The position numbers and the translations under genes are program-made. DNA of 64,000 nt from Candidatus Bipolaricaulota bacterium (GTDB taxonomy: Bacteria; Bipolaricaulota; Bipolaricaulia; UBA7950; UBA9294), in assembly GCA_030606565.1 (NCBI GenBank), contig JAUWGE010000001.1, forward strand, positions 126,301 to 190,300, in the 5' to 3' direction. How positions within the stretch are numbered: the first letter of the stretch is position 1; every line of letters begins with the position of its first letter. This document shows, piece after piece, positions 1 through 64,000 of the stretch. The notes under the pieces are model-generated. The model had not been told where the DNA came from, ran no database searches, and saw nothing but the letters and a program-made list of their open reading frames with translations.

Positions 1-1
1 A

Positions 2-235
2 GTGGAGCCAAATGTTGTGCCTTTGATCCTTGCTCGTGAGATTCAAGAGGCGCAAGGCGGATCCGTTGGGGTCACACCTTTCTTCGCGATACCCTACGGC
101 GATGGTGCCTTCATTGTGTCACTTGTGTTCCAGAATCACGACCGTGAAACCAATCGCCAAATGAAAGCCGTACTGGCAAATCTGTCAGTCGCCATAGCCT
201 CAAGAGAGCTCCTTGGGTTCTTAACTAGCAACTGA
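2..235 (+). CDS. C-terminal part of an unidentified protein, truncated at the window edge
   Basis: Open frame from window start to TGA at 233-235; no family recognised. Confidence 0.4.
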   Translation: MEPNVVPLILAREIQEAQGGSVGVTPFFAIPYGDGAFIVSLVFQNHDRETNRQMKAVLANLSVAIASRELLGFLTSN

Positions 236-574
236 GTGGCTAGTCGGGTGACACAATAGCGATCTCCTCCTTCAGCGAAGAACAAGCCCCATGCACACCC
301 CACGGAACACCAGCAATCCAGTGCGCCAACACGGGAACGACTTAACAGCGCCCTCCTCAATACAGCACGCTGCTGTGGAATAGATAGTTGTTGCGCTCCC
401 GCGGGAGCTGGACGCGGGTGGTTCGCGGATGGCTCGGAATCACATCTTGAAATGCAACATCTAAAGACGCTGGTTTCGCGTGTATAGAACGCAAAAGGCC
501 GCGCTGATCTGCCTGTTGTCAACTGGCGCAGATCGTAGGAAGCAATCAATGCTCGCGAGAAAAGTGCTTGTTGG

Positions 575-594
575 GGAACGGCCTCAGCCGTTCC
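575..594 (-). terminator. Hairpin at the end of the radical SAM gene
   Basis: ggaacggc-ctca-gccgttcc directly at the stop codon; no strong T-run verified. Confidence 0.35.
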
Positions 595-1478
595 TAGTCG
601 AAGAGACCGGGTTGCGCGGCACTCGGCACCAGGTACGGCTTGACAGAGGTTGAGATCCCGTACTTGGCACATAGCTCGTGAAATCGCTTGTAGAGCCCGT
701 CGGCGTTCGGTGACGGGCAGTTGTAGGCCTCGCCGTAGGTTTCGACGTAGCGCGCCTTCAGCCCGGGAAATAGTTCGTCAAGTTTTTCGTAGAAGTGCGA
801 GCGCTGGCGATCGCGTATGCTCATTCCAAACCACGGGACGATCGCTTTCACCCCGCAGCGATGCGCTTCCTCGATGATCCCCATCACGTTCTCCTGTGTG
901 TCTTCGATGAACGGGAGCGTCGGCATGAGGGCGATCCGCGTCTCAAGACTCGCATCGCAAAGCTCCTTCAACGCCCGGAAGCGCGCCGAGGAAGGGGGAG
1001 CTCCCGGCTCGATCTTCTTTGACAACGCGTCGTCGATCGTCGTGATGGTGAGGGAGACCGCGGCGGTGTGAAACCGGGCGATCTTCTTTAGGATCGGGAT
1101 GTCACGCAGGACGAGATCGCTCTTGGTGACTACGTGAACGCCGAAGCCGCAATCGGCGATCGCCTCAAGCGCCCGGCGAGTCAGTCTTACTTCCTCTTCG
1201 AGCGGCATGTAGGCATCGTGCATCGAACCTGTGCCGATGATCCCCTTTTTGCGTTTTCGCGAAAGCTCATCACGGAGCAGATCGATCGCGTTTGTCTTTA
1301 TCAGGACTTCTCCGTCGAAGTCCTCGATCCCGTAGCACAGACTGCGCGAATCACAGTAGATGCAGTGGTGTTGGCATCCGCGATAGAGGTTCATCCCGTA
1401 GTCGAGACCGAAGTAGGTATCGATCCCCGAAACGCGGTTGATGATCGTCTTGGCACGAATCTCTCGGATCATGTCCAC
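594..1478 (-). CDS. Radical SAM protein, SPL/Rv2578c-like
   Basis: GCQHHCIYCDSR (CxxxCxxC-type cluster motif), ALMPTLPFIEDT motif. Confidence 0.85.
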   Translation of the reverse strand: MDMIREIRAKTIINRVSGIDTYFGLDYGMNLYRGCQHHCIYCDSRSLCYGIEDFDGEVLIKTNAIDLLRDELSRKRKKGIIGTGSMHDAYMPLEEEVRLTRRALEAIADCGFGVHVVTKSDLVLRDIPILKKIARFHTAAVSLTITTIDDALSKKIEPGAPPSSARFRALKELCDASLETRIALMPTLPFIEDTQENVMGIIEEAHRCGVKAIVPWFGMSIRDRQRSHFYEKLDELFPGLKARYVETYGEAYNCPSPNADGLYKRFHELCAKYGISTSVKPYLVPSAAQPGLFD

Positions 1479-1631
1479 TTAGTGTACTGTAAGGAGCTCG
1501 CGGGATGTTCTTCTTCACGTTCCCCTCGACGCTGATCATCGTTCATGTACAAATAGGTGCAAGGATGAACACGACCTTCTTTTTCACTGGATAGCTCTTG
1601 TGTTTGGTCTTTGCTCTTAGCAGCTTTTCCC

Positions 1632-1660
1632 TTGACAACCCCTTTCTCTGCTCGTATACT
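1632..1660 (+). promoter_or_regulatory. Sigma70-like promoter for the ABC exporter operon
   Basis: TTGACA-17 nt-TATACT. Confidence 0.65.
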
Positions 1661-1813
1661 GCTTACACTTTCTAAACCACCGGTCCCTAAGGACCACCTT
1701 TGGGGGTACGATAATGAGGAGTAACGCGCTCTAACTGAAGTCTGTCGGTCGCGGACGGCTCGTCTTTGATTTGCCGGTTGGTTTTCTCTTTCCCCTACTT
1801 TCAAGGAGTTATA

Positions 1814-2638
1814 ATGAGTACCCCTGCACTTGAGCTTAATCAGGTATGTAAGGTTTTCACCAAGAAGGAACGCGACAAGACCAAAGCTCGCTTTGCGCCT
1901 AAGAAAAGAGAGAAGGTCATCGCTCTTGACGATGTGAGCCTGTCGGTTAACCGACGGGAGATCTTCGGAGTCCTTGGCCCGAACGGGTCGGGAAAGTCGA
2001 CCCTGATCCGGCTCCTTTCTACCCTGCTGATCCCCGACAAGGGGACCATCCGCGTCTTTGGCCATGATGTCGAGAAGGAAGAATTCGCGGTGAAGCGGTT
2101 GATCAACCGTGTCTCGGTCGATGCCGCCTTCTTCAAGAAGTTTTCTCCTTTGGAGAACCTGACCTACGCCGCCCGGCTCTATGGGATGCCAATGCGCGAG
2201 GCACGCGAAAAGATGCGACAGATCATGCTTCGTCTAGGTTTAAAGGAGGAGACGTTCAACCAACCGATGGAGCACATGTCGCGCGGAATGCAGCAGAAGG
2301 TCGCTGTGGCGAGGGGGTTTCTTACCTCGCCCACGCTCTTGTTGTTGGATGAGCCAACAACCGGACTCGATCCACACTCCAAGCGCGACGTTCAAGGCTT
2401 TGTACGCCAGATCCGCGCCGAACACGACGCGACGATCCTCCTCACAACCCACGACATGGAGGAGGCAGATCGGCTGTGCGACCGGATCGCGATAATCGAT
2501 GAGGGAAAGATCATCGCCCTCGATACGCCAAAGGGGCTAAAAGAGCTGGTTAGCAAGCGAAACGGGCATGAACCGACCCTCGAGGACGTGTTCATCGAGC
2601 TGACGGGAAAGAAGATGGAGGAGAAGGAGGCGGAATGA
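1814..2638 (+). CDS. ABC transporter ATP-binding protein (ABC-2 type, drug/daunorubicin-resistance-like)
   Basis: Walker A GPNGSGKST, signature MSRGMQQKVAVAR, Walker B LLLLDEPTTGLDP; ATG 1814 preferred over 1766 because of SD caaggag. Confidence 0.9.
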   Translation: MSTPALELNQVCKVFTKKERDKTKARFAPKKREKVIALDDVSLSVNRREIFGVLGPNGSGKSTLIRLLSTLLIPDKGTIRVFGHDVEKEEFAVKRLINRVSVDAAFFKKFSPLENLTYAARLYGMPMREAREKMRQIMLRLGLKEETFNQPMEHMSRGMQQKVAVARGFLTSPTLLLLDEPTTGLDPHSKRDVQGFVRQIRAEHDATILLTTHDMEEADRLCDRIAIIDEGKIIALDTPKGLKELVSKRNGHEPTLEDVFIELTGKKMEEKEAE

Positions 2639-3459
2639 ACACCCTAGTTCGTGAGATGCGTGGCGCGTTCGCCTTCATCGAGCGTAATATCAATCTGATC
2701 AAGCGCTACTGGGGCTGGGAGCTTGTGTGGCTGATCTACTCACTGGTCAACTCGCTTGCCGTTACCTATATCGGTGCGGGGATGGAGCGGATCAGCGGAC
2801 AGGCACTCGATACGCAGTACTTGATCACCTATCTCCTCGTGGGGACGCTGATCTGGTCGTACCTATCGGTGATCTTCTACTCGATCTCCGAGATGATAGC
2901 CTGGGAGCGCTGGGAGGGGACGATCGAGTACACGTTCATGGCCCCGGTATCGCGCCTTACTCACCTGGTGGGAACGACCCTGTTCGCCATCGTCTACGGG
3001 GTATTGCGGACGCTCGTCATCCTGGTGATCGTCGCATCGTTCTTCCGGCTCGATCTATCGGGGGCGAACATCCCAGGAGCGGTATTGCTGCTCCTAGCGG
3101 GAAGCGTCTCGTTCGTCGGCTTGGGGATCCTCGCCGCGGTCCTGCCGCTTCTCTACCCGGAACGGGGCGTACAGATGACAAACGCCGCCGCCGCGATCCT
3201 CCTCCTCATCTCCGGGGTTTACTACCCGGTGGAGATCCTCCCTGGATGGCTGCAGGTGATCGCCTCCGCCTCACCAGCGACTTACGTGATCAAGGGTATG
3301 CGGGCCTGCCTGCTGCACGGGGAATCGACCCGCGCGCTCATTTCGACCGTCCTTTTCTTGATCGGCGCTGGAATCGCGGTGATCGCCATGGGGCTTCTGA
3401 CCTTTCATCGGGTGGAGCGATACGCCAAGCGAGCTGGACGCCTGAAGCGGAGTGGTTAA
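2635..3459 (+). CDS. ABC-2 type transporter permease
   Basis: Six hydrophobic segments; overlaps the upstream ATPase stop (ATGA). Confidence 0.88.
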   Translation: MNTLVREMRGAFAFIERNINLIKRYWGWELVWLIYSLVNSLAVTYIGAGMERISGQALDTQYLITYLLVGTLIWSYLSVIFYSISEMIAWERWEGTIEYTFMAPVSRLTHLVGTTLFAIVYGVLRTLVILVIVASFFRLDLSGANIPGAVLLLLAGSVSFVGLGILAAVLPLLYPERGVQMTNAAAAILLLISGVYYPVEILPGWLQVIASASPATYVIKGMRACLLHGESTRALISTVLFLIGAGIAVIAMGLLTFHRVERYAKRAGRLKRSG

Positions 3460-3487
3460 AAAGGCCGCGGAGACTCCGCGGCCTTTG
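3459..3487 (+). terminator. Intrinsic terminator
   Basis: aaaaaggccgcgg-agact-ccgcggccttt. Confidence 0.7.
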
Positions 3488-3508
3488 TCATATCTTACTT
3501 TCTCCCTT

Positions 3509-4465
3509 CTACAGGTGTTTATTCACTTCCTCGAGGAACTCCTGCGCCTTCTCCTGAGAGATGGCATTGTAGAGCGGGTATTTATCGCCAATTGGCTCAT
3601 CAAGGACGCTTGTAAGAATGCGCGCTGCATCCTCCCAGAGTTCCTTCTCCATCAGGTAGAACTCCACAAAGAAAGTGCGGCTCTCGAAGTACTCGTTACA
3701 GACCGGATCGAACGGGCCAAAATCAGGACAATCTACACACTCAGAGCACAGCACCGGCTCGTCGACGACTTTACAGAAATAGCTTAAGGCCTCGTTGAAG
3801 TTCTTGCGGTACGTGCCTCCAGGAAGGCGAGGCATCCCACCCCAAAAAGCGCCGAGCGAACGATATGACCCGTAGCAGATGTAGGTCTCATCAAGCTCCA
3901 GGAGGCGCAGTGACATCGCTTCGGTCTTTTGGGGAACTTTTGCGAAGATCGCTTCGAGCTTATTAAACTCCGAGGCACGAAGCCAATTGGCATTCGTCCA
4001 GTAGAGTGCAGACATATCCGTCTCCGCCTGCACTGCAGCGATGAAGCTATCGTCTTGTTGAAGTGTAAAGAAGTCCGGGTTCATCCGCAGGCTTTTGAGT
4101 CCCCAATGCTTTCCCTTGAGATAGGTGTCTCTCTCGTTTGGTTCCCCGCCCAGGAAGGCATCGGCTAAGGTGTAATAACATTGAGATAGCTTGTTGACCA
4201 AATCCTTCAGTTCCAGGTCAATGGCTAGTTCACCGACTCGGTCCTCTTTCGTCTCATCAAGGTCCTCAGGGATACCAAGGGCGGTCTTGAACGCGGTGAT
4301 GGCTGTCTCTAACTGCGCCCGCCCTTCATCAGAGTACTCAATCATCACGTCGGTACCAGGGAAGAGCGCCAGTGCCGCCTCCAGATCCGCCACCTCATCT
4401 TGGCCGGTCACAGTAAGCGGCACTAACAGCAGTAAACAACCAACAAATAAGAAAAATCTCCTCAT
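3509..4465 (-). CDS. Exported TPR-like protein resembling the TRAP-transporter TatT (T) component
   Basis: Signal peptide; ALYWTNANWLRA, LLELDETY, LPGGTYRKNFNEALSYF and WEDAARILTSVLDEP match the general TatT layout from memory. Confidence 0.55.
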   Translation of the reverse strand: MRRFFLFVGCLLLLVPLTVTGQDEVADLEAALALFPGTDVMIEYSDEGRAQLETAITAFKTALGIPEDLDETKEDRVGELAIDLELKDLVNKLSQCYYTLADAFLGGEPNERDTYLKGKHWGLKSLRMNPDFFTLQQDDSFIAAVQAETDMSALYWTNANWLRASEFNKLEAIFAKVPQKTEAMSLRLLELDETYICYGSYRSLGAFWGGMPRLPGGTYRKNFNEALSYFCKVVDEPVLCSECVDCPDFGPFDPVCNEYFESRTFFVEFYLMEKELWEDAARILTSVLDEPIGDKYPLYNAISQEKAQEFLEEVNKHL

Positions 4466-4596
4466 CTTTTCCCCCTCCTAGAACGATTTGTTCACCTACT
4501 ATATCGCAAGCCTCTCCCTTCGCCAAGGAGGTTGGCCTCGTTTGCGTGGTATGTTATATTTCCGAGAAAGACTTTTATCCGAAGGAGGAGGAAATA

Positions 4597-4779
4597 ATGT
4601 TAAACCCAACGGTGGATAAGGACCTCTGCGTCAGCTGTGGTCTGTGCTCCCAGGTCTGTCCCGAGGTGTTCGAGGAAGGGCCGGAGGGAATAGGGCAGGT
4701 CAAGGCCGATGCTGACTTAAACGCCGCCTGCATTCAAGACGCGGTTGATCAGTGTCCAGTCGGCGCGATCAGCGCCTAA
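4597..4779 (+). CDS. Small ferredoxin, 4Fe-4S
   Basis: CVSCGLCSQVCPEVF plus later CPVGAI; strong SD ggaggag before ATG 4597. Confidence 0.85.
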   Translation: MLNPTVDKDLCVSCGLCSQVCPEVFEEGPEGIGQVKADADLNAACIQDAVDQCPVGAISA

Positions 4780-4821
4780 GCTCAACGTCGGGATAAATCC
4801 CAACGCCATAAAGATAAGGAC

Positions 4822-4856
4822 GTAGCGTCGCAGCTAGTCTGCGACGTTACTCTTTT
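4822..4856 (+). terminator. Intrinsic terminator
   Basis: gtagcgtcgcag-ctagt-ctgcgacgttac-tctttt. Confidence 0.7.
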
Positions 4857-4943
4857 GCCCTACGGGACTTACCCTGTCAGCCCACAGTGGAATCTGTGGT
4901 ATTGTCTGAGTGGCCGCTACGTGCTAGCATAGGACGGTGATCG

Positions 4944-5831
4944 ATGGTGCAAAAAAAGAAGGTCGGTCTTGCTCTCGGTAGCGGTGGCGCGCGTGGTTCG
5001 GCACACGTAGGAGTCCTGAAAGTCCTAGAGGAAAACAAAATCCGGCCTGATGTCATTGTGGGAACAAGCATGGGAGCCGAGGTGGGCGGGGCGTACGCTG
5101 CTGGGATAGAGGTCGATGAGCTAGCGGCAATATGGCAGTCGATGACCTTTGGTAGGGTGGTCAAAACCCTCCTACCAACTATTCCCTGGTCCGGATGGAG
5201 CTCCGGAGGAGAGGTGTTGCGCACAATCCGCAGGCTTGTGGGAGATCTTACGATCGAGGAGCTCCCTCTCACCTACGCTGCGGTTGCGACCGACCTACAA
5301 ACCGGCCTCCCTTATATCATCACAGAAGGTTCCCTCGCGCAGGCGATCCGAGCGAGTCTCTCTGTGCCTGGTCTATTCACGCCCGTCTGGATTGATGGGC
5401 ACCTTTTGATTGACGGTGGGGTCTCAAATCCGGTTCCAGTCGATGTCACCCGTCAACTCGGTGCTGAAATGGTGATCGCCGTTGATGTCCTTGTGCACCC
5501 TAAAGAGGTACGCCTCTCTGGAATCCCGGTCCCCGACTACCGCGAGCGAATCCTGGGGATCATCAAGAGGATGGAGAGTTCACAACCTGTTGAGAACGAA
5601 ACGCGCCGATTCTACCCGAGTGTCTTTACCGTCCTGTTTCAGATGTCGACCGTCTTCCAAAGACGCATCAGCGAGCTATCCTTGCAGGTTCATCCCCCAG
5701 ATGTCCTAATTCAACCGGACTTCTCCCCTACCCCTCCTTGCTACAGCGATGTGAAAAATGGGATCAAAGCAGGGGAGGAAGCAGCCCGACGCGCTCTCCC
5801 CACGATCTACAAACTCCTTTACTCCCAATGA
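4944..5831 (+). CDS. Patatin-like phospholipase (RssA/NTE type)
   Basis: GSGGARGSAHVGVL, GTSMGA (GxSxG), DGGVSNPVPV. Confidence 0.9.
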   Translation: MVQKKKVGLALGSGGARGSAHVGVLKVLEENKIRPDVIVGTSMGAEVGGAYAAGIEVDELAAIWQSMTFGRVVKTLLPTIPWSGWSSGGEVLRTIRRLVGDLTIEELPLTYAAVATDLQTGLPYIITEGSLAQAIRASLSVPGLFTPVWIDGHLLIDGGVSNPVPVDVTRQLGAEMVIAVDVLVHPKEVRLSGIPVPDYRERILGIIKRMESSQPVENETRRFYPSVFTVLFQMSTVFQRRISELSLQVHPPDVLIQPDFSPTPPCYSDVKNGIKAGEEAARRALPTIYKLLYSQ

Positions 5832-5856
5832 GCAAGCTTCACTCGGGCGAAGTGCG

Positions 5857-6741
5857 ATGACCCGACGCCCGGGCTTCTACAGCCTCATCTTTATCGCCAT
5901 CGTCGCTGTCTCCTTCGGCGCGATCCTGATCCGGCTTGCTGATGACGCCCCGATTCTGACAATCGCCACCTGGCGGTTGGTAGTCTCTTTTATCCTTTTG
6001 GCTCCTCTTGCCCTGCAACGCCGCGCTACCGCAGCGCTGAGCCACCGCGAGCGTCTCCTCTCCATCTTAAGCGGCGTTTTCCTAGCACTCCACTTCATCC
6101 TGTGGATCTCGTCCTTGCGCTACACTTCGGTGGCAAGTTCGGTGGTGCTCGTTTCTACTAATCCAATTTTTGTCGGGTTGGGGTCACGTTTTTTGTTAAA
6201 AGAGCGCTTTTCCCGCTCGCTAGCCTTGGCAATCCTCCTCTCCGTCTCGGGTGGATTCCTTATCGGCTGGGGAGACATACGGATTGGAGGAGAAGCTCTG
6301 TACGGCGATCTGTTGGCCCTTGGTGGGGCGGTTATGGCCTCAGCCTATTACCTACTCGGGCGACGTGTTAGACAGCACGCACCCCTTGCCGGCTACATCT
6401 TCCTGAGCTACGGGACCGCGGCAGTCCTCCTACTTACTGTCTGTCTCGCTTTACGCCAGCCGCTCACTGGCTTTTCCAGCACTACCTACCTCTATCTTGT
6501 TCTACTTGCAGTAGGGCCACAACTTATCGGGCACAGCACTTTCAACTGGGCGCTCAAGTACGTCTCCGCTTCCACAGTGGCGATACTCATCCTTGGGGAG
6601 CCCATCTGCGCGAGCTTATTCGCTTACCTCATTTTGGGAGAGGGCCTTACCTTGTTGAAAGGAATTGGGGCGATGATCATACTTATCGGCATCTACTTGA
6701 GCTTACATGAGGAGGAGGTTGCCAATGAACGAGGCCTGTAA
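5857..6741 (+). CDS. DMT superfamily transporter (EamA)
   Basis: Ten hydrophobic segments with an internal repeat; LGEP..A.LFAYLILGEGLT; start ATG 5857 avoids overlap with the patatin gene. Confidence 0.85.
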   Translation: MTRRPGFYSLIFIAIVAVSFGAILIRLADDAPILTIATWRLVVSFILLAPLALQRRATAALSHRERLLSILSGVFLALHFILWISSLRYTSVASSVVLVSTNPIFVGLGSRFLLKERFSRSLALAILLSVSGGFLIGWGDIRIGGEALYGDLLALGGAVMASAYYLLGRRVRQHAPLAGYIFLSYGTAAVLLLTVCLALRQPLTGFSSTTYLYLVLLAVGPQLIGHSTFNWALKYVSASTVAILILGEPICASLFAYLILGEGLTLLKGIGAMIILIGIYLSLHEEEVANERGL

Positions 6742-7954
6742 GAGGGTGGTACAGGGGAGAAAGAAAATAGATTGGGCCGCCTCGCATATGGACCTGCTTA
6801 ACCACCTGCGCACACAGTTCCAGCGAGAAGAGCCGTTTGCTTCACACCGAATTGGGATGAGCATCCACCTGGAGGCGAAGACGGCCTGTCTGGCAATCCT
6901 TCTACGCGACGGAGGAGCACAGGTCTTCGTCACAGGAAGTAATCCGCTCTCCACCCAGGACGATGTAGCTGCCGCACTGGCCGAGGAGGCGGGAATATCA
7001 GTTCACGCCCGTCATGGAGTAAACGAAGCGGAGTACTTTAATCACCTGCGCGAGGTGCTCGCTGGGAAGCCAGACCTCATCCTCGACGACGGAGGCGACC
7101 TCGTAGGGCTCCTACACAAGGAGATAGAGGGGGAGGTGATCGGCGGGTGCGAGGAGACAACAACCGGTGTCAACCGACTACGCGTTCTCGCCCGTGCAGG
7201 GAGGCTACGCTTTCCCATGTTCGCAGTGAATGATGCTAAGATGAAGTATCTATTTGACAACCGCTACGGAACCGGTCAGTCGGTATGGAACGGGATTCTG
7301 CGTTCCACCAACCTCCTGGTGGCGGGGAAAACTGTCCTTATCGCTGGATACGGCTGGTGCGGCCGTGGGATCGCTATGCGAGCGTGTGGCCTGGGAGCCA
7401 GGGTAACCGTCTCCGAGGTCGACCCGGTGCGAGCTGTGGAAGCAGTAATGGATGGGTTCGCCGTCGCGCCGCTCGCCGAGGTGATCGGCCAGGCCGACCT
7501 ACTCATCACCTCAACCGGGTGCAGTGATGTCGTCACCGTAGAGGCTCTCAAGAACGCAAAGGACGGTCTCTTGCTCGCCAACGCTGGCCACTTTGACGTG
7601 GAGATCGACAAACATGCCCTAGCCAAACTTGCCGCCTCCCAGCGGGACGTGCGCGAGGGAATCCGTGAATTTACCCTTAAAAACGGACATCGACTTTACC
7701 TCCTCGGGGAGGGGCGGCTGGTCAACCTTGTTCTTGGCGATGGGCATCCTGTGGAGATCATGGACATCTCTTTCGCTCTGCAAGCATTGACCCTCCGACA
7801 CATCGTGGAGAACGCCCCACTTTCGCCAACTCTGTACGCAGTCCCACCGCAGATCGATCGGCAGGTCGCACGGATGAAGCTTAAGGCACTGGGCGTACGG
7901 ATCGACACCTTAACTGAAACCCAGCAAAGCTACCTCGGCCTGTCATCTTCTTAA
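6725..7954 (+). CDS. ahcY: S-adenosylhomocysteinase
   Basis: HLEAKTACL, CEETTTGVNRL, VNDAKMKYLFDNRYGTGQS, VLIAGYGWCGRG NAD motif; SD ggaggagg. Confidence 0.95.
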   Translation: MNEACKRVVQGRKKIDWAASHMDLLNHLRTQFQREEPFASHRIGMSIHLEAKTACLAILLRDGGAQVFVTGSNPLSTQDDVAAALAEEAGISVHARHGVNEAEYFNHLREVLAGKPDLILDDGGDLVGLLHKEIEGEVIGGCEETTTGVNRLRVLARAGRLRFPMFAVNDAKMKYLFDNRYGTGQSVWNGILRSTNLLVAGKTVLIAGYGWCGRGIAMRACGLGARVTVSEVDPVRAVEAVMDGFAVAPLAEVIGQADLLITSTGCSDVVTVEALKNAKDGLLLANAGHFDVEIDKHALAKLAASQRDVREGIREFTLKNGHRLYLLGEGRLVNLVLGDGHPVEIMDISFALQALTLRHIVENAPLSPTLYAVPPQIDRQVARMKLKALGVRIDTLTETQQSYLGLSSS

Positions 7955-8003
7955 CCGCTCCTTTCTCCGCGTTGCTTAACGGGGTACAATCGAAATAAGA
8001 GGG

Positions 8004-9185
8004 GTGAGACGTTTGAAAAACCGATCGGTCGTGAGGAAGGCCTTGACGGTATTGTTTCCAACGATCATTCTGGTGCTCGTCTTAGGGGTCGGAGGGGCAC
8101 AGCAGACGAATACCGAGCTCTTCTTGCCCCTATCTCAGATCTATCAATACATCAAAAGCTGCTTTTACTGGCCAGAACGGATCGACGACCAGGAGGCCCT
8201 GTACGGCGCGATGAAGGGGATGGTGAAGCAACTCAACGACCCGCACAGCGAGTTCCTTGATCCTAACGACTACGAACGCTTTGAAAACAGCCTGCAGTCC
8301 GAGTTTAGCGGAGTTGGAATTGAGATCACAATTAAAGATGGTATCCTAACGGTCATTGCCCCACTTGCGGAGACTCCAGCTGAGCAGGCAGGGGTGCTAG
8401 CCGGTGATCAAGTCCTTAAGATCGACGGCGAGCCGACTGTGGAGATAACCCTTACTGAGGCATCGGTCAAAATCAGAGGGGAAGTGGGAACGACTGTCGT
8501 CCTACTTGTGCGACACAAGGACGGTCGTGAAGAGGAAATCTCAATAGTTCGTGGTACGATTCCGCTTGTGTCGGTCACCAGCAAACTAGTCGCAGCCGAT
8601 AGGATCGGTTACATTCGCATCTCGCGCTTTAGCGAGGATGTCACTCTGGAACTCGACACTGCCTTACTGGGGTTTGACCTCGATGGCCTCGACGGACTGA
8701 TCCTTGACTTGCGGAACAATGGAGGGGGGTTCACGGAGGGAGCAGTCCGCGTTGCAAGTCGATTCATCGACAGCGGGCTCATCTTCACTAGCAAAGGACG
8801 GATCAGTGGCCCTCAGAAGTACTGGTCGACGGGAAACGTTGTGCCCAACTTGCCACTTGTGGTCCTGATCAACGGGGGAACTGCAAGCGCGGCTGAAATT
8901 GTCGCCGGCGCCATTCGCGATAACAACATGGGCATTTTGATCGGGGAGCAGTCGTTCGGGAAAGGGGTCATGCAGATTCTGCGAGAGTTTCCCGATGGCT
9001 CTGCACTCAAGTTGACTACCGCAGAGTATTTCACCCCACTAGAACACGCCGTGCATGGTGTCGGCCTCCCCCCGGATATCGAGGTGGCTGAAGACGAGGA
9101 CCCAATTGAGGTAGCGATCGCCTGGATCGACGCTCACCTCGGGGTGCTGATGCCTATCCCCCTCAACGACAGGAACGACATGTGA
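8004..9185 (+). CDS. C-terminal processing peptidase, S41 family, with PDZ domain
   Basis: Signal peptide; PDZ region AEQAGVLAGDQVLKIDG; GGTASAAEIVAGAIRD and GEQSFGKGVMQ catalytic motifs. Confidence 0.93.
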   Translation: MRRLKNRSVVRKALTVLFPTIILVLVLGVGGAQQTNTELFLPLSQIYQYIKSCFYWPERIDDQEALYGAMKGMVKQLNDPHSEFLDPNDYERFENSLQSEFSGVGIEITIKDGILTVIAPLAETPAEQAGVLAGDQVLKIDGEPTVEITLTEASVKIRGEVGTTVVLLVRHKDGREEEISIVRGTIPLVSVTSKLVAADRIGYIRISRFSEDVTLELDTALLGFDLDGLDGLILDLRNNGGGFTEGAVRVASRFIDSGLIFTSKGRISGPQKYWSTGNVVPNLPLVVLINGGTASAAEIVAGAIRDNNMGILIGEQSFGKGVMQILREFPDGSALKLTTAEYFTPLEHAVHGVGLPPDIEVAEDEDPIEVAIAWIDAHLGVLMPIPLNDRNDM

Positions 9186-9287
9186 GGTTTTCCTTTACCG
9201 GTACAGGCGGCTGGAAAACGGCCCCACTTGCTGGTCGATGATATTGTGACTCGTAACCCGAAACGAGAAGGGATTTAAACTGTTGCC

Positions 9288-10505
9288 ATGAGGAACTACG
9301 ATGTGGTGGTGGTAGGTGGTGGTCCGGCCGGTGCAGTGGCAGCGCGTCACGCCACCGTGGTTGGGGCACGTGTGCTCCTGATCGAACAAGGGGACGGCTC
9401 CGGAGAACCGGCCCGATGCACCGGTCTAGTCAGTCCCCGCACCCTTGACTTACTAGGTGCCTCGACCACAAGCGTCCTGCGGGAGATCCGCGGTGGAACC
9501 CTTCACGCCCCAGGGGGGAGGACCCTCAATATCCGTGCGGACACGGTCAAGGCGGTCGTGCTTGACCGTGGGAGGCTCAACCGCGAGCTGATCGAGTTGG
9601 CAGCCTCCGCCGGCGTTGAGGTGAGAACCCATACACGAGCCGTCGCTGCAACGACCGGCCGCGTTTGGATAAAACATCAAAGAAATAAGGAGGAGTTAAA
9701 AACCGCTGTAATCATTGGGGCCGATGGTCCACAAAGCGCCATTGCTTCGTGGTTTTCCCTACCACATCCAACTCAACTCCTCGTGGCAAGTCAAGTGGTG
9801 GTTACAGAAGACCACCTCACTCCGGACGGCATAGAGGTCTTCTTTGGAAGCGATGTTGCTCCCGGATTCTTCGCCTGGGCAGTCCCTGCTGAGGAGAGAT
9901 GCCTGCGCGTCGGCCTCGCTGCCCCCTTGGGAACCGACACAACTGCCCTTCTTACCCGGTTTCTGGGGCGACGCTTCCCCGGAGAGGTGGTCGAGCAAAT
10001 CAGGGGGATAATCCCGATTGGCACGGTCGAAACGACGGTGGGAGATGGAGTGCTCCTCGTTGGAGACGCTGCGGGACAGGTGAAGCCAACCTCTGGAGGA
10101 GGGATCTACACCGGTGGGATGTGTGCCCGAATCGCCGGTGAGATCGCAGGTTATGCCGCCCTGGCTGGAAAACCAAATCGCACTACACTCGCCGAGTATG
10201 AGCGTCGCTGGCAACGGGAAATCGGCCGCGAGTTGCGTTTTGGCCTCGCCGCTCGTCGCGCTCTCTTCGCTCTCTCAAATAGCGAAATCGATGTGATCTT
10301 CGCCGCCATCGACGAGCCATTGATTCTCAGTCTGATCGCCAAGAAGGGGGACATCGATTACCCGAGCCGGCTCGTCCACTCCTTCCTCCCCCATCAGAAG
10401 TTGTGGCCAAGGCTCCTTGCCCTCATCACCGCCCTTGGCGGCTGGGGAAAAATCGAGGAACTGGCACGGCTCGCCTTTGCCCCGCGCGACCATGTCACCC
10501 TATAA
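9288..10505 (+). CDS. FAD-dependent oxidoreductase, geranylgeranyl reductase family
   Basis: YDVVVVGGGPAGAVAARHA, GLVSPRTLDLLG, VGDAAGQVKPTSGGGIYTG. Confidence 0.85.
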   Translation: MRNYDVVVVGGGPAGAVAARHATVVGARVLLIEQGDGSGEPARCTGLVSPRTLDLLGASTTSVLREIRGGTLHAPGGRTLNIRADTVKAVVLDRGRLNRELIELAASAGVEVRTHTRAVAATTGRVWIKHQRNKEELKTAVIIGADGPQSAIASWFSLPHPTQLLVASQVVVTEDHLTPDGIEVFFGSDVAPGFFAWAVPAEERCLRVGLAAPLGTDTTALLTRFLGRRFPGEVVEQIRGIIPIGTVETTVGDGVLLVGDAAGQVKPTSGGGIYTGGMCARIAGEIAGYAALAGKPNRTTLAEYERRWQREIGRELRFGLAARRALFALSNSEIDVIFAAIDEPLILSLIAKKGDIDYPSRLVHSFLPHQKLWPRLLALITALGGWGKIEELARLAFAPRDHVTL

Positions 10506-10517
10506 TGCCTAAAGATC

Positions 10518-12590
10518 ATGGCGAAAAAGTCCGCAAAGAGGAAGAAGACACCGCAGAACTGGCGTTCTAAGATCCTGTTTGAACGCGTGATGGTCTACTT
10601 GATCGCCCTGTTCGTCTTCGTCTTGCCGCTTTTTATCTGGCCAGGGAGCACGGAGTACGGCTACGATAAGTCGATTTTCGCTCTCATCGGGATCTCGATC
10701 CTTCTTATTCTCTGGGGAGGCTCCACCTGGCTAAAAGGGGAGTGGCGAATCCGCCTTCCCTGGATAACCTTCCCCGCCCTCGGATTGATCCTTGTCTCCC
10801 TCCTCTCGCTCACCCATGCTATAAACGGCCGCGTGGTGATCCAAAGCCTCACGCTCCTCGCGTTCTTCTTCCTGTTTTACCTGGTAGTAACAAACCTCGT
10901 AAAGGAGAAGCGTGACGTTGCCCTGATCCTCTATTGCCTTCTTCTATCGTCATTTTTGGCCTCGCTCTACGGCCTTTTGCAGTACCTAGGAGTGATGCTC
11001 GGGGCAAGCGGTGGGCATGGTCTTGGAGAGATGATATCCACGATGGGGAACCGCAACTATTTGGGTGGATTCACCGCCTACCTCCTTTTCCCCTCTGTCA
11101 TCCTGATCGTTCGGCTCCGTTCTCGGCTCCTACGTGCCCTTGCTATCGGGCTTATTTCCTTCAACTTTGGGACGGCAATGCTCGTCAACCAAATGGGAGT
11201 GGTTGTCGCACTGATCGTCGCCGCGGTTGCGTTTCTCATTGGGTGGGCCATCTTCCGGCCGATTGATCCGATCCGCCAAAACCGCGGATGGCTTATCGCT
11301 TTTCTTTTCCTTCTTCTTTTCACCTTTCTCGTCGAGGCCCCGTCCGGGCCTCTCAATTCGGTCGTCGGACTTTCAGCGGATGGGAGTTCTTGGATCGCCC
11401 AGTTCTGGGCGCGAAACTCAGGTAAGGTTCGTTCGTGGGACTGGTGGGTCGGCTGGGAGATGTTCAAGGATCACCCCGTCGTTGGGGTGGGGCTCGGTAA
11501 CTACAAGCTTAACTTCATTCCGTACAAGGCGAAGTTCCTCGCGTCCCCTCAGGGGGCAGGCTACAACTTCCACATCGCCCGCGCGGCACAGGCGCATAAC
11601 GAGTATGTGCAGGTGACGGCGGAGCTCGGCTCACTCGGGATCCTCGCTCTCCTCGCCCTGCTGATCACAGCTCCCATCTGTTTTTGGATTAGGCTCCACC
11701 GTAACTTAAATGAAGGAGACCGCTTCGATCTGCTCCTTTTTTCCTGTGGAGTCGTTGCGTTCCTGGTGCACGCCCTGGTCAGCTTCCCCGCTCACCTTCC
11801 TGCCTCCTGCCTCGTTCTTGTCCTTGTGCTTGGCCTCGCCTCCTCGCGCACCTACGGCGAGGCAGCCGAGGTGCGCGTCAGCCTCAAGAAATGGCCGCTC
11901 AAAGTCTTCGTCACAGTGCTCATCGCTTTTTGCCTGCTTGTCTCCGTAATCGCTGCCCGCGACTTCTCCGCTGACCTTCTCCTTGGCCAGGGAATCAGGC
12001 AGCTTCAGATGGGACAGTTCCGGCTCGCCGAAGCGACCCTCGAACGAAGCGCCCGTCTCGACTTCTGTCCCCGCCAAGTCTACTATCACCTTGCCACGGC
12101 GAAGATTAAACAGGGCCGCTACGAAGAGGCAAGGGTTGATCTGGAGCTGTGCCGCACCCGCTTCGTCGTGGAAAACCTCTATCTCAATCTGGCAAGCCTA
12201 GCCGCGAACCTGGGGGACTTGAAGACGGCACGGCAGGACTTAGAGCTGCTACTGGCTACCCATCCCCATCCCACCCTTCAAATCCAGGCTGAGTACCTGG
12301 ATAAGTACCTGGAAGCGATAATCACCATCCAAGAAGGGGACTACAACCGCGCCACGGACATACTGGAAACGCTTATCCAGAAACACCCAACCTTCGAGCG
12401 GTCCTACATCGCCCTTGGCGATCTGTACCGGATGAGGGGAATGCCAGTCAACGCGCGCAAGAACTATGAAAAGGCCCTTGAATTGATCGATGAGAAGCTC
12501 ACTAAGGCGAAACTGCGCAGTGAGATCGAGGTTCTCATAAAGGAGAAGGAGGCCGTGGAGGCCAGTCTCACCAAATTGCCTTCCTCTTGA
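10518..12590 (+). CDS. O-antigen ligase (WaaL-like) membrane protein with C-terminal TPR repeats
   Basis: Multi-TM; HPVVGVGLGNYKLNF and AHNEYVQVTAELGSLG; C-terminal TPR-like repeats. Confidence 0.82.
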   Translation: MAKKSAKRKKTPQNWRSKILFERVMVYLIALFVFVLPLFIWPGSTEYGYDKSIFALIGISILLILWGGSTWLKGEWRIRLPWITFPALGLILVSLLSLTHAINGRVVIQSLTLLAFFFLFYLVVTNLVKEKRDVALILYCLLLSSFLASLYGLLQYLGVMLGASGGHGLGEMISTMGNRNYLGGFTAYLLFPSVILIVRLRSRLLRALAIGLISFNFGTAMLVNQMGVVVALIVAAVAFLIGWAIFRPIDPIRQNRGWLIAFLFLLLFTFLVEAPSGPLNSVVGLSADGSSWIAQFWARNSGKVRSWDWWVGWEMFKDHPVVGVGLGNYKLNFIPYKAKFLASPQGAGYNFHIARAAQAHNEYVQVTAELGSLGILALLALLITAPICFWIRLHRNLNEGDRFDLLLFSCGVVAFLVHALVSFPAHLPASCLVLVLVLGLASSRTYGEAAEVRVSLKKWPLKVFVTVLIAFCLLVSVIAARDFSADLLLGQGIRQLQMGQFRLAEATLERSARLDFCPRQVYYHLATAKIKQGRYEEARVDLELCRTRFVVENLYLNLASLAANLGDLKTARQDLELLLATHPHPTLQIQAEYLDKYLEAIITIQEGDYNRATDILETLIQKHPTFERSYIALGDLYRMRGMPVNARKNYEKALELIDEKLTKAKLRSEIEVLIKEKEAVEASLTKLPSS

Positions 12591-12597
12591 ACCTTCC

Positions 12598-12626
12598 TTG
12601 AAAGCGCTTCCCGCCCCTCCTATACT
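12598..12626 (+). promoter_or_regulatory. secA promoter
   Basis: TTGAAA-17 nt-TATACT, just upstream of ATG 12643. Confidence 0.6.
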
Positions 12627-12642
12627 GAAAGTGTGATTTCTT

Positions 12643-15210
12643 ATGGCAATTGAAGTCATCAAACGAAGCCTCGACTACCTCTTGGGGCAGACAAACACCC
12701 AGCAGCTTAAGCGCTTCCGTTCTCACCTGCGGGCGATAAACACATTATCAAAAGAGATGGAACGCCTTTCCGACGTGGCGCTCCAAGCCAAAACAGAGGA
12801 ATTTCGAAGACGTCTTGAGGCAGGAGAGACAAAGGACAAAATTCGAAATGAGGCGTTTGCTGTGGTGCGCGAGGTCGCTGTGCGCACTGTACAGATGCGA
12901 CCATTCGACGTACAGATCATAGGGGCAATTGCCCTCGATGAACAGAAGATCGCGGAGATGCAAACCGGGGAGGGGAAAACCCTTGTTGCCACCCTCCCCG
13001 CCTACCTGAACGCACTGGTGGGGAAGGTGCACGTGGTAACCGTGAATGATTACCTCGCCCGCCGCGACCGGGAGTGGATGGGCCCGATCTACGAGTTCCT
13101 CGGCCTGTCTGTCGGCCTCCTTCAGGAGGGGATGGAGACCGAGGAGAGAAAATCCGCCTACGCTGCCAATATCACCTATGGAACGAACAACCAGTTCGGG
13201 TTCGACTACCTGCGTGATAACATGGTTCTCTCCACCGACCAAAAAGTCCAGGGACCTCTCGACTACGCGATAGTTGACGAGATCGATAACATCTTGATCG
13301 ACGAGGCACGCACCCCGCTCATCATCTCCGGTTCCACCGCCCAGTCAATCGACCGCTACCGCAAGTTCGCGTCGCTTGTCCGCCGATTCAAGAAGGATGC
13401 AGATTTCGAGATCGACGAGGAGACACGCCGGCTCACCCTCACCGACACAGGGATCCACAAGGGCGAGGAGGCTCTGTCTCTTGAGAACCTATTCGCCCCG
13501 GAGAACACCGACACCCTCCACCACCTTGAGACGGCACTACGCGCGCTGCACTTATTTAAGAAAGAGCATGACTACATCGTTAAGGACGGCCGGGTGATGA
13601 TCGTTGACGAGTTCACCGGGCGGCTGATGCCCGATCGCCGCTACTCCGACGGCCTCCATCAGGCGCTTGAGGCGAAAGAGGGAATGATGGTACAGCGCGA
13701 GTCGCAGACCCTCGCCCAGATCACACTACAGCACTACTTCCAGCTCTATAAGAGAATCTGCGGGATGACCGGCACCGCAAAGACCGAGGAGGAGGAGTTC
13801 AAGCAAATCTACGCCTTGCCAGTACTCGCCATCCTCACCAACCGACCGCTCATCCGCGAGGCGAAACCCGACGTGATCTTCCGCACCCGCAAGGCGAAGT
13901 TCGAGGCGATGGCCGAGGAAGTGGAAAGACTTCACAAGATAGGAAGACCGGTCCTGATCGGGACCAACTCGATCGAGAAATCAGAGCGGCTCGCAGCCTT
14001 GTTCAAGGAGCGCGACCTTCCGCACCATGTGTTAAACGCCAAGTACCACGAGCAGGAGGCGGAGATCATCAAGGAAGCCGGCAAGCCTGGGGCGATTACC
14101 GTCGCCACCAACATGGCCGGCCGTGGGACTGACATCAAGCTCGGCGATGGAGTCGCCGAACTCGGCGGCCTGCATGTCATGGGCGGTCAGCGCCACGAAT
14201 CCCGCCGGATCGACAACCAGCTCCTCGGCCGCTCGGGGCGTCAAGGGGATCCCGGCTCCTCCCAGTTTTACCTCTCACTCGAAGACGACCTCTTGCGTAT
14301 CTTCGGTGGAGACCGGATCGCCTCCGTAATGGATCGATTGGGAATGGAGGAGGGGCAGGCGATCGAACACGACCTCCTCACCGGTGCTATTCGTCGCGCA
14401 CAGAAGCGTGTAGAAGGGCGCAACTTCGAGATCCGAAAGCGTCTCCTTGAATATGACCTCGTCCTTGCTAAGCAGCGCGAGGCGATCTACTCCCTGCGCG
14501 ATCGGTTCCTCTTACCGCCACGCGATGAAGCGGATTCCCTTCCCATGGATGGCCTCGATGACTATCTAGGCGAGCTGCTCGAAGAGTACGCTGAGGGGCT
14601 TATCGCCGACTACGCCAATGCCTCCCGACCCAAGGAAGAATGGAACTTAAAGGGGTTGACCCACGAACTCTCAGCTGCCATTCCCGTCTCGCCACAGACC
14701 CTGGAGGGGAAGGGACCTGATGAGCTCCACAGCGAAGTGGTCGATTGCCTCCATCGCGCCCTCTCCCGGCAGAAGGAGCAGCTCGGCGCGCGCTTCCCCC
14801 TAATCGCACGGTATCTCATTCTCACTACCGTCGATGAGGCCTGGCTTTCCCACCTCTACACCCTCGATGACCTGAAGGAGGGGATCGGATGGACCGCCTA
14901 CGGGGGAACTGACCCGCTCGTCGCCTTCAAGCGTGAGTCGTTCGCGCTCTTTCAGGAAATGCTCGCCCGCGCGGCGCAAAAGATCGTCCGCTCTCTCATC
15001 AATCCACGTCTCGCTGCTCCGGGAGGGGCACGGCAGCCAACCCCTACTCAAGAGGTGAGCTACGTCCACGCACCTGCGGGATCGGTGAGTACAACAGCGA
15101 CAAAACCGAAGCGAAACCCTGTCGTGGCTGTTAAAAAGCCCGGCCGTAACGATCCCTGTCCCTGTGGATCGGGGAAGAAGTACAAAAAGTGCTGCGGCCG
15201 GAATGCTTAG
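12643..15210 (+). CDS. secA: Preprotein translocase ATPase SecA
   Basis: MQTGEGKTLVATLPAYLNAL, VDEIDNILIDEARTPLIISG, ATNMAGRGTDIKLG, C-terminal zinc motif CPCGSGKKYKKCCG. Confidence 0.97.
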   Translation: MAIEVIKRSLDYLLGQTNTQQLKRFRSHLRAINTLSKEMERLSDVALQAKTEEFRRRLEAGETKDKIRNEAFAVVREVAVRTVQMRPFDVQIIGAIALDEQKIAEMQTGEGKTLVATLPAYLNALVGKVHVVTVNDYLARRDREWMGPIYEFLGLSVGLLQEGMETEERKSAYAANITYGTNNQFGFDYLRDNMVLSTDQKVQGPLDYAIVDEIDNILIDEARTPLIISGSTAQSIDRYRKFASLVRRFKKDADFEIDEETRRLTLTDTGIHKGEEALSLENLFAPENTDTLHHLETALRALHLFKKEHDYIVKDGRVMIVDEFTGRLMPDRRYSDGLHQALEAKEGMMVQRESQTLAQITLQHYFQLYKRICGMTGTAKTEEEEFKQIYALPVLAILTNRPLIREAKPDVIFRTRKAKFEAMAEEVERLHKIGRPVLIGTNSIEKSERLAALFKERDLPHHVLNAKYHEQEAEIIKEAGKPGAITVATNMAGRGTDIKLGDGVAELGGLHVMGGQRHESRRIDNQLLGRSGRQGDPGSSQFYLSLEDDLLRIFGGDRIASVMDRLGMEEGQAIEHDLLTGAIRRAQKRVEGRNFEIRKRLLEYDLVLAKQREAIYSLRDRFLLPPRDEADSLPMDGLDDYLGELLEEYAEGLIADYANASRPKEEWNLKGLTHELSAAIPVSPQTLEGKGPDELHSEVVDCLHRALSRQKEQLGARFPLIARYLILTTVDEAWLSHLYTLDDLKEGIGWTAYGGTDPLVAFKRESFALFQEMLARAAQKIVRSLINPRLAAPGGARQPTPTQEVSYVHAPAGSVSTTATKPKRNPVVAVKKPGRNDPCPCGSGKKYKKCCGRNA

Positions 15211-15436
15211 GAGATCCGTTCCAACAGGAGCTCGTCGTCTGTGACGAAGAGCCTGATCAACTCGAAAACTTCCGTATCTTGCTTCTCCTGCCCTGACAGC
15301 TCGTAGGTGATCTCCCTCTTACGCATCATCACTAACCGGTTTCCCAGAGCGATCGCCTGCTCCATGTTGTAGGTAACCATGATCGTGGTGAGATTCCTTG
15401 GTTCCACAAACTCAAGCGTCAAGCGCCAGAGACGAT
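15207..15436 (-). pseudogene. C-terminal remnant of an ABC ATPase
   Basis: TLEFVEPRNLTTIMVTYNMEQAIALGNRLVMM...YELSGQEKQDTEV corresponds to the H-loop and C-terminal region of ABC ATPases; no Walker A/B or signature upstream; 5' boundary approximate. Confidence 0.65.
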
Positions 15437-15560
15437 TAAGGTTCCACTTTCCTTAAAGACCTTCGCCAGGGCGGGCGATCTGATCGAGGAGACAAACCCG
15501 CGTCTCTTGAGGGCCCACTTCAACACTCCCTCCTTTGTGCTGCTTCAGGTGACTTAGTCC

Positions 15561-15589
15561 TTGACAGCTTCAGACGATTCTGTTAGGAT
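15561..15589 (+). promoter_or_regulatory. Promoter for the liv leader and operon
   Basis: TTGACA-17 nt-TAGGAT. Confidence 0.65.
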
Positions 15590-15607
15590 GCGTCTATAGG
15601 AGGAAAG

Positions 15608-15688
15608 ATGCGACAGGCTTCTATCCTGGAGGTGCGAACGGCTAGCGATACTTTTAATTGCTACTTTATGATTCATTGGGCTAACTAG
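15608..15688 (+). CDS. Candidate 26-aa leader peptide MRQASILEVRTASDTFNCYFMIHWAN
   Basis: SD aggaggaaag directly before ATG; TAG stop overlaps the first stem of a hairpin; followed by an intrinsic terminator upstream of livG. Confidence 0.55.
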   Translation: MRQASILEVRTASDTFNCYFMIHWAN

Positions 15689-15710
15689 TAGCGCCTGAGA
15701 GGCGCTACTA
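15686..15710 (+). promoter_or_regulatory. Leader hairpin overlapping the leader ORF stop
   Basis: tagtagcgcc-tgaga-ggcgctacta perfect 10-bp stem. Confidence 0.7.
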
Positions 15711-15713
15711 GAC

Positions 15714-15749
15714 CCGCAAACCGAAAGCCGAAAGGCTTGCGGTTTTTTC
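15714..15749 (+). terminator. Intrinsic terminator/attenuator upstream of livG
   Basis: ccgc(aaaccga)aagcc-gaaa-ggcttgcgg followed by ttttttcttt. Confidence 0.7.
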
Positions 15750-15775
15750 TTTGCCTGCAACGTGAGGAGGAAAGA

Positions 15776-16549
15776 GTGCTTGTTGTCGAAGACCTTGCCA
15801 AGCAGTTTGGTGGGCTACACGCTGTGGACAGTTGTTCGTTCACGGTAAAGCGAGGTACGATCACCGGGCTGATCGGGCCGAATGGAGCAGGCAAGACTAC
15901 AGTGTTCAATCTCCTCACCGGTTTTCTCAAACCCGATAGCGGCGAGGTTCACCGTGCGGAGGAGAACATCACAGGCCTACCACCCCATCGCGTCTTCCGC
16001 CAGGGAATTTGTAGAACCTTCCAGATTCCGCGTGAATTGAAGGAGATGACGGTTGTGGAAAACCTGATGCTCGTACCCTCCGGACAGCTCGGCGAAAGGA
16101 TGTGGAACCCATTCTTTCGGCCACGGAGGGTGCGTCAGCAGGAGCGTACGATCTGTGATAAGGCGTTTGAAGTCCTGGACTTCTTGCAGCTTTCCCATCT
16201 AAAAGACGAGTATGCGGGGAGCCTCTCCGGCGGCCAGAAGAAGCTCCTGGAACTGGCTCGAACCATGATGGTCGACCCCAGAGTGGTCCTGCTCGATGAA
16301 CCCGGTGCGGGAGTAAACCGCACCCTTTTAAAACGCCTAGCCAGTTCCATTGAACGGTTGTGCAGAGAGACGGGGACAACCTTCCTCATTGTCGAACACG
16401 ATATGGACTTTATCATGAGACTCTGCACCCCGGTGATCGTGATGAGCGAAGGGCGCAAATTGATGGAGGGAACTCCCGCAGAGGTCCAGCAAGACCAACA
16501 GGTACTCGACGCCTACCTCGGGGGACAGTATGTCGCTATTGACGGGTGA
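15776..16549 (+). CDS. livG: Branched-chain-type amino-acid ABC transporter ATPase LivG
   Basis: GPNGAGKTTVFNLLTGF, LSGGQKKLLELARTMM, VVLLDEPGAGVN; GTG 15776 with SD gaggagg. Confidence 0.9.
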   Translation: MLVVEDLAKQFGGLHAVDSCSFTVKRGTITGLIGPNGAGKTTVFNLLTGFLKPDSGEVHRAEENITGLPPHRVFRQGICRTFQIPRELKEMTVVENLMLVPSGQLGERMWNPFFRPRRVRQQERTICDKAFEVLDFLQLSHLKDEYAGSLSGGQKKLLELARTMMVDPRVVLLDEPGAGVNRTLLKRLASSIERLCRETGTTFLIVEHDMDFIMRLCTPVIVMSEGRKLMEGTPAEVQQDQQVLDAYLGGQYVAIDG

Positions 16550-17234
16550 GGGGATCCATAGTGGTTACGGAGATATGGAGGTCCTTCACGACGTCTCCTT
16601 CCGCATAGAGGAGAAAGAGATCATCTCGATCATTGGTCCAAACGGGGCCGGAAAGTCGACCCTGTTGAAAACAATCTTCGGGTTGCTCAAACCCACAAAG
16701 GGAAGTGTCACCTTTAAGGAAAACAGTATCACTGGGCTGGCGCCTGATCGAATCGTCCGCTTGGGTATGGCCTATGTTCCCCAAGTGGAGAACGTCTTCC
16801 CCTCACTCACCGCCCAGGAGAATCTGGAGATGGGCGCCTTTATCCGCAAAGATGATTTCAGCGACCGATTGGAAGAGGTCTATGAACTCTTCCCCCTCCT
16901 CAAGGAGCGGCGGCGGCAGCGGGTAGGGAAGATGAGTGGGGGCGAACGGCAGATGGTAGCGATGGGCCGAGCACTGATGCTCGACCCGGAGTTGCTCATG
17001 TTAGACGAACCCTCCGCTGCTTTGGCGCCGAAGTTGGCGGAGATGATCTTTGAAAGAATCACCGCGATCAACGAGACCGGCGTTTCGATCCTCATTGTGG
17101 AACAGAACGCCAAGGAATCCTTGAAGCTGGCTGACCGGGGGTACGTTCTGGCCAGTGGACAGAACCGCTTCGAAGATACAGGTGAGAACCTGTTGGCCAA
17201 CGAGGAGATCGGGCAGCTCTACCTGGGCGGGTAG
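16530..17234 (+). CDS. livF: Branched-chain-type amino-acid ABC transporter ATPase LivF
   Basis: GPNGAGKSTLLKTIFGLL, MSGGERQMVAMGRALM, LMLDEPSAALAP. Confidence 0.92.
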   Translation: MSLLTGEGIHSGYGDMEVLHDVSFRIEEKEIISIIGPNGAGKSTLLKTIFGLLKPTKGSVTFKENSITGLAPDRIVRLGMAYVPQVENVFPSLTAQENLEMGAFIRKDDFSDRLEEVYELFPLLKERRRQRVGKMSGGERQMVAMGRALMLDPELLMLDEPSAALAPKLAEMIFERITAINETGVSILIVEQNAKESLKLADRGYVLASGQNRFEDTGENLLANEEIGQLYLGG

Positions 17235-17243
17235 AGGAAACAA

Positions 17244-18167
17244 ATGCAGATACTATCAAGAATTCCACAGTTGCTTATATACGGTGTCATCTCAGGGAGT
17301 ATCCTTTCCCTGGGAGGGATTGGCGTCTCCCTCACCTACAGCATCCTGGGTTTCGCCAACTTCGCTCATGGTGATTTCATGGCCCTTGGCGCATACATCG
17401 CCCTTGGACTATTTACTCTAACCGCTGGACTGGGAATTCCCAGTACTCCTCTTGGTCCACTCTCCTTCGGATTCGGTTTCATCCTCTCCTTTATTCTAGC
17501 TATGGGGCTGACTGCCTTGACGGTAGTCCTGATCGACCGGTTCCTCTTTAAACGGTTGCGGCACACTAGCTCGATCATTCTGATGATGTCTTCAATTGGA
17601 GTCGCATTGGGCCTACGGAACGTCCTTCAATTCTTCTGGGGGCCGCAGCCGCACTACTACATAGAGAAGATACAACTGGCTATCGTGATCCCTGGGGTAG
17701 GCGTTAGGATCAAGCCCGACCAGGTGTTTATCATTATCGCCGCTATAGTATCGGTCGGATTGGTCCACTACTTTTTGCAACATACCAAGATGGGTAAGGC
17801 GATGCGTGCTACTGCGGATAATATGGCGCTTGCCCGAGTAACGGGTATCAATACGGAACGGGTGATCCTTTGGACATGGGTGATTGGCGCTGCCTTAGCA
17901 GCAACGGCAGGGATCCTCGCCGGGATTGAGAACAAGTTCATCACCCCGGAGTTAGGGTGGCAGATGCTCCTGTCTATCTTTGCCTCCGTCGTCCTGGGTG
18001 GACTTGGCAACCCTTACGGGGCGATCCTTGGAGGGATGATCATCGGCCTTTCCGAAGAGGTCTCAACCGCGTTCATATCCACCGGGTATAAACCGGCTGT
18101 GGCCTTCATCATCATGATCATCATGTTGCTGATCAAGCCAACCGGACTGCTAGGGAAGAGGCGATAA
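17244..18167 (+). CDS. livH: Branched-chain-type amino-acid ABC permease LivH
   Basis: GFANFAHGDFMALGAYIAL; MRATADNMALARVTGINTERVI. Confidence 0.92.
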   Translation: MQILSRIPQLLIYGVISGSILSLGGIGVSLTYSILGFANFAHGDFMALGAYIALGLFTLTAGLGIPSTPLGPLSFGFGFILSFILAMGLTALTVVLIDRFLFKRLRHTSSIILMMSSIGVALGLRNVLQFFWGPQPHYYIEKIQLAIVIPGVGVRIKPDQVFIIIAAIVSVGLVHYFLQHTKMGKAMRATADNMALARVTGINTERVILWTWVIGAALAATAGILAGIENKFITPELGWQMLLSIFASVVLGGLGNPYGAILGGMIIGLSEEVSTAFISTGYKPAVAFIIMIIMLLIKPTGLLGKRR

Positions 18168-19198
18168 TGGACACGATTGTCGGAATAATAAACTACATCG
18201 TCTTCTTCGCTATCACTGCTGGCACCTACGGAATCCTTTCCCTGGGCTTAAACATCCAGTGGGGGTATACCGGCCTATTCAACATCGGGATCGCTGGATT
18301 CTACGCGGTGGGCGCATATACAGCGGCCCTGGTCTCTGGCCCGCCGCCTGGCGCATGGGATGGTCGCATCTTCGGGGGGTTTGAGCTCCCCTTCCTCGTT
18401 GGGCTGCTGGCGGCGGCCGTCGTCTGTGGGATCGTCGCCCTATTAGTCGGCATTCCCACTCTGCGCCTCAGAGCGGATTACCTCGCGATCGCCACCATCG
18501 GGATAGCTGAGACGATCCGACTGGTGCTAAAGAACGAGTCCTGGCTCACCAATGGTGTGTGGGGCCTGCAGCAGATCCCTTCCCCATTGTATGATCCAAT
18601 CCGCGCAGGGGTCACGAGATTCCTGGGTGGGCACCCTGACCTGCCGCCATGGTTACACGATCTGATCTTTAAGTCGTATAACTGGTTTTATCTCCTTTTA
18701 GTTCTGGGCATCCTCTTTATCCTCTATCTCATCATGCAGCGTCTCGTGCGCTCCCCCTGGGGACGCGCGGTAAAGGCCATCCGCGAAGATGAGGATGCCG
18801 CTGCGATGTCAGGTAAGAACACCTTCTCCTTCAAGATACAGGCCCTCGTGCTAGGCGCGATGATCATGGGGATCGGCGGGAGCCTCTACGCCCACTACGC
18901 CAGGTTTATCTCTCCCGCCTCGTTCAAACCCCTCTACGGGACCTTTCTTGTCTGGGTGATGTTGGTCCTGGGAGGAAGCGGGAACAACAAAGGCGCCATC
19001 CTCGGTAGCTTTGTCGTATGGGGGATCTGGGCGGGGACCGACTTTTTGACCGGCTACTTCCCCTTTACCGCCACACAGGCAGCTTCTCTTCGAATTATCA
19101 TTATTGCAGTATTGCTGGAAGTCATTCTACTATGGCGCCCGCAGGGGCTGTTACAGCGAGAAAAGCGCCCCCCAACGATCCTCAAGAAAAAGGCGTGA
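18167..19198 (+). CDS. livM: Branched-chain-type amino-acid ABC permease LivM
   Basis: GYTGLFNIGIAGFYAVGAYTAAL; GRAVKAIREDEDAA; start overlaps livH stop. Confidence 0.92.
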   Translation: MDTIVGIINYIVFFAITAGTYGILSLGLNIQWGYTGLFNIGIAGFYAVGAYTAALVSGPPPGAWDGRIFGGFELPFLVGLLAAAVVCGIVALLVGIPTLRLRADYLAIATIGIAETIRLVLKNESWLTNGVWGLQQIPSPLYDPIRAGVTRFLGGHPDLPPWLHDLIFKSYNWFYLLLVLGILFILYLIMQRLVRSPWGRAVKAIREDEDAAAMSGKNTFSFKIQALVLGAMIMGIGGSLYAHYARFISPASFKPLYGTFLVWVMLVLGGSGNNKGAILGSFVVWGIWAGTDFLTGYFPFTATQAASLRIIIIAVLLEVILLWRPQGLLQREKRPPTILKKKA

Positions 19199-19293
19199 AA
19201 AACGGGGGGCGGCCCGATAAGGTCACCCCCCGGGAACAGGAGAGACGAAGGTATCTCCCTCCTGCAATCTGTCTTACCCTTGGTCTTCTCTAG

Positions 19294-20505
19294 TTATCCA
19301 GAAGTCTCCATGAGATCAATGACCTTACACCCTTCGATTTTCCAGATCAGGATTTTTCCCAGAACATCCCCGGTGTCTGTAAAATCTACTACTCCAGAGA
19401 CGCCCTGGTAGTTGATCTCTTTTCCTTGTTTTAGGAGTGAAACCGCCTTGTCCCACTCACCGTAGAAGACCTCCACTCCGGGAGAATTGGCAACAGCACG
19501 CAGGTTGTCGCGAATCGCTGGACCTGTAGCCTCCCCTGCTCTGACCATGGCGAGAGCGATCAGCATGACCGCATCGTACGCCTGGAAGTTGTAAGGGACA
19601 GCGCTAGGACCAAACGCGGCGTTGAAATCAGCGGAGAACTCATCCGCTCTAAACCCAGCGGCCGCTACTGTGCCGTATGCCCCCTCAATGGGGCCGGTGC
19701 CTTCCGCCTCGTTGCATCCCGGGCCGGATGCAACTGCTTCTCCCTTCATCCCGTCGGAGAAGAAGAAATCACCCTGGTAGCCGGCCTCAACCGCTTCCAC
19801 AATCTGTTTGTTCCCATCCACCGGGTAACTGATCATGACGATCGCATCGGGATCCCCGGCTATGAGCTTGTCCACCTCACCCCGGTAAGAGGGCTTGTTT
19901 TCCTCGTAGGGGACCATCGCCAATACCTGGCCACCGTACTCCTCAAACGTGTCTTTAAGGGTGTCTGCTAGGCCTTTGCCATAATCGTTGTTCACGTATA
20001 TGACGGAAATCGTCTTGTAGTTAAGAAGCAGGACCATCCGGGCCATAACCACGCCTTGTATGTCATCGGGGACAACCGTCCTGAATACGTAGTCGTTGTC
20101 GTCCAAGGCAGAGACCGAAGCGGCTGATGAGGCGGGTGAAATCAAGACCACCTCAGCGGGGATGGTCACGCTGGAACACGCTACGGTAACGCCACTGGAG
20201 AGGGCTCCCATGATTGCCGGGACCTTATCGAGTTCCACCAGTTTACTGGCGGCATCGCGCCCGACATCGGGGGAGGTCGCTGTATCCCGTACTACTAACC
20301 CCAGTTGCGTGCCTAATACTCCGCCCGCGGCGTTGATCTGATCAACGGCCAACTGAGCGCCGTCCACAATCGGAGGACCAAACGGGCCTAGACCTCCGGT
20401 CAGCGCCATCAGGGCACCGATCTTAATCGTCTCCGCCGCAGTGGCGGTGATCGCCAATCCCAAAACTAGCCCAACTACCAACAGACAAACTGAAACTCGT
20501 CGCAT
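19294..20505 (-). CDS. livK: Branched-chain-type amino-acid ABC substrate-binding protein
   Basis: Signal peptide; IKIGALMALTGGLGPFGPPIVDGAQLAVDQINAAGGVLG. Confidence 0.9.
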   Translation of the reverse strand: MRRVSVCLLVVGLVLGLAITATAAETIKIGALMALTGGLGPFGPPIVDGAQLAVDQINAAGGVLGTQLGLVVRDTATSPDVGRDAASKLVELDKVPAIMGALSSGVTVACSSVTIPAEVVLISPASSAASVSALDDNDYVFRTVVPDDIQGVVMARMVLLLNYKTISVIYVNNDYGKGLADTLKDTFEEYGGQVLAMVPYEENKPSYRGEVDKLIAGDPDAIVMISYPVDGNKQIVEAVEAGYQGDFFFSDGMKGEAVASGPGCNEAEGTGPIEGAYGTVAAAGFRADEFSADFNAAFGPSAVPYNFQAYDAVMLIALAMVRAGEATGPAIRDNLRAVANSPGVEVFYGEWDKAVSLLKQGKEINYQGVSGVVDFTDTGDVLGKILIWKIEGCKVIDLMETSG

Positions 20506-20603
20506 GTTAACCTCCCTGAATATTTATGTGCCTACCTATACAGTCTCTAGCAGTCTCTTCGGAACGCTCACCTCCTTTCTCGACCTAGCGGATAAGGCCA
20601 CCC

Positions 20604-20636
20604 AAAAATAAAGACCACAGGCATTGCCTGTAGTCG
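20604..20636 (-). terminator. Intrinsic terminator/attenuator upstream of livK
   Basis: Sense (minus): gactacaggca-atgcctgtggtc-tttattttt. Confidence 0.65.
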
Positions 20637-20640
20637 TCTT

Positions 20641-20693
20641 CCTGCCTTATCTTGAGCTTTACCTATTGTTTAGGTTAGCTCAAACAAGGCAGG
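20641..20693 (-). promoter_or_regulatory. Large leader stem-loop
   Basis: Arms CCTGCCTT 20641-20648/AAGGCAGG 20686-20693, TTGAGCT 20652-20658/AGCTCAA 20677-20683, ACCTA/TAGGT. Confidence 0.7.
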
Positions 20694-20780
20694 CATCCAC
20701 AGAATAAAATAATGAACGACGTAAAGGGAACCGGTAACTACGCCTTCAGTCTCTCTTCGATACCCTTTTGCCGTGTTCAT
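20670..20780 (-). CDS. Candidate 36-aa leader peptide MNTAKGYRRETEGVVTGSLYVVHYFILWMPALFELT
   Basis: First ATG after a near-consensus promoter; ORF runs into the large stem-loop preceding the terminator upstream of livK. Confidence 0.45.
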   Translation of the reverse strand: MNTAKGYRRETEGVVTGSLYVVHYFILWMPALFELT

Positions 20781-20790
20781 AGTTATCCCC

Positions 20791-20819
20791 ACTATAGCAT
20801 GTATCCGCCACGCTGTCAA
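20791..20819 (-). promoter_or_regulatory. Promoter of the livK leader
   Basis: Sense TTGACA-17 nt-TATAGT. Confidence 0.7.
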
Positions 20820-20852
20820 GAGCAACACCTGCGTCCGTCAAGAGATCGTTTA

Positions 20853-21500
20853 TTACAAGCCAGGAACGTGAGCTCTATTCTCCAAAGACCGCAGGAGGCG
20901 ATTGGCGATCGTGACCAGACCCAAGTAGAGCAACCCAACGACCAGGAACACCTCAAAGAAGCGGAACGTCTCGTAGGCGATCAACCGCCCCTGGCCTGTC
21001 AGGTCAACGAGGGTGACAAGGTAGGCGAGCGAGGAATACTTAATGAGGTACACGATCTCGTTGGAGCAGGCGGGAAGAGCCTTTCGTAACATTTGGGGGA
21101 GGATGATCGACAGAACAGCCTGAAGCCTTCCCATGCCCAAGGCGCGTGCGGCTTCCAACTGCCCACTTTTTATGGAGAGGATCGCACCGCGAAAGTACTC
21201 GGAGTGGTAGGCCCCGCTGCATAGGCTGAACGCGACGATGGCGGAGACAAACGGACTGAGCACAAGACCGAAGCGCGGAAGGCCGTAATAGATGATAAAA
21301 AGCTGCACCAACAGCGGTGTCCCCCGGAAGAGCGCCTGGTACACCCAAGCCAGAGACGACAGTAGAAGCCCGCCATAACTTCGCCCCAGCGCAACCGTGA
21401 TCCCGATCGCAAGGCCAATGGGTACTGAACAGACGATGAGTTGGAGCGTGATGGACATCCCTTGAAATAGGCGAGGAAGCGCCCCTGCGAGGAAGCTCAT
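20853..21500 (-). CDS. Polar amino-acid ABC transporter permease (HisM/GlnP family)
   Basis: FRGTPLLVQLFIIYYGLP; EAARALGMGRLQAVLSIILPQMLR EAA loop. Confidence 0.9.
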   Translation of the reverse strand: MSFLAGALPRLFQGMSITLQLIVCSVPIGLAIGITVALGRSYGGLLLSSLAWVYQALFRGTPLLVQLFIIYYGLPRFGLVLSPFVSAIVAFSLCSGAYHSEYFRGAILSIKSGQLEAARALGMGRLQAVLSIILPQMLRKALPACSNEIVYLIKYSSLAYLVTLVDLTGQGRLIAYETFRFFEVFLVVGLLYLGLVTIANRLLRSLENRAHVPGL

Positions 21501-22192
21501 CGACTGCTCTCCTTCGCACGATCTCCAAGGCCGGGGATGCGAGTGCGTCGCTCCATTACCCAGAAGACTAAGACGCCAAGATAGGTAAGGACGAGGTAGA
21601 TAGCGGCCACAGTCAGGTAGATCGTCATCGTGGCGTAAGTTCGCGCAACGATGAACTTGCCCCTGCTCAGTAGCTCAACAACGCCGACAGCAAATGCCAA
21701 CGCAGTATCTTTGAGGACGATGGAATACTCATTGGCAAGCCCTGGAAGTGAGAAGTGAAGAGCCTGAGGGAGGAGCACCAACCAGATTGCTTGAGGTTTG
21801 CTCATTCCCAGGGACCGGGCTGCCGCCATTTGACCCTCTCCCACTGCTAACAGGCTGCCACGGTAGATCTGGGATTGATAAGCGGCGCTGCGCAGCCCCA
21901 GCGCCAAGACCACGGCGAGGAAGGGAGAGAGGGAGACCCCTTCGATGCTTCCCAACCCGAAATAGAACAAGAACAGAAGAACGAGGGCGGGAAACCCCCG
22001 GAATATCCTGTCATATATGGCAGCGACCCATTTGCACCAGCGTGTGCCATACACGTGGACGAGTGCTAAGGGAACCCCGAGAAGAAAGCCGACTCCCAGA
22101 CAGGTGGCGATCAACGCCATCGTGATGTACGCACCCTGAAGGAGCGTGGGCAAGGAGCGCACGATCAAGTTCAAGCTGTCTGTGAAACTCAT
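21497..22192 (-). CDS. Polar amino-acid ABC transporter permease (HisQ/GlnP family)
   Basis: FRGFPALVLLFLFYFGL; AARSLGMSKPQAIWLVLLPQAL; 4-bp overlap with the next gene. Confidence 0.9.
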   Translation of the reverse strand: MSFTDSLNLIVRSLPTLLQGAYITMALIATCLGVGFLLGVPLALVHVYGTRWCKWVAAIYDRIFRGFPALVLLFLFYFGLGSIEGVSLSPFLAVVLALGLRSAAYQSQIYRGSLLAVGEGQMAAARSLGMSKPQAIWLVLLPQALHFSLPGLANEYSIVLKDTALAFAVGVVELLSRGKFIVARTYATMTIYLTVAAIYLVLTYLGVLVFWVMERRTRIPGLGDRAKESSR

Positions 22193-22207
22193 GCCTTGAT
22201 GGAGGAA

Positions 22208-22232
22208 GAGAGGGGAGCTCTGCTCCCCTCTC
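22208..22232 (-). terminator. Intercistronic hairpin between the SBP and permease genes
   Basis: gagaggggagc-tct-gctcccctctc; probable partial terminator or RNA-stability element. Confidence 0.6.
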
Positions 22233-22244
22233 TCCTTATAGGGC

Positions 22245-23030
22245 TTAGTCTCCGATGAGCCACTTCTCTACAAGACGGTCCCATTCGTCGCTTGCCTTGA
22301 TGCGTTTGAGACCCTCGTTTAACAGGGAAAGCAGCTCGTCATCGCCTTTACGGACCGCGTAACCGTAGATTTCACCGGTGTTGATCGTCCCCACGATCGT
22401 TGCATCCCGGCCAGCTATGGCGGAGCGTGCGGTCGGCTCGTCCATGACCGCGGCGTCGACACGGCCTATCAGGAGATCCTCTACCGCGAGCAGGAAGCTG
22501 TCGTAAAGCTTGAGCTTGACAGCAACGCCTTCGTCTACGAGGTTCTCCTCGATCCAGGTCTGTGAGGTCGTCCCCCGCTGCACGCCGATGGTCCTGCCAG
22601 CGGCGATGGCCGAGAAGATGTTGAACTGAGGAAAGGGCTCTCCCTCTTCATCTACCTCTTCCCGCACGATTACAGCAAGGTCGATCGACCAGTAGGGATC
22701 GGTGAAATCGACCTGTTCTAGACGCTTTTGGGTGATGGTCATCCCCGAGGCGATCATGTCGATATTCCCAATCTTCAAGGTGGGAATGATCGCGTCCCAA
22801 TCGATAGGAACGATCTTTACCTCAAAGTCCATCTCACCCGCGATCCACTGGACCACCTCCACGTCGAAGCCAGCCGGGTCTCCATTCTCGTCGATGTAGG
22901 AGAAGGGCGGGAACGCAGCATCGATACCGTCGACATAGAGAGGTTTCTCGCCTGCCACAGAAAGAAGAGCGAAGCTCGTCAACAACAGACAAAGTGCAAC
23001 AGCAAACCGCACAGAAACTCGTACAAACAT
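22245..23030 (-). CDS. Polar amino-acid ABC substrate-binding protein, family 3
   Basis: Signal peptide; AAFPPFSYIDENGDPAGFDVEVVQWIA; DMIASGMTITQKRLEQVDFTDPYW. Confidence 0.92.
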   Translation of the reverse strand: MFVRVSVRFAVALCLLLTSFALLSVAGEKPLYVDGIDAAFPPFSYIDENGDPAGFDVEVVQWIAGEMDFEVKIVPIDWDAIIPTLKIGNIDMIASGMTITQKRLEQVDFTDPYWSIDLAVIVREEVDEEGEPFPQFNIFSAIAAGRTIGVQRGTTSQTWIEENLVDEGVAVKLKLYDSFLLAVEDLLIGRVDAAVMDEPTARSAIAGRDATIVGTINTGEIYGYAVRKGDDELLSLLNEGLKRIKASDEWDRLVEKWLIGD

Positions 23031-23141
23031 GTTATCCTCCTAATTGAAAAGGCTTTTAACTAGGTTATTTTCTGCTAATTTGACACGGCAATGAATGCCC
23101 ATCGGTTGGTAAAACACAACGAGCAAACAATAAGAGTGGTT

Positions 23142-23243
23142 TTAGAGTGAACGGTCCCAGGAGGGACCGTGATGCGCGTGGAGGTGAGCATGCAGCCGAA
23201 TCGTGTTGACGCTAATTGGTCCAAGCCGATTAACGGTTTGCAC
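23142..23243 (-). CDS. Candidate His-rich 33-aa leader peptide MQTVNRLGPISVNTIRLHAHLHAHHGPSWDRSL
   Basis: GTG start with SD GGAGG, downstream of a promoter; five His codons in eight (HAHLHAHH); flanked by alternative hairpins. Confidence 0.6.
   Translation of the reverse strand: MQTVNRLGPISVNTIRLHAHLHAHHGPSWDRSL
23151..23170 (-). promoter_or_regulatory. Leader hairpin at the end of the His-rich ORF
   Basis: acggtccc-tcct-gggaccgt perfect 8-bp stem; no U-run directly after. Confidence 0.6.
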
Positions 23244-23272
23244 GAAAACCACCTCCACTGTTGGATGAAACC

Positions 23273-23301
23273 ACCTTACCCGTTAGCTGCTTCATTGTCA
23301 A
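23273..23301 (-). promoter_or_regulatory. Promoter of the His-rich leader
   Basis: Sense TTGACA-17 nt-TAAGGT. Confidence 0.5.
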
Positions 23302-23333
23302 GTCTTAGATGAGGCAACAGAGGACCCCCTACA

Positions 23334-23362
23334 TTGACAACAAAGGTCGGAGGGGCTATCAT
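23334..23362 (+). promoter_or_regulatory. hrcA operon promoter
   Basis: TTGACA-17 nt-TATCAT immediately upstream of the CIRCE element. Confidence 0.7.
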
Positions 23363-23389
23363 TTAGCAAACACCATTGGAGAGTGCTAA
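23363..23389 (+). promoter_or_regulatory. CIRCE operator (HrcA binding site), degenerate left arm
   Basis: TTAGCAAAC-N9-GAGTGCTAA against consensus TTAGCACTC-N9-GAGTGCTAA. Confidence 0.88.
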
Positions 23390-23397
23390 GAGCCAGA

Positions 23398-24456
23398 ATG
23401 ACCCTTCCAGAAAGACAAAGGCTTATCTTGAAAGAGATCGTCGACCGCTACATCCGGCGGCGCGAGCCCGTCTCCTCGAGGATGATCCTCGATGATTACG
23501 GGTTACTTGTCAGTTCCGCCACCGTACGCAACGACATGAACGATTTGGAAGCAGCCGGATACATCGAGAAACCGTACGCCTCCTCCGGACGGATCCCGAC
23601 CAAGAAGGGATATCGCTTCTTCGTCGACTGGCTCCTCGACCTCTCCGAACTGACAAAGAAAGAACGCCTAGAAGTGGTAGAGGCTTACGGGGTGCGCTGC
23701 CTGGAAGTGGGAGAGGCGATGCGCCAGACAGCTTTCCTGTTGGGGAACATCACCGGCTACGCAGGGTTCGTCATTCCACCTCGCTTGGAGGAGACCCGCC
23801 TCGACCAAATAGTCCTGATAAGAATGGACCCACGGATGGTCCTTCTGGTAATCGTCTCTGATATCGGCGTCGTCGAACACAAACTGATCCCGCTCGAAAA
23901 GGATCTCTCCGCGGAAGAGATCAATCGGATGACACAGTTAATCAACGACACCCTGTGTGGGGTAAGCCTCGACGCGGTGCGAGAACTGACGCTTGAAGAT
24001 GGACCGGAAGGATGGTATGAGCCACCTGTGCGCCAGGCGCTATCAGTCTTGCGCCACATCCTAGAGCGACGGACCCGTCAGTGCCTTTACTTCGAGGGAA
24101 TTTTGAACCTCGCTGATAGCTTGCAGGAGGTGGCCCCTGCTCGTGCGATGGAGCGTTTCGCCAGCTTGATCCACGCTGTGCAAGACGAGCGCGCATTTAC
24201 CGAGGCAATCCGAACAATCCGTGGGGACAGAGAAGGAGTAATGGCCGCAGTTAGCAGCTGTCCGCTCCCTGGCCTAGAGGAGTACAGCGTGGTAACCTCC
24301 GACTATCGTCCGCATTCCGGGGTACTCGGTGTGATCGCTCCCCTATGGATGGACTATGGCAAGGCGCTCTCGACGACAAGCTACATTGCAAACCGCTTGG
24401 AGGCACTCCTTGTTGGCTCCTGCAAGGCAGGCTTGAGGGGACAAGATGGTGGATAA
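23398..24456 (+). CDS. hrcA: Heat-inducible transcription repressor HrcA
   Basis: ERQRLILKEIVDRYIRRREPVSSRMI; SSATVRNDMNDLEAAGYIEKPYASSGRIPTKKGYRFFVD; ATG 23398 preferred because GTG 23383 lies inside CIRCE. Confidence 0.95.
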   Translation: MTLPERQRLILKEIVDRYIRRREPVSSRMILDDYGLLVSSATVRNDMNDLEAAGYIEKPYASSGRIPTKKGYRFFVDWLLDLSELTKKERLEVVEAYGVRCLEVGEAMRQTAFLLGNITGYAGFVIPPRLEETRLDQIVLIRMDPRMVLLVIVSDIGVVEHKLIPLEKDLSAEEINRMTQLINDTLCGVSLDAVRELTLEDGPEGWYEPPVRQALSVLRHILERRTRQCLYFEGILNLADSLQEVAPARAMERFASLIHAVQDERAFTEAIRTIRGDREGVMAAVSSCPLPGLEEYSVVTSDYRPHSGVLGVIAPLWMDYGKALSTTSYIANRLEALLVGSCKAGLRGQDGG

Positions 24457-24474
24457 AAAAAGGAAACAAGGGAT

Positions 24475-25017
24475 ATGACAGAAGAAATGAAAGAGAAAAT
24501 ACAAGGGGTTGAAGCCGAGGAACAAGAGCTCCCCACTAAAGACGGCCTTTTGGTCGAGAAGGAAGCGGAGATCCGTTCCTACGTCGATCGACTCAAGCGA
24601 CTGCAGGCAGAGTTCGAGAACTACAAGAAGCGGGGGCTGCGCGAGATGGCCAATCTGGAAGAGCGGATTTCTGATCGAGAGATCCTCGATTTCCTCCCCC
24701 TGTACGACAACTTGCAGCGCGCATTCACGAGCTTCTCAGGGAACAACGACGCTCAGTCGTTCATCGAAGGGATAGAGCAGATCTTCGCCCAGTTCGATGA
24801 GATCCTTAAGCAAAAGGGGGTCTCTCCCATCGAGGCGGTTGGAAATCTCTTCGATCCAGCCAAGCATGAGGCCTTGCTAAGTGTTGAAAGCGACAAAGAG
24901 CGAAACGAAATCCTCGAGGAGTTCGAGCGAGGATACATATGCAATGGACGCGTCCTGCGGCCAAGCAAGGTCAAAGTGAGTAAAGGGAAGACTGAAACGG
25001 AGGAGGAAAAGACATGA
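24475..25017 (+). CDS. grpE: Nucleotide exchange factor GrpE
   Basis: [44 protein letters not shown]. Confidence 0.95.
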
Positions 25018-26855
25018 GAGAGAAGCTCATCGGAATCGATTTAGGAACGACGAATTCCTGTATCGCCGTCCTGGAGGGCGGAGCACCGGAGGTGATCACA
25101 AACACGGAAGGAGAGAGGGTAACCGCCTCGGTGGTTGCCTTCACCGACACAGGGGAAAGGTTGGTCGGCCGACTAGCAAAGCGCCAAGCGATCACAAACC
25201 CGAAACACACGGTCGCCTCGATCAAGCGAGAAATGGGAACCGACCACCGGGTGAAGATCGAACTTGACGGGAAAGTCGAAGAATACACCCCGGAGCAGAT
25301 CTCGGCGATGATCATACAGAAGCTGAAGAAGGATGCCGAGGAGCACCTGGGAGGCAAGGTTAAAAAGGCAGTGATCACTGTTCCCGCTTACTTCAATGAC
25401 TCGCAGCGCCAAGCGACCAAGGACGCAGGGAAGATCGCCGGGCTGGAAGTGATGCGTATCATCAACGAGCCAACCGCTGCCGCCCTTGCCTACGGCCTCG
25501 ACAAGACTGAGGAACAGACGATCCTTGTCTTTGACCTCGGTGGAGGGACGTTCGATGTATCAATCCTAGAGATCGGCGAAGGCGTATTCGAGGTTGTCGC
25601 CACCGATGGCGACACCCGGCTTGGCGGGGACGACTTCGACCGCCGGATCACCGATTGGCTGGTGGAAGAGTTCCGTAAGGATACCGGGATCGACCTCACG
25701 AGCGATCCGAGTGCGATGCAACGGCTGAAGGACGCGGCCGAGGCCGCAAAGATGGAACTCTCCAGTCGCAAGGAGACGACGATCAACCTCCCCTACATCA
25801 CCGCGGATGCGACTGGGCCCAAACACCTAGAGAAGAAGCTGACCCGGGCTAAGTTCGAGCAGATGATTGACGATTACCTAAATCGAACGATCGATATCGT
25901 CGAAGCGACCCTGCACGAGGCAGGAAAAAGCGCTGATGACATCGATCAAGTGATCTTGGTCGGGGGATCAACGCGCATCCCCAAGGTGCAGGAGCTCATC
26001 AGTTCGCGGATCCCGGGGAAGATCAATCGGGAGATCAACCCCGATGAGGTCGTCGCCGCCGGTGCAGCGATCCAGGGCGGGGTCCTCGCCGGTGAGGTGG
26101 ACGAAATCGTCCTCCTTGACGTCACCCCACTCACCCTCGCCATTGAAACCCTCGGTGAAATCGCTACGCCCCTGATCGAACGAAACACGACCATTCCTAC
26201 TGAGAAAACGAAAACGTTCACCACAGCAGCGGACAATCAGCCGAGTGTAGAGATCCACGTCCTCCAGGGGGAGCGAAAGATGGCCGCAGACAACAAGTCG
26301 CTAGGGAAGTTTCAGTTGACTGGTCTCCCCCCTGCTCCGCGCGGGATTCCACAGATCGATGTTACGTTCAATATCGACTCGGACGGAATTCTAAACGTGG
26401 CTGCCAAGGACAAGGCAACCGCAAAGAGCGCTTCGATCACGATCAAGGATTCCTCCCGCCTCGATGAGAGCGAGATTGAGCGGATGCGGCGCGAGGCTGA
26501 GGAGCACAGCGAGGAGGACAAGAAAAAAGCAGAAGAGATCGAGGTGCGAAATCAGGCAGATCAGCTCGTCTATTCGGTGGAGAAGACTCTCTTAGACCTG
26601 GGAGAGAAGGTCACTCAGGATAAACGAGGCGAGATCGAGGATCACCTCCGTCGGCTGAAGGAGAAGCTGTCCCAGAACGCGAACATGGAGGAGATCCGCC
26701 AAGCGATGGAGTCCCTTTCTAAGAGTTCGCAGCAGCTTGCAGAGGAGGCCTATAAGCAAGCGGCTTCGCAAAAAGAAGAGCCTAGTGATGCGTCTAAAGG
26801 TGACGATGACGAGGGGAATGGCGACTACATCGACGCCGAGTACGACGATAAATAA
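25014..26855 (+). CDS. dnaK: Chaperone DnaK
   Basis: [46 protein letters not shown]. Confidence 0.98.
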
Positions 26856-26870
26856 GAAGAAGGGGGCGGC

Positions 26871-27986
26871 GTGGCCAAGCGAGACTACTATGAGGTGCTC
26901 GGAGTAGCCCGCGACACAAGCCAGGAGGGGATCAAGAAGGCCTTCCGCCAGAAGGCGAAACAGTTTCACCCTGACAAGAACCCAAAAGAGCGCAAGAAGG
27001 CCGAGGAGGAGTTTAAGCGAGTAGCGGAAGCCTACGAAGTCCTCTCCGATCCGGATAAGCGGGCGCAATACGACCGCTACGGCCACGCTGGCCCAACGCA
27101 GGGATTCGACTTCAGCTCAACCGACTTTCGCCGGGCACGCCAAGCCTACTCCGATTTCGGTTTTGGCGCGGTCGACAACCTCTTTGACCTCTTCTTTCGC
27201 CAGGGAGCCCCTCGTACTGTCACGCGCCAGCAACGCGTGCTGCAAGGAGAGGATATCGAGTACAAGCTGCGCATTACGCTGGAGGACGCTGCCTCTGGAA
27301 CGAGGATGAAAATCACCGCCCCTCGTCTCATCCCCTGCCACCGCTGTCAGGGATCCGGGATGGAACCGGGAACATCCAAGCGCGCCTGCCCAACCTGTAG
27401 AGGGAGAGGACAGGTGGAGTACCGGCAACAAAGTCTCTTGGGGAGTTTTGTCAACATCCGTACCTGCCCTGAATGTAACGGCAAAGGTGAGATAATCGAG
27501 CAGCCATGCCACCGCTGCCGAGGCACCGGTCGGGTGAAGGAGAAGAGCAAGATCTCGATTAACGTCCCCGCGGGGGTGGACAACGGCTCGCGCCTGAGAC
27601 TGAAAGGACAGGGAAACGCTGGACCGAGCGGCGGTCCAGCCGGCGACCTGTACATCATCATCGAGGTGATTCCCCACCCCAAGTTCCAGCGCGGGGGGCA
27701 AGACATCCACTCCAAGGTAAGAATCAACTATCCCCAAGCGGCCCTGGGAACAAAAGTGAAGGTCGATACCCTGTGGGGGAAGGAAACGGTCAGTATCCCT
27801 GCCGGAACGCAGCCTGGTACGGTCATCCGAATGCGGGGTAAAGGGATGCCGAATCTAAACGGTACCAGAAAAGGAGACCACTTCGTTGAGGTAGGGGTGG
27901 GTGTCCCCACGCGGCTCTCTGCGGCACAACGCAGCGCCCTCCTCGAGCTTCAGAAGACCTTTCCAGAAACAGAGGATCAGTCGTGA
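26871..27986 (+). CDS. dnaJ: Chaperone DnaJ
   Basis: J domain [16 protein letters not shown]; CxxCxGxG zinc repeats. Confidence 0.97.
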
Positions 27987-28570
27987 GCAAGCTCTCTTAG
28001 AACCTGTTTGATCCCCTCGATCGCCCGCCGCCGGTGGCTGATCCGGTTCTTATCAACAAGCGTCATCTCGGCAAGAGTACGCGAGAAGCCATCGGGGATA
28101 AACAATGGGTCGTAGCCAAACCCCCCTTCTCCTTCGAGCTTACGAGCAATCCTCCCTGTGAGGATGCCCTCACGCACAAACTCTCGCCCGTCAGGAAAGC
28201 ACAGCACAGCCACCGCTATGAAGCGAGCCCTCCGGTCGCGCACCCCGGCAAGGCGTTCGAGGAGGAGGGTGTTGTTTCGCTCGTAGTTGACTGGGACGCC
28301 GGCGAAACGAGCGGAGTGAACACCGGGCTCTCCCCCTAGAGCATCAACCTCCAACCCTGCGTCCTCAGCAAGAACGGGAAGTCCTGTCTCTGCGCAGATC
28401 GTCCGCGCCTTGAGCCTGGCATTCTCCTCAAAGCTCAATCCGGTCTCCTCCACCGATTTGAAAGGGCGGGCATGAAAGGTGAGAAGCTCTACACCCTCGA
28501 GATCGGCCAGGAGCTCCCGCAACTCGCTTAACTTCCCCTCGTTTTTTGTCCCGAGGAGAAGGAGGATCAT
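27977..28570 (-). CDS. rdgB: XTP/dITP diphosphatase (RdgB/HAM1)
   Basis: [50 protein letters not shown]. Confidence 0.93.
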
Positions 28571-29607
28571 CCTGTCCGGACCGGCCGCAGGCTCAGCGAG
28601 TCAGCGAAATGACAGGTGGCAAAGTGCTCATTACCCAGATCGCGATAGACCGGGGCCTCCGTTTTGCAGGTATCTTTCGCGTAACGACAGCGCGGATGGA
28701 AGTAGCAACCGGAGGGTGGATTTACCGGGCTGGGGACATCCCCCTCGAGGAGAATCCGTTCCACATTGTAATCAGGGTCCGGAACCGGAACTGCGGACAT
28801 CAACGCCTCGGTGTATGGGTGCTTCGGGTTTGTGAAGAGCTCCTCGGTCTTGCACAACTCCACAATCTTCCCCAGGTACATCACCGCTACCCGGTCGCTT
28901 ATGTGCTTAACCACGGAGAGGTCATGGGCAATAAACAAGTACGTAAGACTAAACTCTTCCTGCAGATCTTCAAGCATGTTTAACACCTGCGCCTGAATGG
29001 AGACATCAAGCGCGGAGACCGGTTCGTCAGCTATAATCAGTTGGGGGTCGAGGGCAAGGGCGCGTGCCACTCCGATCCTCTGCCGCTGACCACCTGAAAA
29101 CTCGTGTGGATAACGCTTCATGTGATCCGGTTTCAGCCCAACTGCGCCGAGGAGCTCGCGAACACGGTTCTCCCGTTCTCTCCCCTTGGCCACTCTGTGC
29201 ACAAGCAACGGCTCTCCCACAATCGCCCCCACGGTCATACGAGGGTTCAAAGATGAGTAAGGATCCTGGAAGATGACCTGCATATCTCGACGGAGCGCCT
29301 TGAGCGTCTTGCGAGAAGCGGTGGCAACATCCACCTCTTTATACTCTTCGCCCTGGCCAGCAAGTTTCTTACTACGAAAGCGAACCTCCCCCGCGGTCGG
29401 TTCGATCAAACGAAGGATCGTACGGCCGGTCGTCGTCTTCCCACAGCCGCTCTCACCCACCAAACCGAGGGTCTCCCCCTCCTTGATGTACATGTCGATA
29501 TCATCAACCGCTTTAACATGGGCCACCACACGCCTCAGGACCCCTTTTCGCACGGGAAAGTACTTCTTCAGGTTCTTCACATCGAGTAGGATGTTGTAAG
29601 AAGACAA
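28567..29607 (-). CDS. Oligo/dipeptide ABC transporter ATPase (OppF/DppF)
   Basis: [32 protein letters not shown]; oligopeptide C-terminal domain. Confidence 0.92.
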
Positions 29608-29624
29608 GCTCTATCACCTCTTTG

Positions 29625-30608
29625 TCATTCGTACAGCCAACAAGCAGCCAAGTGGCAAGAAGCCACTTCTTTAAGCGGCGGGATCTTTGTCTTGCAGATT
29701 TCCATTGCCTGCGGACACCGCGGCTCAAACCCGCACCCTTCTGGAACCTCAAACGGATCAGGAACAACCCCCTTGATGGGAATGAGGCGTTCCTTCTTCG
29801 TCGTCGCAAGCGATGGGATTGAGTTCATCAGCCCCTGGGTGTACGGGTGCTTGGTGTTATGGAAGATCTCGCTGGCCGTCGCTCTTTCGACGATCTTCCC
29901 CAGATACATGATGACCACGTCGTCGGCCATCTGTGCAATCACCCCAAGGTCATGAGTGATAAACTGGATTGCGGTGTTAAAATTCTCGCGCAGACCGTTC
30001 ATCAGGTCAAGAACCTGCGCCTCGATCGTCACGTCAAGGGCTGTGGTAGGCTCGTCGGCGATCAGAAGCGACGGGTTACAGGAGAGCGCCATGGCGATCA
30101 TCGCGCGCTGGCGCATCCCGCCGGAGAGCTGATGTGGGTACTCATCGACACGCTGCTCTGGAACAGGAATCCCCACTGCGTATAGCATCTCGATCGCCTT
30201 CTTGCGCGCCTCTTTCTTTTTTAAGTGCTGGTGGAGGATGATCGCTTCCATGATTTGGTTCCCAATCGTATACACCGGATTTAAAGAGGTCATCGGCTCC
30301 TGGAATATCATAGCGATCTCGTTTCCGCGAATCGAGCGGTATTCCCTCCCTTTAGGATTAAGCCCGGTCAGGTCTGTGACTTTTCCATCGCGGTGGTATA
30401 GTATCTCCCCGGTCTCTATCCTTCCGGGCGGTGTTTGGATGAGCCCCATAACCGATAGCGCAGCCACGGTCTTTCCGCACCCGCTCTCGCCGACTACCCC
30501 CAGCGTCTTCTCCGGTTCGATGGTGAAGTCAACCCCGTCCACAGCCCGTACCACACCGTCCTCGGTGTAGAAGTACGTCTTGAGATCCCTTACCTCAATT
30601 AACGGCAC
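29625..30608 (-). CDS. Oligo/dipeptide ABC transporter ATPase (OppD/DppD)
   Basis: [34 protein letters not shown]-terminal CxxxxPP region. Confidence 0.92.
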
Positions 30609-30634
30609 CGCTATCTTCCCTCCTTACCGCAGTT

Positions 30635-30859
30635 CTACAGGACTGACAGGATGAATCCCAGAACCATGTACACAGTCGCCAATGCGGCGGTTAGCGTCCT
30701 CTTAGGATCCTTGACCACATCGCGTCCGAACACGGTACTCGAAGCCCCTGAGCCAAAAGCCCCGCCGAGCCCCGAATGCTCGCTCATCTGAAGAAGAATC
30801 AACCCCATCAGGGCAAAACAGTCAAGGAAAAACAAAGCCTCCAGTATCACTCTAAACAT
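30635..30859 (-). CDS. secG: Preprotein translocase subunit SecG
   Basis: LILLQMSEHSGLGGAFGSGASSTVFG. Confidence 0.88.
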   Translation of the reverse strand: MFRVILEALFFLDCFALMGLILLQMSEHSGLGGAFGSGASSTVFGRDVVKDPKRTLTAALATVYMVLGFILSVL

Positions 30860-31015
30860 ACAACATCGATCCTTTCACGACTCTCTGCTTTGATTTACCC
30901 AAGCAATGCATTATAGCATAAGTCCCCCAACCCCACAAAGGTGATCCTTCTTGCAGGGGCTTACAGGTTTCCGTATGCTGTATCAGCACTTGAGAGCGGG
31001 CACGGGAGGCTAGAG

Positions 31016-32626
31016 TTGCGCAAGTTTATTTTCGTCACCGGGGGCGTCCTCTCCGGCCTTGGCAAAGGGGTGATTGCGGCCTCGATCGGGCTGCTGTTCA
31101 AGCTCAGAGGGTATCGCGTCACGCTTCAGAAGATCGATCCTTACCTAAACATCGACGCTGGGACGATGAATCCCTTCGAGCACGGAGAGGTGTTCGTCAC
31201 CTGCGACGGGAAGGAGACCGACCTCGACATCGGCCGTTACGAGCGGTTCCTCGATGAGGAGCTCTCAGCAGTAAACTATATCACCACCGGGCAGGTCTAC
31301 TGGAATGTTATCCGCCAGGAACGCGCCGGTGCCTTCCTCGGGAAGACGGTGCAAGTGATCCCGCACATTACCGACGAGATCAAGCGATTGATCCAACTCC
31401 CCTTGACTCAGAACAAGGCTGGGATTGGGGTGATCGAGGTAGGTGGAACCGTTGGGGATATCGAGGTCCTTCCCTTCCTGGAAGCGCTGCGGCAACTGAA
31501 GGACGAGCTCCCCCGCGAGGACACGTTCTTCGTCCACCTCACCCTCCTCCCTCATCTTGCAAGCACGGATGAAATCAAAACCAAACCAACGCAACACAGC
31601 GTGAAAGAGCTACGGGCAATCGGAATCCAACCGGACATGATCGTGGCCCGTTGCGACCGCTCCCTCGCCGACTCGATCAAGGACAAGATTGCCTTATTCT
31701 GCGACGTTCCTCAACAGAACGTGATCGAGGACCTCGATCTTCCCTCGATCTACGACGTTCCGTTAACGATGAAGGATCAGGGACTCGACCGTCGCATCGC
31801 TGAGGGACTTGGCCTCCCTCAGCAGGAGGCGAAAGTAGATCGGTGGCAAGCTCTGACCAAGCGGTTGCAAGAGCCATCACAGCGCGTGAGGATTGGGATT
31901 GTGGGAAAATACGTCCAACTCAGAGACTCCTATATGAGCATAAATGAGGCATTCCTTCACGCCGGGATCGCCCTGGATGTAGGGGTCGACCTAGAGTGGA
32001 TCTCGGCCGAGGCCATCTTCCATGAAGGCCCAAAGGCCCAATTGAGCGGCCTCGACGGTCTATTGATTCCGGGTGGGTTCGGCGATCGTGGAATCGAAGG
32101 AAAGGTGAAAGCTGTCGGGTACGTGCGAAAGAAGAGGATTCCCTTCTTTGGAATCTGTCTAGGGCTACAGTGTGCAGTGATCGAATACGCCAGGGAACAC
32201 CTCAGCCTCCCCAAAGCAAACAGCTCCGAGTTTGACCCCGCCACGCCTCACCCGGTGATAGATCTTCTCGAGGAACAGACTACAGTCACTGAAAAAGGGG
32301 GGACGATGCGCCTGGGAGCGTACGAAGCGGTCCTGCGAGAGGACTCCAAGAGCTATTCCTGTTACGGCGTCCAACGGATCTATGAGCGCCATCGCCACCG
32401 CTACGAGTTCAACCCACGCTATCGCCAGCAGTTTGAAAATGCCGGGGCACGGATCGCAGCCACCTCTCCCGACGATTGGTTGGTGGAGATCATCGAGATT
32501 GTGGAACATCCCTGGTTTGTTGGAGTTCAATTCCACCCCGAATTTAAGTCCCACTTTCTCTCCCCACACCCCCTCTTCTGCGGATTTATTAAAGCATGTC
32601 TAAAACGAAGATCTTCCTCACCATAG
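31016..32626 (+). CDS. pyrG: CTP synthase
   Basis: RKFIFVTGGVLSGLGKGVIAASIGLL; LPGGFGDRGIEGK-type amidotransferase domain; TTG 31016 with upstream gggaggc. Confidence 0.96.
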   Translation: MRKFIFVTGGVLSGLGKGVIAASIGLLFKLRGYRVTLQKIDPYLNIDAGTMNPFEHGEVFVTCDGKETDLDIGRYERFLDEELSAVNYITTGQVYWNVIRQERAGAFLGKTVQVIPHITDEIKRLIQLPLTQNKAGIGVIEVGGTVGDIEVLPFLEALRQLKDELPREDTFFVHLTLLPHLASTDEIKTKPTQHSVKELRAIGIQPDMIVARCDRSLADSIKDKIALFCDVPQQNVIEDLDLPSIYDVPLTMKDQGLDRRIAEGLGLPQQEAKVDRWQALTKRLQEPSQRVRIGIVGKYVQLRDSYMSINEAFLHAGIALDVGVDLEWISAEAIFHEGPKAQLSGLDGLLIPGGFGDRGIEGKVKAVGYVRKKRIPFFGICLGLQCAVIEYAREHLSLPKANSSEFDPATPHPVIDLLEEQTTVTEKGGTMRLGAYEAVLREDSKSYSCYGVQRIYERHRHRYEFNPRYRQQFENAGARIAATSPDDWLVEIIEIVEHPWFVGVQFHPEFKSHFLSPHPLFCGFIKACLKRRSSSP

Positions 32627-33390
32627 GCCTCCTCCTAATCGGAGCTGGGATTATTCTCCTCTTTCTTTCCTCTTCCCGGCAGGAGGAAACATCGCCACCG
32701 ACACAGGCGCAAGGGGTGAGCCTATACGGCTACGACGAAGAAGGTGCACTAAGTTGGGGCATAGAAGCGCAGGAAGGGAAGATGAAGGACGATAAGGGGA
32801 GCCTCTCCGAGGTAGAGGTCATCTTCTACGCCGATGGAAAGGAACGGTTGCAGGCAAGGGCCGATACTCTCACCTTCGAGAAAAGAGAGGTAACCCTCAG
32901 TGGGAATGTAGAGGTCATTCGTCACGACGGCTACCACCTCCAGACCGAGGCGATCACTTGGGTCGAGGCAGTGGGAGAACTTACCGCAACTCGGGTAAGA
33001 ATTACCTTGACAGCGGCGAGGTTGGAAGCGGGACAATTTCGCTATGATCTTAAAAGCGAGCACTCTTTTCTCGAAGAAGGAGTTACTGCTACACTCGACC
33101 GCTCCCCCCCGCTCCATATCGTGGGGGACAAAGCGGAGGAGAAAGATGGGAGGCTGATCCTCACTGGCGGGGTATCGGTGCAGCGGGGTGAGGAAACCTA
33201 CCACTGCGCTAGAATTACGTACGATCCGGGGACCGAAGAGACTCAACTTTCTGAAGAGGTGAATGGAACATTTCCCGCAGGGACGATCCGCGCGGAATTG
33301 GTCACCTTAAGCTCCGATGGACTCAGTACTGGCGGCGGGGTGCACCTCCTTCTCAACCACCGTTTCTTTGAAGGTACGGACGGTGCTTGA
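32596..33390 (+). CDS. LptC/OstA-like LPS-transport periplasmic protein
   Basis: N-terminal TM; LSEVEVIFYADGKERLQARADTLTFEKREVTLSGNVEV beta-jellyroll repeats; adjacent to lptB. Confidence 0.75.
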   Translation: MSKTKIFLTIGLLLIGAGIILLFLSSSRQEETSPPTQAQGVSLYGYDEEGALSWGIEAQEGKMKDDKGSLSEVEVIFYADGKERLQARADTLTFEKREVTLSGNVEVIRHDGYHLQTEAITWVEAVGELTATRVRITLTAARLEAGQFRYDLKSEHSFLEEGVTATLDRSPPLHIVGDKAEEKDGRLILTGGVSVQRGEETYHCARITYDPGTEETQLSEEVNGTFPAGTIRAELVTLSSDGLSTGGGVHLLLNHRFFEGTDGA

Positions 33391-34096
33391 AGGGAAAGGA
33401 CTGACTAAGAGCTACAAAGGACGACGCGTCGTTGATCGACTCTCCATGCGAGTCGAAAGAGGGGAGATAATCGGTCTTCTCGGTCCAAACGGCGCTGGAA
33501 AGACGACGACTTTTTACATGCTGATTGGGTTCATCGCCGCCGAGGAAGGGGAGGTTCTCCTCGACGGAAAGGACATCTCCATGTTGCCCTTCTACCGCCG
33601 GACGAGACTGGGAATCAGCTACCTCCCACAGGAGCCTTCGGTCTTCACTCGCGCAAGCGCGGAGGAGAATCTCGACCTCGTATTGGAATGGTCCACCGCG
33701 CCAGGAAAGAGGTTAAAAATCCGTGAGGAACTGTTGCACGAGTTCGGCCTCGAGGGTCTGCGCACGCGGTGGGCCAGGACCCTCTCCTCGGGGGAACGAC
33801 GCCGACTGGAGATCGCCCGCGCGCTCGCTACCTCTCCTTCCTATATCCTTCTCGATGAACCGTTCTCGGGGATCGACCCAATCTCCGTAACCGATTTACA
33901 AGAACAGATCATCACCCTTAAGAGCCAGGGAATTGGACTGGTCATCACCGACCATAACGTGCGCGACACCCTCTCCATCACTGACTATGCTTACCTGATC
34001 AACGAGGGGCGGGTGATCACTGAGGGAACTCCAGAGAAGATCCTTAACGATCCGCTGGCTCGTCGATTCTACTTGGGAGAGCGCTTTCAGGCGTAA
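33383..34096 (+). CDS. lptB: LPS export ABC transporter ATPase LptB
   Basis: LLGPNGAGKTTTFYMLIGF; GISYLPQEPSVFTRASAEENL; LLDEPFSGIDPISV. Confidence 0.9.
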   Translation: MLEGKGLTKSYKGRRVVDRLSMRVERGEIIGLLGPNGAGKTTTFYMLIGFIAAEEGEVLLDGKDISMLPFYRRTRLGISYLPQEPSVFTRASAEENLDLVLEWSTAPGKRLKIREELLHEFGLEGLRTRWARTLSSGERRRLEIARALATSPSYILLDEPFSGIDPISVTDLQEQIITLKSQGIGLVITDHNVRDTLSITDYAYLINEGRVITEGTPEKILNDPLARRFYLGERFQA

Positions 34097-34859
34097 GCCG
34101 TTGGTAGAGGCGTCGCCAGAAGATGAATCCGCCAAAGCCGATGACGAGCACCGCGCTGATCACATGTGCAGCACGGACCGGTCCAAGCCACAGACTATCT
34201 GCGCGGGTGAAGCTAACAAGCGAACGGGCAAGCGAATAGAGGATAAAATACATCGCGGTGGAAAAGCCGTCATGATATTCCTTCTTCCTGATCCACCACA
34301 GGTAGAAAAAGATAATTAGGTTGAGGATCATCTCGTAGATCATCGAGGGATGGGTAGCAAGACCAGGGTAGGCCATCCCAGCAGGCGATTCGGGCGGGAA
34401 GTGAATTCCCCACGGGAGGTTTGTGGGGAGGCCGTAAGCGTCGCCGTTCATCAGGTTGCCAATCCGACCGATCGCCTGGCCGAGGATGAGGCTGGGGGAA
34501 AGGGCGTCGGTGAGCACCCAGAACGTCACCCTCTTCACGCGAGAGAAGATGTAGACGACAATCGTTCCAGCGATCACTCCTCCGTGAATGGCGAGCCCTC
34601 CCTCCCACACCTTGACAATATCTGCGAGATGGTGGCTGTAGTAACTCCATTGAAAGGCGACGTAGTAGATCCGCGCGCCGATGATCGCCACCGGGATCGT
34701 CCACAAAAGGAGGTCAAAGAGATCTTCAGTAGACAGGGCAAGGTTCTTGCGCCGCACCTCACTTAAAAGAAGAACAAAGCCGAGCGTAATGGCGATCACG
34801 TACATCAGGCCGTAGTAGCGTATGACGATCGGCCCGATTTTAACCAGGATCGGATGCAT
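34044..34859 (-). CDS. lgt: Prolipoprotein diacylglyceryl transferase
   Basis: GLAIHGGVIAG; GRIGNLMNGDAYG; HPSMIYEMILN. Confidence 0.95.
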   Translation of the reverse strand: MHPILVKIGPIVIRYYGLMYVIAITLGFVLLLSEVRRKNLALSTEDLFDLLLWTIPVAIIGARIYYVAFQWSYYSHHLADIVKVWEGGLAIHGGVIAGTIVVYIFSRVKRVTFWVLTDALSPSLILGQAIGRIGNLMNGDAYGLPTNLPWGIHFPPESPAGMAYPGLATHPSMIYEMILNLIIFFYLWWIRKKEYHDGFSTAMYFILYSLARSLVSFTRADSLWLGPVRAAHVISAVLVIGFGGFIFWRRLYQRLTPESALPSRIDEPADR

Positions 34860-34894
34860 GACTTACCCCCATATATCGATATGATGAAGAGTAT

Positions 34895-36373
34895 ATGAGC
34901 GCCTACCGCGGAAGAAAAGCCTTACTCGCGCTGTTTGCTGGAGCGGCGATCGCCCTGTCCATGCCGGGCTTCAGGCTTGGTCCCCTCGCCTTTGTCGCTC
35001 TTGTCCCACTCTTTCTCGCCCTCGAGGAGGGAAAAGGGTTCTTGATGGGGTTTCTCACCGGTGTTACCTTCTTTGCCATCGACCTGCGTTGGCTACTCAC
35101 CCTTTATCGATTCAACCCTCTCGTCGTCCCAGGCTACCTCCTTCTCGTTATTTACTTAGCTTCTTATTTGGGGCTGTTCGGACTCATCATGGGCTGGCTT
35201 GGTAAAAAATGGGGATATGATGGAACGCTACTCATCCTGGCACCTCTTTCCTTCACCCTCCTGGAGATCCTGCGAACGCACGGTCCACTCGGGAACGGTT
35301 TCTCAGCCCTCTATCAGAGCTTGTACCGTTTTCCCGAGCTGATTCAGGTGGTGGCTCTCGCCGGGCCGTGGGCCCTCAGCGCCGCGATCGTCTTTGTCAA
35401 TACCTCCGTTTACCTTGCACTCCGTAAGCGACCGGCCTATCTCCTAACCGGCCTAGGAATGATAGGGTTCCTCGCTGGGCTCTTTTTACTGCCGATTCCA
35501 CAGGACGGGGAGCCGCTCAAAACAGCAGTCATCTCCTCGAACGTCTCCCAAGAGGTGAAGCTCAACGGGCGAAACCTACTTCCTCTTTTAGAGAAGTACA
35601 TCGCGCTGGGGAAGGAAGCAGCTACCCAAAACCCTGATCTCATCGTCTTTCCGGAGTCGATCCTCCCAGGCTATATTCTTCGCGACGAGAGGCTCCTTCC
35701 TGAATTCACCCGCCTTGCACAGGAGGCAGGTTCACACGTCCTCTTCGGAACAGGCGACATCCGCAGTGGAAAGATCTACAATAGCGTCGCTCTTATCTCT
35801 CCCACAGGTGAGATCTTAGACATCTACAGCATGGTCTACCCAGTCCCGTTCGGTGAATATATCCCGGGAAGGAGGTTGTTAGCGAAAATCGGCCTTGGCA
35901 GCTTTGCCGCCTCTTTCCTCCCCCAGGACCTCGCACGCGGGGAGGGGCTCACTCCAATTGGAGGGATCGGCACGCCAATTTGCTTTGAGTCAACCTTACC
36001 TGCTATCATACGAGGATTCACCGCTAATGGTGCCACCCTGCTCGTTACGGTGACCAATGACGCCTGGTTCCTGAAGAGCTCGGAACTGCGTGCACACTTC
36101 GCTTGCGCGGTCTTCCGCGCTGTCGAGACAAGGCGCTACCTGATCCAGGCAGCAAATGGAGGAATCTCCGGCATCATCGACCTGCGGGGAAGGATTCTAA
36201 GAGAGATCACAGGTGAAGGAATTATCTCGGCCGAGGTAGTGCAGAGGAAAGATCGGTCCCTATACACCCGCTGGGGCGAATCGCCACTCTACGCGGCATT
36301 CGCCGTGGGGGGACTCGCCGCCGTGCTAATGTGGAAGAGAAAGGGTCGCCAGGGGCGGAACCAGAACCGCTAG
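34895..36373 (+). CDS. lnt: Apolipoprotein N-acyltransferase
   Basis: N-terminal TM bundle plus nitrilase domain: LIVFPESILPGY; YSMVYPVPFGEYIPGR; TPICFES. Confidence 0.93.
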   Translation: MSAYRGRKALLALFAGAAIALSMPGFRLGPLAFVALVPLFLALEEGKGFLMGFLTGVTFFAIDLRWLLTLYRFNPLVVPGYLLLVIYLASYLGLFGLIMGWLGKKWGYDGTLLILAPLSFTLLEILRTHGPLGNGFSALYQSLYRFPELIQVVALAGPWALSAAIVFVNTSVYLALRKRPAYLLTGLGMIGFLAGLFLLPIPQDGEPLKTAVISSNVSQEVKLNGRNLLPLLEKYIALGKEAATQNPDLIVFPESILPGYILRDERLLPEFTRLAQEAGSHVLFGTGDIRSGKIYNSVALISPTGEILDIYSMVYPVPFGEYIPGRRLLAKIGLGSFAASFLPQDLARGEGLTPIGGIGTPICFESTLPAIIRGFTANGATLLVTVTNDAWFLKSSELRAHFACAVFRAVETRRYLIQAANGGISGIIDLRGRILREITGEGIISAEVVQRKDRSLYTRWGESPLYAAFAVGGLAAVLMWKRKGRQGRNQNR

Positions 36374-36394
36374 GGCGGGGAGTAGACCCCGCCC
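36373..36394. terminator. Bidirectional hairpin between convergent genes
   Basis: gggcgggg-agtaga-ccccgccc. Confidence 0.6.
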
Positions 36395-36410
36395 CAGTAC
36401 GATCCTTATT

Positions 36411-37676
36411 CTATGGTTCTATGGTTACCGTCGCCTCGCCGCTCGCAGTGACCTCGTGCCCATCATCGTCTTCGGCCTTAGCGGTCACCGTGTTCGTAAT
36501 GCTCTCCTCGACGGTCCCGGTCACCACAGCTTTGAAGTCGCAATTGTAGAAGCTACCAACAGGGATCAGCGGCAGCGGCGGCGTGCAGCTCGTAGTCTGC
36601 ACCTCGGTCAGGTCGCCGTAGAGGTCATCGATCAGCGAGGTGAGAGTGACGCTCCTAGCGCCGGTGTTGTCCACGCGAACGGTGAAGACGACAGTGCTAC
36701 CCGACTGTACCGAGGCGGGGTCAGCGGTCTTGCTTACCGCGATCGATGTTCCCCAGCAGGGTATCCCATAGGTAGCCAACAGGAATGGGACGTAGTATGG
36801 GCTAGGATAGGCCGGTACGATGGACTTCCCTGTCACTACCGCGGTGACCTCGTCTGGGATACAGTCGGTCGGTCCTACACCGTCACCCAGCACCGCGTTC
36901 ATGTCGGTTATTCCATCATCTCCACCCAGATAAGTCAGGGGAATCGTCAGGGTTAGCACGGTTCCCGCCAGTGTGTAAGCCGCATCGCCTACATCCGTAA
37001 AGCCCGGGGTTTTGTAGATGTCGTAGTTACCCGCCGCATTAACGAAGAAGAGGGAAACGAAATAATCACTCCCGATCGCTTGTGCAGCAAAGGGACCACA
37101 CGGGCAGAAATAGAAGTTTGCAGAAGGGATGCCGGTCGCCACAATTTCATCGGTATCAAAACAGACAAAGCCCGCGAGGTCTCCCGGGCCAACCGCCATA
37201 CCCGGCGCGGGGATCGTCGGTGATGCAGTCAGGTTGATGGTGACGGTCAGCGTAGTGGAAGTGCGCGAGGTGCTTATCCCGGTGATGTCGTATGTTCCCA
37301 GGCCAAAGACATCCCCAGCGGCGTCAACAAGAGCCGCGTTGATCGGGGGCTTGATGGTGACGGTGGCGGAGCCGGTGATACTGGGATAGCCCACCCGAGT
37401 TGCTGTTATCGTGGCATTAGTGACGACGGAGACAGCCGGCGGAGCCATGTATACACCGGCTGAGGTGATTGTACCCGTACCCGGACCGCTGGAGACACTC
37501 CAGATCACAGCGACCGGGTTACCGAGGTGATCGACCGCGGTGAAGGTGACGGTCCCTCCCCCCTCCACAATCGCTGAGGTTGGAGTGACAACAAGCGATG
37601 TTAAGCGCATGCACCCTGCCAACGCCAATCCAATAACTCCTAAGATCAAGCCGACTAAGAGAATTCTCTTTGACAT
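36411..37676 (-). CDS. Lipoprotein with Ig-like and C-terminal DUF11/CARDB-like domains
   Basis: Lipobox LAGC; TSAIVEGGGTVTFTAVD Ig-like; AVSKTADPASVQSGSTVVFTVRVDNTG. Confidence 0.7.
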   Translation of the reverse strand: MSKRILLVGLILGVIGLALAGCMRLTSLVVTPTSAIVEGGGTVTFTAVDHLGNPVAVIWSVSSGPGTGTITSAGVYMAPPAVSVVTNATITATRVGYPSITGSATVTIKPPINAALVDAAGDVFGLGTYDITGISTSRTSTTLTVTINLTASPTIPAPGMAVGPGDLAGFVCFDTDEIVATGIPSANFYFCPCGPFAAQAIGSDYFVSLFFVNAAGNYDIYKTPGFTDVGDAAYTLAGTVLTLTIPLTYLGGDDGITDMNAVLGDGVGPTDCIPDEVTAVVTGKSIVPAYPSPYYVPFLLATYGIPCWGTSIAVSKTADPASVQSGSTVVFTVRVDNTGARSVTLTSLIDDLYGDLTEVQTTSCTPPLPLIPVGSFYNCDFKAVVTGTVEESITNTVTAKAEDDDGHEVTASGEATVTIEP

Positions 37677-37722
37677 CTAAACCTCCTTATGGGACCCGCT
37701 AGGGGCGGAGAGATCCTCGCCC

Positions 37723-39093
37723 CTATGGCCCATTTTTACTATCTCTTATTGCAGGGTTCACGTTATCGCCGGTTAAAGTGAGTGGAGTAACCGTGCCATC
37801 TGTAAAGGAGACTTTATAGATGTTACAGGGAACGCCCACTTTTCTAACAAAGGCGAGTCCGGAACCATCCTCCAACCAGTAGGGACAGAACTCATCTTTA
37901 GTTGTATCGGTGATCTGTCCTGACGTAACAGTGCCTGTAATGAGACTGTTAACATACGCCTCCAGGGTGCGCTCATTGCTCGCAGTTCCAGTAGTCGAGA
38001 TGTTTATGACGTAGATGTCGCTCTTTCCGGCCCCAGCTTTATTGCTGGAAAAGGCGATCTTTGTCCCATCAGGCGACCAGGCTGGCTTGGAGATCCCATC
38101 GGGGAGGTCAAGCGCTGGGGTAACAGCTGGGAACCCCGTCGGGGAGGCATCCCCATAACGGTGAGTATGAGCAGTGCTACTGGCGGGCCAGAGCTGCGTG
38201 GCAGTGGTAGTGGGGCTATTCCACAACCAGAGTGCGCTTCCAGTGCTTGTGTTGTTCTTCTCGGAGACAAAGGCGATTTTGTCGCTAGTCGGTGAGTAGG
38301 CCGGGGCCCAGGAGGGCGATTGTGGCAGCTGCGTTGGGGTCCCTCCCACAGCGTCTATGGTATAGATCTGCCACGTTGTGTCAGATGGCGTCTGCGCGGC
38401 GTTCGACGCGTAGGCGATCTTGCTCCCATCATACGACCAGCTCGGCTGGATCTCATTGCTCGGGGTCTGAGTCGTCAGTTGGCTTATATGAACACCCGTT
38501 ACGGTCATGGTATGGATATCCCAGTTGGTGCCATCCTCCTCTGCATAGGCGATCTTGTCCCGCGTTCCACGGATCACGTCCGGGAACAGCTCGTCGTTCA
38601 TGGGGCTGTCGTAGATCAGTCCGTCACCGCTCCCATCAGCCATCGTTCGATAAATACCGTAGTTGTTTCCACTGCGCTTACTGGCAAAGAAGACCATCTC
38701 TTGCCCAACGACGACTGTTGCACTATCCATCCCCGTTCTGCCATCGTTGTCCGTGACAGTCAGGATAACCGTGTAGATCCCCCCGACTGCGTAAGGGTGA
38801 GTGAACGAACTGGTAGGTATTGTTGTCCCGTTATTCTTGGTCGATCCATCCCCGTAGTCAACCTCGTAGCTCACGATCGTTCCATCTGGGTCGTTCGATC
38901 CACTGATGTCAAAGGTGACCGTCACCGGCACCTGCTGGGTATCTGCCGGAAGTGTCACGACGAGCAGGGCGATCGGAGCCTGTCCAAAGAACCCCCGACA
39001 AGCAGCGAGTCCCACCATCAAGCCGAGCAGAAGCAGAACGGCAATGAAGTGTTTGAGCCTATTTTTCCTAGCAGCGCTTCTCGTTGCAGGCAT
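37723..39093 (-). CDS. Lipoprotein with PKD domain and TolB-like beta-propeller
   Basis: Lipobox LAAC; SNDPDGTIVSYEVDYGDG PKD; PSWSYDGSKIAYAS, PAWSPDGTKIAFSS TolB repeats. Confidence 0.85.
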   Translation of the reverse strand: MPATRSAARKNRLKHFIAVLLLLGLMVGLAACRGFFGQAPIALLVVTLPADTQQVPVTVTFDISGSNDPDGTIVSYEVDYGDGSTKNNGTTIPTSSFTHPYAVGGIYTVILTVTDNDGRTGMDSATVVVGQEMVFFASKRSGNNYGIYRTMADGSGDGLIYDSPMNDELFPDVIRGTRDKIAYAEEDGTNWDIHTMTVTGVHISQLTTQTPSNEIQPSWSYDGSKIAYASNAAQTPSDTTWQIYTIDAVGGTPTQLPQSPSWAPAYSPTSDKIAFVSEKNNTSTGSALWLWNSPTTTATQLWPASSTAHTHRYGDASPTGFPAVTPALDLPDGISKPAWSPDGTKIAFSSNKAGAGKSDIYVINISTTGTASNERTLEAYVNSLITGTVTSGQITDTTKDEFCPYWLEDGSGLAFVRKVGVPCNIYKVSFTDGTVTPLTLTGDNVNPAIRDSKNGP

Positions 39094-39299
39094 CTGTTTG
39101 ACCTCCTCATGAGATCACTTCACAATGAGAATAAAATAAACACCAATCGCTCCAGTCTATCTCTCTTCGTTACTCTAATTACAGGGACGGTGGCCAGAGG
39201 GATAGGGAGAGTTCGTCACAGCCCGAGGTGACCGATGTCGGAGGCGAAACTTTCCCTGTGTGAAAGGTGTATATTGTAGGCGAGGAGGACTAAAGAGGC

Positions 39300-39860
39300 G
39301 TGTACCGCGTTCAAGATGAGGTGAGTTTATTGAGAGCATCATTAGAAGGGGAGACCGAGGCATGGGGAGAGATTGTTGTCCGTTATAAGGAGGCGGTCTT
39401 CGGCCTGTGTTTAGGGTTTCTACGCAATCGAGCCGACGCCGAGGATATCACTCATGATACCTTCATCCGCGCTTACGAAAACCTGCGACGCTACCGGCTT
39501 GAAAAACGTTTCTCTACATGGATCTTTACCATCGCTTCCAACCTGTGTCGCAACCGCCTCCGCCACCGCAGGTATCATCCTGTCATTTCTCCTTCCGACC
39601 CGGTGAGCGGCGGACTTGACCCGGCGGCGGTGGTCGCACAGGAGGACCGCTGGACGCGGGTGCGAGAAGGGCTCGATGTTCTTCCTTATGGCTATCGAGC
39701 CCCGCTTATCCTGCGTTACTACAATGACCTTTCCTACCGGGAAATCGCTGAGGTCCTCTCGCTTCCGGAAGGAACGGTAAAAACGCGGATCCATAGAGGG
39801 AAAGTAATGTTAAAACAGGCAATCGAGAAGGACGGAGTGATTCATTATGAGAGAGGATAA
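39300..39860 (+). CDS. ECF-type RNA polymerase sigma factor
   Basis: NRADAEDITHDTFIRAYENLRRY; region 4 LSYREIAEVLSLPEGTVKTRIHRGK. Confidence 0.93.
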   Translation: MYRVQDEVSLLRASLEGETEAWGEIVVRYKEAVFGLCLGFLRNRADAEDITHDTFIRAYENLRRYRLEKRFSTWIFTIASNLCRNRLRHRRYHPVISPSDPVSGGLDPAAVVAQEDRWTRVREGLDVLPYGYRAPLILRYYNDLSYREIAEVLSLPEGTVKTRIHRGKVMLKQAIEKDGVIHYERG

Positions 39861-40416
39861 CCTGGAAGAGACATTAAAGAACGTTTTGCAACGCGAGGTA
39901 AGCGACGAAGCGTTCCACATCGAGGGCTTGGAAGAGAGGATAGTAACTGAACTGGCCGGGCAGCTCCCCAAAAGCAGCCCCTTAGAGGCGCTCAAGCGGT
40001 TGTTGGCACCTACGCGTGGTGCACGTCTCGGCCAGCTAGCTGTAATCGGGGCAACGGCCGCGGTCTTCCTCGTACTTGGGGCATTCCTTGCCGGTCATCT
40101 TCCCTTCCTGGAAGGGAACCCTAGATTGGCGGTAACGCCGAGCGGAAATGAGGTTCTCTTCATCATGCCAGCCATAGGGGCGCAGAGCGTTACCGTGGTC
40201 GGAAGCTTCAACGACTGGGAGGCAACTCCTCTTTCCGACGAGAATGGCGACGGGATTTGGACAAAAAGCATCTCACTTCCACCCGGCCGTTATGAATACG
40301 CTTTCGTTATCGACGGTCGCTGGTGGGGACAAGATCCACTTGCCGATGAGTACGTGCGTAGCTTCGGAGAGTACAACTCCGTCCGCTACGTAGGGCTGGC
40401 AGGAGATGGCGCATGA
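39847..40416 (+). CDS. Putative anti-sigma-like membrane protein with extracytoplasmic CBM48 (AMPK1/glycogen-binding) domain
   Basis: Overlaps sigma gene stop; single TM VIGATAAVFLVLGAFLAG; VTVVGSFNDWEATPLSDENGDGIWTKSISLPPGRYEYAFVIDGRWW. Confidence 0.75.
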   Translation: MREDNLEETLKNVLQREVSDEAFHIEGLEERIVTELAGQLPKSSPLEALKRLLAPTRGARLGQLAVIGATAAVFLVLGAFLAGHLPFLEGNPRLAVTPSGNEVLFIMPAIGAQSVTVVGSFNDWEATPLSDENGDGIWTKSISLPPGRYEYAFVIDGRWWGQDPLADEYVRSFGEYNSVRYVGLAGDGA

Positions 40417-41183
40417 ACAGGTGCATTATGAAGGCATACCTCATCACTTTTGCGTGGATTAGCGTTCTACTTCTGAGTGAAACGGGTGTTGCTCTGGCTT
40501 CGCAGACCGATGTTTTGACCACCCTTCGGGAGGTTGGTTTGTCTTCAGCTACTGCTGTCCGAATCTCAACAGCGCTTGAGTTGGGATTATCCTTAGACCA
40601 CCTGGGTCAATATGCGCCCGAGGAGATTGCTCAGTGGTTCAAGGTAAAAGAGGGTCCTCTAGATGACAAAGAGGCGATTCTCCTCACAATCACTCAGGCA
40701 TTGGAAGACGGCCTTCCGGCTGCGATGCTTATAGATAAAGTAAAGCAAGGGCTTGGCCAAATCTACGACGATAAAAAAAACATTATACCTCAGCCCAGGC
40801 ATCCTTTGCCACAGATCAGACACGAGATCTCCGTGCGAGCTCAACTTCTTGCCGGGGTGGAGGGTCTTCTCCATGGGAAAAATATCTTTGTCTCCGAAGA
40901 GGCGCGGGCTGGCTTAACTGTTCTTCCTCTTCGCCGTTTTGATGCCTTAGTCACAAACATTGCAGATGCTCTTGGAGACTACCTTGAGGGAGATGGGAAC
41001 CCATATGATGGCTTCCTGCTCTATCAGGCAATGAGCACCCGCCTGCGGAACCAGTCCTCAGCGGAGTCGGTTATCCCTGCCGGGGAGTCGATTATCCCTG
41101 CCGAGGATGTCGATCTCGTCCTGGACCGCATAGAACCGGGAGATCTGACACCCACAGTTTTAAAAGCACTCAATCAATCATAA
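40413..41183 (+). CDS. Exported protein of unknown function
   Basis: Signal peptide; no family recognised; translationally coupled to the upstream gene. Confidence 0.7.
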   Translation: MNRCIMKAYLITFAWISVLLLSETGVALASQTDVLTTLREVGLSSATAVRISTALELGLSLDHLGQYAPEEIAQWFKVKEGPLDDKEAILLTITQALEDGLPAAMLIDKVKQGLGQIYDDKKNIIPQPRHPLPQIRHEISVRAQLLAGVEGLLHGKNIFVSEEARAGLTVLPLRRFDALVTNIADALGDYLEGDGNPYDGFLLYQAMSTRLRNQSSAESVIPAGESIIPAEDVDLVLDRIEPGDLTPTVLKALNQS

Positions 41184-41196
41184 AAAGGAGGAAAAA

Positions 41197-43062
41197 ATGA
41201 TCAAGAAATGGCTAACGACGGGAACGGTACTACTGAGTCTGTTCTTCCTGTTAGGTTTGGTCGGTCTAGCCCAGCCAGTTGCTCCACTGGGAATCATCAT
41301 CGAGCCTCCCGCACCAGGAGGGCTCGAAGCGATAATTTGGGTCGACGAGCCAGCGTATCAGATTAATGAGTATCTGCAAGTACACTTCGAGGTGAACGAA
41401 GATGCGTATATCTACGTCTGGGACATCGATCCTACGGGAGGAGCCTGTCTCATCTACCCCAACAACTACGAATCAAACAATTACGTCTCTGCAGGTCCGC
41501 ATACTATCCCGGGAGTGGGAACATATCACCTACGGGTACAGGAACCTACCGGCACAGAGCGGCTGCAGATTGTTGCCACAAAGAGCTCCGTCGATGGGAT
41601 TGTCCAGTTTTTCGGCGGATTCTCCCCAGGATCGCCATTCGCCTGTTCCCCATCGGGACGCCAGGCCGCAAGCCAGATAGACGTTGTCAAATCGATCATC
41701 GAGACAACGGTCCCTGAGGATGAACGGGCGTTCGACTTTACGAGCTTTGAGATTGTCTCCGGTCCAGTCGCACCGTACGGGACGCTCATCGTCAACTCAT
41801 TTCCCCCAGGCGCCTGGATCACGCTTAACGGCACCTACGTCGGATACACGCCCCGCACCCTCCACGTCCGCCAGGGCATATACCGGATTATCCTAAGCAA
41901 GGAGGGATATCAAGACTGGAGCTACATGCGGTACATCCGCGGTGGAGACACGCATACGATTAATGCCACGCTCCAACCACTTCCCTCCGTTAACCAGCCA
42001 CCGGTCGCCTCCTTCACCATCTCACCACCCTCTCCTGGGGTGTCGGAGTGGGTCCGCTTTGACGGTTCTTCTTCTTACGATCCTGACGGAACTATCAGCC
42101 CCTACAATTGGAACTTCGGGGATGGCACAACCGCTTCGGGGGTGAGTCGCTATCACCAGTTCACCGCCCCGGGGACGTACATGGTCACCCTCACCGTCAC
42201 CGACGATGATGGGGCGTCCGATACAGAGACCCATACTGTACAGGTCGGCCCGACAAACCAACCACCGGTCGCCTCCTTCACCTACTCGCCACTTTCTCCG
42301 GGCCTCGGAGAGCAGATAACGCTAAATGCTACCATGTCCTACGACCCAGATGGATACATCGTCTCCTACCTGTGGGATCGTGACGGCGATGGAATCAACG
42401 ACGCAAGTGGCACGCTCGTTACTGTTAGCTACTACGACGTGGGAGTGCACGTGGTTCGCCTCACCGTAGTCGACAACGGTGGCCTTTCCTCGACAATAAC
42501 CCAAGGGATCATTATCACCGGGGGCGGCATTCCCGGTGGGCCGCCGATGGGCGGAATCCCAGGGATCTTCGTATGGGGCACTAACACATGGCACATCACA
42601 GTAAACGCTGGTTCCACCTGGACCAGCGCCCATAGCTACAAACTGGAACTGCGCACCGACGGCTCGTTTGAGAACGTCAACCAGACGATAAGCGGTGGGG
42701 TTGCCCCTATGGGAATCGTCCCCACCCCCACCGAGGGCGGCAAGACACTAACCTTCCAGGAAAGCTTAAGCAGTGGGAGTATAGATCACACCTTCACCGT
42801 CTCCAATGCAAAGAGCATCTGGATGAGCCTGAAGCTCGACATCGACGGGGATGGAACCCTGGAGGAATCGCCAAGCTTCGTCTACCTGCGTAACTTCATG
42901 GTCCACCCGTTGAGCGCCCCGTTCGTGGTGGGACTGCCGAGTGGGAGCAGTGGACCGCTTGTACCGCGCATGAACTTCAGGATTGGCCATGCGTTCACCT
43001 ACACCTCCACGGTACGCTTCATCTGGTGGACGACCGATATCACCACCCTGGAAGGCCACTGA
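41197..43062 (+). CDS. Exported multidomain protein: DUF4384-like, PEGA, two PKD domains
   Basis: AYIYVWDIDPTGGACLIYPN; GTLIVNSFPPGAWITLNGTYVGYTP PEGA; two SYDPDG..WNFGDG-type PKD repeats. Confidence 0.85.
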   Translation: MIKKWLTTGTVLLSLFFLLGLVGLAQPVAPLGIIIEPPAPGGLEAIIWVDEPAYQINEYLQVHFEVNEDAYIYVWDIDPTGGACLIYPNNYESNNYVSAGPHTIPGVGTYHLRVQEPTGTERLQIVATKSSVDGIVQFFGGFSPGSPFACSPSGRQAASQIDVVKSIIETTVPEDERAFDFTSFEIVSGPVAPYGTLIVNSFPPGAWITLNGTYVGYTPRTLHVRQGIYRIILSKEGYQDWSYMRYIRGGDTHTINATLQPLPSVNQPPVASFTISPPSPGVSEWVRFDGSSSYDPDGTISPYNWNFGDGTTASGVSRYHQFTAPGTYMVTLTVTDDDGASDTETHTVQVGPTNQPPVASFTYSPLSPGLGEQITLNATMSYDPDGYIVSYLWDRDGDGINDASGTLVTVSYYDVGVHVVRLTVVDNGGLSSTITQGIIITGGGIPGGPPMGGIPGIFVWGTNTWHITVNAGSTWTSAHSYKLELRTDGSFENVNQTISGGVAPMGIVPTPTEGGKTLTFQESLSSGSIDHTFTVSNAKSIWMSLKLDIDGDGTLEESPSFVYLRNFMVHPLSAPFVVGLPSGSSGPLVPRMNFRIGHAFTYTSTVRFIWWTTDITTLEGH

Positions 43063-43090
43063 AGAACCCGCTATAGGCATAGCGAAAGAA

Positions 43091-43119
43091 AGGGGTCGCG
43101 ACGTCGCGGCCCCTTTTTC
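43091..43119 (+). terminator. Intrinsic terminator
   Basis: ggggtcgcga-cg-tcgcggcccc followed by ttttt. Confidence 0.75.
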
Positions 43120-43171
43120 TTCATACGTGAAGTTGTCCCTCAAGTTCCTCTCGGTGTAAGATAGCCGCGCG

Positions 43172-44509
43172 ATGACAGGTCATTTTCTGGCGATCAATTG
43201 GGAGCTCAAACACCCTGAGGTCAGGGAAGAAGGGTTCTTCGAAGGGCCGTCCTTTGCCTCGTTCGACGCTCTTTTAATCGATCCGAACCCGGTCAGTGAC
43301 CTCTGGGTGTACGACGTGCCCCCAGAGAAGGATGGGGTGCGTCGCACTTACACCGACAGCGATCGCGGGTTCGGCCGTACGCTTTCGCGCTTGATGGCGA
43401 AGCGCCGCGCTGAAGCGGCCGATCTCTTACACAAGGCAAGCGGCATCATCGTCTGTCGCTTGCGTCCGCGCGGAGAGCCACTGGAAGTAATGGCACAAGG
43501 TGCGCCCGGCGAGCGGATCGACCGCTACAGTTGGCTCCCCACTGTTTCACTCGTTGACCGCCACCATCAGCTCACCTTCCCGGCGAACAGCCGCTTTCTC
43601 CCACGATGTGGAAAGGATGTAGTCTTCGAGGGAACAGGAGATCCGTTTGAAGACTATTTGCACGAGTTTAAGGGGAGAATCCTCTATCGAGCCGTCTATC
43701 AGGATCTCCTCTCTACCCCGATCTCTCATTTCGCTACGGTCCTCGCCTGCAATAAAGTTGGAGATGTTATCGCGCTTCAAATTCCGTTCGATGAGGGGAG
43801 GCTTGTCCTCCTTCCTCCACTTGAGGGGGTCTCCCCAGCACGGGAAGCAGCCGCCTTGCTGAAGGCAGTCTCAACTGCGGTCCTTCATCCCGCCTTCGCC
43901 CCAAAGCCGGACTGGCTTCCTGCCTATCCCCTTCCCGGGGAGGATGCTCTGCGCGACGAACTTTCGAGCCTTACCAGTCGTCGGGAGAAGCTCAACCTTA
44001 AAGTAGAGGAAGTTGCCTCCCGACTGGAGGAAACGACGAAGTACAACAGGATCCTGTACTCCAAGGGCCGTTTTACCTTCCTTTCTGCTGTAGCAGACTC
44101 CTTCCGTGCTCTTGGATTCACGGTTGAGAAGTCGAACTACGACTTGCTTCTGCGCTCCGATGAGGGGGATGCCATCGGTGTAGCCTCGGCCTCGGAGGAG
44201 GCAATGATTGGTCTCGCTCCCTACCGACGTCTCCTCGACTGGGTCGACCGTGCTCGTACCGAAGGGGAGGGTCCCAACAAGGGAATCTTGGTGGTAAGTG
44301 GCTCGCGCGAACTCGATCCGAAACGGCGGCCGACTCAATTTACCCCCGATGTACTGCGGGGGTGCAAGTCACAGGGGTTCTGTCTCCTGACAACCTACGA
44401 GCTGTATAAGCTAGTACGGCAGGCACTCGAGGAGAAGGATAAGAAGGTACTGGCAACTTTGAGACGCAAGCTCCTTGAGTCCGACGGTGAGTTCCGCGGA
44501 AGCGGTTGA
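43172..44509 (+). CDS. Uncharacterised protein with coiled coil and a degenerate nuclease-like C-terminal region
   Basis: Long codon-biased ORF; coiled coil ELSSLTSRREKLNLKVEEVASRLEET; see finding. Confidence 0.7.
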   Translation: MTGHFLAINWELKHPEVREEGFFEGPSFASFDALLIDPNPVSDLWVYDVPPEKDGVRRTYTDSDRGFGRTLSRLMAKRRAEAADLLHKASGIIVCRLRPRGEPLEVMAQGAPGERIDRYSWLPTVSLVDRHHQLTFPANSRFLPRCGKDVVFEGTGDPFEDYLHEFKGRILYRAVYQDLLSTPISHFATVLACNKVGDVIALQIPFDEGRLVLLPPLEGVSPAREAAALLKAVSTAVLHPAFAPKPDWLPAYPLPGEDALRDELSSLTSRREKLNLKVEEVASRLEETTKYNRILYSKGRFTFLSAVADSFRALGFTVEKSNYDLLLRSDEGDAIGVASASEEAMIGLAPYRRLLDWVDRARTEGEGPNKGILVVSGSRELDPKRRPTQFTPDVLRGCKSQGFCLLTTYELYKLVRQALEEKDKKVLATLRRKLLESDGEFRGSG

Positions 44510-45501
44510 AGGTGGTGCTTCCCGTCGTTCTCTGCCTCTTCCTCGTTCCGGTGACGGCCATTGTTGCCCACCTCTTTGCCGCGGGAATGCGGCGAGCCTC
44601 ACTTGGCCAACGGATCCGGGAATACGGACCCCACCTTCACGAGAGTAAAAGCGGAACCCCAACCATGGGTGGCGCAGTCATCCTCCTTCTATGGGGGATC
44701 TGCTTGCCTCTCTTACACTACTTTCAGCTTCTCTCTCGCGAAGGGTTGTTCATATTTCTCGGTGGCCTCTTGTGCGGAGGGATCGGGTTACTCGATGATC
44801 TCCTTTCCCTGCAACACAAGCGCTCGTTGGGCCTCTCCCCCTCTCAGAAGGTCATCCTTGTTACTGGTCTTACCGCCATTCTCTTCTTCTTGTTTCCGCA
44901 TGCAGTACGTACCCCGCTTCACGTCCCCTTCTCATCGCTAATCCTGTCTCCCTCTGCGATCCTCACCTTCCTCCTGGTATGGAGCGTTTTCCTGGCGACC
45001 ACGAACAGCATGAACCTGACTGATGGTCTCGACGGGCTAGCAACCGGAGTTACGATCCTCATGCTTCTCGGGTATCTTTTCCTCTCCCCCGAGCAAGAGT
45101 TTCATAACGTTATCCTTCCCCTCGGGGGAATCCTGATCGGTTTCCTGTGGGTGAACGCCTATCCGGCGTGTCTCTTCCTGGGAGACGTCGGCTCGTTCGC
45201 ATTGGGAGGTACCATCGCTTCACTCGCTATTGTAAGTGGTACGGCGCTCATCCTCCCTTTACTCGCCGGGCTCCTCGTCCTCGAGTCGGGGTCGGTCATA
45301 CTACAGGTCTGCTACTACCGACTAACCAAAAAGAGGATCTTCAAGATCAGCCCGCTGCATCACCACTTTGAGCACGCAGAAGGGATCGACTACTCCTATC
45401 TTCTTCCAACGGTGGAGTGGCCGGAGCCGAAGATCGTTACCAGGTTATGGATTCTTCAAGGACTTTTTGTCGGATTAGGGATCCTTGCCGCGCGACTTTA
45501 G
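44506..45501 (+). CDS. mraY: MraY-type phospho-N-acetylmuramoyl-pentapeptide transferase
   Basis: HLHESKSGTPTMGG; TTNSMNLTDGLDGLA; FLGDVGSFALGG; SPLHHHFE. Confidence 0.9.
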   Translation: MKVVLPVVLCLFLVPVTAIVAHLFAAGMRRASLGQRIREYGPHLHESKSGTPTMGGAVILLLWGICLPLLHYFQLLSREGLFIFLGGLLCGGIGLLDDLLSLQHKRSLGLSPSQKVILVTGLTAILFFLFPHAVRTPLHVPFSSLILSPSAILTFLLVWSVFLATTNSMNLTDGLDGLATGVTILMLLGYLFLSPEQEFHNVILPLGGILIGFLWVNAYPACLFLGDVGSFALGGTIASLAIVSGTALILPLLAGLLVLESGSVILQVCYYRLTKKRIFKISPLHHHFEHAEGIDYSYLLPTVEWPEPKIVTRLWILQGLFVGLGILAARL

Positions 45502-45833
45502 GAAAGTCCCTGCTCGAACGCGGCCGCCCCACGCAGGCGCTTAACCGCTGTCGCCTCAAAAATAGGCATGAAACCCTCGAAGAACCGCGAGCCGCAGGTA
45601 AAGGGGAAACCCAACGTGGAGATATTATCCTTCACCGCGATCGGAAGCCCACGTAGCGGCAGATCGGCCTTCTCCCTCGCCTCGTCGATAAGCGCTTTCA
45701 AATCAGCAAGGACAAGGTAAGCGCGCACGTCCTTCTCCCTCGCCTCAATGCTCGCAAACAGCCCCTGGAGCACCTCTTCAATGCAGACCAAACTAGAGGC
45801 GAGGGAAGAGAGGGGTTTATAAAGGGTAGTCAC
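45498..45833 (-). pseudogene. Truncated 5' remnant of gatA (amidase family)
   Basis: PLRGLPIAVKDNISTLGFPFTCGSRFFEGFMPIFEATAVKRLRGA is the amidase Lys motif region; ORF stops before the Ser-Ser catalytic region. Confidence 0.75.
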
Positions 45834-45849
45834 GTCATCTCCCTTGATC

Positions 45850-45935
<86 letters not shown>

Positions 45936-46001
45936 ACATTAGGACGTTAGAAGTTTAAGTAGCCCTTCATCACGTGTCAAGAAGCCTTCTATTAACGCCA
46001 G

Positions 46002-46778
46002 TTAGCGTTCGCGCCATGCCGAAAACTCGTCTCGGAAGTCCCTGAGAGCCTCTAAATCGATCTCGGCCCGCAGCACCCCCTCCCGAACCCCGAGGGCAGC
46101 TACCTTCACCCCCCACGGGTCGACGACCATGCTCCGCCCCAGTAACCCTCTCCCCACGGCGTTACAGGCGATGATATATCCCTGGTTCTCCACCGCTCGC
46201 GCCTGGCAGAGACTCTCCCATGCCTCCATGCGCGCCGAGGGCCAGGCAGCCGGGATAAGGAACACTTCCGCTCCCTGCTCACTCATCCCTCGAAAAAGCT
46301 CGGGAAAACGCAGGTCGTAACAGATGGCAATCCCCAAGCGCCCAATCTTCGTCTTCACCACTTCACTGCCCTCGCCTGGGGTGAGGAGATCCCGCTCCTG
46401 CGAGCGGTAGCTGAGCAAGTGGGCCTTGCGATAGGACCCAATAAGTTTCCCCTCACGATCAAGAAGAACGGCGGTATTGTAGAGTCTCTCCCTCTGCCGT
46501 TCTACAATGCTTCCGCCCAACAGGTAAATCCCCAGTCCCCTCGCCACCTTACGCAAGAATGAGACCGTTTCTCCCTCAAGCGCCTCCGCCTTCCTCGAAT
46601 AGGAAGAAAAATCAGAGTAGCCTACACGCCACAGTTCCGGCAAGAGCACAAGGTCAGCCCCACGCGCCCCATAGAGGAGACGTTCCACTCGAGCAAGGCG
46701 CCGGGCGTCCCCCTCCTCCACAAGCGCCGGTTGAATGACCGCTACGCCGATTTTCTCTCCCTGTCCAGATTCCTTCAT
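46002..46778 (-). CDS. Carbon-nitrogen hydrolase (nitrilase/omega-amidase family)
   Basis: LVLLPELW; YRKAHLL; GIAICYDLRFPELFR. Confidence 0.92.
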   Translation of the reverse strand: MKESGQGEKIGVAVIQPALVEEGDARRLARVERLLYGARGADLVLLPELWRVGYSDFSSYSRKAEALEGETVSFLRKVARGLGIYLLGGSIVERQRERLYNTAVLLDREGKLIGSYRKAHLLSYRSQERDLLTPGEGSEVVKTKIGRLGIAICYDLRFPELFRGMSEQGAEVFLIPAAWPSARMEAWESLCQARAVENQGYIIACNAVGRGLLGRSMVVDPWGVKVAALGVREGVLRAEIDLEALRDFRDEFSAWRER

Positions 46779-46956
46779 GTTAAATTCTTAGTCTAACCTG
46801 CGTTACGGCGAACGTGCAACCGAGATCCCCGAGGGGACTTGGTTTTCAATGTGATATCTGTTACAATGCGGGACGTTTGACCCCCGTGTCGGGGTGATGA
46901 GGGGGTGGAGAAAAGGTGATAGGCGAACGAGCAGCCTTACGGTAGAGGGGGTAGGC

Positions 46957-47631
46957 ATGGTCGATCTCAAAGATTTTCGCATCTTTTCCGATCTTAAGGG
47001 AAAGGACTTAGATAAGCTCCGGGAAAGCGTACGTAAGATCAAGTATGGCCGGGGAGAGATCATCTTCCAGGAGGGGGCACCAGCATTCGGTTTCTATCTT
47101 ATATTCGAGGGGATGGTCAAGCTCGTCAAGCGCAGCATGCGCGCAAAGAGCCAGATCCTAAAGATTGTTGGCCCAGGCGAGATCCTCGGGGAGACGACTC
47201 TGTTCGACAAAGGGAGTCATAACGCTTACGCCAAAACACTCGAACCAGTGGTGGTCGGGTTCATCGAGCGCGGAGATTTCTTCTACTTCCTCGAGCGTCA
47301 CCCAAAGACTATCTTCCGCCTGTACGAGAAACTCTCTGGGGAGCTCAAGGCGTTCCAGAACAAGCTGGCCGAGCGATCCTACTCATCGAGCAAGGAGCGC
47401 CTAGCCCGACTTATCCTCCATCTGGGGAAAAGCGGAGTAGAACTCTCCCGGGCCGAGTTGGCGGAGATGGCTGGCGTATCTTCCAAGACGGCAATTCGGA
47501 CTTTGAGTGAACTCGAAAGCAGGTCAATCATCGCAATCGAAAGCCGCAAGATCAAGATTCTACGCGAGGATTACCTGCAAAAGATCATGGAGCCCTTCTC
47601 CGTAGATCTCACGACCAACTTGATCATCTGA
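46957..47631 (+). CDS. CRP/FNR-family transcription regulator
   Basis: Cyclic-nucleotide-binding fold GEIIFQEGAPAFGFYLIFEGMVKL; HTH LSRAELAEMAGVSSKTAIRTLSELES. Confidence 0.9.
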   Translation: MVDLKDFRIFSDLKGKDLDKLRESVRKIKYGRGEIIFQEGAPAFGFYLIFEGMVKLVKRSMRAKSQILKIVGPGEILGETTLFDKGSHNAYAKTLEPVVVGFIERGDFFYFLERHPKTIFRLYEKLSGELKAFQNKLAERSYSSSKERLARLILHLGKSGVELSRAELAEMAGVSSKTAIRTLSELESRSIIAIESRKIKILREDYLQKIMEPFSVDLTTNLII

Positions 47632-47701
47632 AGCTCACAAGAAGAACGTCTCCCAAGCAGGTGACCGGTGTCCTTTCGGGTTCGACCTATATTTTTTATA
47701 G

Positions 47702-49612
47702 TTGCAATGGGCATTTCTAGCAATTTGGAGGGCCGAAACGTCGTTCAAGGACGGTTCATTATTGGTGAGCGGATTGAACGCGGTGGAGAGAGCGATTATT
47801 GTCATTATCGCGTATGGTATCGCGATCCTCGCAGTTGCACTCCTCAGTACCGCAGGCTACCCCCCTATCGGGCTTACCTTCACTTCTCTTTCCGTAGCTC
47901 TGATCCTCGGTGCTTACTGGCTACAACTTAGGGGAGGCCTTCTTCTCGGGTTAACCACAGCGTTTATCGGGATTCTGTTACTGTTATCCTTCGGGATGAA
48001 ACAACCATCTCTCTTACTGGCCCTTGTGACAATGGACCTCGCTTTGGGAGGAGGGATCGGTCTGGTAAACCGGAAAAGAGAACTTCGCCGGGAAAAATGG
48101 CGGCGGGCGAAGAGCTTTCAGGATCGCTACGACGAGGAAATCTTCGAGAACTCTCTCAACGTTATCCACTTCATCGACAAAGACGGGACGATCCTGAAAC
48201 GGAACGAGACCTCTCGGAGCACGATTGGCTACCCGACCAAGCGGTCTTTACAACTCTCAGAGTACGTCCATCCAGAAGATATTGACCAAATGAAGGTCGA
48301 GCTTTTGCGCCTGTTCGAACGTAGAGAAGTACGAGACGTAAAGCTTAGGTTCATCTCGCAGAAGCGCACGGTAATCCCGGTTGAAATTAAGGCAACGCGA
48401 GCGACGGAACGGGTAGCGGTGATGGAAGCGTGCAACCTCTGCCAGCAGGTGGAACTGGAGCGTCGCCTGATGGAGACGGAGGCACGCTACCGCTACCTGA
48501 TCGAGGACGCGATCGACACCCTTGACTCGGGGATCATTATTACCGACAGCAAACGGCAGGTAGTGTGGGCAAACGAAACGCTCGCTCGCTTCTTCGGAAT
48601 TGACCGTGAGCGCCTGATCGGGATTGACGCTCTGCGCGCCTTTGGTCGCTACGTCGGCGCCTTTGAGAAAGCGGAGGACTTCGGCCAAGTGGTAGAGGAG
48701 GCAATCGGGAACGGAAATAGAATCGACTCCTATACTTGCCGTGTCCGTCCCAGCCTGGGACGAGAGGAGCGGGTCCTCGAGTATCGATCGATCCCGATCG
48801 AGACGGAAAGGTATAAGGGAGGCCGCATCGACCACTACATCGACATTACAACGATAAAGCGGTTGGAGGAAGGCTTGCGCGAGAAGACAAAACACCTGGA
48901 GCGAAGCAACGAGAAGCTGGAGGAGTTCTCACGCGTCGTCGCGCACGACCTGAAAGACCCCTTGCGCACAGTGGAGACGTTCAGCGGTTTCCTACTAGAG
49001 GACTATGCGGACCGGCTCGACGAAGAAGGGGCGGATCACCTGCGCACATTGAAGAACGCCTCGGCTCGGATGCGGCAATTGATCGACGACCTTCACGATC
49101 TCTCCAGCATCCACATGGATGCCACTTCGTTTGAGCGAATCACCGTGAAGCGCGTCCTGGAAGAGATCAAAGAGGATCTTGATGTTCGCCTGCGCGGGGT
49201 CAATCTGCAGGTGGAAGACGATCTACCCGCGGTGATGGGAAGCAAGACGCGTATCAGTCAACTATTCCGCAACCTAATTGTCAATGCAGTAAAGTTCAAC
49301 GACAAGGCGCTCCCGACGGTACGCGTCGGCTGGTCAAAGGAGTCAAATAACAGAGGAACGGTTGCGCTTTTCGTACAGGACAACGGAATTGGAATAGAAT
49401 CTCGATATCACGAGAAGATTTTCGGACTATTTGAGAAACTGAACCCTAGAGAGCACTATGAAGGTACCGGAGCGGGCCTTGCGATCTGCAAGCGGATCGT
49501 GGAGGAACACGGGGGGGAGATCTGGGTGGAATCGGAGGTTGGGAAAGGAACTACGTTCTACTTTACCATCCCCAAAGCGGCAGCCAAGAAAGAGGTGAAC
49601 ATCCATGCTTAA
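47702..49612 (+). CDS. Membrane PAS-domain sensor histidine kinase
   Basis: N-terminal TMs; two PAS regions; VVAHDLKDPLRTVETFSGFL H-box; NAVKFN, DNGIGI, GTGAGLAIC. Confidence 0.93.
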   Translation: MQWAFLAIWRAETSFKDGSLLVSGLNAVERAIIVIIAYGIAILAVALLSTAGYPPIGLTFTSLSVALILGAYWLQLRGGLLLGLTTAFIGILLLLSFGMKQPSLLLALVTMDLALGGGIGLVNRKRELRREKWRRAKSFQDRYDEEIFENSLNVIHFIDKDGTILKRNETSRSTIGYPTKRSLQLSEYVHPEDIDQMKVELLRLFERREVRDVKLRFISQKRTVIPVEIKATRATERVAVMEACNLCQQVELERRLMETEARYRYLIEDAIDTLDSGIIITDSKRQVVWANETLARFFGIDRERLIGIDALRAFGRYVGAFEKAEDFGQVVEEAIGNGNRIDSYTCRVRPSLGREERVLEYRSIPIETERYKGGRIDHYIDITTIKRLEEGLREKTKHLERSNEKLEEFSRVVAHDLKDPLRTVETFSGFLLEDYADRLDEEGADHLRTLKNASARMRQLIDDLHDLSSIHMDATSFERITVKRVLEEIKEDLDVRLRGVNLQVEDDLPAVMGSKTRISQLFRNLIVNAVKFNDKALPTVRVGWSKESNNRGTVALFVQDNGIGIESRYHEKIFGLFEKLNPREHYEGTGAGLAICKRIVEEHGGEIWVESEVGKGTTFYFTIPKAAAKKEVNIHA

Positions 49613-50039
49613 CCCAGAGAAGATCAAAGTCCTTGTCGTCGAGGATAACCCCAACGACGTCACGATCATCAAGCGGGCCATGAGGAAGAGCGAGGTCAAG
49701 TGCGAGCTGTCCTTCGCCCGTGATGGAGAAGAGGCTCTTAACTTCCTCTACCGCCAGGGCGAGTTCGAAGACGCGCCACGGCCCGATCTGATCCTACTTG
49801 ACTTGAGACTCCCCAAGATCGATGGACTCGAAGTTCTGGCCAAGATCAAGGACGACAATCGCCTGCGGCGAATTCCGGTGATCGTTCTCACCATCTCCAC
49901 ATCCCAGGAGGATATGGTGAAGGCCTACGATAGCGGCGCAGCGAGTTATATGACCAAACCGGTCGACTCAAAGGACTTCGAACGCCTGATTCAAACCGTG
50001 CAGGACTATTGGCGGGTTGCCAGGACACCCCCCGAGTAA
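49605..50039 (+). CDS. Response regulator, single receiver domain (Rcp1-like)
   Basis: VLVVEDNPNDVTIIKRAM; DLILLDLRLPKIDG; VLTIS, TKPVD; 8-nt overlap with kinase gene. Confidence 0.94.
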   Translation: MLNPEKIKVLVVEDNPNDVTIIKRAMRKSEVKCELSFARDGEEALNFLYRQGEFEDAPRPDLILLDLRLPKIDGLEVLAKIKDDNRLRRIPVIVLTISTSQEDMVKAYDSGAASYMTKPVDSKDFERLIQTVQDYWRVARTPPE

Positions 50040-50351
50040 GAAGGACATACGACACTCTCTTTCTGGACTGGTGAGTCCACCATTCGTCGTAAACACCCTC
50101 TGCTTCCTTGACCCCTGCCCTCATGCAGCCTGCTTCCTACACGTAACCTATCGATAGCTTTAAGACAAGGAGCAAGAGATGCATGTTTGCTGCGAGGAGC
50201 CTGGGGACGCAAGGGGAAAAGGCCCTTATCGTTACCTCCTTACCTGTACCCTCTGCCCCTTCCTCGCACAGCCGTATGACATCTCCAGCCAGCGGTTGTT
50301 CAAAAGCTGCTAAGGTAGAGGTGCAAGAGAACAGCCAACGGTTCTCACCCT

Positions 50352-50387
50352 GGGAAGGCGGGTAAAAGGCAGCAGGCCCGCCTTCCC
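50352..50387. terminator. Strong hairpin in the intergenic region
   Basis: gggaaggcggg...cccgccttccc perfect 11-bp arms; no clear T-run. Confidence 0.5.
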
Positions 50388-50423
50388 TAACCCCCAACAT
50401 CTATACGCCCTGAGGTGTCTCCT

Positions 50424-51335
50424 TTAATTTCCTCTAGCCATCCCGACCAGCGCAACTACAAGTATCACTACTGCCACTAGGCCCAAGACCCTCGCCACGA
50501 ATACCTCTTTTTCTTTCCCCACGCTGGGCGAAGTAAGCAACCCTCTTTCACCCTCAACCAGGAAAGCATGTACTGCACGCGCGAGGTCTTGCGCCTCTTC
50601 ACGCTCCTTCCAGGTGAGCTCTTTGTCACCCATAGATGCGAGGTGCCTAATCGCTTGCAGGATATCATCAGGGAGATTCTCCGGCGGAGGCAAGGTCTCC
50701 TCCGAGCCCATAAGAATCGGTTCGAGTGAGGCGTCGATTCGGGCAATCGTCTCCTGGTTCATGAGGGTGCGAGTGGCAAAGGCTGCGTTGAACATCCACT
50801 GATCTCGCGCCTCTGTCAGGTTCTCCAGGGTGAGAGTAAAGACCTCGTCAAGGAGGGTCCTCAACTCCTTGATCTCTGCAAACAGTCCCTCGTCTGCTGC
50901 TTGCGCGAAGAGGATGAAGTCATTCTCTTCCATCGCGGCAATCGCCGCGATCTGTTCCTGGTAAGTCGCGCAAAAGGAAGCAACGCTCCCCTGCAGGTCG
51001 ACAAGATAAACGACAGTTTCTACACGCTGTGAGTCGCTCTGAATAATTAATCCCATATGCAGCTTCCCAAGGTGCTGGGATAACTCCTCGCACGCCTTGT
51101 CCAGGCCGGAAGGGACGATCACTTCAGAGCCGATAAACAAGTAATTGGTATATGAGTCATGCAAGGCATATAGGGACGCAAAGGCGGTGTAGACGTCGGC
51201 AAATACGGAACCAATGTAGGCACAAGATCCGGCCGCAGGAAACGGAAACGAGAACACAAGTATAACAATAAAGGCCAGCAACAATAGGCGATGAAGCATA
51301 AACCTCATTGTAAGGCTGAAAGCAACGGTGAACAA
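50424..51335 (-). CDS. Uncharacterised membrane-anchored exported protein
   Basis: Signal-like N-terminus and C-terminal TM VLGLVAVVILVVALVGMA; no family recognised. Confidence 0.65.
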   Translation of the reverse strand: MFTVAFSLTMRFMLHRLLLLAFIVILVFSFPFPAAGSCAYIGSVFADVYTAFASLYALHDSYTNYLFIGSEVIVPSGLDKACEELSQHLGKLHMGLIIQSDSQRVETVVYLVDLQGSVASFCATYQEQIAAIAAMEENDFILFAQAADEGLFAEIKELRTLLDEVFTLTLENLTEARDQWMFNAAFATRTLMNQETIARIDASLEPILMGSEETLPPPENLPDDILQAIRHLASMGDKELTWKEREEAQDLARAVHAFLVEGERGLLTSPSVGKEKEVFVARVLGLVAVVILVVALVGMARGN

Positions 51336-51352
51336 AGCAGTCCGTTTAAAAC

Positions 51353-51381
51353 TTGGTATCGCCTTCCTATGTGTGTAGAAT
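51353..51381 (+). promoter_or_regulatory. Promoter of the BMP operon
   Basis: TTGGTA-17 nt-TAGAAT. Confidence 0.45.
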
Positions 51382-51439
51382 GAAGTGAAAGAGGGCTGCT
51401 GGATTATTCAGCATTGGGCTAGAGGAAAAGGAGGTACCA

Positions 51440-52624
51440 ATGAAGAGGATTTTGACCCTGTTGGCGGTAGTATTGTTGGGGATCTCCCTGGTCGGGATGA
51501 TCGGCTTGGGGAACGGAAAGGTAGCTCTTGTGTTGGATGTCGGCGGACGAGGGGACCTCTCGTTCAACGACATGGGATTTTGGGGAGCGGCAAGGGCAGC
51601 CGAGGACTTCGGGTTGGAAGTCGTAGACGTCTCAAGCGCGACCCCGGCCGACTACCTGCCCAACATACAGGCAACGTCCGCATCCGGGGAGTACGATCTG
51701 ATCATCGGCGTGGGATTCCTGCTTGGCGATGCGATGAACGCCGTCGCACCCAACTACCCCGATCAGAAGTACGCCGCGATCGACGTGGACACGTTCACGG
51801 CCAACCAACCCAACATCATGAACCTGGTGTTCAAGGAAGAGCAGATGTCGGCGCTGGTCGGAGCCCTCGGCGCGATGGCCGCTGCGCACCACGGCTACCG
51901 CTACGTCGGAGCGGTCCTAGGAATGGAGATTCCCGTTCTGTTCCACTTCGAGGCTGGCTACCGCTTTGGGATGGACTGGGGTCTCCAGAAGTACATGGAG
52001 CATGAAGGACTCGCTGAGAAGCCGGAGGTCGGCCTTCTCTCTGTGTACACAGGATCATTCGATAACATTGCTCTCGGGAAATCCACCACAGAAGCACAAT
52101 TGGCGCAGGGTGCCATTGCGGTCTACAACGTCGCCGGCCCCTTGGGAATCGGTGACCTCGAGGCGATCACGGAGTACCACCTCAACGCCAGAACCGAGAC
52201 GGGACCTCCGTACTACTTCGGCGTCGACGCCAATCAGGACTGGATGGGTTTCGGTATGCACACCCTTGCCAGCGGGATGAAGCTCGTGGACGTCGCCGTG
52301 TACAAAGCGATCGAGTCGGTGGTGAACGGAACGTTCGTCGGCGGGTCCAACGTGTTCGAGTTGTCCAACGGCGGAGTCAAAATCAGCAAGGCCAAGGACT
52401 TACTTGACTCGATCGAAGCGGGTCTCAAGGGCAAGAGGATCGAATACGCGGATCAATACACGATTATCGAGAACTGGGCTGAGAATCGTAACACGGTTCC
52501 TGCCTGGATCTGGGAGGCGGTTGACGAGCTGGAAGCGGCGATTCTCGACGGGTCGATCGTGGTTCCGACCGCGAATACAACCGGTGAGATCAACGCAATC
52601 CGCGACAAGTATCCGCTGCTGTAA
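51440..52624 (+). CDS. BMP-family ABC substrate-binding protein (nucleoside/basic membrane protein type)
   Basis: KVALVLDVGGRGDLSFNDMGFWGA; DLIIGVGFLLGDAMNAVAPNYPDQKYAAID. Confidence 0.9.
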   Translation: MKRILTLLAVVLLGISLVGMIGLGNGKVALVLDVGGRGDLSFNDMGFWGAARAAEDFGLEVVDVSSATPADYLPNIQATSASGEYDLIIGVGFLLGDAMNAVAPNYPDQKYAAIDVDTFTANQPNIMNLVFKEEQMSALVGALGAMAAAHHGYRYVGAVLGMEIPVLFHFEAGYRFGMDWGLQKYMEHEGLAEKPEVGLLSVYTGSFDNIALGKSTTEAQLAQGAIAVYNVAGPLGIGDLEAITEYHLNARTETGPPYYFGVDANQDWMGFGMHTLASGMKLVDVAVYKAIESVVNGTFVGGSNVFELSNGGVKISKAKDLLDSIEAGLKGKRIEYADQYTIIENWAENRNTVPAWIWEAVDELEAAILDGSIVVPTANTTGEINAIRDKYPLL

Positions 52625-52647
52625 TTGGTGTAACGATTCTAAATGAG

Positions 52648-52682
52648 GCGGGAGAATGGGAAATCCCTTCTCCCGCTTCTTT
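52648..52682 (+). terminator. Hairpin/partial terminator after the BMP gene
   Basis: gcgggagaa-tgggaaatccc-ttctcccgc-ttctttat. Confidence 0.65.
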
Positions 52683-52708
52683 ATACCCCATACCCCCTGG
52701 GAGCACGG

Positions 52709-52843
52709 ATGAGTACCGAGATTTCTGAACCCGGGCTCCGATTGTTCGGTGCGACGAAACGCGCCTTGCCCGCGCTCAACCCAGCGCTTGAGTCCTTGTT
52801 GGCCGTCTTCGTTGGGCTGCTCATGGGCCGGTGTGACAAGTAA
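52709..52843 (+). pseudogene. Truncated N-terminal paralog of the downstream permease
   Basis: RLFGATKRALPALNPALESLLAVFVGLLMGRCDK* aligns with RLLRGVHRTLTGLHPALESLLAALVGMAVGAIL of the next gene. Confidence 0.65.
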
Positions 52844-52852
52844 GGAGGGTGC

Positions 52853-54007
52853 ATGAGGGAGAACCAAGGGACATCTGAATCCCGTCTCTTGCGGGGTGTT
52901 CATCGAACCTTGACCGGGCTGCACCCGGCTTTGGAATCGCTCCTCGCTGCCTTGGTCGGCATGGCAGTCGGTGCCATCCTCATGCGTATCTGGGGTTACA
53001 ACCCTTGGAAGGCCTACGCTGCATTGTTTAGGGGCGCGTACGGAAGTGCCTTTGGGCGGGCAAGCTCACTCGCCCGTGGCGTTCCTCTCGTGTTTACGGC
53101 GATGACCTTCGCGATCTGCATGCGCGCTGGGATGTTCAACATCGGAGCCGAAGGTCAAGTCTTCTTGGGAGCCGCGGCCGCGATTACTGTGGCATTCTTC
53201 CACCTGCCCCCTGGACTTCACCTGATCGTCGGCCTCGTGTTTGCGATGATCGCCGGAGCGGCGTGGAGCATCGGTCCAGCGCTACTGAAGGTTACGCGCG
53301 GCGTTCACGAGGTCATCTCGACTATAATGTTCAACTGGATCGCACGATTCCTTGTGTTCTTCTTGGTTGTCAACGTGCTGGTTGACCCGCGTCGAGCCGA
53401 AAAGACTCTCAGCATACCGGTTTCCGCCCGCTTCCCGGTTCTCGTCTCTCGTACGGACCTTTCCTACTCAATCTTCCTCGCCATTGCTTTTGCTCTCGTG
53501 ATCTACTTCGTCCTTTGGCACACGGTGGTTGGCTACGAAATCCGGGCCGCAGGGCTTAATCCAACTGCAGCACGATACGGTGGTATCAACAGCAAGCGTA
53601 CGATACTTCTCAGCTTCATCCTCGGTGGAATCGGTGCCGGACTGGCAGGAGCCAGTATTGTGATGGGACAACCCCCTACTTACGCGATGTTCAGCGGTCT
53701 GCCAATGATCACGAATACCGGGTTCGACGGAATGGCCGTAGCTATGGTGGGCCGAAATCACCCGATCGGAATCCTTGTCGCTGCCGTCTTCTTCGGAGGG
53801 TTGACCGCAGGAGGCCGAACAATGCAGATCTTCGCATCAACACCTCTTGAGGTTGTACGCGTGGTCACAGGCGTCATCGTGATCACAATGGCGATTCCCG
53901 AACTGCTAAGGATCTTCCCCCGCATCAAAGGGGAACTTGTGAAGATCTTAGCCTTGATCCGAAAACTGCATCAGAAGCGTGCCTCACAATCAGAGGAGTC
54001 GCCCTAG
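52853..54007 (+). CDS. BMP/nucleoside-type ABC permease (YufP-like)
   Basis: GMFNIGAEGQVFLGA; VIRAAGLNPTAARYGGIN-type motif. Confidence 0.9.
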   Translation: MRENQGTSESRLLRGVHRTLTGLHPALESLLAALVGMAVGAILMRIWGYNPWKAYAALFRGAYGSAFGRASSLARGVPLVFTAMTFAICMRAGMFNIGAEGQVFLGAAAAITVAFFHLPPGLHLIVGLVFAMIAGAAWSIGPALLKVTRGVHEVISTIMFNWIARFLVFFLVVNVLVDPRRAEKTLSIPVSARFPVLVSRTDLSYSIFLAIAFALVIYFVLWHTVVGYEIRAAGLNPTAARYGGINSKRTILLSFILGGIGAGLAGASIVMGQPPTYAMFSGLPMITNTGFDGMAVAMVGRNHPIGILVAAVFFGGLTAGGRTMQIFASTPLEVVRVVTGVIVITMAIPELLRIFPRIKGELVKILALIRKLHQKRASQSEESP

Positions 54008-54016
54008 GGGGTCCAC

Positions 54017-54913
54017 ATGGACATAAGCCAAATCGGAAGTATCCTAATCATCACGCTGCATGCGATGGTTCCGATTTGCCTGACGGCGGTCGGCGAGATC
54101 ATCGGTGAGACCGCAGGCCTGTTTAATATTGGGTTGGAAGGAATCCTGCTCACAAGTGCCTTTACTGGGGTTCTCGGAGCCAAGGCAGGGGGCGCGGTGG
54201 TCGGACTCCTTGTTGGAATGGGCACAGGAGCGATCATCAGTCTCATCTTCTCCGTGATCAACACATATTGGAAGGGAAACCAGATGATCACAGGGATCGG
54301 GATCAATCTCTTTGCACTGGGGTTTGTTGCCTTTGGCCTGATCGTTCTCGGTTCTCCAGGATTCCATCCTGTGCCCCCAGAGGGACGCCTGGTCGCGATT
54401 CGGACGCCCTGGGGCAGACTCAGTCCGATTATCTTCGTCACGCTGATCGTCCCGTTTGTGGCTCACTGGTTTCTCAATCGAACGCGCGCCGGCCTGATCC
54501 TGAAGGCGACCGGAGAGAGTCCCGAAGCAGCGGACGTCGCCGGGATCCGCGTCAACTTGGTGCGCCTCCTTGCCACGACGTTCGGTGGTATTCTCGCCGG
54601 CCTTGCCGGGGCGTACATCAGCGTTTCATGGATCGGATCGGTCACAAAGCAGATCTCGGCGGGGCGTGGATTCATCTCCCTTGCCACAGTGGTGTTTAGC
54701 GGTTTGAATCCCCTTTTGGCCCTTCTCGGCGCCTTCGTGTTTGGCCTGTTTGAGAGTATTGCGATATGGATTCGCAATCTCCCAGCCGCACGTATGATTC
54801 CTTGGCAGTTTGTCGCCATGATTCCCTACGTGGTGACGCTGCTCGTCGTGTCGGGAGCGATCGGACGGGTTCGCTTTCCCAAATCCCTGGGGAAACCGTA
54901 CATCCGAGAGTAA
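54017..54913 (+). CDS. BMP/nucleoside-type ABC permease (YufQ-like)
   Basis: ETAGLFNIGLEGILLTSAF; LKATGESPEAADVAGIRV. Confidence 0.9.
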   Translation: MDISQIGSILIITLHAMVPICLTAVGEIIGETAGLFNIGLEGILLTSAFTGVLGAKAGGAVVGLLVGMGTGAIISLIFSVINTYWKGNQMITGIGINLFALGFVAFGLIVLGSPGFHPVPPEGRLVAIRTPWGRLSPIIFVTLIVPFVAHWFLNRTRAGLILKATGESPEAADVAGIRVNLVRLLATTFGGILAGLAGAYISVSWIGSVTKQISAGRGFISLATVVFSGLNPLLALLGAFVFGLFESIAIWIRNLPAARMIPWQFVAMIPYVVTLLVVSGAIGRVRFPKSLGKPYIRE

Positions 54914-54916
54914 GGG

Positions 54917-56500
54917 CTAGCTCCTCACACCGGCCATAAGTGAGCCAACCTCTGCCCGGTTCGCTCCCTTTCCCTCGACAATGGCTACCATCTCTCCTTC
55001 AAACATGACACCTATGCGATCCGATAGGGACATCACCTCATCTAAGTCTTCAGAGACGAGGAGGATCGCTGAGCCCTCTTCCCGCAGACTCATGAACAGA
55101 TTCCACGTTTGGTTTAGAGCCTTAGTATCGAGTCCCTCTGTGGGGTGAACCGCTATGAGCACCCTTGGCCTTCTCCAGGTCTCACGAGCGAGGATGAGAC
55201 GTTGAATATTCCCGCCTGATAGGATCCTCGTCTCCGTTCTCCACAGATCAGGCACAATGGCATTGAAGTTCGAGATCAGTTCTTTTGAGTGTTCCGTAAT
55301 CCGCGCCCTCCTCAAGATACCACTACTGGAAAACGGAGAGGTTCTATAATCCTTCAGCATAACGTTCTCAGCAACGGTCATCCCTTCGATGACCCCGGCC
55401 TCGCGACGCTTTTCCGGAATGTGTGAAACCCCAGCCTTGATGAACTCGCGCGGCGGGCAGTTGGTCATATCTTTTCCAAACAGGTGGACCCGTCCCTGTG
55501 TGGCACGCCGCAACCCAGTAACGACCTCCACCAACTCGGACTGACCGTTCCCTGCAACGCCGGCGATCCCAAAGATCTCTCCTGCGTGTAGGTTAAAGGA
55601 GACACCACGTAGCGCCAATCTGCGTTCGGCACCAAGAGCGTGTACACCCTGAACCTCCAACACTACTTTCTCGGATCTATTTGTCTCCCGTTCAAGATGG
55701 ATCGGAGTATGCTTGCCGAAGACCCACTGTGTCAGTTCGGCCTCGCTTGTCTTTGAAGCCATCGTCGTCCCCATCATCTTGCCCAACTTGAGAACGGTCA
55801 CCCGGTCGGAGACCTTCATCACTTCCTTCATCTTGTGAGTGATAAACACGATCCCATACTCTGCTTGGGTCATACCCCGAAGGACGGCAAATAGGCTGTC
55901 CGCCTCTTCCGGCGTCAGCAGGGAGGTCGGTTCATCCAGGATGAGAACCTCAGGATTGTGATAAAGGACCTTCATGATCTCTACCCTCTGCTGCTCCCCA
56001 GCAGAGAGGTCTTCGATTCTCGCGCTGGGATCGACCTTAAGGCCGAATCGTGCTGAAAGCTCCCTTAACCTCTCCTCAATTCGGGAAAGAGGCACGGTGA
56101 ACCCGCCATCAGATAGACCAAGTGCAACGTTCTGCGCTACTGTGAACGGCCGGACAAGCATCAGTTCTTGATGAACCATACCTATCCCGTAGGCGAGGCC
56201 ATCCCTCGGTGACTTGAAGAAGACCTTCTTACCTTTCACATAGATATGCCCGCTTGAAGGAAGGTAAAATCCAGAGAGGATATTGGCTATCACTGTTTTT
56301 CCAGCCCCATTCTCCCCCAGGAGGGTGTGAACCTCACCTGCCCTGACATCAAAATCTATGTGATCCAGTATGAGGTGTTCCCAAACCCCGGGGAAACCTT
56401 TCGAGACCCCCTTCGCTTCTAGGAGGATCCTCCCCTTAGAAGAGCGCTGTTCAGTCTCGTCTTTTAACCGCGTTTCTTCTTCTTCAATCTTTCCTGGCAC
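54917..56500 (-). CDS. Sugar/nucleoside ABC transporter ATPase with two ABC domains (YufO/RbsA-like)
   Basis: LLGENGAGKTVIANILSGFY; DLSAGEQQRVEIMKVL; second domain GVAGNGQSELVEVVTGL, LSGGNIQRLILARE. Confidence 0.93.
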   Translation of the reverse strand: MPGKIEEEETRLKDETEQRSSKGRILLEAKGVSKGFPGVWEHLILDHIDFDVRAGEVHTLLGENGAGKTVIANILSGFYLPSSGHIYVKGKKVFFKSPRDGLAYGIGMVHQELMLVRPFTVAQNVALGLSDGGFTVPLSRIEERLRELSARFGLKVDPSARIEDLSAGEQQRVEIMKVLYHNPEVLILDEPTSLLTPEEADSLFAVLRGMTQAEYGIVFITHKMKEVMKVSDRVTVLKLGKMMGTTMASKTSEAELTQWVFGKHTPIHLERETNRSEKVVLEVQGVHALGAERRLALRGVSFNLHAGEIFGIAGVAGNGQSELVEVVTGLRRATQGRVHLFGKDMTNCPPREFIKAGVSHIPEKRREAGVIEGMTVAENVMLKDYRTSPFSSSGILRRARITEHSKELISNFNAIVPDLWRTETRILSGGNIQRLILARETWRRPRVLIAVHPTEGLDTKALNQTWNLFMSLREEGSAILLVSEDLDEVMSLSDRIGVMFEGEMVAIVEGKGANRAEVGSLMAGVRS

Positions 56501-56593
56501 AGTTCACTGCCCCTTGGTTAAAATTCCACTTTTCAGTAAAGGCTCCTTACGTCTTATAAGTATAGCGCAAAGACTTCCGCGAGGTATGTACGG

Positions 56594-56622
56594 TTGACTT
56601 ATCCTCCAGCAGAGCCTATGAT
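56594..56622 (+). promoter_or_regulatory. Promoter of the phnD operon
   Basis: TTGACT-17 nt-TATGAT. Confidence 0.55.
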
Positions 56623-56715
56623 GGTGTTATCAATATCACATCGGGGGTGGCATATCGAACAGAAAGTGAAGGTGACACCCTCGGAGGGCACCGTAAACTT
56701 CTAGGAGGTGGCAGT

Positions 56716-57723
56716 ATGCGTAGGATAGTGGTTTTGGCACTAGTGGCCATTTTGGCACTAGGAATCCTGGGTTGGGCACAAGTGGGATCAAGCCCAGATA
56801 ACCCAATCTACATGCTCCTTGTTCCCTCGACCGAGGGGGCAACCGTCGAGGCAGTTGGAAAGGCTATCGCCGAGGACCTGTTCGAGATGACCGGCCTGTA
56901 CATCGTGGCAAGCCTTCAAGCCGACTACACGGCGATGATCGAGGCGTTTGCTGCATCGGAAGGAGACACGTGCGGCTTCCCGACGACCGACCAGTACATC
57001 CGGATCTACAACCGAACGGGCGGGAACGTCTCCCCGCGGCTTGCTGCTGAGCGCTATGGAAATGATTACTACTTTGCTAGCGTCTATGCCCGCCGCGACT
57101 CCGGGATCGAAACGCTGGAGGATATGAACGGCAAGATCTGGATCTACAACGAGACAGGCTCTACATCCGGCTACGTCCTTCCACACGACGTATTCGAAGT
57201 CAACGGAATCACCGTCGGTAGCGTTGTGGAGAGTGGGGGGCACACGAACTCCATGGTGGCGTTGATCGAGAGACAGGGCGACTTCTGCACCGGCTACGGC
57301 TCCCCGCCGCTCTCACCGGGATGGGTAAATGCGATCGCGCCAGACTTCCGTTGGCAGTATGGAATGGATCCGGAGATGTGGATTTGGGACCAGGCGCTCG
57401 GTGAACTCTACGCTCCGGGAGTGCGGGGGGTCTGCGTCGACCTGCGCCGCGCCGTCCGCAAGATTTACGATCTTGAGAACGTGCTGACGGATATCGGCGT
57501 CGTCATGACCTTCGGCCCGGTCCCGAACGACTGCCTCTGCTTCGGTCCAGGCTTCCCGGAGGACATCGCTGACATCATCGTCGAGGCGGTTAAGACCCAC
57601 ATCGCCACTGAGGAAGGGCTGGCCCTGTGGAATGACCCGAACTTCTACGAGTGGACCGCTGTCTCCGAGATCACCGATTCCTACTACGACTCCTACCGCG
57701 ATCTTCTTGGGATCGAGAAGTAG
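56716..57723 (+). CDS. phnD: Phosphonate-type ABC substrate-binding protein
   Basis: Signal peptide; DNPIYMLLVPSTEGATVEAVGKAIAEDL; SVYARRDSGIETLEDMNGK; SD ggaggtg. Confidence 0.85.
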   Translation: MRRIVVLALVAILALGILGWAQVGSSPDNPIYMLLVPSTEGATVEAVGKAIAEDLFEMTGLYIVASLQADYTAMIEAFAASEGDTCGFPTTDQYIRIYNRTGGNVSPRLAAERYGNDYYFASVYARRDSGIETLEDMNGKIWIYNETGSTSGYVLPHDVFEVNGITVGSVVESGGHTNSMVALIERQGDFCTGYGSPPLSPGWVNAIAPDFRWQYGMDPEMWIWDQALGELYAPGVRGVCVDLRRAVRKIYDLENVLTDIGVVMTFGPVPNDCLCFGPGFPEDIADIIVEAVKTHIATEEGLALWNDPNFYEWTAVSEITDSYYDSYRDLLGIEK

Positions 57724-57756
57724 GAGTCTGCGATAACGCGGAAAACGAGCCAAGAT

Positions 57757-57789
57757 AGCGGGAGGGGAAAATCCCCTCCCGCTTTTTTT
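57757..57789 (+). terminator. Intrinsic terminator between phnD and phnC
   Basis: agcgggagggg-aaaat-cccctcccgct-ttttttta. Confidence 0.75.
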
Positions 57790-57809
57790 ATAGGGCTAAA
57801 GGATTGATC

Positions 57810-58580
57810 ATGGCCGATCACTTAGTAGTTGAGCACCTGACCAAGGTCTATGAGCGCGGTGATGTTCTCGCCCTGGACGATATCTCCTTCTCGGTGGAAA
57901 AAGGCGAGTTCCTCGTTCTCATCGGTCTATCAGGTTCCGGGAAATCGACGCTTCTTCGCTGCATCAACCGGCTGATCGAGCCGACAGCAGGAAAAGTTTA
58001 CTTTGACGGGATCGACGTCACGGCCGCATCATCTCGAGATCTGCGCCAATTGCGACGCCGCATGGCAATGATCTTTCAGCAATTCAACCTGGTGAGACGC
58101 TCGTCAGTGCTCACAAACGTCCTTTCCGGACGGTTGGGATACGTCAACCCTTGGCTGTCGGCCACCCACCAGTTTCCCCATTCTGAGATCAAGATGGCGA
58201 TGGCCAATCTCGAGCGGGTGGGGATCCCAGAGCAGGCCTACAAGCGTGCGGACGAACTCTCCGGCGGACAACAGCAGCGGGTCGGTATTGCCCGCGCCCT
58301 GATGCAGACGCCAGAGTTGCTCATGGCCGATGAGCCGGTCTCGGCGCTCGACCCCGCCACCTCCCACTCCGTGATGCGCTACCTGGAACTGATGAATCGT
58401 GAAGACGGGGTCACCGTGCTCGCCAGTCTCCACTTCCTTTCCCTTGCGCGCCGTTATGGAACCCGCATCCTCGCCCTAAAGGACGGGAAGATCGTGTACG
58501 AAGGACTCCCCTCCGAGATCGACGAGGCGCGCTTCAAGGAGATCTATGGCGAAGAGGCCGAGCAGGTTGAAGTCCACTAA
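57810..58580 (+). CDS. phnC: Phosphonate-type ABC transporter ATPase
   Basis: [61 protein letters not shown]. Confidence 0.92.
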   Translation: MADHLVVEHLTKVYERGDVLALDDISFSVEKGEFLVLIGLSGSGKSTLLRCINRLIEPTAGKVYFDGIDVTAASSRDLRQLRRRMAMIFQQFNLVRRSSVLTNVLSGRLGYVNPWLSATHQFPHSEIKMAMANLERVGIPEQAYKRADELSGGQQQRVGIARALMQTPELLMADEPVSALDPATSHSVMRYLELMNREDGVTVLASLHFLSLARRYGTRILALKDGKIVYEGLPSEIDEARFKEIYGEEAEQVEVH

Positions 58581-59856
58581 GGCGAACAGCCTCCTAACAC
58601 GGTTGGGGGCGATAAGACCAAGGCTATTCGCTTTTCTATTGGACTGGGCATCGTGGGGATATGTGGCCTACGCCGTCATGTTTCTCATCAATCGCTACTG
58701 GTTCGTTCGCTACGTGAACTTCTACGGCACGTTGACCCTCCCACCCTGGGGTTGGCCCCTCGTCGTCCTTGCGACCCTCGAGCTAGTGGTGCTCAGCCAT
58801 GCCTTCGGACACAGCATCGGGTTGAGCCTATTCGGACTGGAGTTGCTCACTCACTCACATCGCTTCCCAACAGTGCGGGACCGAGCCAGCCGTTACCTAT
58901 GGTGGCACGCCTCGGCCCTTTTACTTCCGGTCAGCCTGTGGCGATCAGGGCGGGAGTGCCTCTTACTCCACGACGTTCGATCAAAGACATGCATGGTGCC
59001 CCTCGCCGAGGTGAAGGACGAGCTTCCTGTAACCAAACCACGACCGTGGTACCTGACGAATCGCGGCTTGATGACGGTTGCTCTTATCGGGCTCACCTTC
59101 TGGGTCGGATGGCTGACAACGCAGATCAACCTGCAGCGCCTCTTCAGCCGCGCTCCCAAATCGGCTTACCTGTGGAAGGCGCTTGTCACACCCGATTTTG
59201 AACACCTCGCCATGCCTGACCCGGAGCTAAAGGACTCGATCATGGGGGGGATGCTCGAGTCGATCTTCATGGCCCTGTTGGCCACGATCTTCGGAGGTCT
59301 TATCGCCTTCCCTTTAAGTTTCCTTGGGGCACGCAACATCATGGGGTTCAGTCCACTCGGTTGGCTGATCTTCACGCTGGCGCGCGCGTTCTTCAACGTC
59401 TTCCGATCGATCGAGTCGATCCTGTGGGCGGTCGTCTTCGCGGTGTGGGTCGGGTTCGGCCCGTTTGCTGGCGTATTGGCATTGACGATTCACACCATCG
59501 CCGCGCTAGGTAAACTTTATTCAGAACAGGTCGAGTCGATCGATCCTGGACCCTTAGAGGCGATTGCTGCCACCGGCGCCCGCCGCTGGCAGGTCGTCCT
59601 CTACGGGGTCATCCCACAGATTATCCCCTCCTACCTCGCCTTCTCCCTCTACCGTTGGGACATCAACGTGCGCATGTCCACGGTGATCGCTCTCGTCGGT
59701 GGGGGTGGGATCGGGCGCATTCTTTTCTACTACAAGGGGCAGGTGGGGCGCCTCTCAAACGCGTGGAATCAGGTGGGAGCAGTGGTCTTTACCATAGTCG
59801 CTGTGGTCTGGCTACTCGACTATATCAGCGGCCGCGTGAGGGAGAAGATCATCTAG
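58546..59856 (+). CDS. phnE: RDD-like domain fused to PhnE-type permease
   Basis: N-terminal RDD-like RPRLFAFLLDWASWG...SHAFGHSIGLSLFGLEL; C-terminal PhnE ESIDPGPLEAIAATGARRWQVVLYGVIPQIIPSYLAFSLYRWDINVRMSTVI. Confidence 0.88.
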   Translation: MAKRPSRLKSTKANSLLTRLGAIRPRLFAFLLDWASWGYVAYAVMFLINRYWFVRYVNFYGTLTLPPWGWPLVVLATLELVVLSHAFGHSIGLSLFGLELLTHSHRFPTVRDRASRYLWWHASALLLPVSLWRSGRECLLLHDVRSKTCMVPLAEVKDELPVTKPRPWYLTNRGLMTVALIGLTFWVGWLTTQINLQRLFSRAPKSAYLWKALVTPDFEHLAMPDPELKDSIMGGMLESIFMALLATIFGGLIAFPLSFLGARNIMGFSPLGWLIFTLARAFFNVFRSIESILWAVVFAVWVGFGPFAGVLALTIHTIAALGKLYSEQVESIDPGPLEAIAATGARRWQVVLYGVIPQIIPSYLAFSLYRWDINVRMSTVIALVGGGGIGRILFYYKGQVGRLSNAWNQVGAVVFTIVAVVWLLDYISGRVREKII

Positions 59857-59857
59857 G

Positions 59858-61084
59858 ATGAAAGACCGTTACTACGCCGGATTCATGCAGGAAAAGCCGC
59901 GTTGGATGAGAAGCCTCGCCGATCTGCGAGGGCGACTGTTCGTTTTTATCACTGATGCGATCGCTCTTATCTACCTGTGGACCATGGTCTCCTACTGCTC
60001 GAATACCTTCATGTTTCACACCAAAAGCTTTGTCACGCTCCCGTGGTGGGTGATGCTCCTCGTGGTTATTGAGGCTACCGCGCTGTGGGAGAACTTTGGA
60101 GTATCAGTAGGGATGAAACTCCTTGGATTGCGCCTCACCAGCGCGGACGGCAGCGCTCCATCACTGGGAGACCGCGCTTTGCGCTATCTCACCTGGCACT
60201 TCTCCGGGCTCCCCCTTGTGGGAGTGGTGGCAGCAAAGGATGGGCAGGCATGGCACGATCGATTAAGCGGGCTACGGGTGGTGGGCGCTGAGGATGTGGA
60301 GACGGAGAGGTACCCCTGGTACCGCCGGAGCTGGTCGATCGCGTTGTTGGTGTTGTTGATCGTCACCCTGGTGACGGCGATGCTCGTTACACGCGTCGAC
60401 TTCGTGAAGTTCTTCACCGGTGCTCCGAAAACCGGCAGGATTTGGAGGGCGTTCTTGAGCCCAGAATGGTCACTTCTTGGTGATGGGATCCGTCTCCTCA
60501 TCGTCACCGTCTTCATGGCGTTCATGGCGACGCTGTTCGGGGTGCTGATTGCGGTGCCGTTAAGCTTCCTCGCCGCGCGTAACCTCACGCAGGGGTTGAT
60601 CGGTCGCACGGTGTATACGATTGTGCGCGGTGCCATGAGTATCACACGCTCGATCGAGCCGATCATCTGGGCGATCATCTTTGTCGTCTGGGTTCGGGTG
60701 GGGGCGTTTCCAGGTGTATTGGCACTCTTTGTTCACTCGGTAGCTGATCTCACTAAGCTCTACTCCGAGCGGCTGGAATCGATCGACCCTGGTCCGGTGG
60801 AAGCAATAAGGGCCACCGGAGCGAATAAACTGCAGGTGATCATCTATGGGATCATCCCTCAGATCATAAACCCCTACCTCTCGTTCACCCTTTATCGCTG
60901 GGACATCAACGTCCGCATGGCAACGATTATCGGGATCGTTGGTGGAGGAGGGATCGGCCAACGCCTCTACCAGTACACCAGACTCTGGCGCTGGAGCGAG
61001 GCCGGTTTGCTGATGCTCCTCATTATGATCGTTGTCTGGATGATGGACTACACCTCCTCCCGGCTGCGCGCCCGCCTCGGCTAG
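59858..61084 (+). CDS. phnE: Second RDD-like domain fused to PhnE-type permease
   Basis: RGRLFVFITDAIALIYLW...NFGVSVGMKLLGLRLTSADG; ESIDPGPVEAIRATGANKLQVIIYGIIPQIINPYLSFTLYRWDINVRMATII. Confidence 0.88.
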   Translation: MKDRYYAGFMQEKPRWMRSLADLRGRLFVFITDAIALIYLWTMVSYCSNTFMFHTKSFVTLPWWVMLLVVIEATALWENFGVSVGMKLLGLRLTSADGSAPSLGDRALRYLTWHFSGLPLVGVVAAKDGQAWHDRLSGLRVVGAEDVETERYPWYRRSWSIALLVLLIVTLVTAMLVTRVDFVKFFTGAPKTGRIWRAFLSPEWSLLGDGIRLLIVTVFMAFMATLFGVLIAVPLSFLAARNLTQGLIGRTVYTIVRGAMSITRSIEPIIWAIIFVVWVRVGAFPGVLALFVHSVADLTKLYSERLESIDPGPVEAIRATGANKLQVIIYGIIPQIINPYLSFTLYRWDINVRMATIIGIVGGGGIGQRLYQYTRLWRWSEAGLLMLLIMIVVWMMDYTSSRLRARLG

Positions 61085-61126
61085 AAGAGCGGACCACAGA
61101 TCTGTAAGAGTCGGGCCTTCCCCTTC

Positions 61127-61258
61127 TGAGTGATTTAACGAGTGAGCAATCGGTTGAGAGATTGAATGATTTAGTGATTGAGTAATTGAGTGATTTATCT
61201 CCACAATCTCTCAATCCCCCGCTCATTCAATCTCTCAATTCTCCGATCTCCCGATTAA
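61127..61258. repeat. Palindromic degenerate heptad-like repeat between convergent genes, copy 1
   Basis: GATTGAG/AATGATT-like units; perfect arms TTGAGAGATTGAATGA 61154-61169 / TCATTCAATCTCTCAA 61223-61238. Confidence 0.8.
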
Positions 61259-61464
61259 GAGACCAGATTCTCCAGGTACTCCTGAATGTCCTCCAGCCCG
61301 TAGGTAGTTTTAAGCGCCTCGTTGTCCTCCAACCATGCATCCTTGATCGTATCATCACGCCTAATCTCGATGTCCTTGATCCCAAGGCTCGCCACCATTC
61401 GGTTGGCTTCCTCTTCAATTTGCCTATCCTTCACGCGAAATAGAAATCGGGAAAAATCCGGCAT
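61255..61464 (-). CDS. Small protein of unknown function (69 aa)
   Basis: SD ggaggtgg upstream of ATG; acidic C-terminus. Confidence 0.6.
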   Translation of the reverse strand: MPDFSRFLFRVKDRQIEEEANRMVASLGIKDIEIRRDDTIKDAWLEDNEALKTTYGLEDIQEYLENLVS

Positions 61465-61561
61465 CTTTCCACCTCCAAAGCTAAAGTATACCGATTCGAT
61501 GCGAGCACGTCAGGCTCTGCAAGGCTCGACTCCCCTAGGAGATCAGGATACCCTCTCAAGT

Positions 61562-62083
61562 ATGCCAAAAACCACGTCTGGAAAGATCAAGGTCATCCGC
61601 GTCAAGGAAGAGGGCTGTCCACAGCTACTTGTGCTGCTTTCCGCAATCCATGCGGAGGAACACCCCGCAGATCCACAGACGCTCAAGGACGTCGAGATGG
61701 GTGTACGGGAGAGCCTTAAACGCTACGACGCATTCTCTTCCGATTCGAGTTGGTTCCTACTTGCCCTTTTCGATGGAGAGCCAGTCGGGTATGCCGCGCT
61801 TGTTCGTATTCCCAAACTCGACCAGCGCGTCGGTTTCCTCTACCTAGATGAGTTACATGTCCTCGATGGATACCGCCGCCATGGGGTGGGGACGGCCCTC
61901 ATCGGGGAGGCGTTCGCACTCCTCAACAGGCTCGGGCTTGCTGGAATCCGCCTTTTAACCCGGCCACAGAACTCATCAGCGCAGCGTTTCTACGAGAAGC
62001 ACGGTTTTTCCGGAAACCGCGCCATCCTCTACCAATGGGTGACTGGACCGAAGGAAGATTCCCTCCTAGAATCAGAGACATGA
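61562..62083 (+). CDS. GNAT-family N-acetyltransferase
   Basis: LYLDELHVLDGYRRHGVGTALIGEAFALLNRLG; NSSAQRFYEKHGF. Confidence 0.9.
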   Translation: MPKTTSGKIKVIRVKEEGCPQLLVLLSAIHAEEHPADPQTLKDVEMGVRESLKRYDAFSSDSSWFLLALFDGEPVGYAALVRIPKLDQRVGFLYLDELHVLDGYRRHGVGTALIGEAFALLNRLGLAGIRLLTRPQNSSAQRFYEKHGFSGNRAILYQWVTGPKEDSLLESET

Positions 62084-63390
62084 GAACCGTTGACCTGATC
62101 AGAAAGAAGCGCGACGGAGGAAAGCTCACTCGGGAAGAGATCGAGTTTTTAATTGAAGGATGCGTGGAAAGGAGAATCCCTGACTACCAGGTTGCCGCCC
62201 TGTTGATGGCGATTTACTTCCAAGGGATGAACGATGAGGAGACAATCACTCTCACCGACGTGATGGCACATTCAGGTACTATGCTTGACCTCTCGGAGAT
62301 GCCCGGCTTCCCGGTCGATAAGCACTCGACCGGCGGGGTGGGGGACACGACTTCGCTTGTTCTCATACCTCTTCTTGCCGCAGCAGGCCTGACTGTGGCC
62401 AAACTCTCCGGCCGCGCTCTCGGACACACCGGGGGGACGATCGACAAGCTTGAATCGATCCCTGGGTTTCACACCGATCTTTCCCGCGAGGAGTTCCTCT
62501 CCCTGGTCAAGCGCTCGGGGGTTGCTCTCGCAGACCACACTGAGGACATAGTCCCGGCCGATCGGCTCCTCTACGAACTTCGCGATGTGACCGCCACGGT
62601 CGATTCCCTTCCGTTGATCGTCGCCTCGATCATGTCGAAGAAACTCGCCGGCGGAGCAAAGGGAATCGTCATCGACGTTAAGACTGGCGTCGGTGCGTTC
62701 CTTCCTCAGCTTAAGGACTCACGAAAGCTCGCAAACTCGCTTGTCTCAATCGGAACGCATCTCGGCCGAAAGGTCTCGGCCTTGATCACCGACATGTCGC
62801 AGCCGCTCGGGTACATGGTCGGAAACGCCCTGGAGGTGAAAGAGGCGATCGCCACCCTCAAAGGAGAGGGCCCACAGGACCTGAAGGATCTCTGCTGCGA
62901 GTTGGGGGCAGAGCTTCTCCTCTTTGCCGGAAAGGAAAGTGCACGAAGCGCGGCAATCGAAACCCTGCGCGGCCTCCTGCACGACGGCTCAGCCCTGAAG
63001 AAGTTTAAAGAGATGGTGAAAAACCAAGGCGGCGACCCGTCCATCATCGACGAGCCTTCACGACTTCCAACGGCAGCCACAAGGGCGGAGATTCTGGCTT
63101 CTCATTCAGGTACCTTAGTTGGGGTTGACGCGCTTGCTGTCGGCCGGGCGGCAAACCTCCTCGGCGCCGGGCGGTTCGTCAAACAGTACACGATCGATCC
63201 CGCTGTCGGGGTCGAGTTGCTGCGCAAAGTGGGTGACCGTGTGCAAGCAGATGAGCCGCTGGCGGTCCTCCACGTGAACGACGTAACAAACCTTGAGCAG
63301 GCACGCGCCCTGGTGAAGGAAGCCTACGAGATCCGCAAGGGCCCGATCACACCGCGTCCGCTGATCATTGAACGGATCACGGAAGATTGA
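62080..63390 (+). CDS. Pyrimidine-nucleoside (thymidine) phosphorylase
   Basis: VDKHSTGGVGDTTSLVLIPLLAAAG; SGRALGHTGGTIDKLESIPGF; VDVKTGVGAF-type motif. Confidence 0.96.
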   Translation: MRTVDLIRKKRDGGKLTREEIEFLIEGCVERRIPDYQVAALLMAIYFQGMNDEETITLTDVMAHSGTMLDLSEMPGFPVDKHSTGGVGDTTSLVLIPLLAAAGLTVAKLSGRALGHTGGTIDKLESIPGFHTDLSREEFLSLVKRSGVALADHTEDIVPADRLLYELRDVTATVDSLPLIVASIMSKKLAGGAKGIVIDVKTGVGAFLPQLKDSRKLANSLVSIGTHLGRKVSALITDMSQPLGYMVGNALEVKEAIATLKGEGPQDLKDLCCELGAELLLFAGKESARSAAIETLRGLLHDGSALKKFKEMVKNQGGDPSIIDEPSRLPTAATRAEILASHSGTLVGVDALAVGRAANLLGAGRFVKQYTIDPAVGVELLRKVGDRVQADEPLAVLHVNDVTNLEQARALVKEAYEIRKGPITPRPLIIERITED

Positions 63391-63482
63391 ATAATTTCGC
63401 GATTGAGAGATTTAGTAATTGAATCATTAAAGCTTTTAGTCGCCCGATCTCCCGTTTACTCAATCATCCGATCATTCAATCA
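63388..63482. repeat. Palindromic degenerate repeat between convergent genes, copy 2
   Basis: gattgagagatttagtaattgaatcatt...ccgatctcccg...caatcatccgatcattcaatcact; shares CCGATCTCCCG with copy 1. Confidence 0.7.
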
Positions 63483-63490
63483 CTCACTTT

Positions 63491-63868
63491 CTAAAGTGAG
63501 AACGCCTCTGGAAGCAGGTCTCGGATCGTCGTGCGCTTGAACTCACCCTGTGGATTTCCCATAAGAACCTCAAGATCGGGGGCGTGCTCGTAGAGGACTT
63601 GGCGACAGGCGCCGCAGGGTCGGCAGTGCTCGGCGTCACATATAACCGCGATCTTCACAAAGTCGTGTTCCCCTTCAGAAATCGCCTTAGAAAGAGCGAT
63701 CCTCTCCGCACAGATTGACAGGCTGTTCACAACGTTCTCCACATTCACACCTGTGTAGACCTTCCCGTCAGCACAGAGAAGGGCCGCCCCAACCGGAAAA
63801 TTCGAGTAGGGACAGTAAGCGTACTTTCGCACCTCGATCGCCAGGTTCAACAGCGCCTGATCGTCCAT
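63491..63868 (-). CDS. cdd: Cytidine deaminase
   Basis: YCPYSNFPVGAALL; NVENVVNSLSICAERIAL; PCGACRQVLYE. Confidence 0.95.
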   Translation of the reverse strand: MDDQALLNLAIEVRKYAYCPYSNFPVGAALLCADGKVYTGVNVENVVNSLSICAERIALSKAISEGEHDFVKIAVICDAEHCRPCGACRQVLYEHAPDLEVLMGNPQGEFKRTTIRDLLPEAFSL

Positions 63869-64000
63869 CAGAAACGGATCACCAATCCTACACTGCCGGT
63901 AAGAGCTCCTACTTTGATCCCCCACCAGGTTGTTGATTGAGAAAGAGGAAGAAGGAACCGCGCTCGGCCGTACAACCGCAAAAACGGCGGCCCTACCTCC

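Follow-up and report, generated by a model that had tools for sequence, protein, structure and literature searches.

A histidine-codon leader ORF upstream of an amino acid importer operon in Candidatus Bipolaricaulota, a putative ribosome-read histidine sensor

The enterobacterial hisL leader (Rfam RF00514, His_leader) combines a short ORF, clustered His codons, and RNA structures close by. In Firmicutes, for example Erysipelotrichaceae and Peptostreptococcaceae, his operons and/or histidine ABC transporter (hisZYX) operons are preceded by His-rich leader peptides (PMC9413887). Mycobacterial cys operons have leader ORFs with Cys codons and no obvious terminator, for which a Rho-dependent or translational output has been proposed (PMC1262725; Canestrari et al. 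2020, cited in PMC13236596). In the LEU element of actinobacterial leuA, the cognate codon run pairs with a Shine-Dalgarno (SD) box (PMC1262725). Here, we describe a leader from a 64,000-nucleotide stretch of Candidatus Bipolaricaulota DNA, referred to as the window, that shares with hisL the short ORF, the clustered His codons, and the nearby RNA structures. No codon-read histidine control in this phylum was found in the literature searched.

The leader ORF and its conservation

The leader is encoded on the minus strand. Its promoter and SD were read from the sequence.

23273..23301, minus strand: promoter of the leader and importer operon, TTGACA-17-TAAGGT
23249..23258, minus strand: SD of the leader, GTGGAGGTGG, which doubles as the 5' strand of helix P1
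23142..23243, minus strand: His-rich leader ORF of 33 codons, with a GTG start at 23243 and a TAA stop at 23144-23142, found in all close orthologues

A spacer of 17 nt separates TTGACA (23301-23296) from TAAGGT (23278-23273). The encoded peptide is MQTVNRLGPISVNTIRLHAHLHAHHGPSWDRSL, and five of the eight consecutive codons of its HAHLHAHH cluster specify His. Direct reading thus confirmed the promoter and the SD-preceded, GTG-started ORF that the earlier note had claimed. Its approximate gap of 110 nt to a family 3 binding protein and two permeases was read as 111 nt between the leader stop and the binding-protein ATG (23030), and the protein families matched.

Histidine accounts for 1.7% of the codons in the long ORFs of the window, and against this background the probability of at least five His within eight given codons is approximately 8e-8. 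We scanned the window for short ORFs from 2,104 start positions, with the leader ORF counted from three in-frame starts. It was the only ORF to reach 5 His in 8, and the sole short ORF with at least 4 His in 8 plus an SD. The cluster is therefore not a chance occurrence, and the histidine-packed leader ORF is real. Rare-codon use was rejected as a feature of the leaders; the over-representation of CAT was modest (27/57 versus 50/179, p = 0.009, calculated from non-independent sequences) and not significant for the window leader alone.

The binding protein encoded downstream was used to search the source genome (63 contigs) and its relatives, and the source taxa of the matches were mostly Candidatus Bipolaricaulota or Acetothermia. 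According to the earlier note, close relatives that have the operon but no His codons would speak against the idea; this condition was checked, and the idea held. All 11 close orthologues of the binding protein (approximately 62-75% identity, window included, Candidatus Bipolaricaulota) are preceded by a short leader ORF that keeps the His cluster in a peptide otherwise widely variable in length and N-terminal sequence. The cluster takes the forms [L/F]HAHH, LHHHH, and HAHHHAHH. Examples of the leaders are MQTISQIVRAEFTRITVTRHFHAHHGPHQDHLA (L034), MKTILRSRGTSLTRVIPSRHFHAHHGPFQGHHA (L004 and L033), MLTYQSSVRITLDLSLHAHHHAHHGHQS (L017), MLRINVVLSQTVHTGLRLHHHCIHR (L011 and L040), and the partial LHAHHPVHHGHLHI (L038), the SD of which falls off the contig. 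In six close relatives, TTGACA is invariant and the -10 element is kept as TAnnGT.

A twelfth genome, G023, carries the leader MFIRIASLQLTGSSVCRLHHHHIHI at two contig ends, with the downstream gene out of view. The His leaders at the ends of these contigs, C53 (L074) and C54 (L076), are identical and the sequences upstream of them differ, which suggests that the region was duplicated and then split by the assembly. Distant family 3 homologues of the binding protein that were fetched had no such leader upstream. A pattern search of 100 genomes of the phylum, with strict patterns that may miss divergent copies, yielded no further leader. Matches to the leader SD pattern elsewhere in the family were dismissed as additional leaders, as the eight stretches fetched lead to other ORFs.

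The importer operon and histidine supply

The leader is followed by three importer genes.

22245..23030, minus strand: family 3 substrate-binding protein of the polar amino acid type (PF00497), 261 aa, containing no His
21497..22192, minus strand: permease of a polar amino acid ABC importer (TIGR01726 domain)
20853..21500, minus strand: second importer permease (TIGR01726 domain)

Matches to PF00497 and TIGR01726 above cut-off identify a polar amino acid (family 3) ABC importer, comprising an SBP_bac_3 protein and two permeases of the HisM/HisQ type. In the window, the region next to the two permease genes (20506-20852, minus strand, and downstream) contains no ATPase gene, whose product may therefore be supplied to this importer from another locus. 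By contrast, L038 has an ATPase gene that follows (2446-3201).

With the HisJ equivalog model NF011965, the binding protein scored 76.7 bits versus a cut-off of 459, and its closest solved sequence relatives are glutamine and arginine binders. Residues D37, R103, and D197 align with D11, R77, and D161 of Escherichia coli HisJ, which we take to be general amino acid anchors, and are kept with ArgT and GlnH. Residue W78 corresponds to Leu in HisJ and to Phe in ArgT and GlnH. As judged from this alignment, the anchor residues leave specificity unfixed, and the ligand is not readable from it. The lack of His in the binding protein, common to ten orthologues, was set aside as a supporting signal, since 9 of 21 other family 3 binding proteins are equally His-free and the depletion is thus a weak indicator.

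HisD is absent from 31 of 33 family genomes, and full-length HisA/HisF is absent from the same 31; many of the genomes are incomplete, and the pattern of absence is uniform. Both HisD and HisA/HisF are present in the two exceptions, G029 and the leader-bearing G024. One published Acetothermia genome has been reported to encode histidine catabolism (PMC6092417). Because most of the family has neither HisD nor HisA/HisF, histidine uptake should be vital, and the leader probably belongs to the histidine supply system of these auxotrophs. Given the auxotrophy and the His codons of the leader, we infer that the importer brings in histidine.

The region divergent from the importer operon carries a TTGACA-17-TATCAT promoter (23334-23362, plus strand), directly followed by a CIRCE-like inverted repeat, TTAGCAAAC-N9-GAGTGCTAA (23363-23389, plus strand). 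This repeat lies upstream of hrcA-grpE-dnaK-dnaJ, and HrcA autoregulation would be expected to act there.

RNA structure and the search for an output step

The following elements of the transcript were considered.

23178..23187, minus strand: 3' strand of P1, located in the second HxH codons (CAC CTC CAC) and complementary to the leader SD
23151..23170, minus strand: hairpin P2, ACGGTCCC-TCCT-GGGACCGT, directly 3' of the last His codon
23031..23141, minus strand: low-G spacer from the leader to the binding-protein gene, with no terminator-like hairpin
23036-23041, minus strand: SD of the binding-protein gene, AGGAGG

The SD of the leader, GUGGAGGUGG, complements its H-x-H codons (CCACYUCCAC), and the two would form helix P1; this pairing of a leader SD with its own His codons is, as read from sequence, the new element in the present case. 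In the window, 23249-23258 pairs with 23178-23187 with a duplex energy of -18.8 kcal/mol. Both strands can be seen in 11 leaders, and P1 is predicted in each of them, with energies of -12 to -23 kcal/mol. An alignment of six leaders has no unpaired P1 cell, and the outer pair varies among G-C, G-U, and A-U. For P1 and P2 together, 97.6% of the cells are paired, versus 42-57% when the partners are slid. Covariation is thin, with one two-sided change in each helix, and its score was matched in 56 of 500 shuffles. Tested against synonymous codons, P1 gained modest support beyond the peptide per sequence and none in L017, and fold z-scores of the leaders ranged from -4.8 to +1.3.

Most close relatives have a hairpin at the place of P2, after the last His codon. 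P2 is not uniform; it is shifted upstream in L035 and does not directly follow the His cluster in L037, L039, and L040. Because the AHH codons are flanked by P1 and P2, stalling on them would, judging from footprint size, place the ribosome over the 3' strand of P1 and the 5' arm of P2.

No terminator-like hairpin was found between the leader and the binding-protein gene in the window or in L033-L036, L005, and L037-L039; L040 and L017 contain isolated weak 5-bp stems only in this interval. A consistent terminator/antiterminator pair was not detected in the window or its relatives, where P1 and P2 were the only recurring structures. In an Rfam covariance-model scan of the window, neither His_leader (RF00514) nor a T-box was found, and one tRNA alone reached the cut-off. 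When a ribosome was simulated on the His codons of ten leaders, thermodynamic predictions of access to the binding-protein SD changed without consistency. A Rho gene was present in 11 of 11 leader-bearing genomes tested. The G content of the spacer is 16% in the window and 13-16% in six close relatives, and only 1.7% of the 80-nt stretches of the window have a G content of 16% or less. On these grounds, Rho-dependent termination or mRNA decay is proposed as the output.

Three relatives (L037, L040, and L017) contain a second short ORF that carries its own SD and starts approximately 150 nt before the binding-protein gene. It includes a GGTCCC..GGGACC hairpin, at which CAC GGT CCC is in frame. 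The second ORFs of L037 and L017 share MRxGLIPYPLRxVFWPHGP, with several synonymous differences, and that of L040 reads ..PPYRDWHGPSRD. This ORF may encode an additional peptide for sensing or arrest. Elsewhere in the family, matches to the CACGGTCCC..GGGACC hairpin were discarded because they fall within other ORFs or unrelated sequence, as was the single FWPHGP match outside the operon, which lies inside the reading frame of another gene. In L038 alone (approximately 65-160), CCCCTCTCGC, just past the leader stop, has its complement, GCCGAGAGAGGGC, some 60 nt further downstream, close to an ATG that shares the reading frame of the binding-protein gene. Local masking of the SD by this pairing is possible.

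A proposed mechanism, its alternatives, and known systems

We consider it likely that the leader acts in cis on the amino acid importer operon as a histidine sensor that is read by the ribosome. Transmission of its signal to the importer genes via Rho or mRNA decay is conceivable, although we regard this step as rather uncertain. The steps would be as follows. When His-tRNA is plentiful, the ribosome would pass the leader, P1 and P2 would fold, and the leader SD would be closed, so that ribosome-free RNA would be lost through decay or Rho-dependent termination. Under a shortage of His-tRNA, the ribosome would stall on the His codons and its footprint would keep both structures from closing; the leader SD would still be loaded, the importer message would survive, and the importer would take up histidine. 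We offer the complete scheme tentatively and consider it doubtful as a whole: a self-locking leader whose sensing His codons would close their own ribosome-binding site, with a waiting ribosome keeping it open for the next, read by Rho or decay without a terminator/antiterminator pair and joined in three relatives by a tandem second ORF with an HGP hairpin.

The earlier note had proposed leader-peptide attenuation. The His-codon leader before the importer, kept in 11 of 11 orthologues, upholds one part of this claim; the classical attenuator was not supported. In a hisL-like transcription attenuator, stalling on the His codons would favor an antiterminator over an intrinsic terminator, and the locus does offer a promoter, an SD, and a leader with a run of His codons that a hairpin follows. 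Among the hisL-type characteristics, the leader ORF with clustered codons was found, whereas an intrinsic terminator and mutually exclusive structures were not. With terminator-like hairpins lacking as described above and no His_leader match in the window, this reading is improbable. Output could also be translational, with an anti-SD-like CCUCC in the His codons masking the binding-protein SD until a stalled ribosome frees it. The His-codon CYTCC can pair with AGGAGG (-9.6 kcal/mol in the window, -11.6 kcal/mol in L040), and some known attenuators sequester the ribosome-binding site of the gene and use no terminator (PMC9413887). However, predicted access to that SD did not rise consistently with a ribosome on the His codons, and the SD of the leader itself is a much stronger pairing partner, which makes translational attenuation unlikely.

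Two further explanations dispense with histidine sensing by the ribosome. If the H-x-H codons were kept for pairing with the leader SD, the histidines of the peptide would be a by-product of an RNA-only constraint. The presence of P1 in all leaders and a mildly favorable synonymous test fit this idea, but P1 comprises only the C-YTC-CAY stretch, and the AHH, HHH, and HAHH codons outside it stay His with third bases mixed between CAC and CAT. Since His auxotrophy and the importer context also suit a histidine signal, we hold an RNA-only constraint to be very unlikely. Alternatively, the peptide might itself be the product, as a metal-binding or trans-acting small protein. HxHxHH motifs are able to bind metals, and the strong SD predicts good translation. 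The genes downstream, however, encode an amino acid importer, peptide length and N-terminal sequence vary as noted, and the self-pairing of the SD suits control in cis; a role as product is most improbable.

A ribosome-read sensor, the reading we prefer, would very probably allow cells to step up importer production under histidine shortage. Its presence suggests that an importer is under codon-read histidine control in a phylum that is largely uncultured, in a family whose genomes mostly have no histidine synthesis. The leader also allows the substrate to be predicted for an importer that belongs to a sequence family from which the ligand is not apparent. Its compact architecture, with pairing of the leader SD and the sensing codons and without a terminator, implies that scans for intrinsic terminators would miss such leaders.

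In comparison with known systems, the present leader precedes an importer, whereas hisL precedes biosynthesis genes. Its His codons are interspersed with Ala, Leu, or Phe codons, it has no intrinsic terminator and no Rfam match, and, unlike in hisL, its SD pairs with the His codons. The Firmicutes leaders, from a different phylum, have the His-rich peptide in common with it, but their His residues come three to five in succession, and terminator/antiterminator hairpins have been predicted for them (PMC9413887); neither a terminator nor an antiterminator was found here. The mycobacterial Cys leaders also consist of an ORF with amino acid-specific codons and no obvious terminator; those ORFs are leaderless and concern another amino acid and other genes, whereas the present leader has a strong SD. 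The SD paired in the LEU element is that of the downstream gene, in contrast to the leader's own SD in our case. The present case combines a His leader, no terminator, and own-SD pairing in another phylum, and, despite the missing hisL terminator, would work like an amino acid attenuator.
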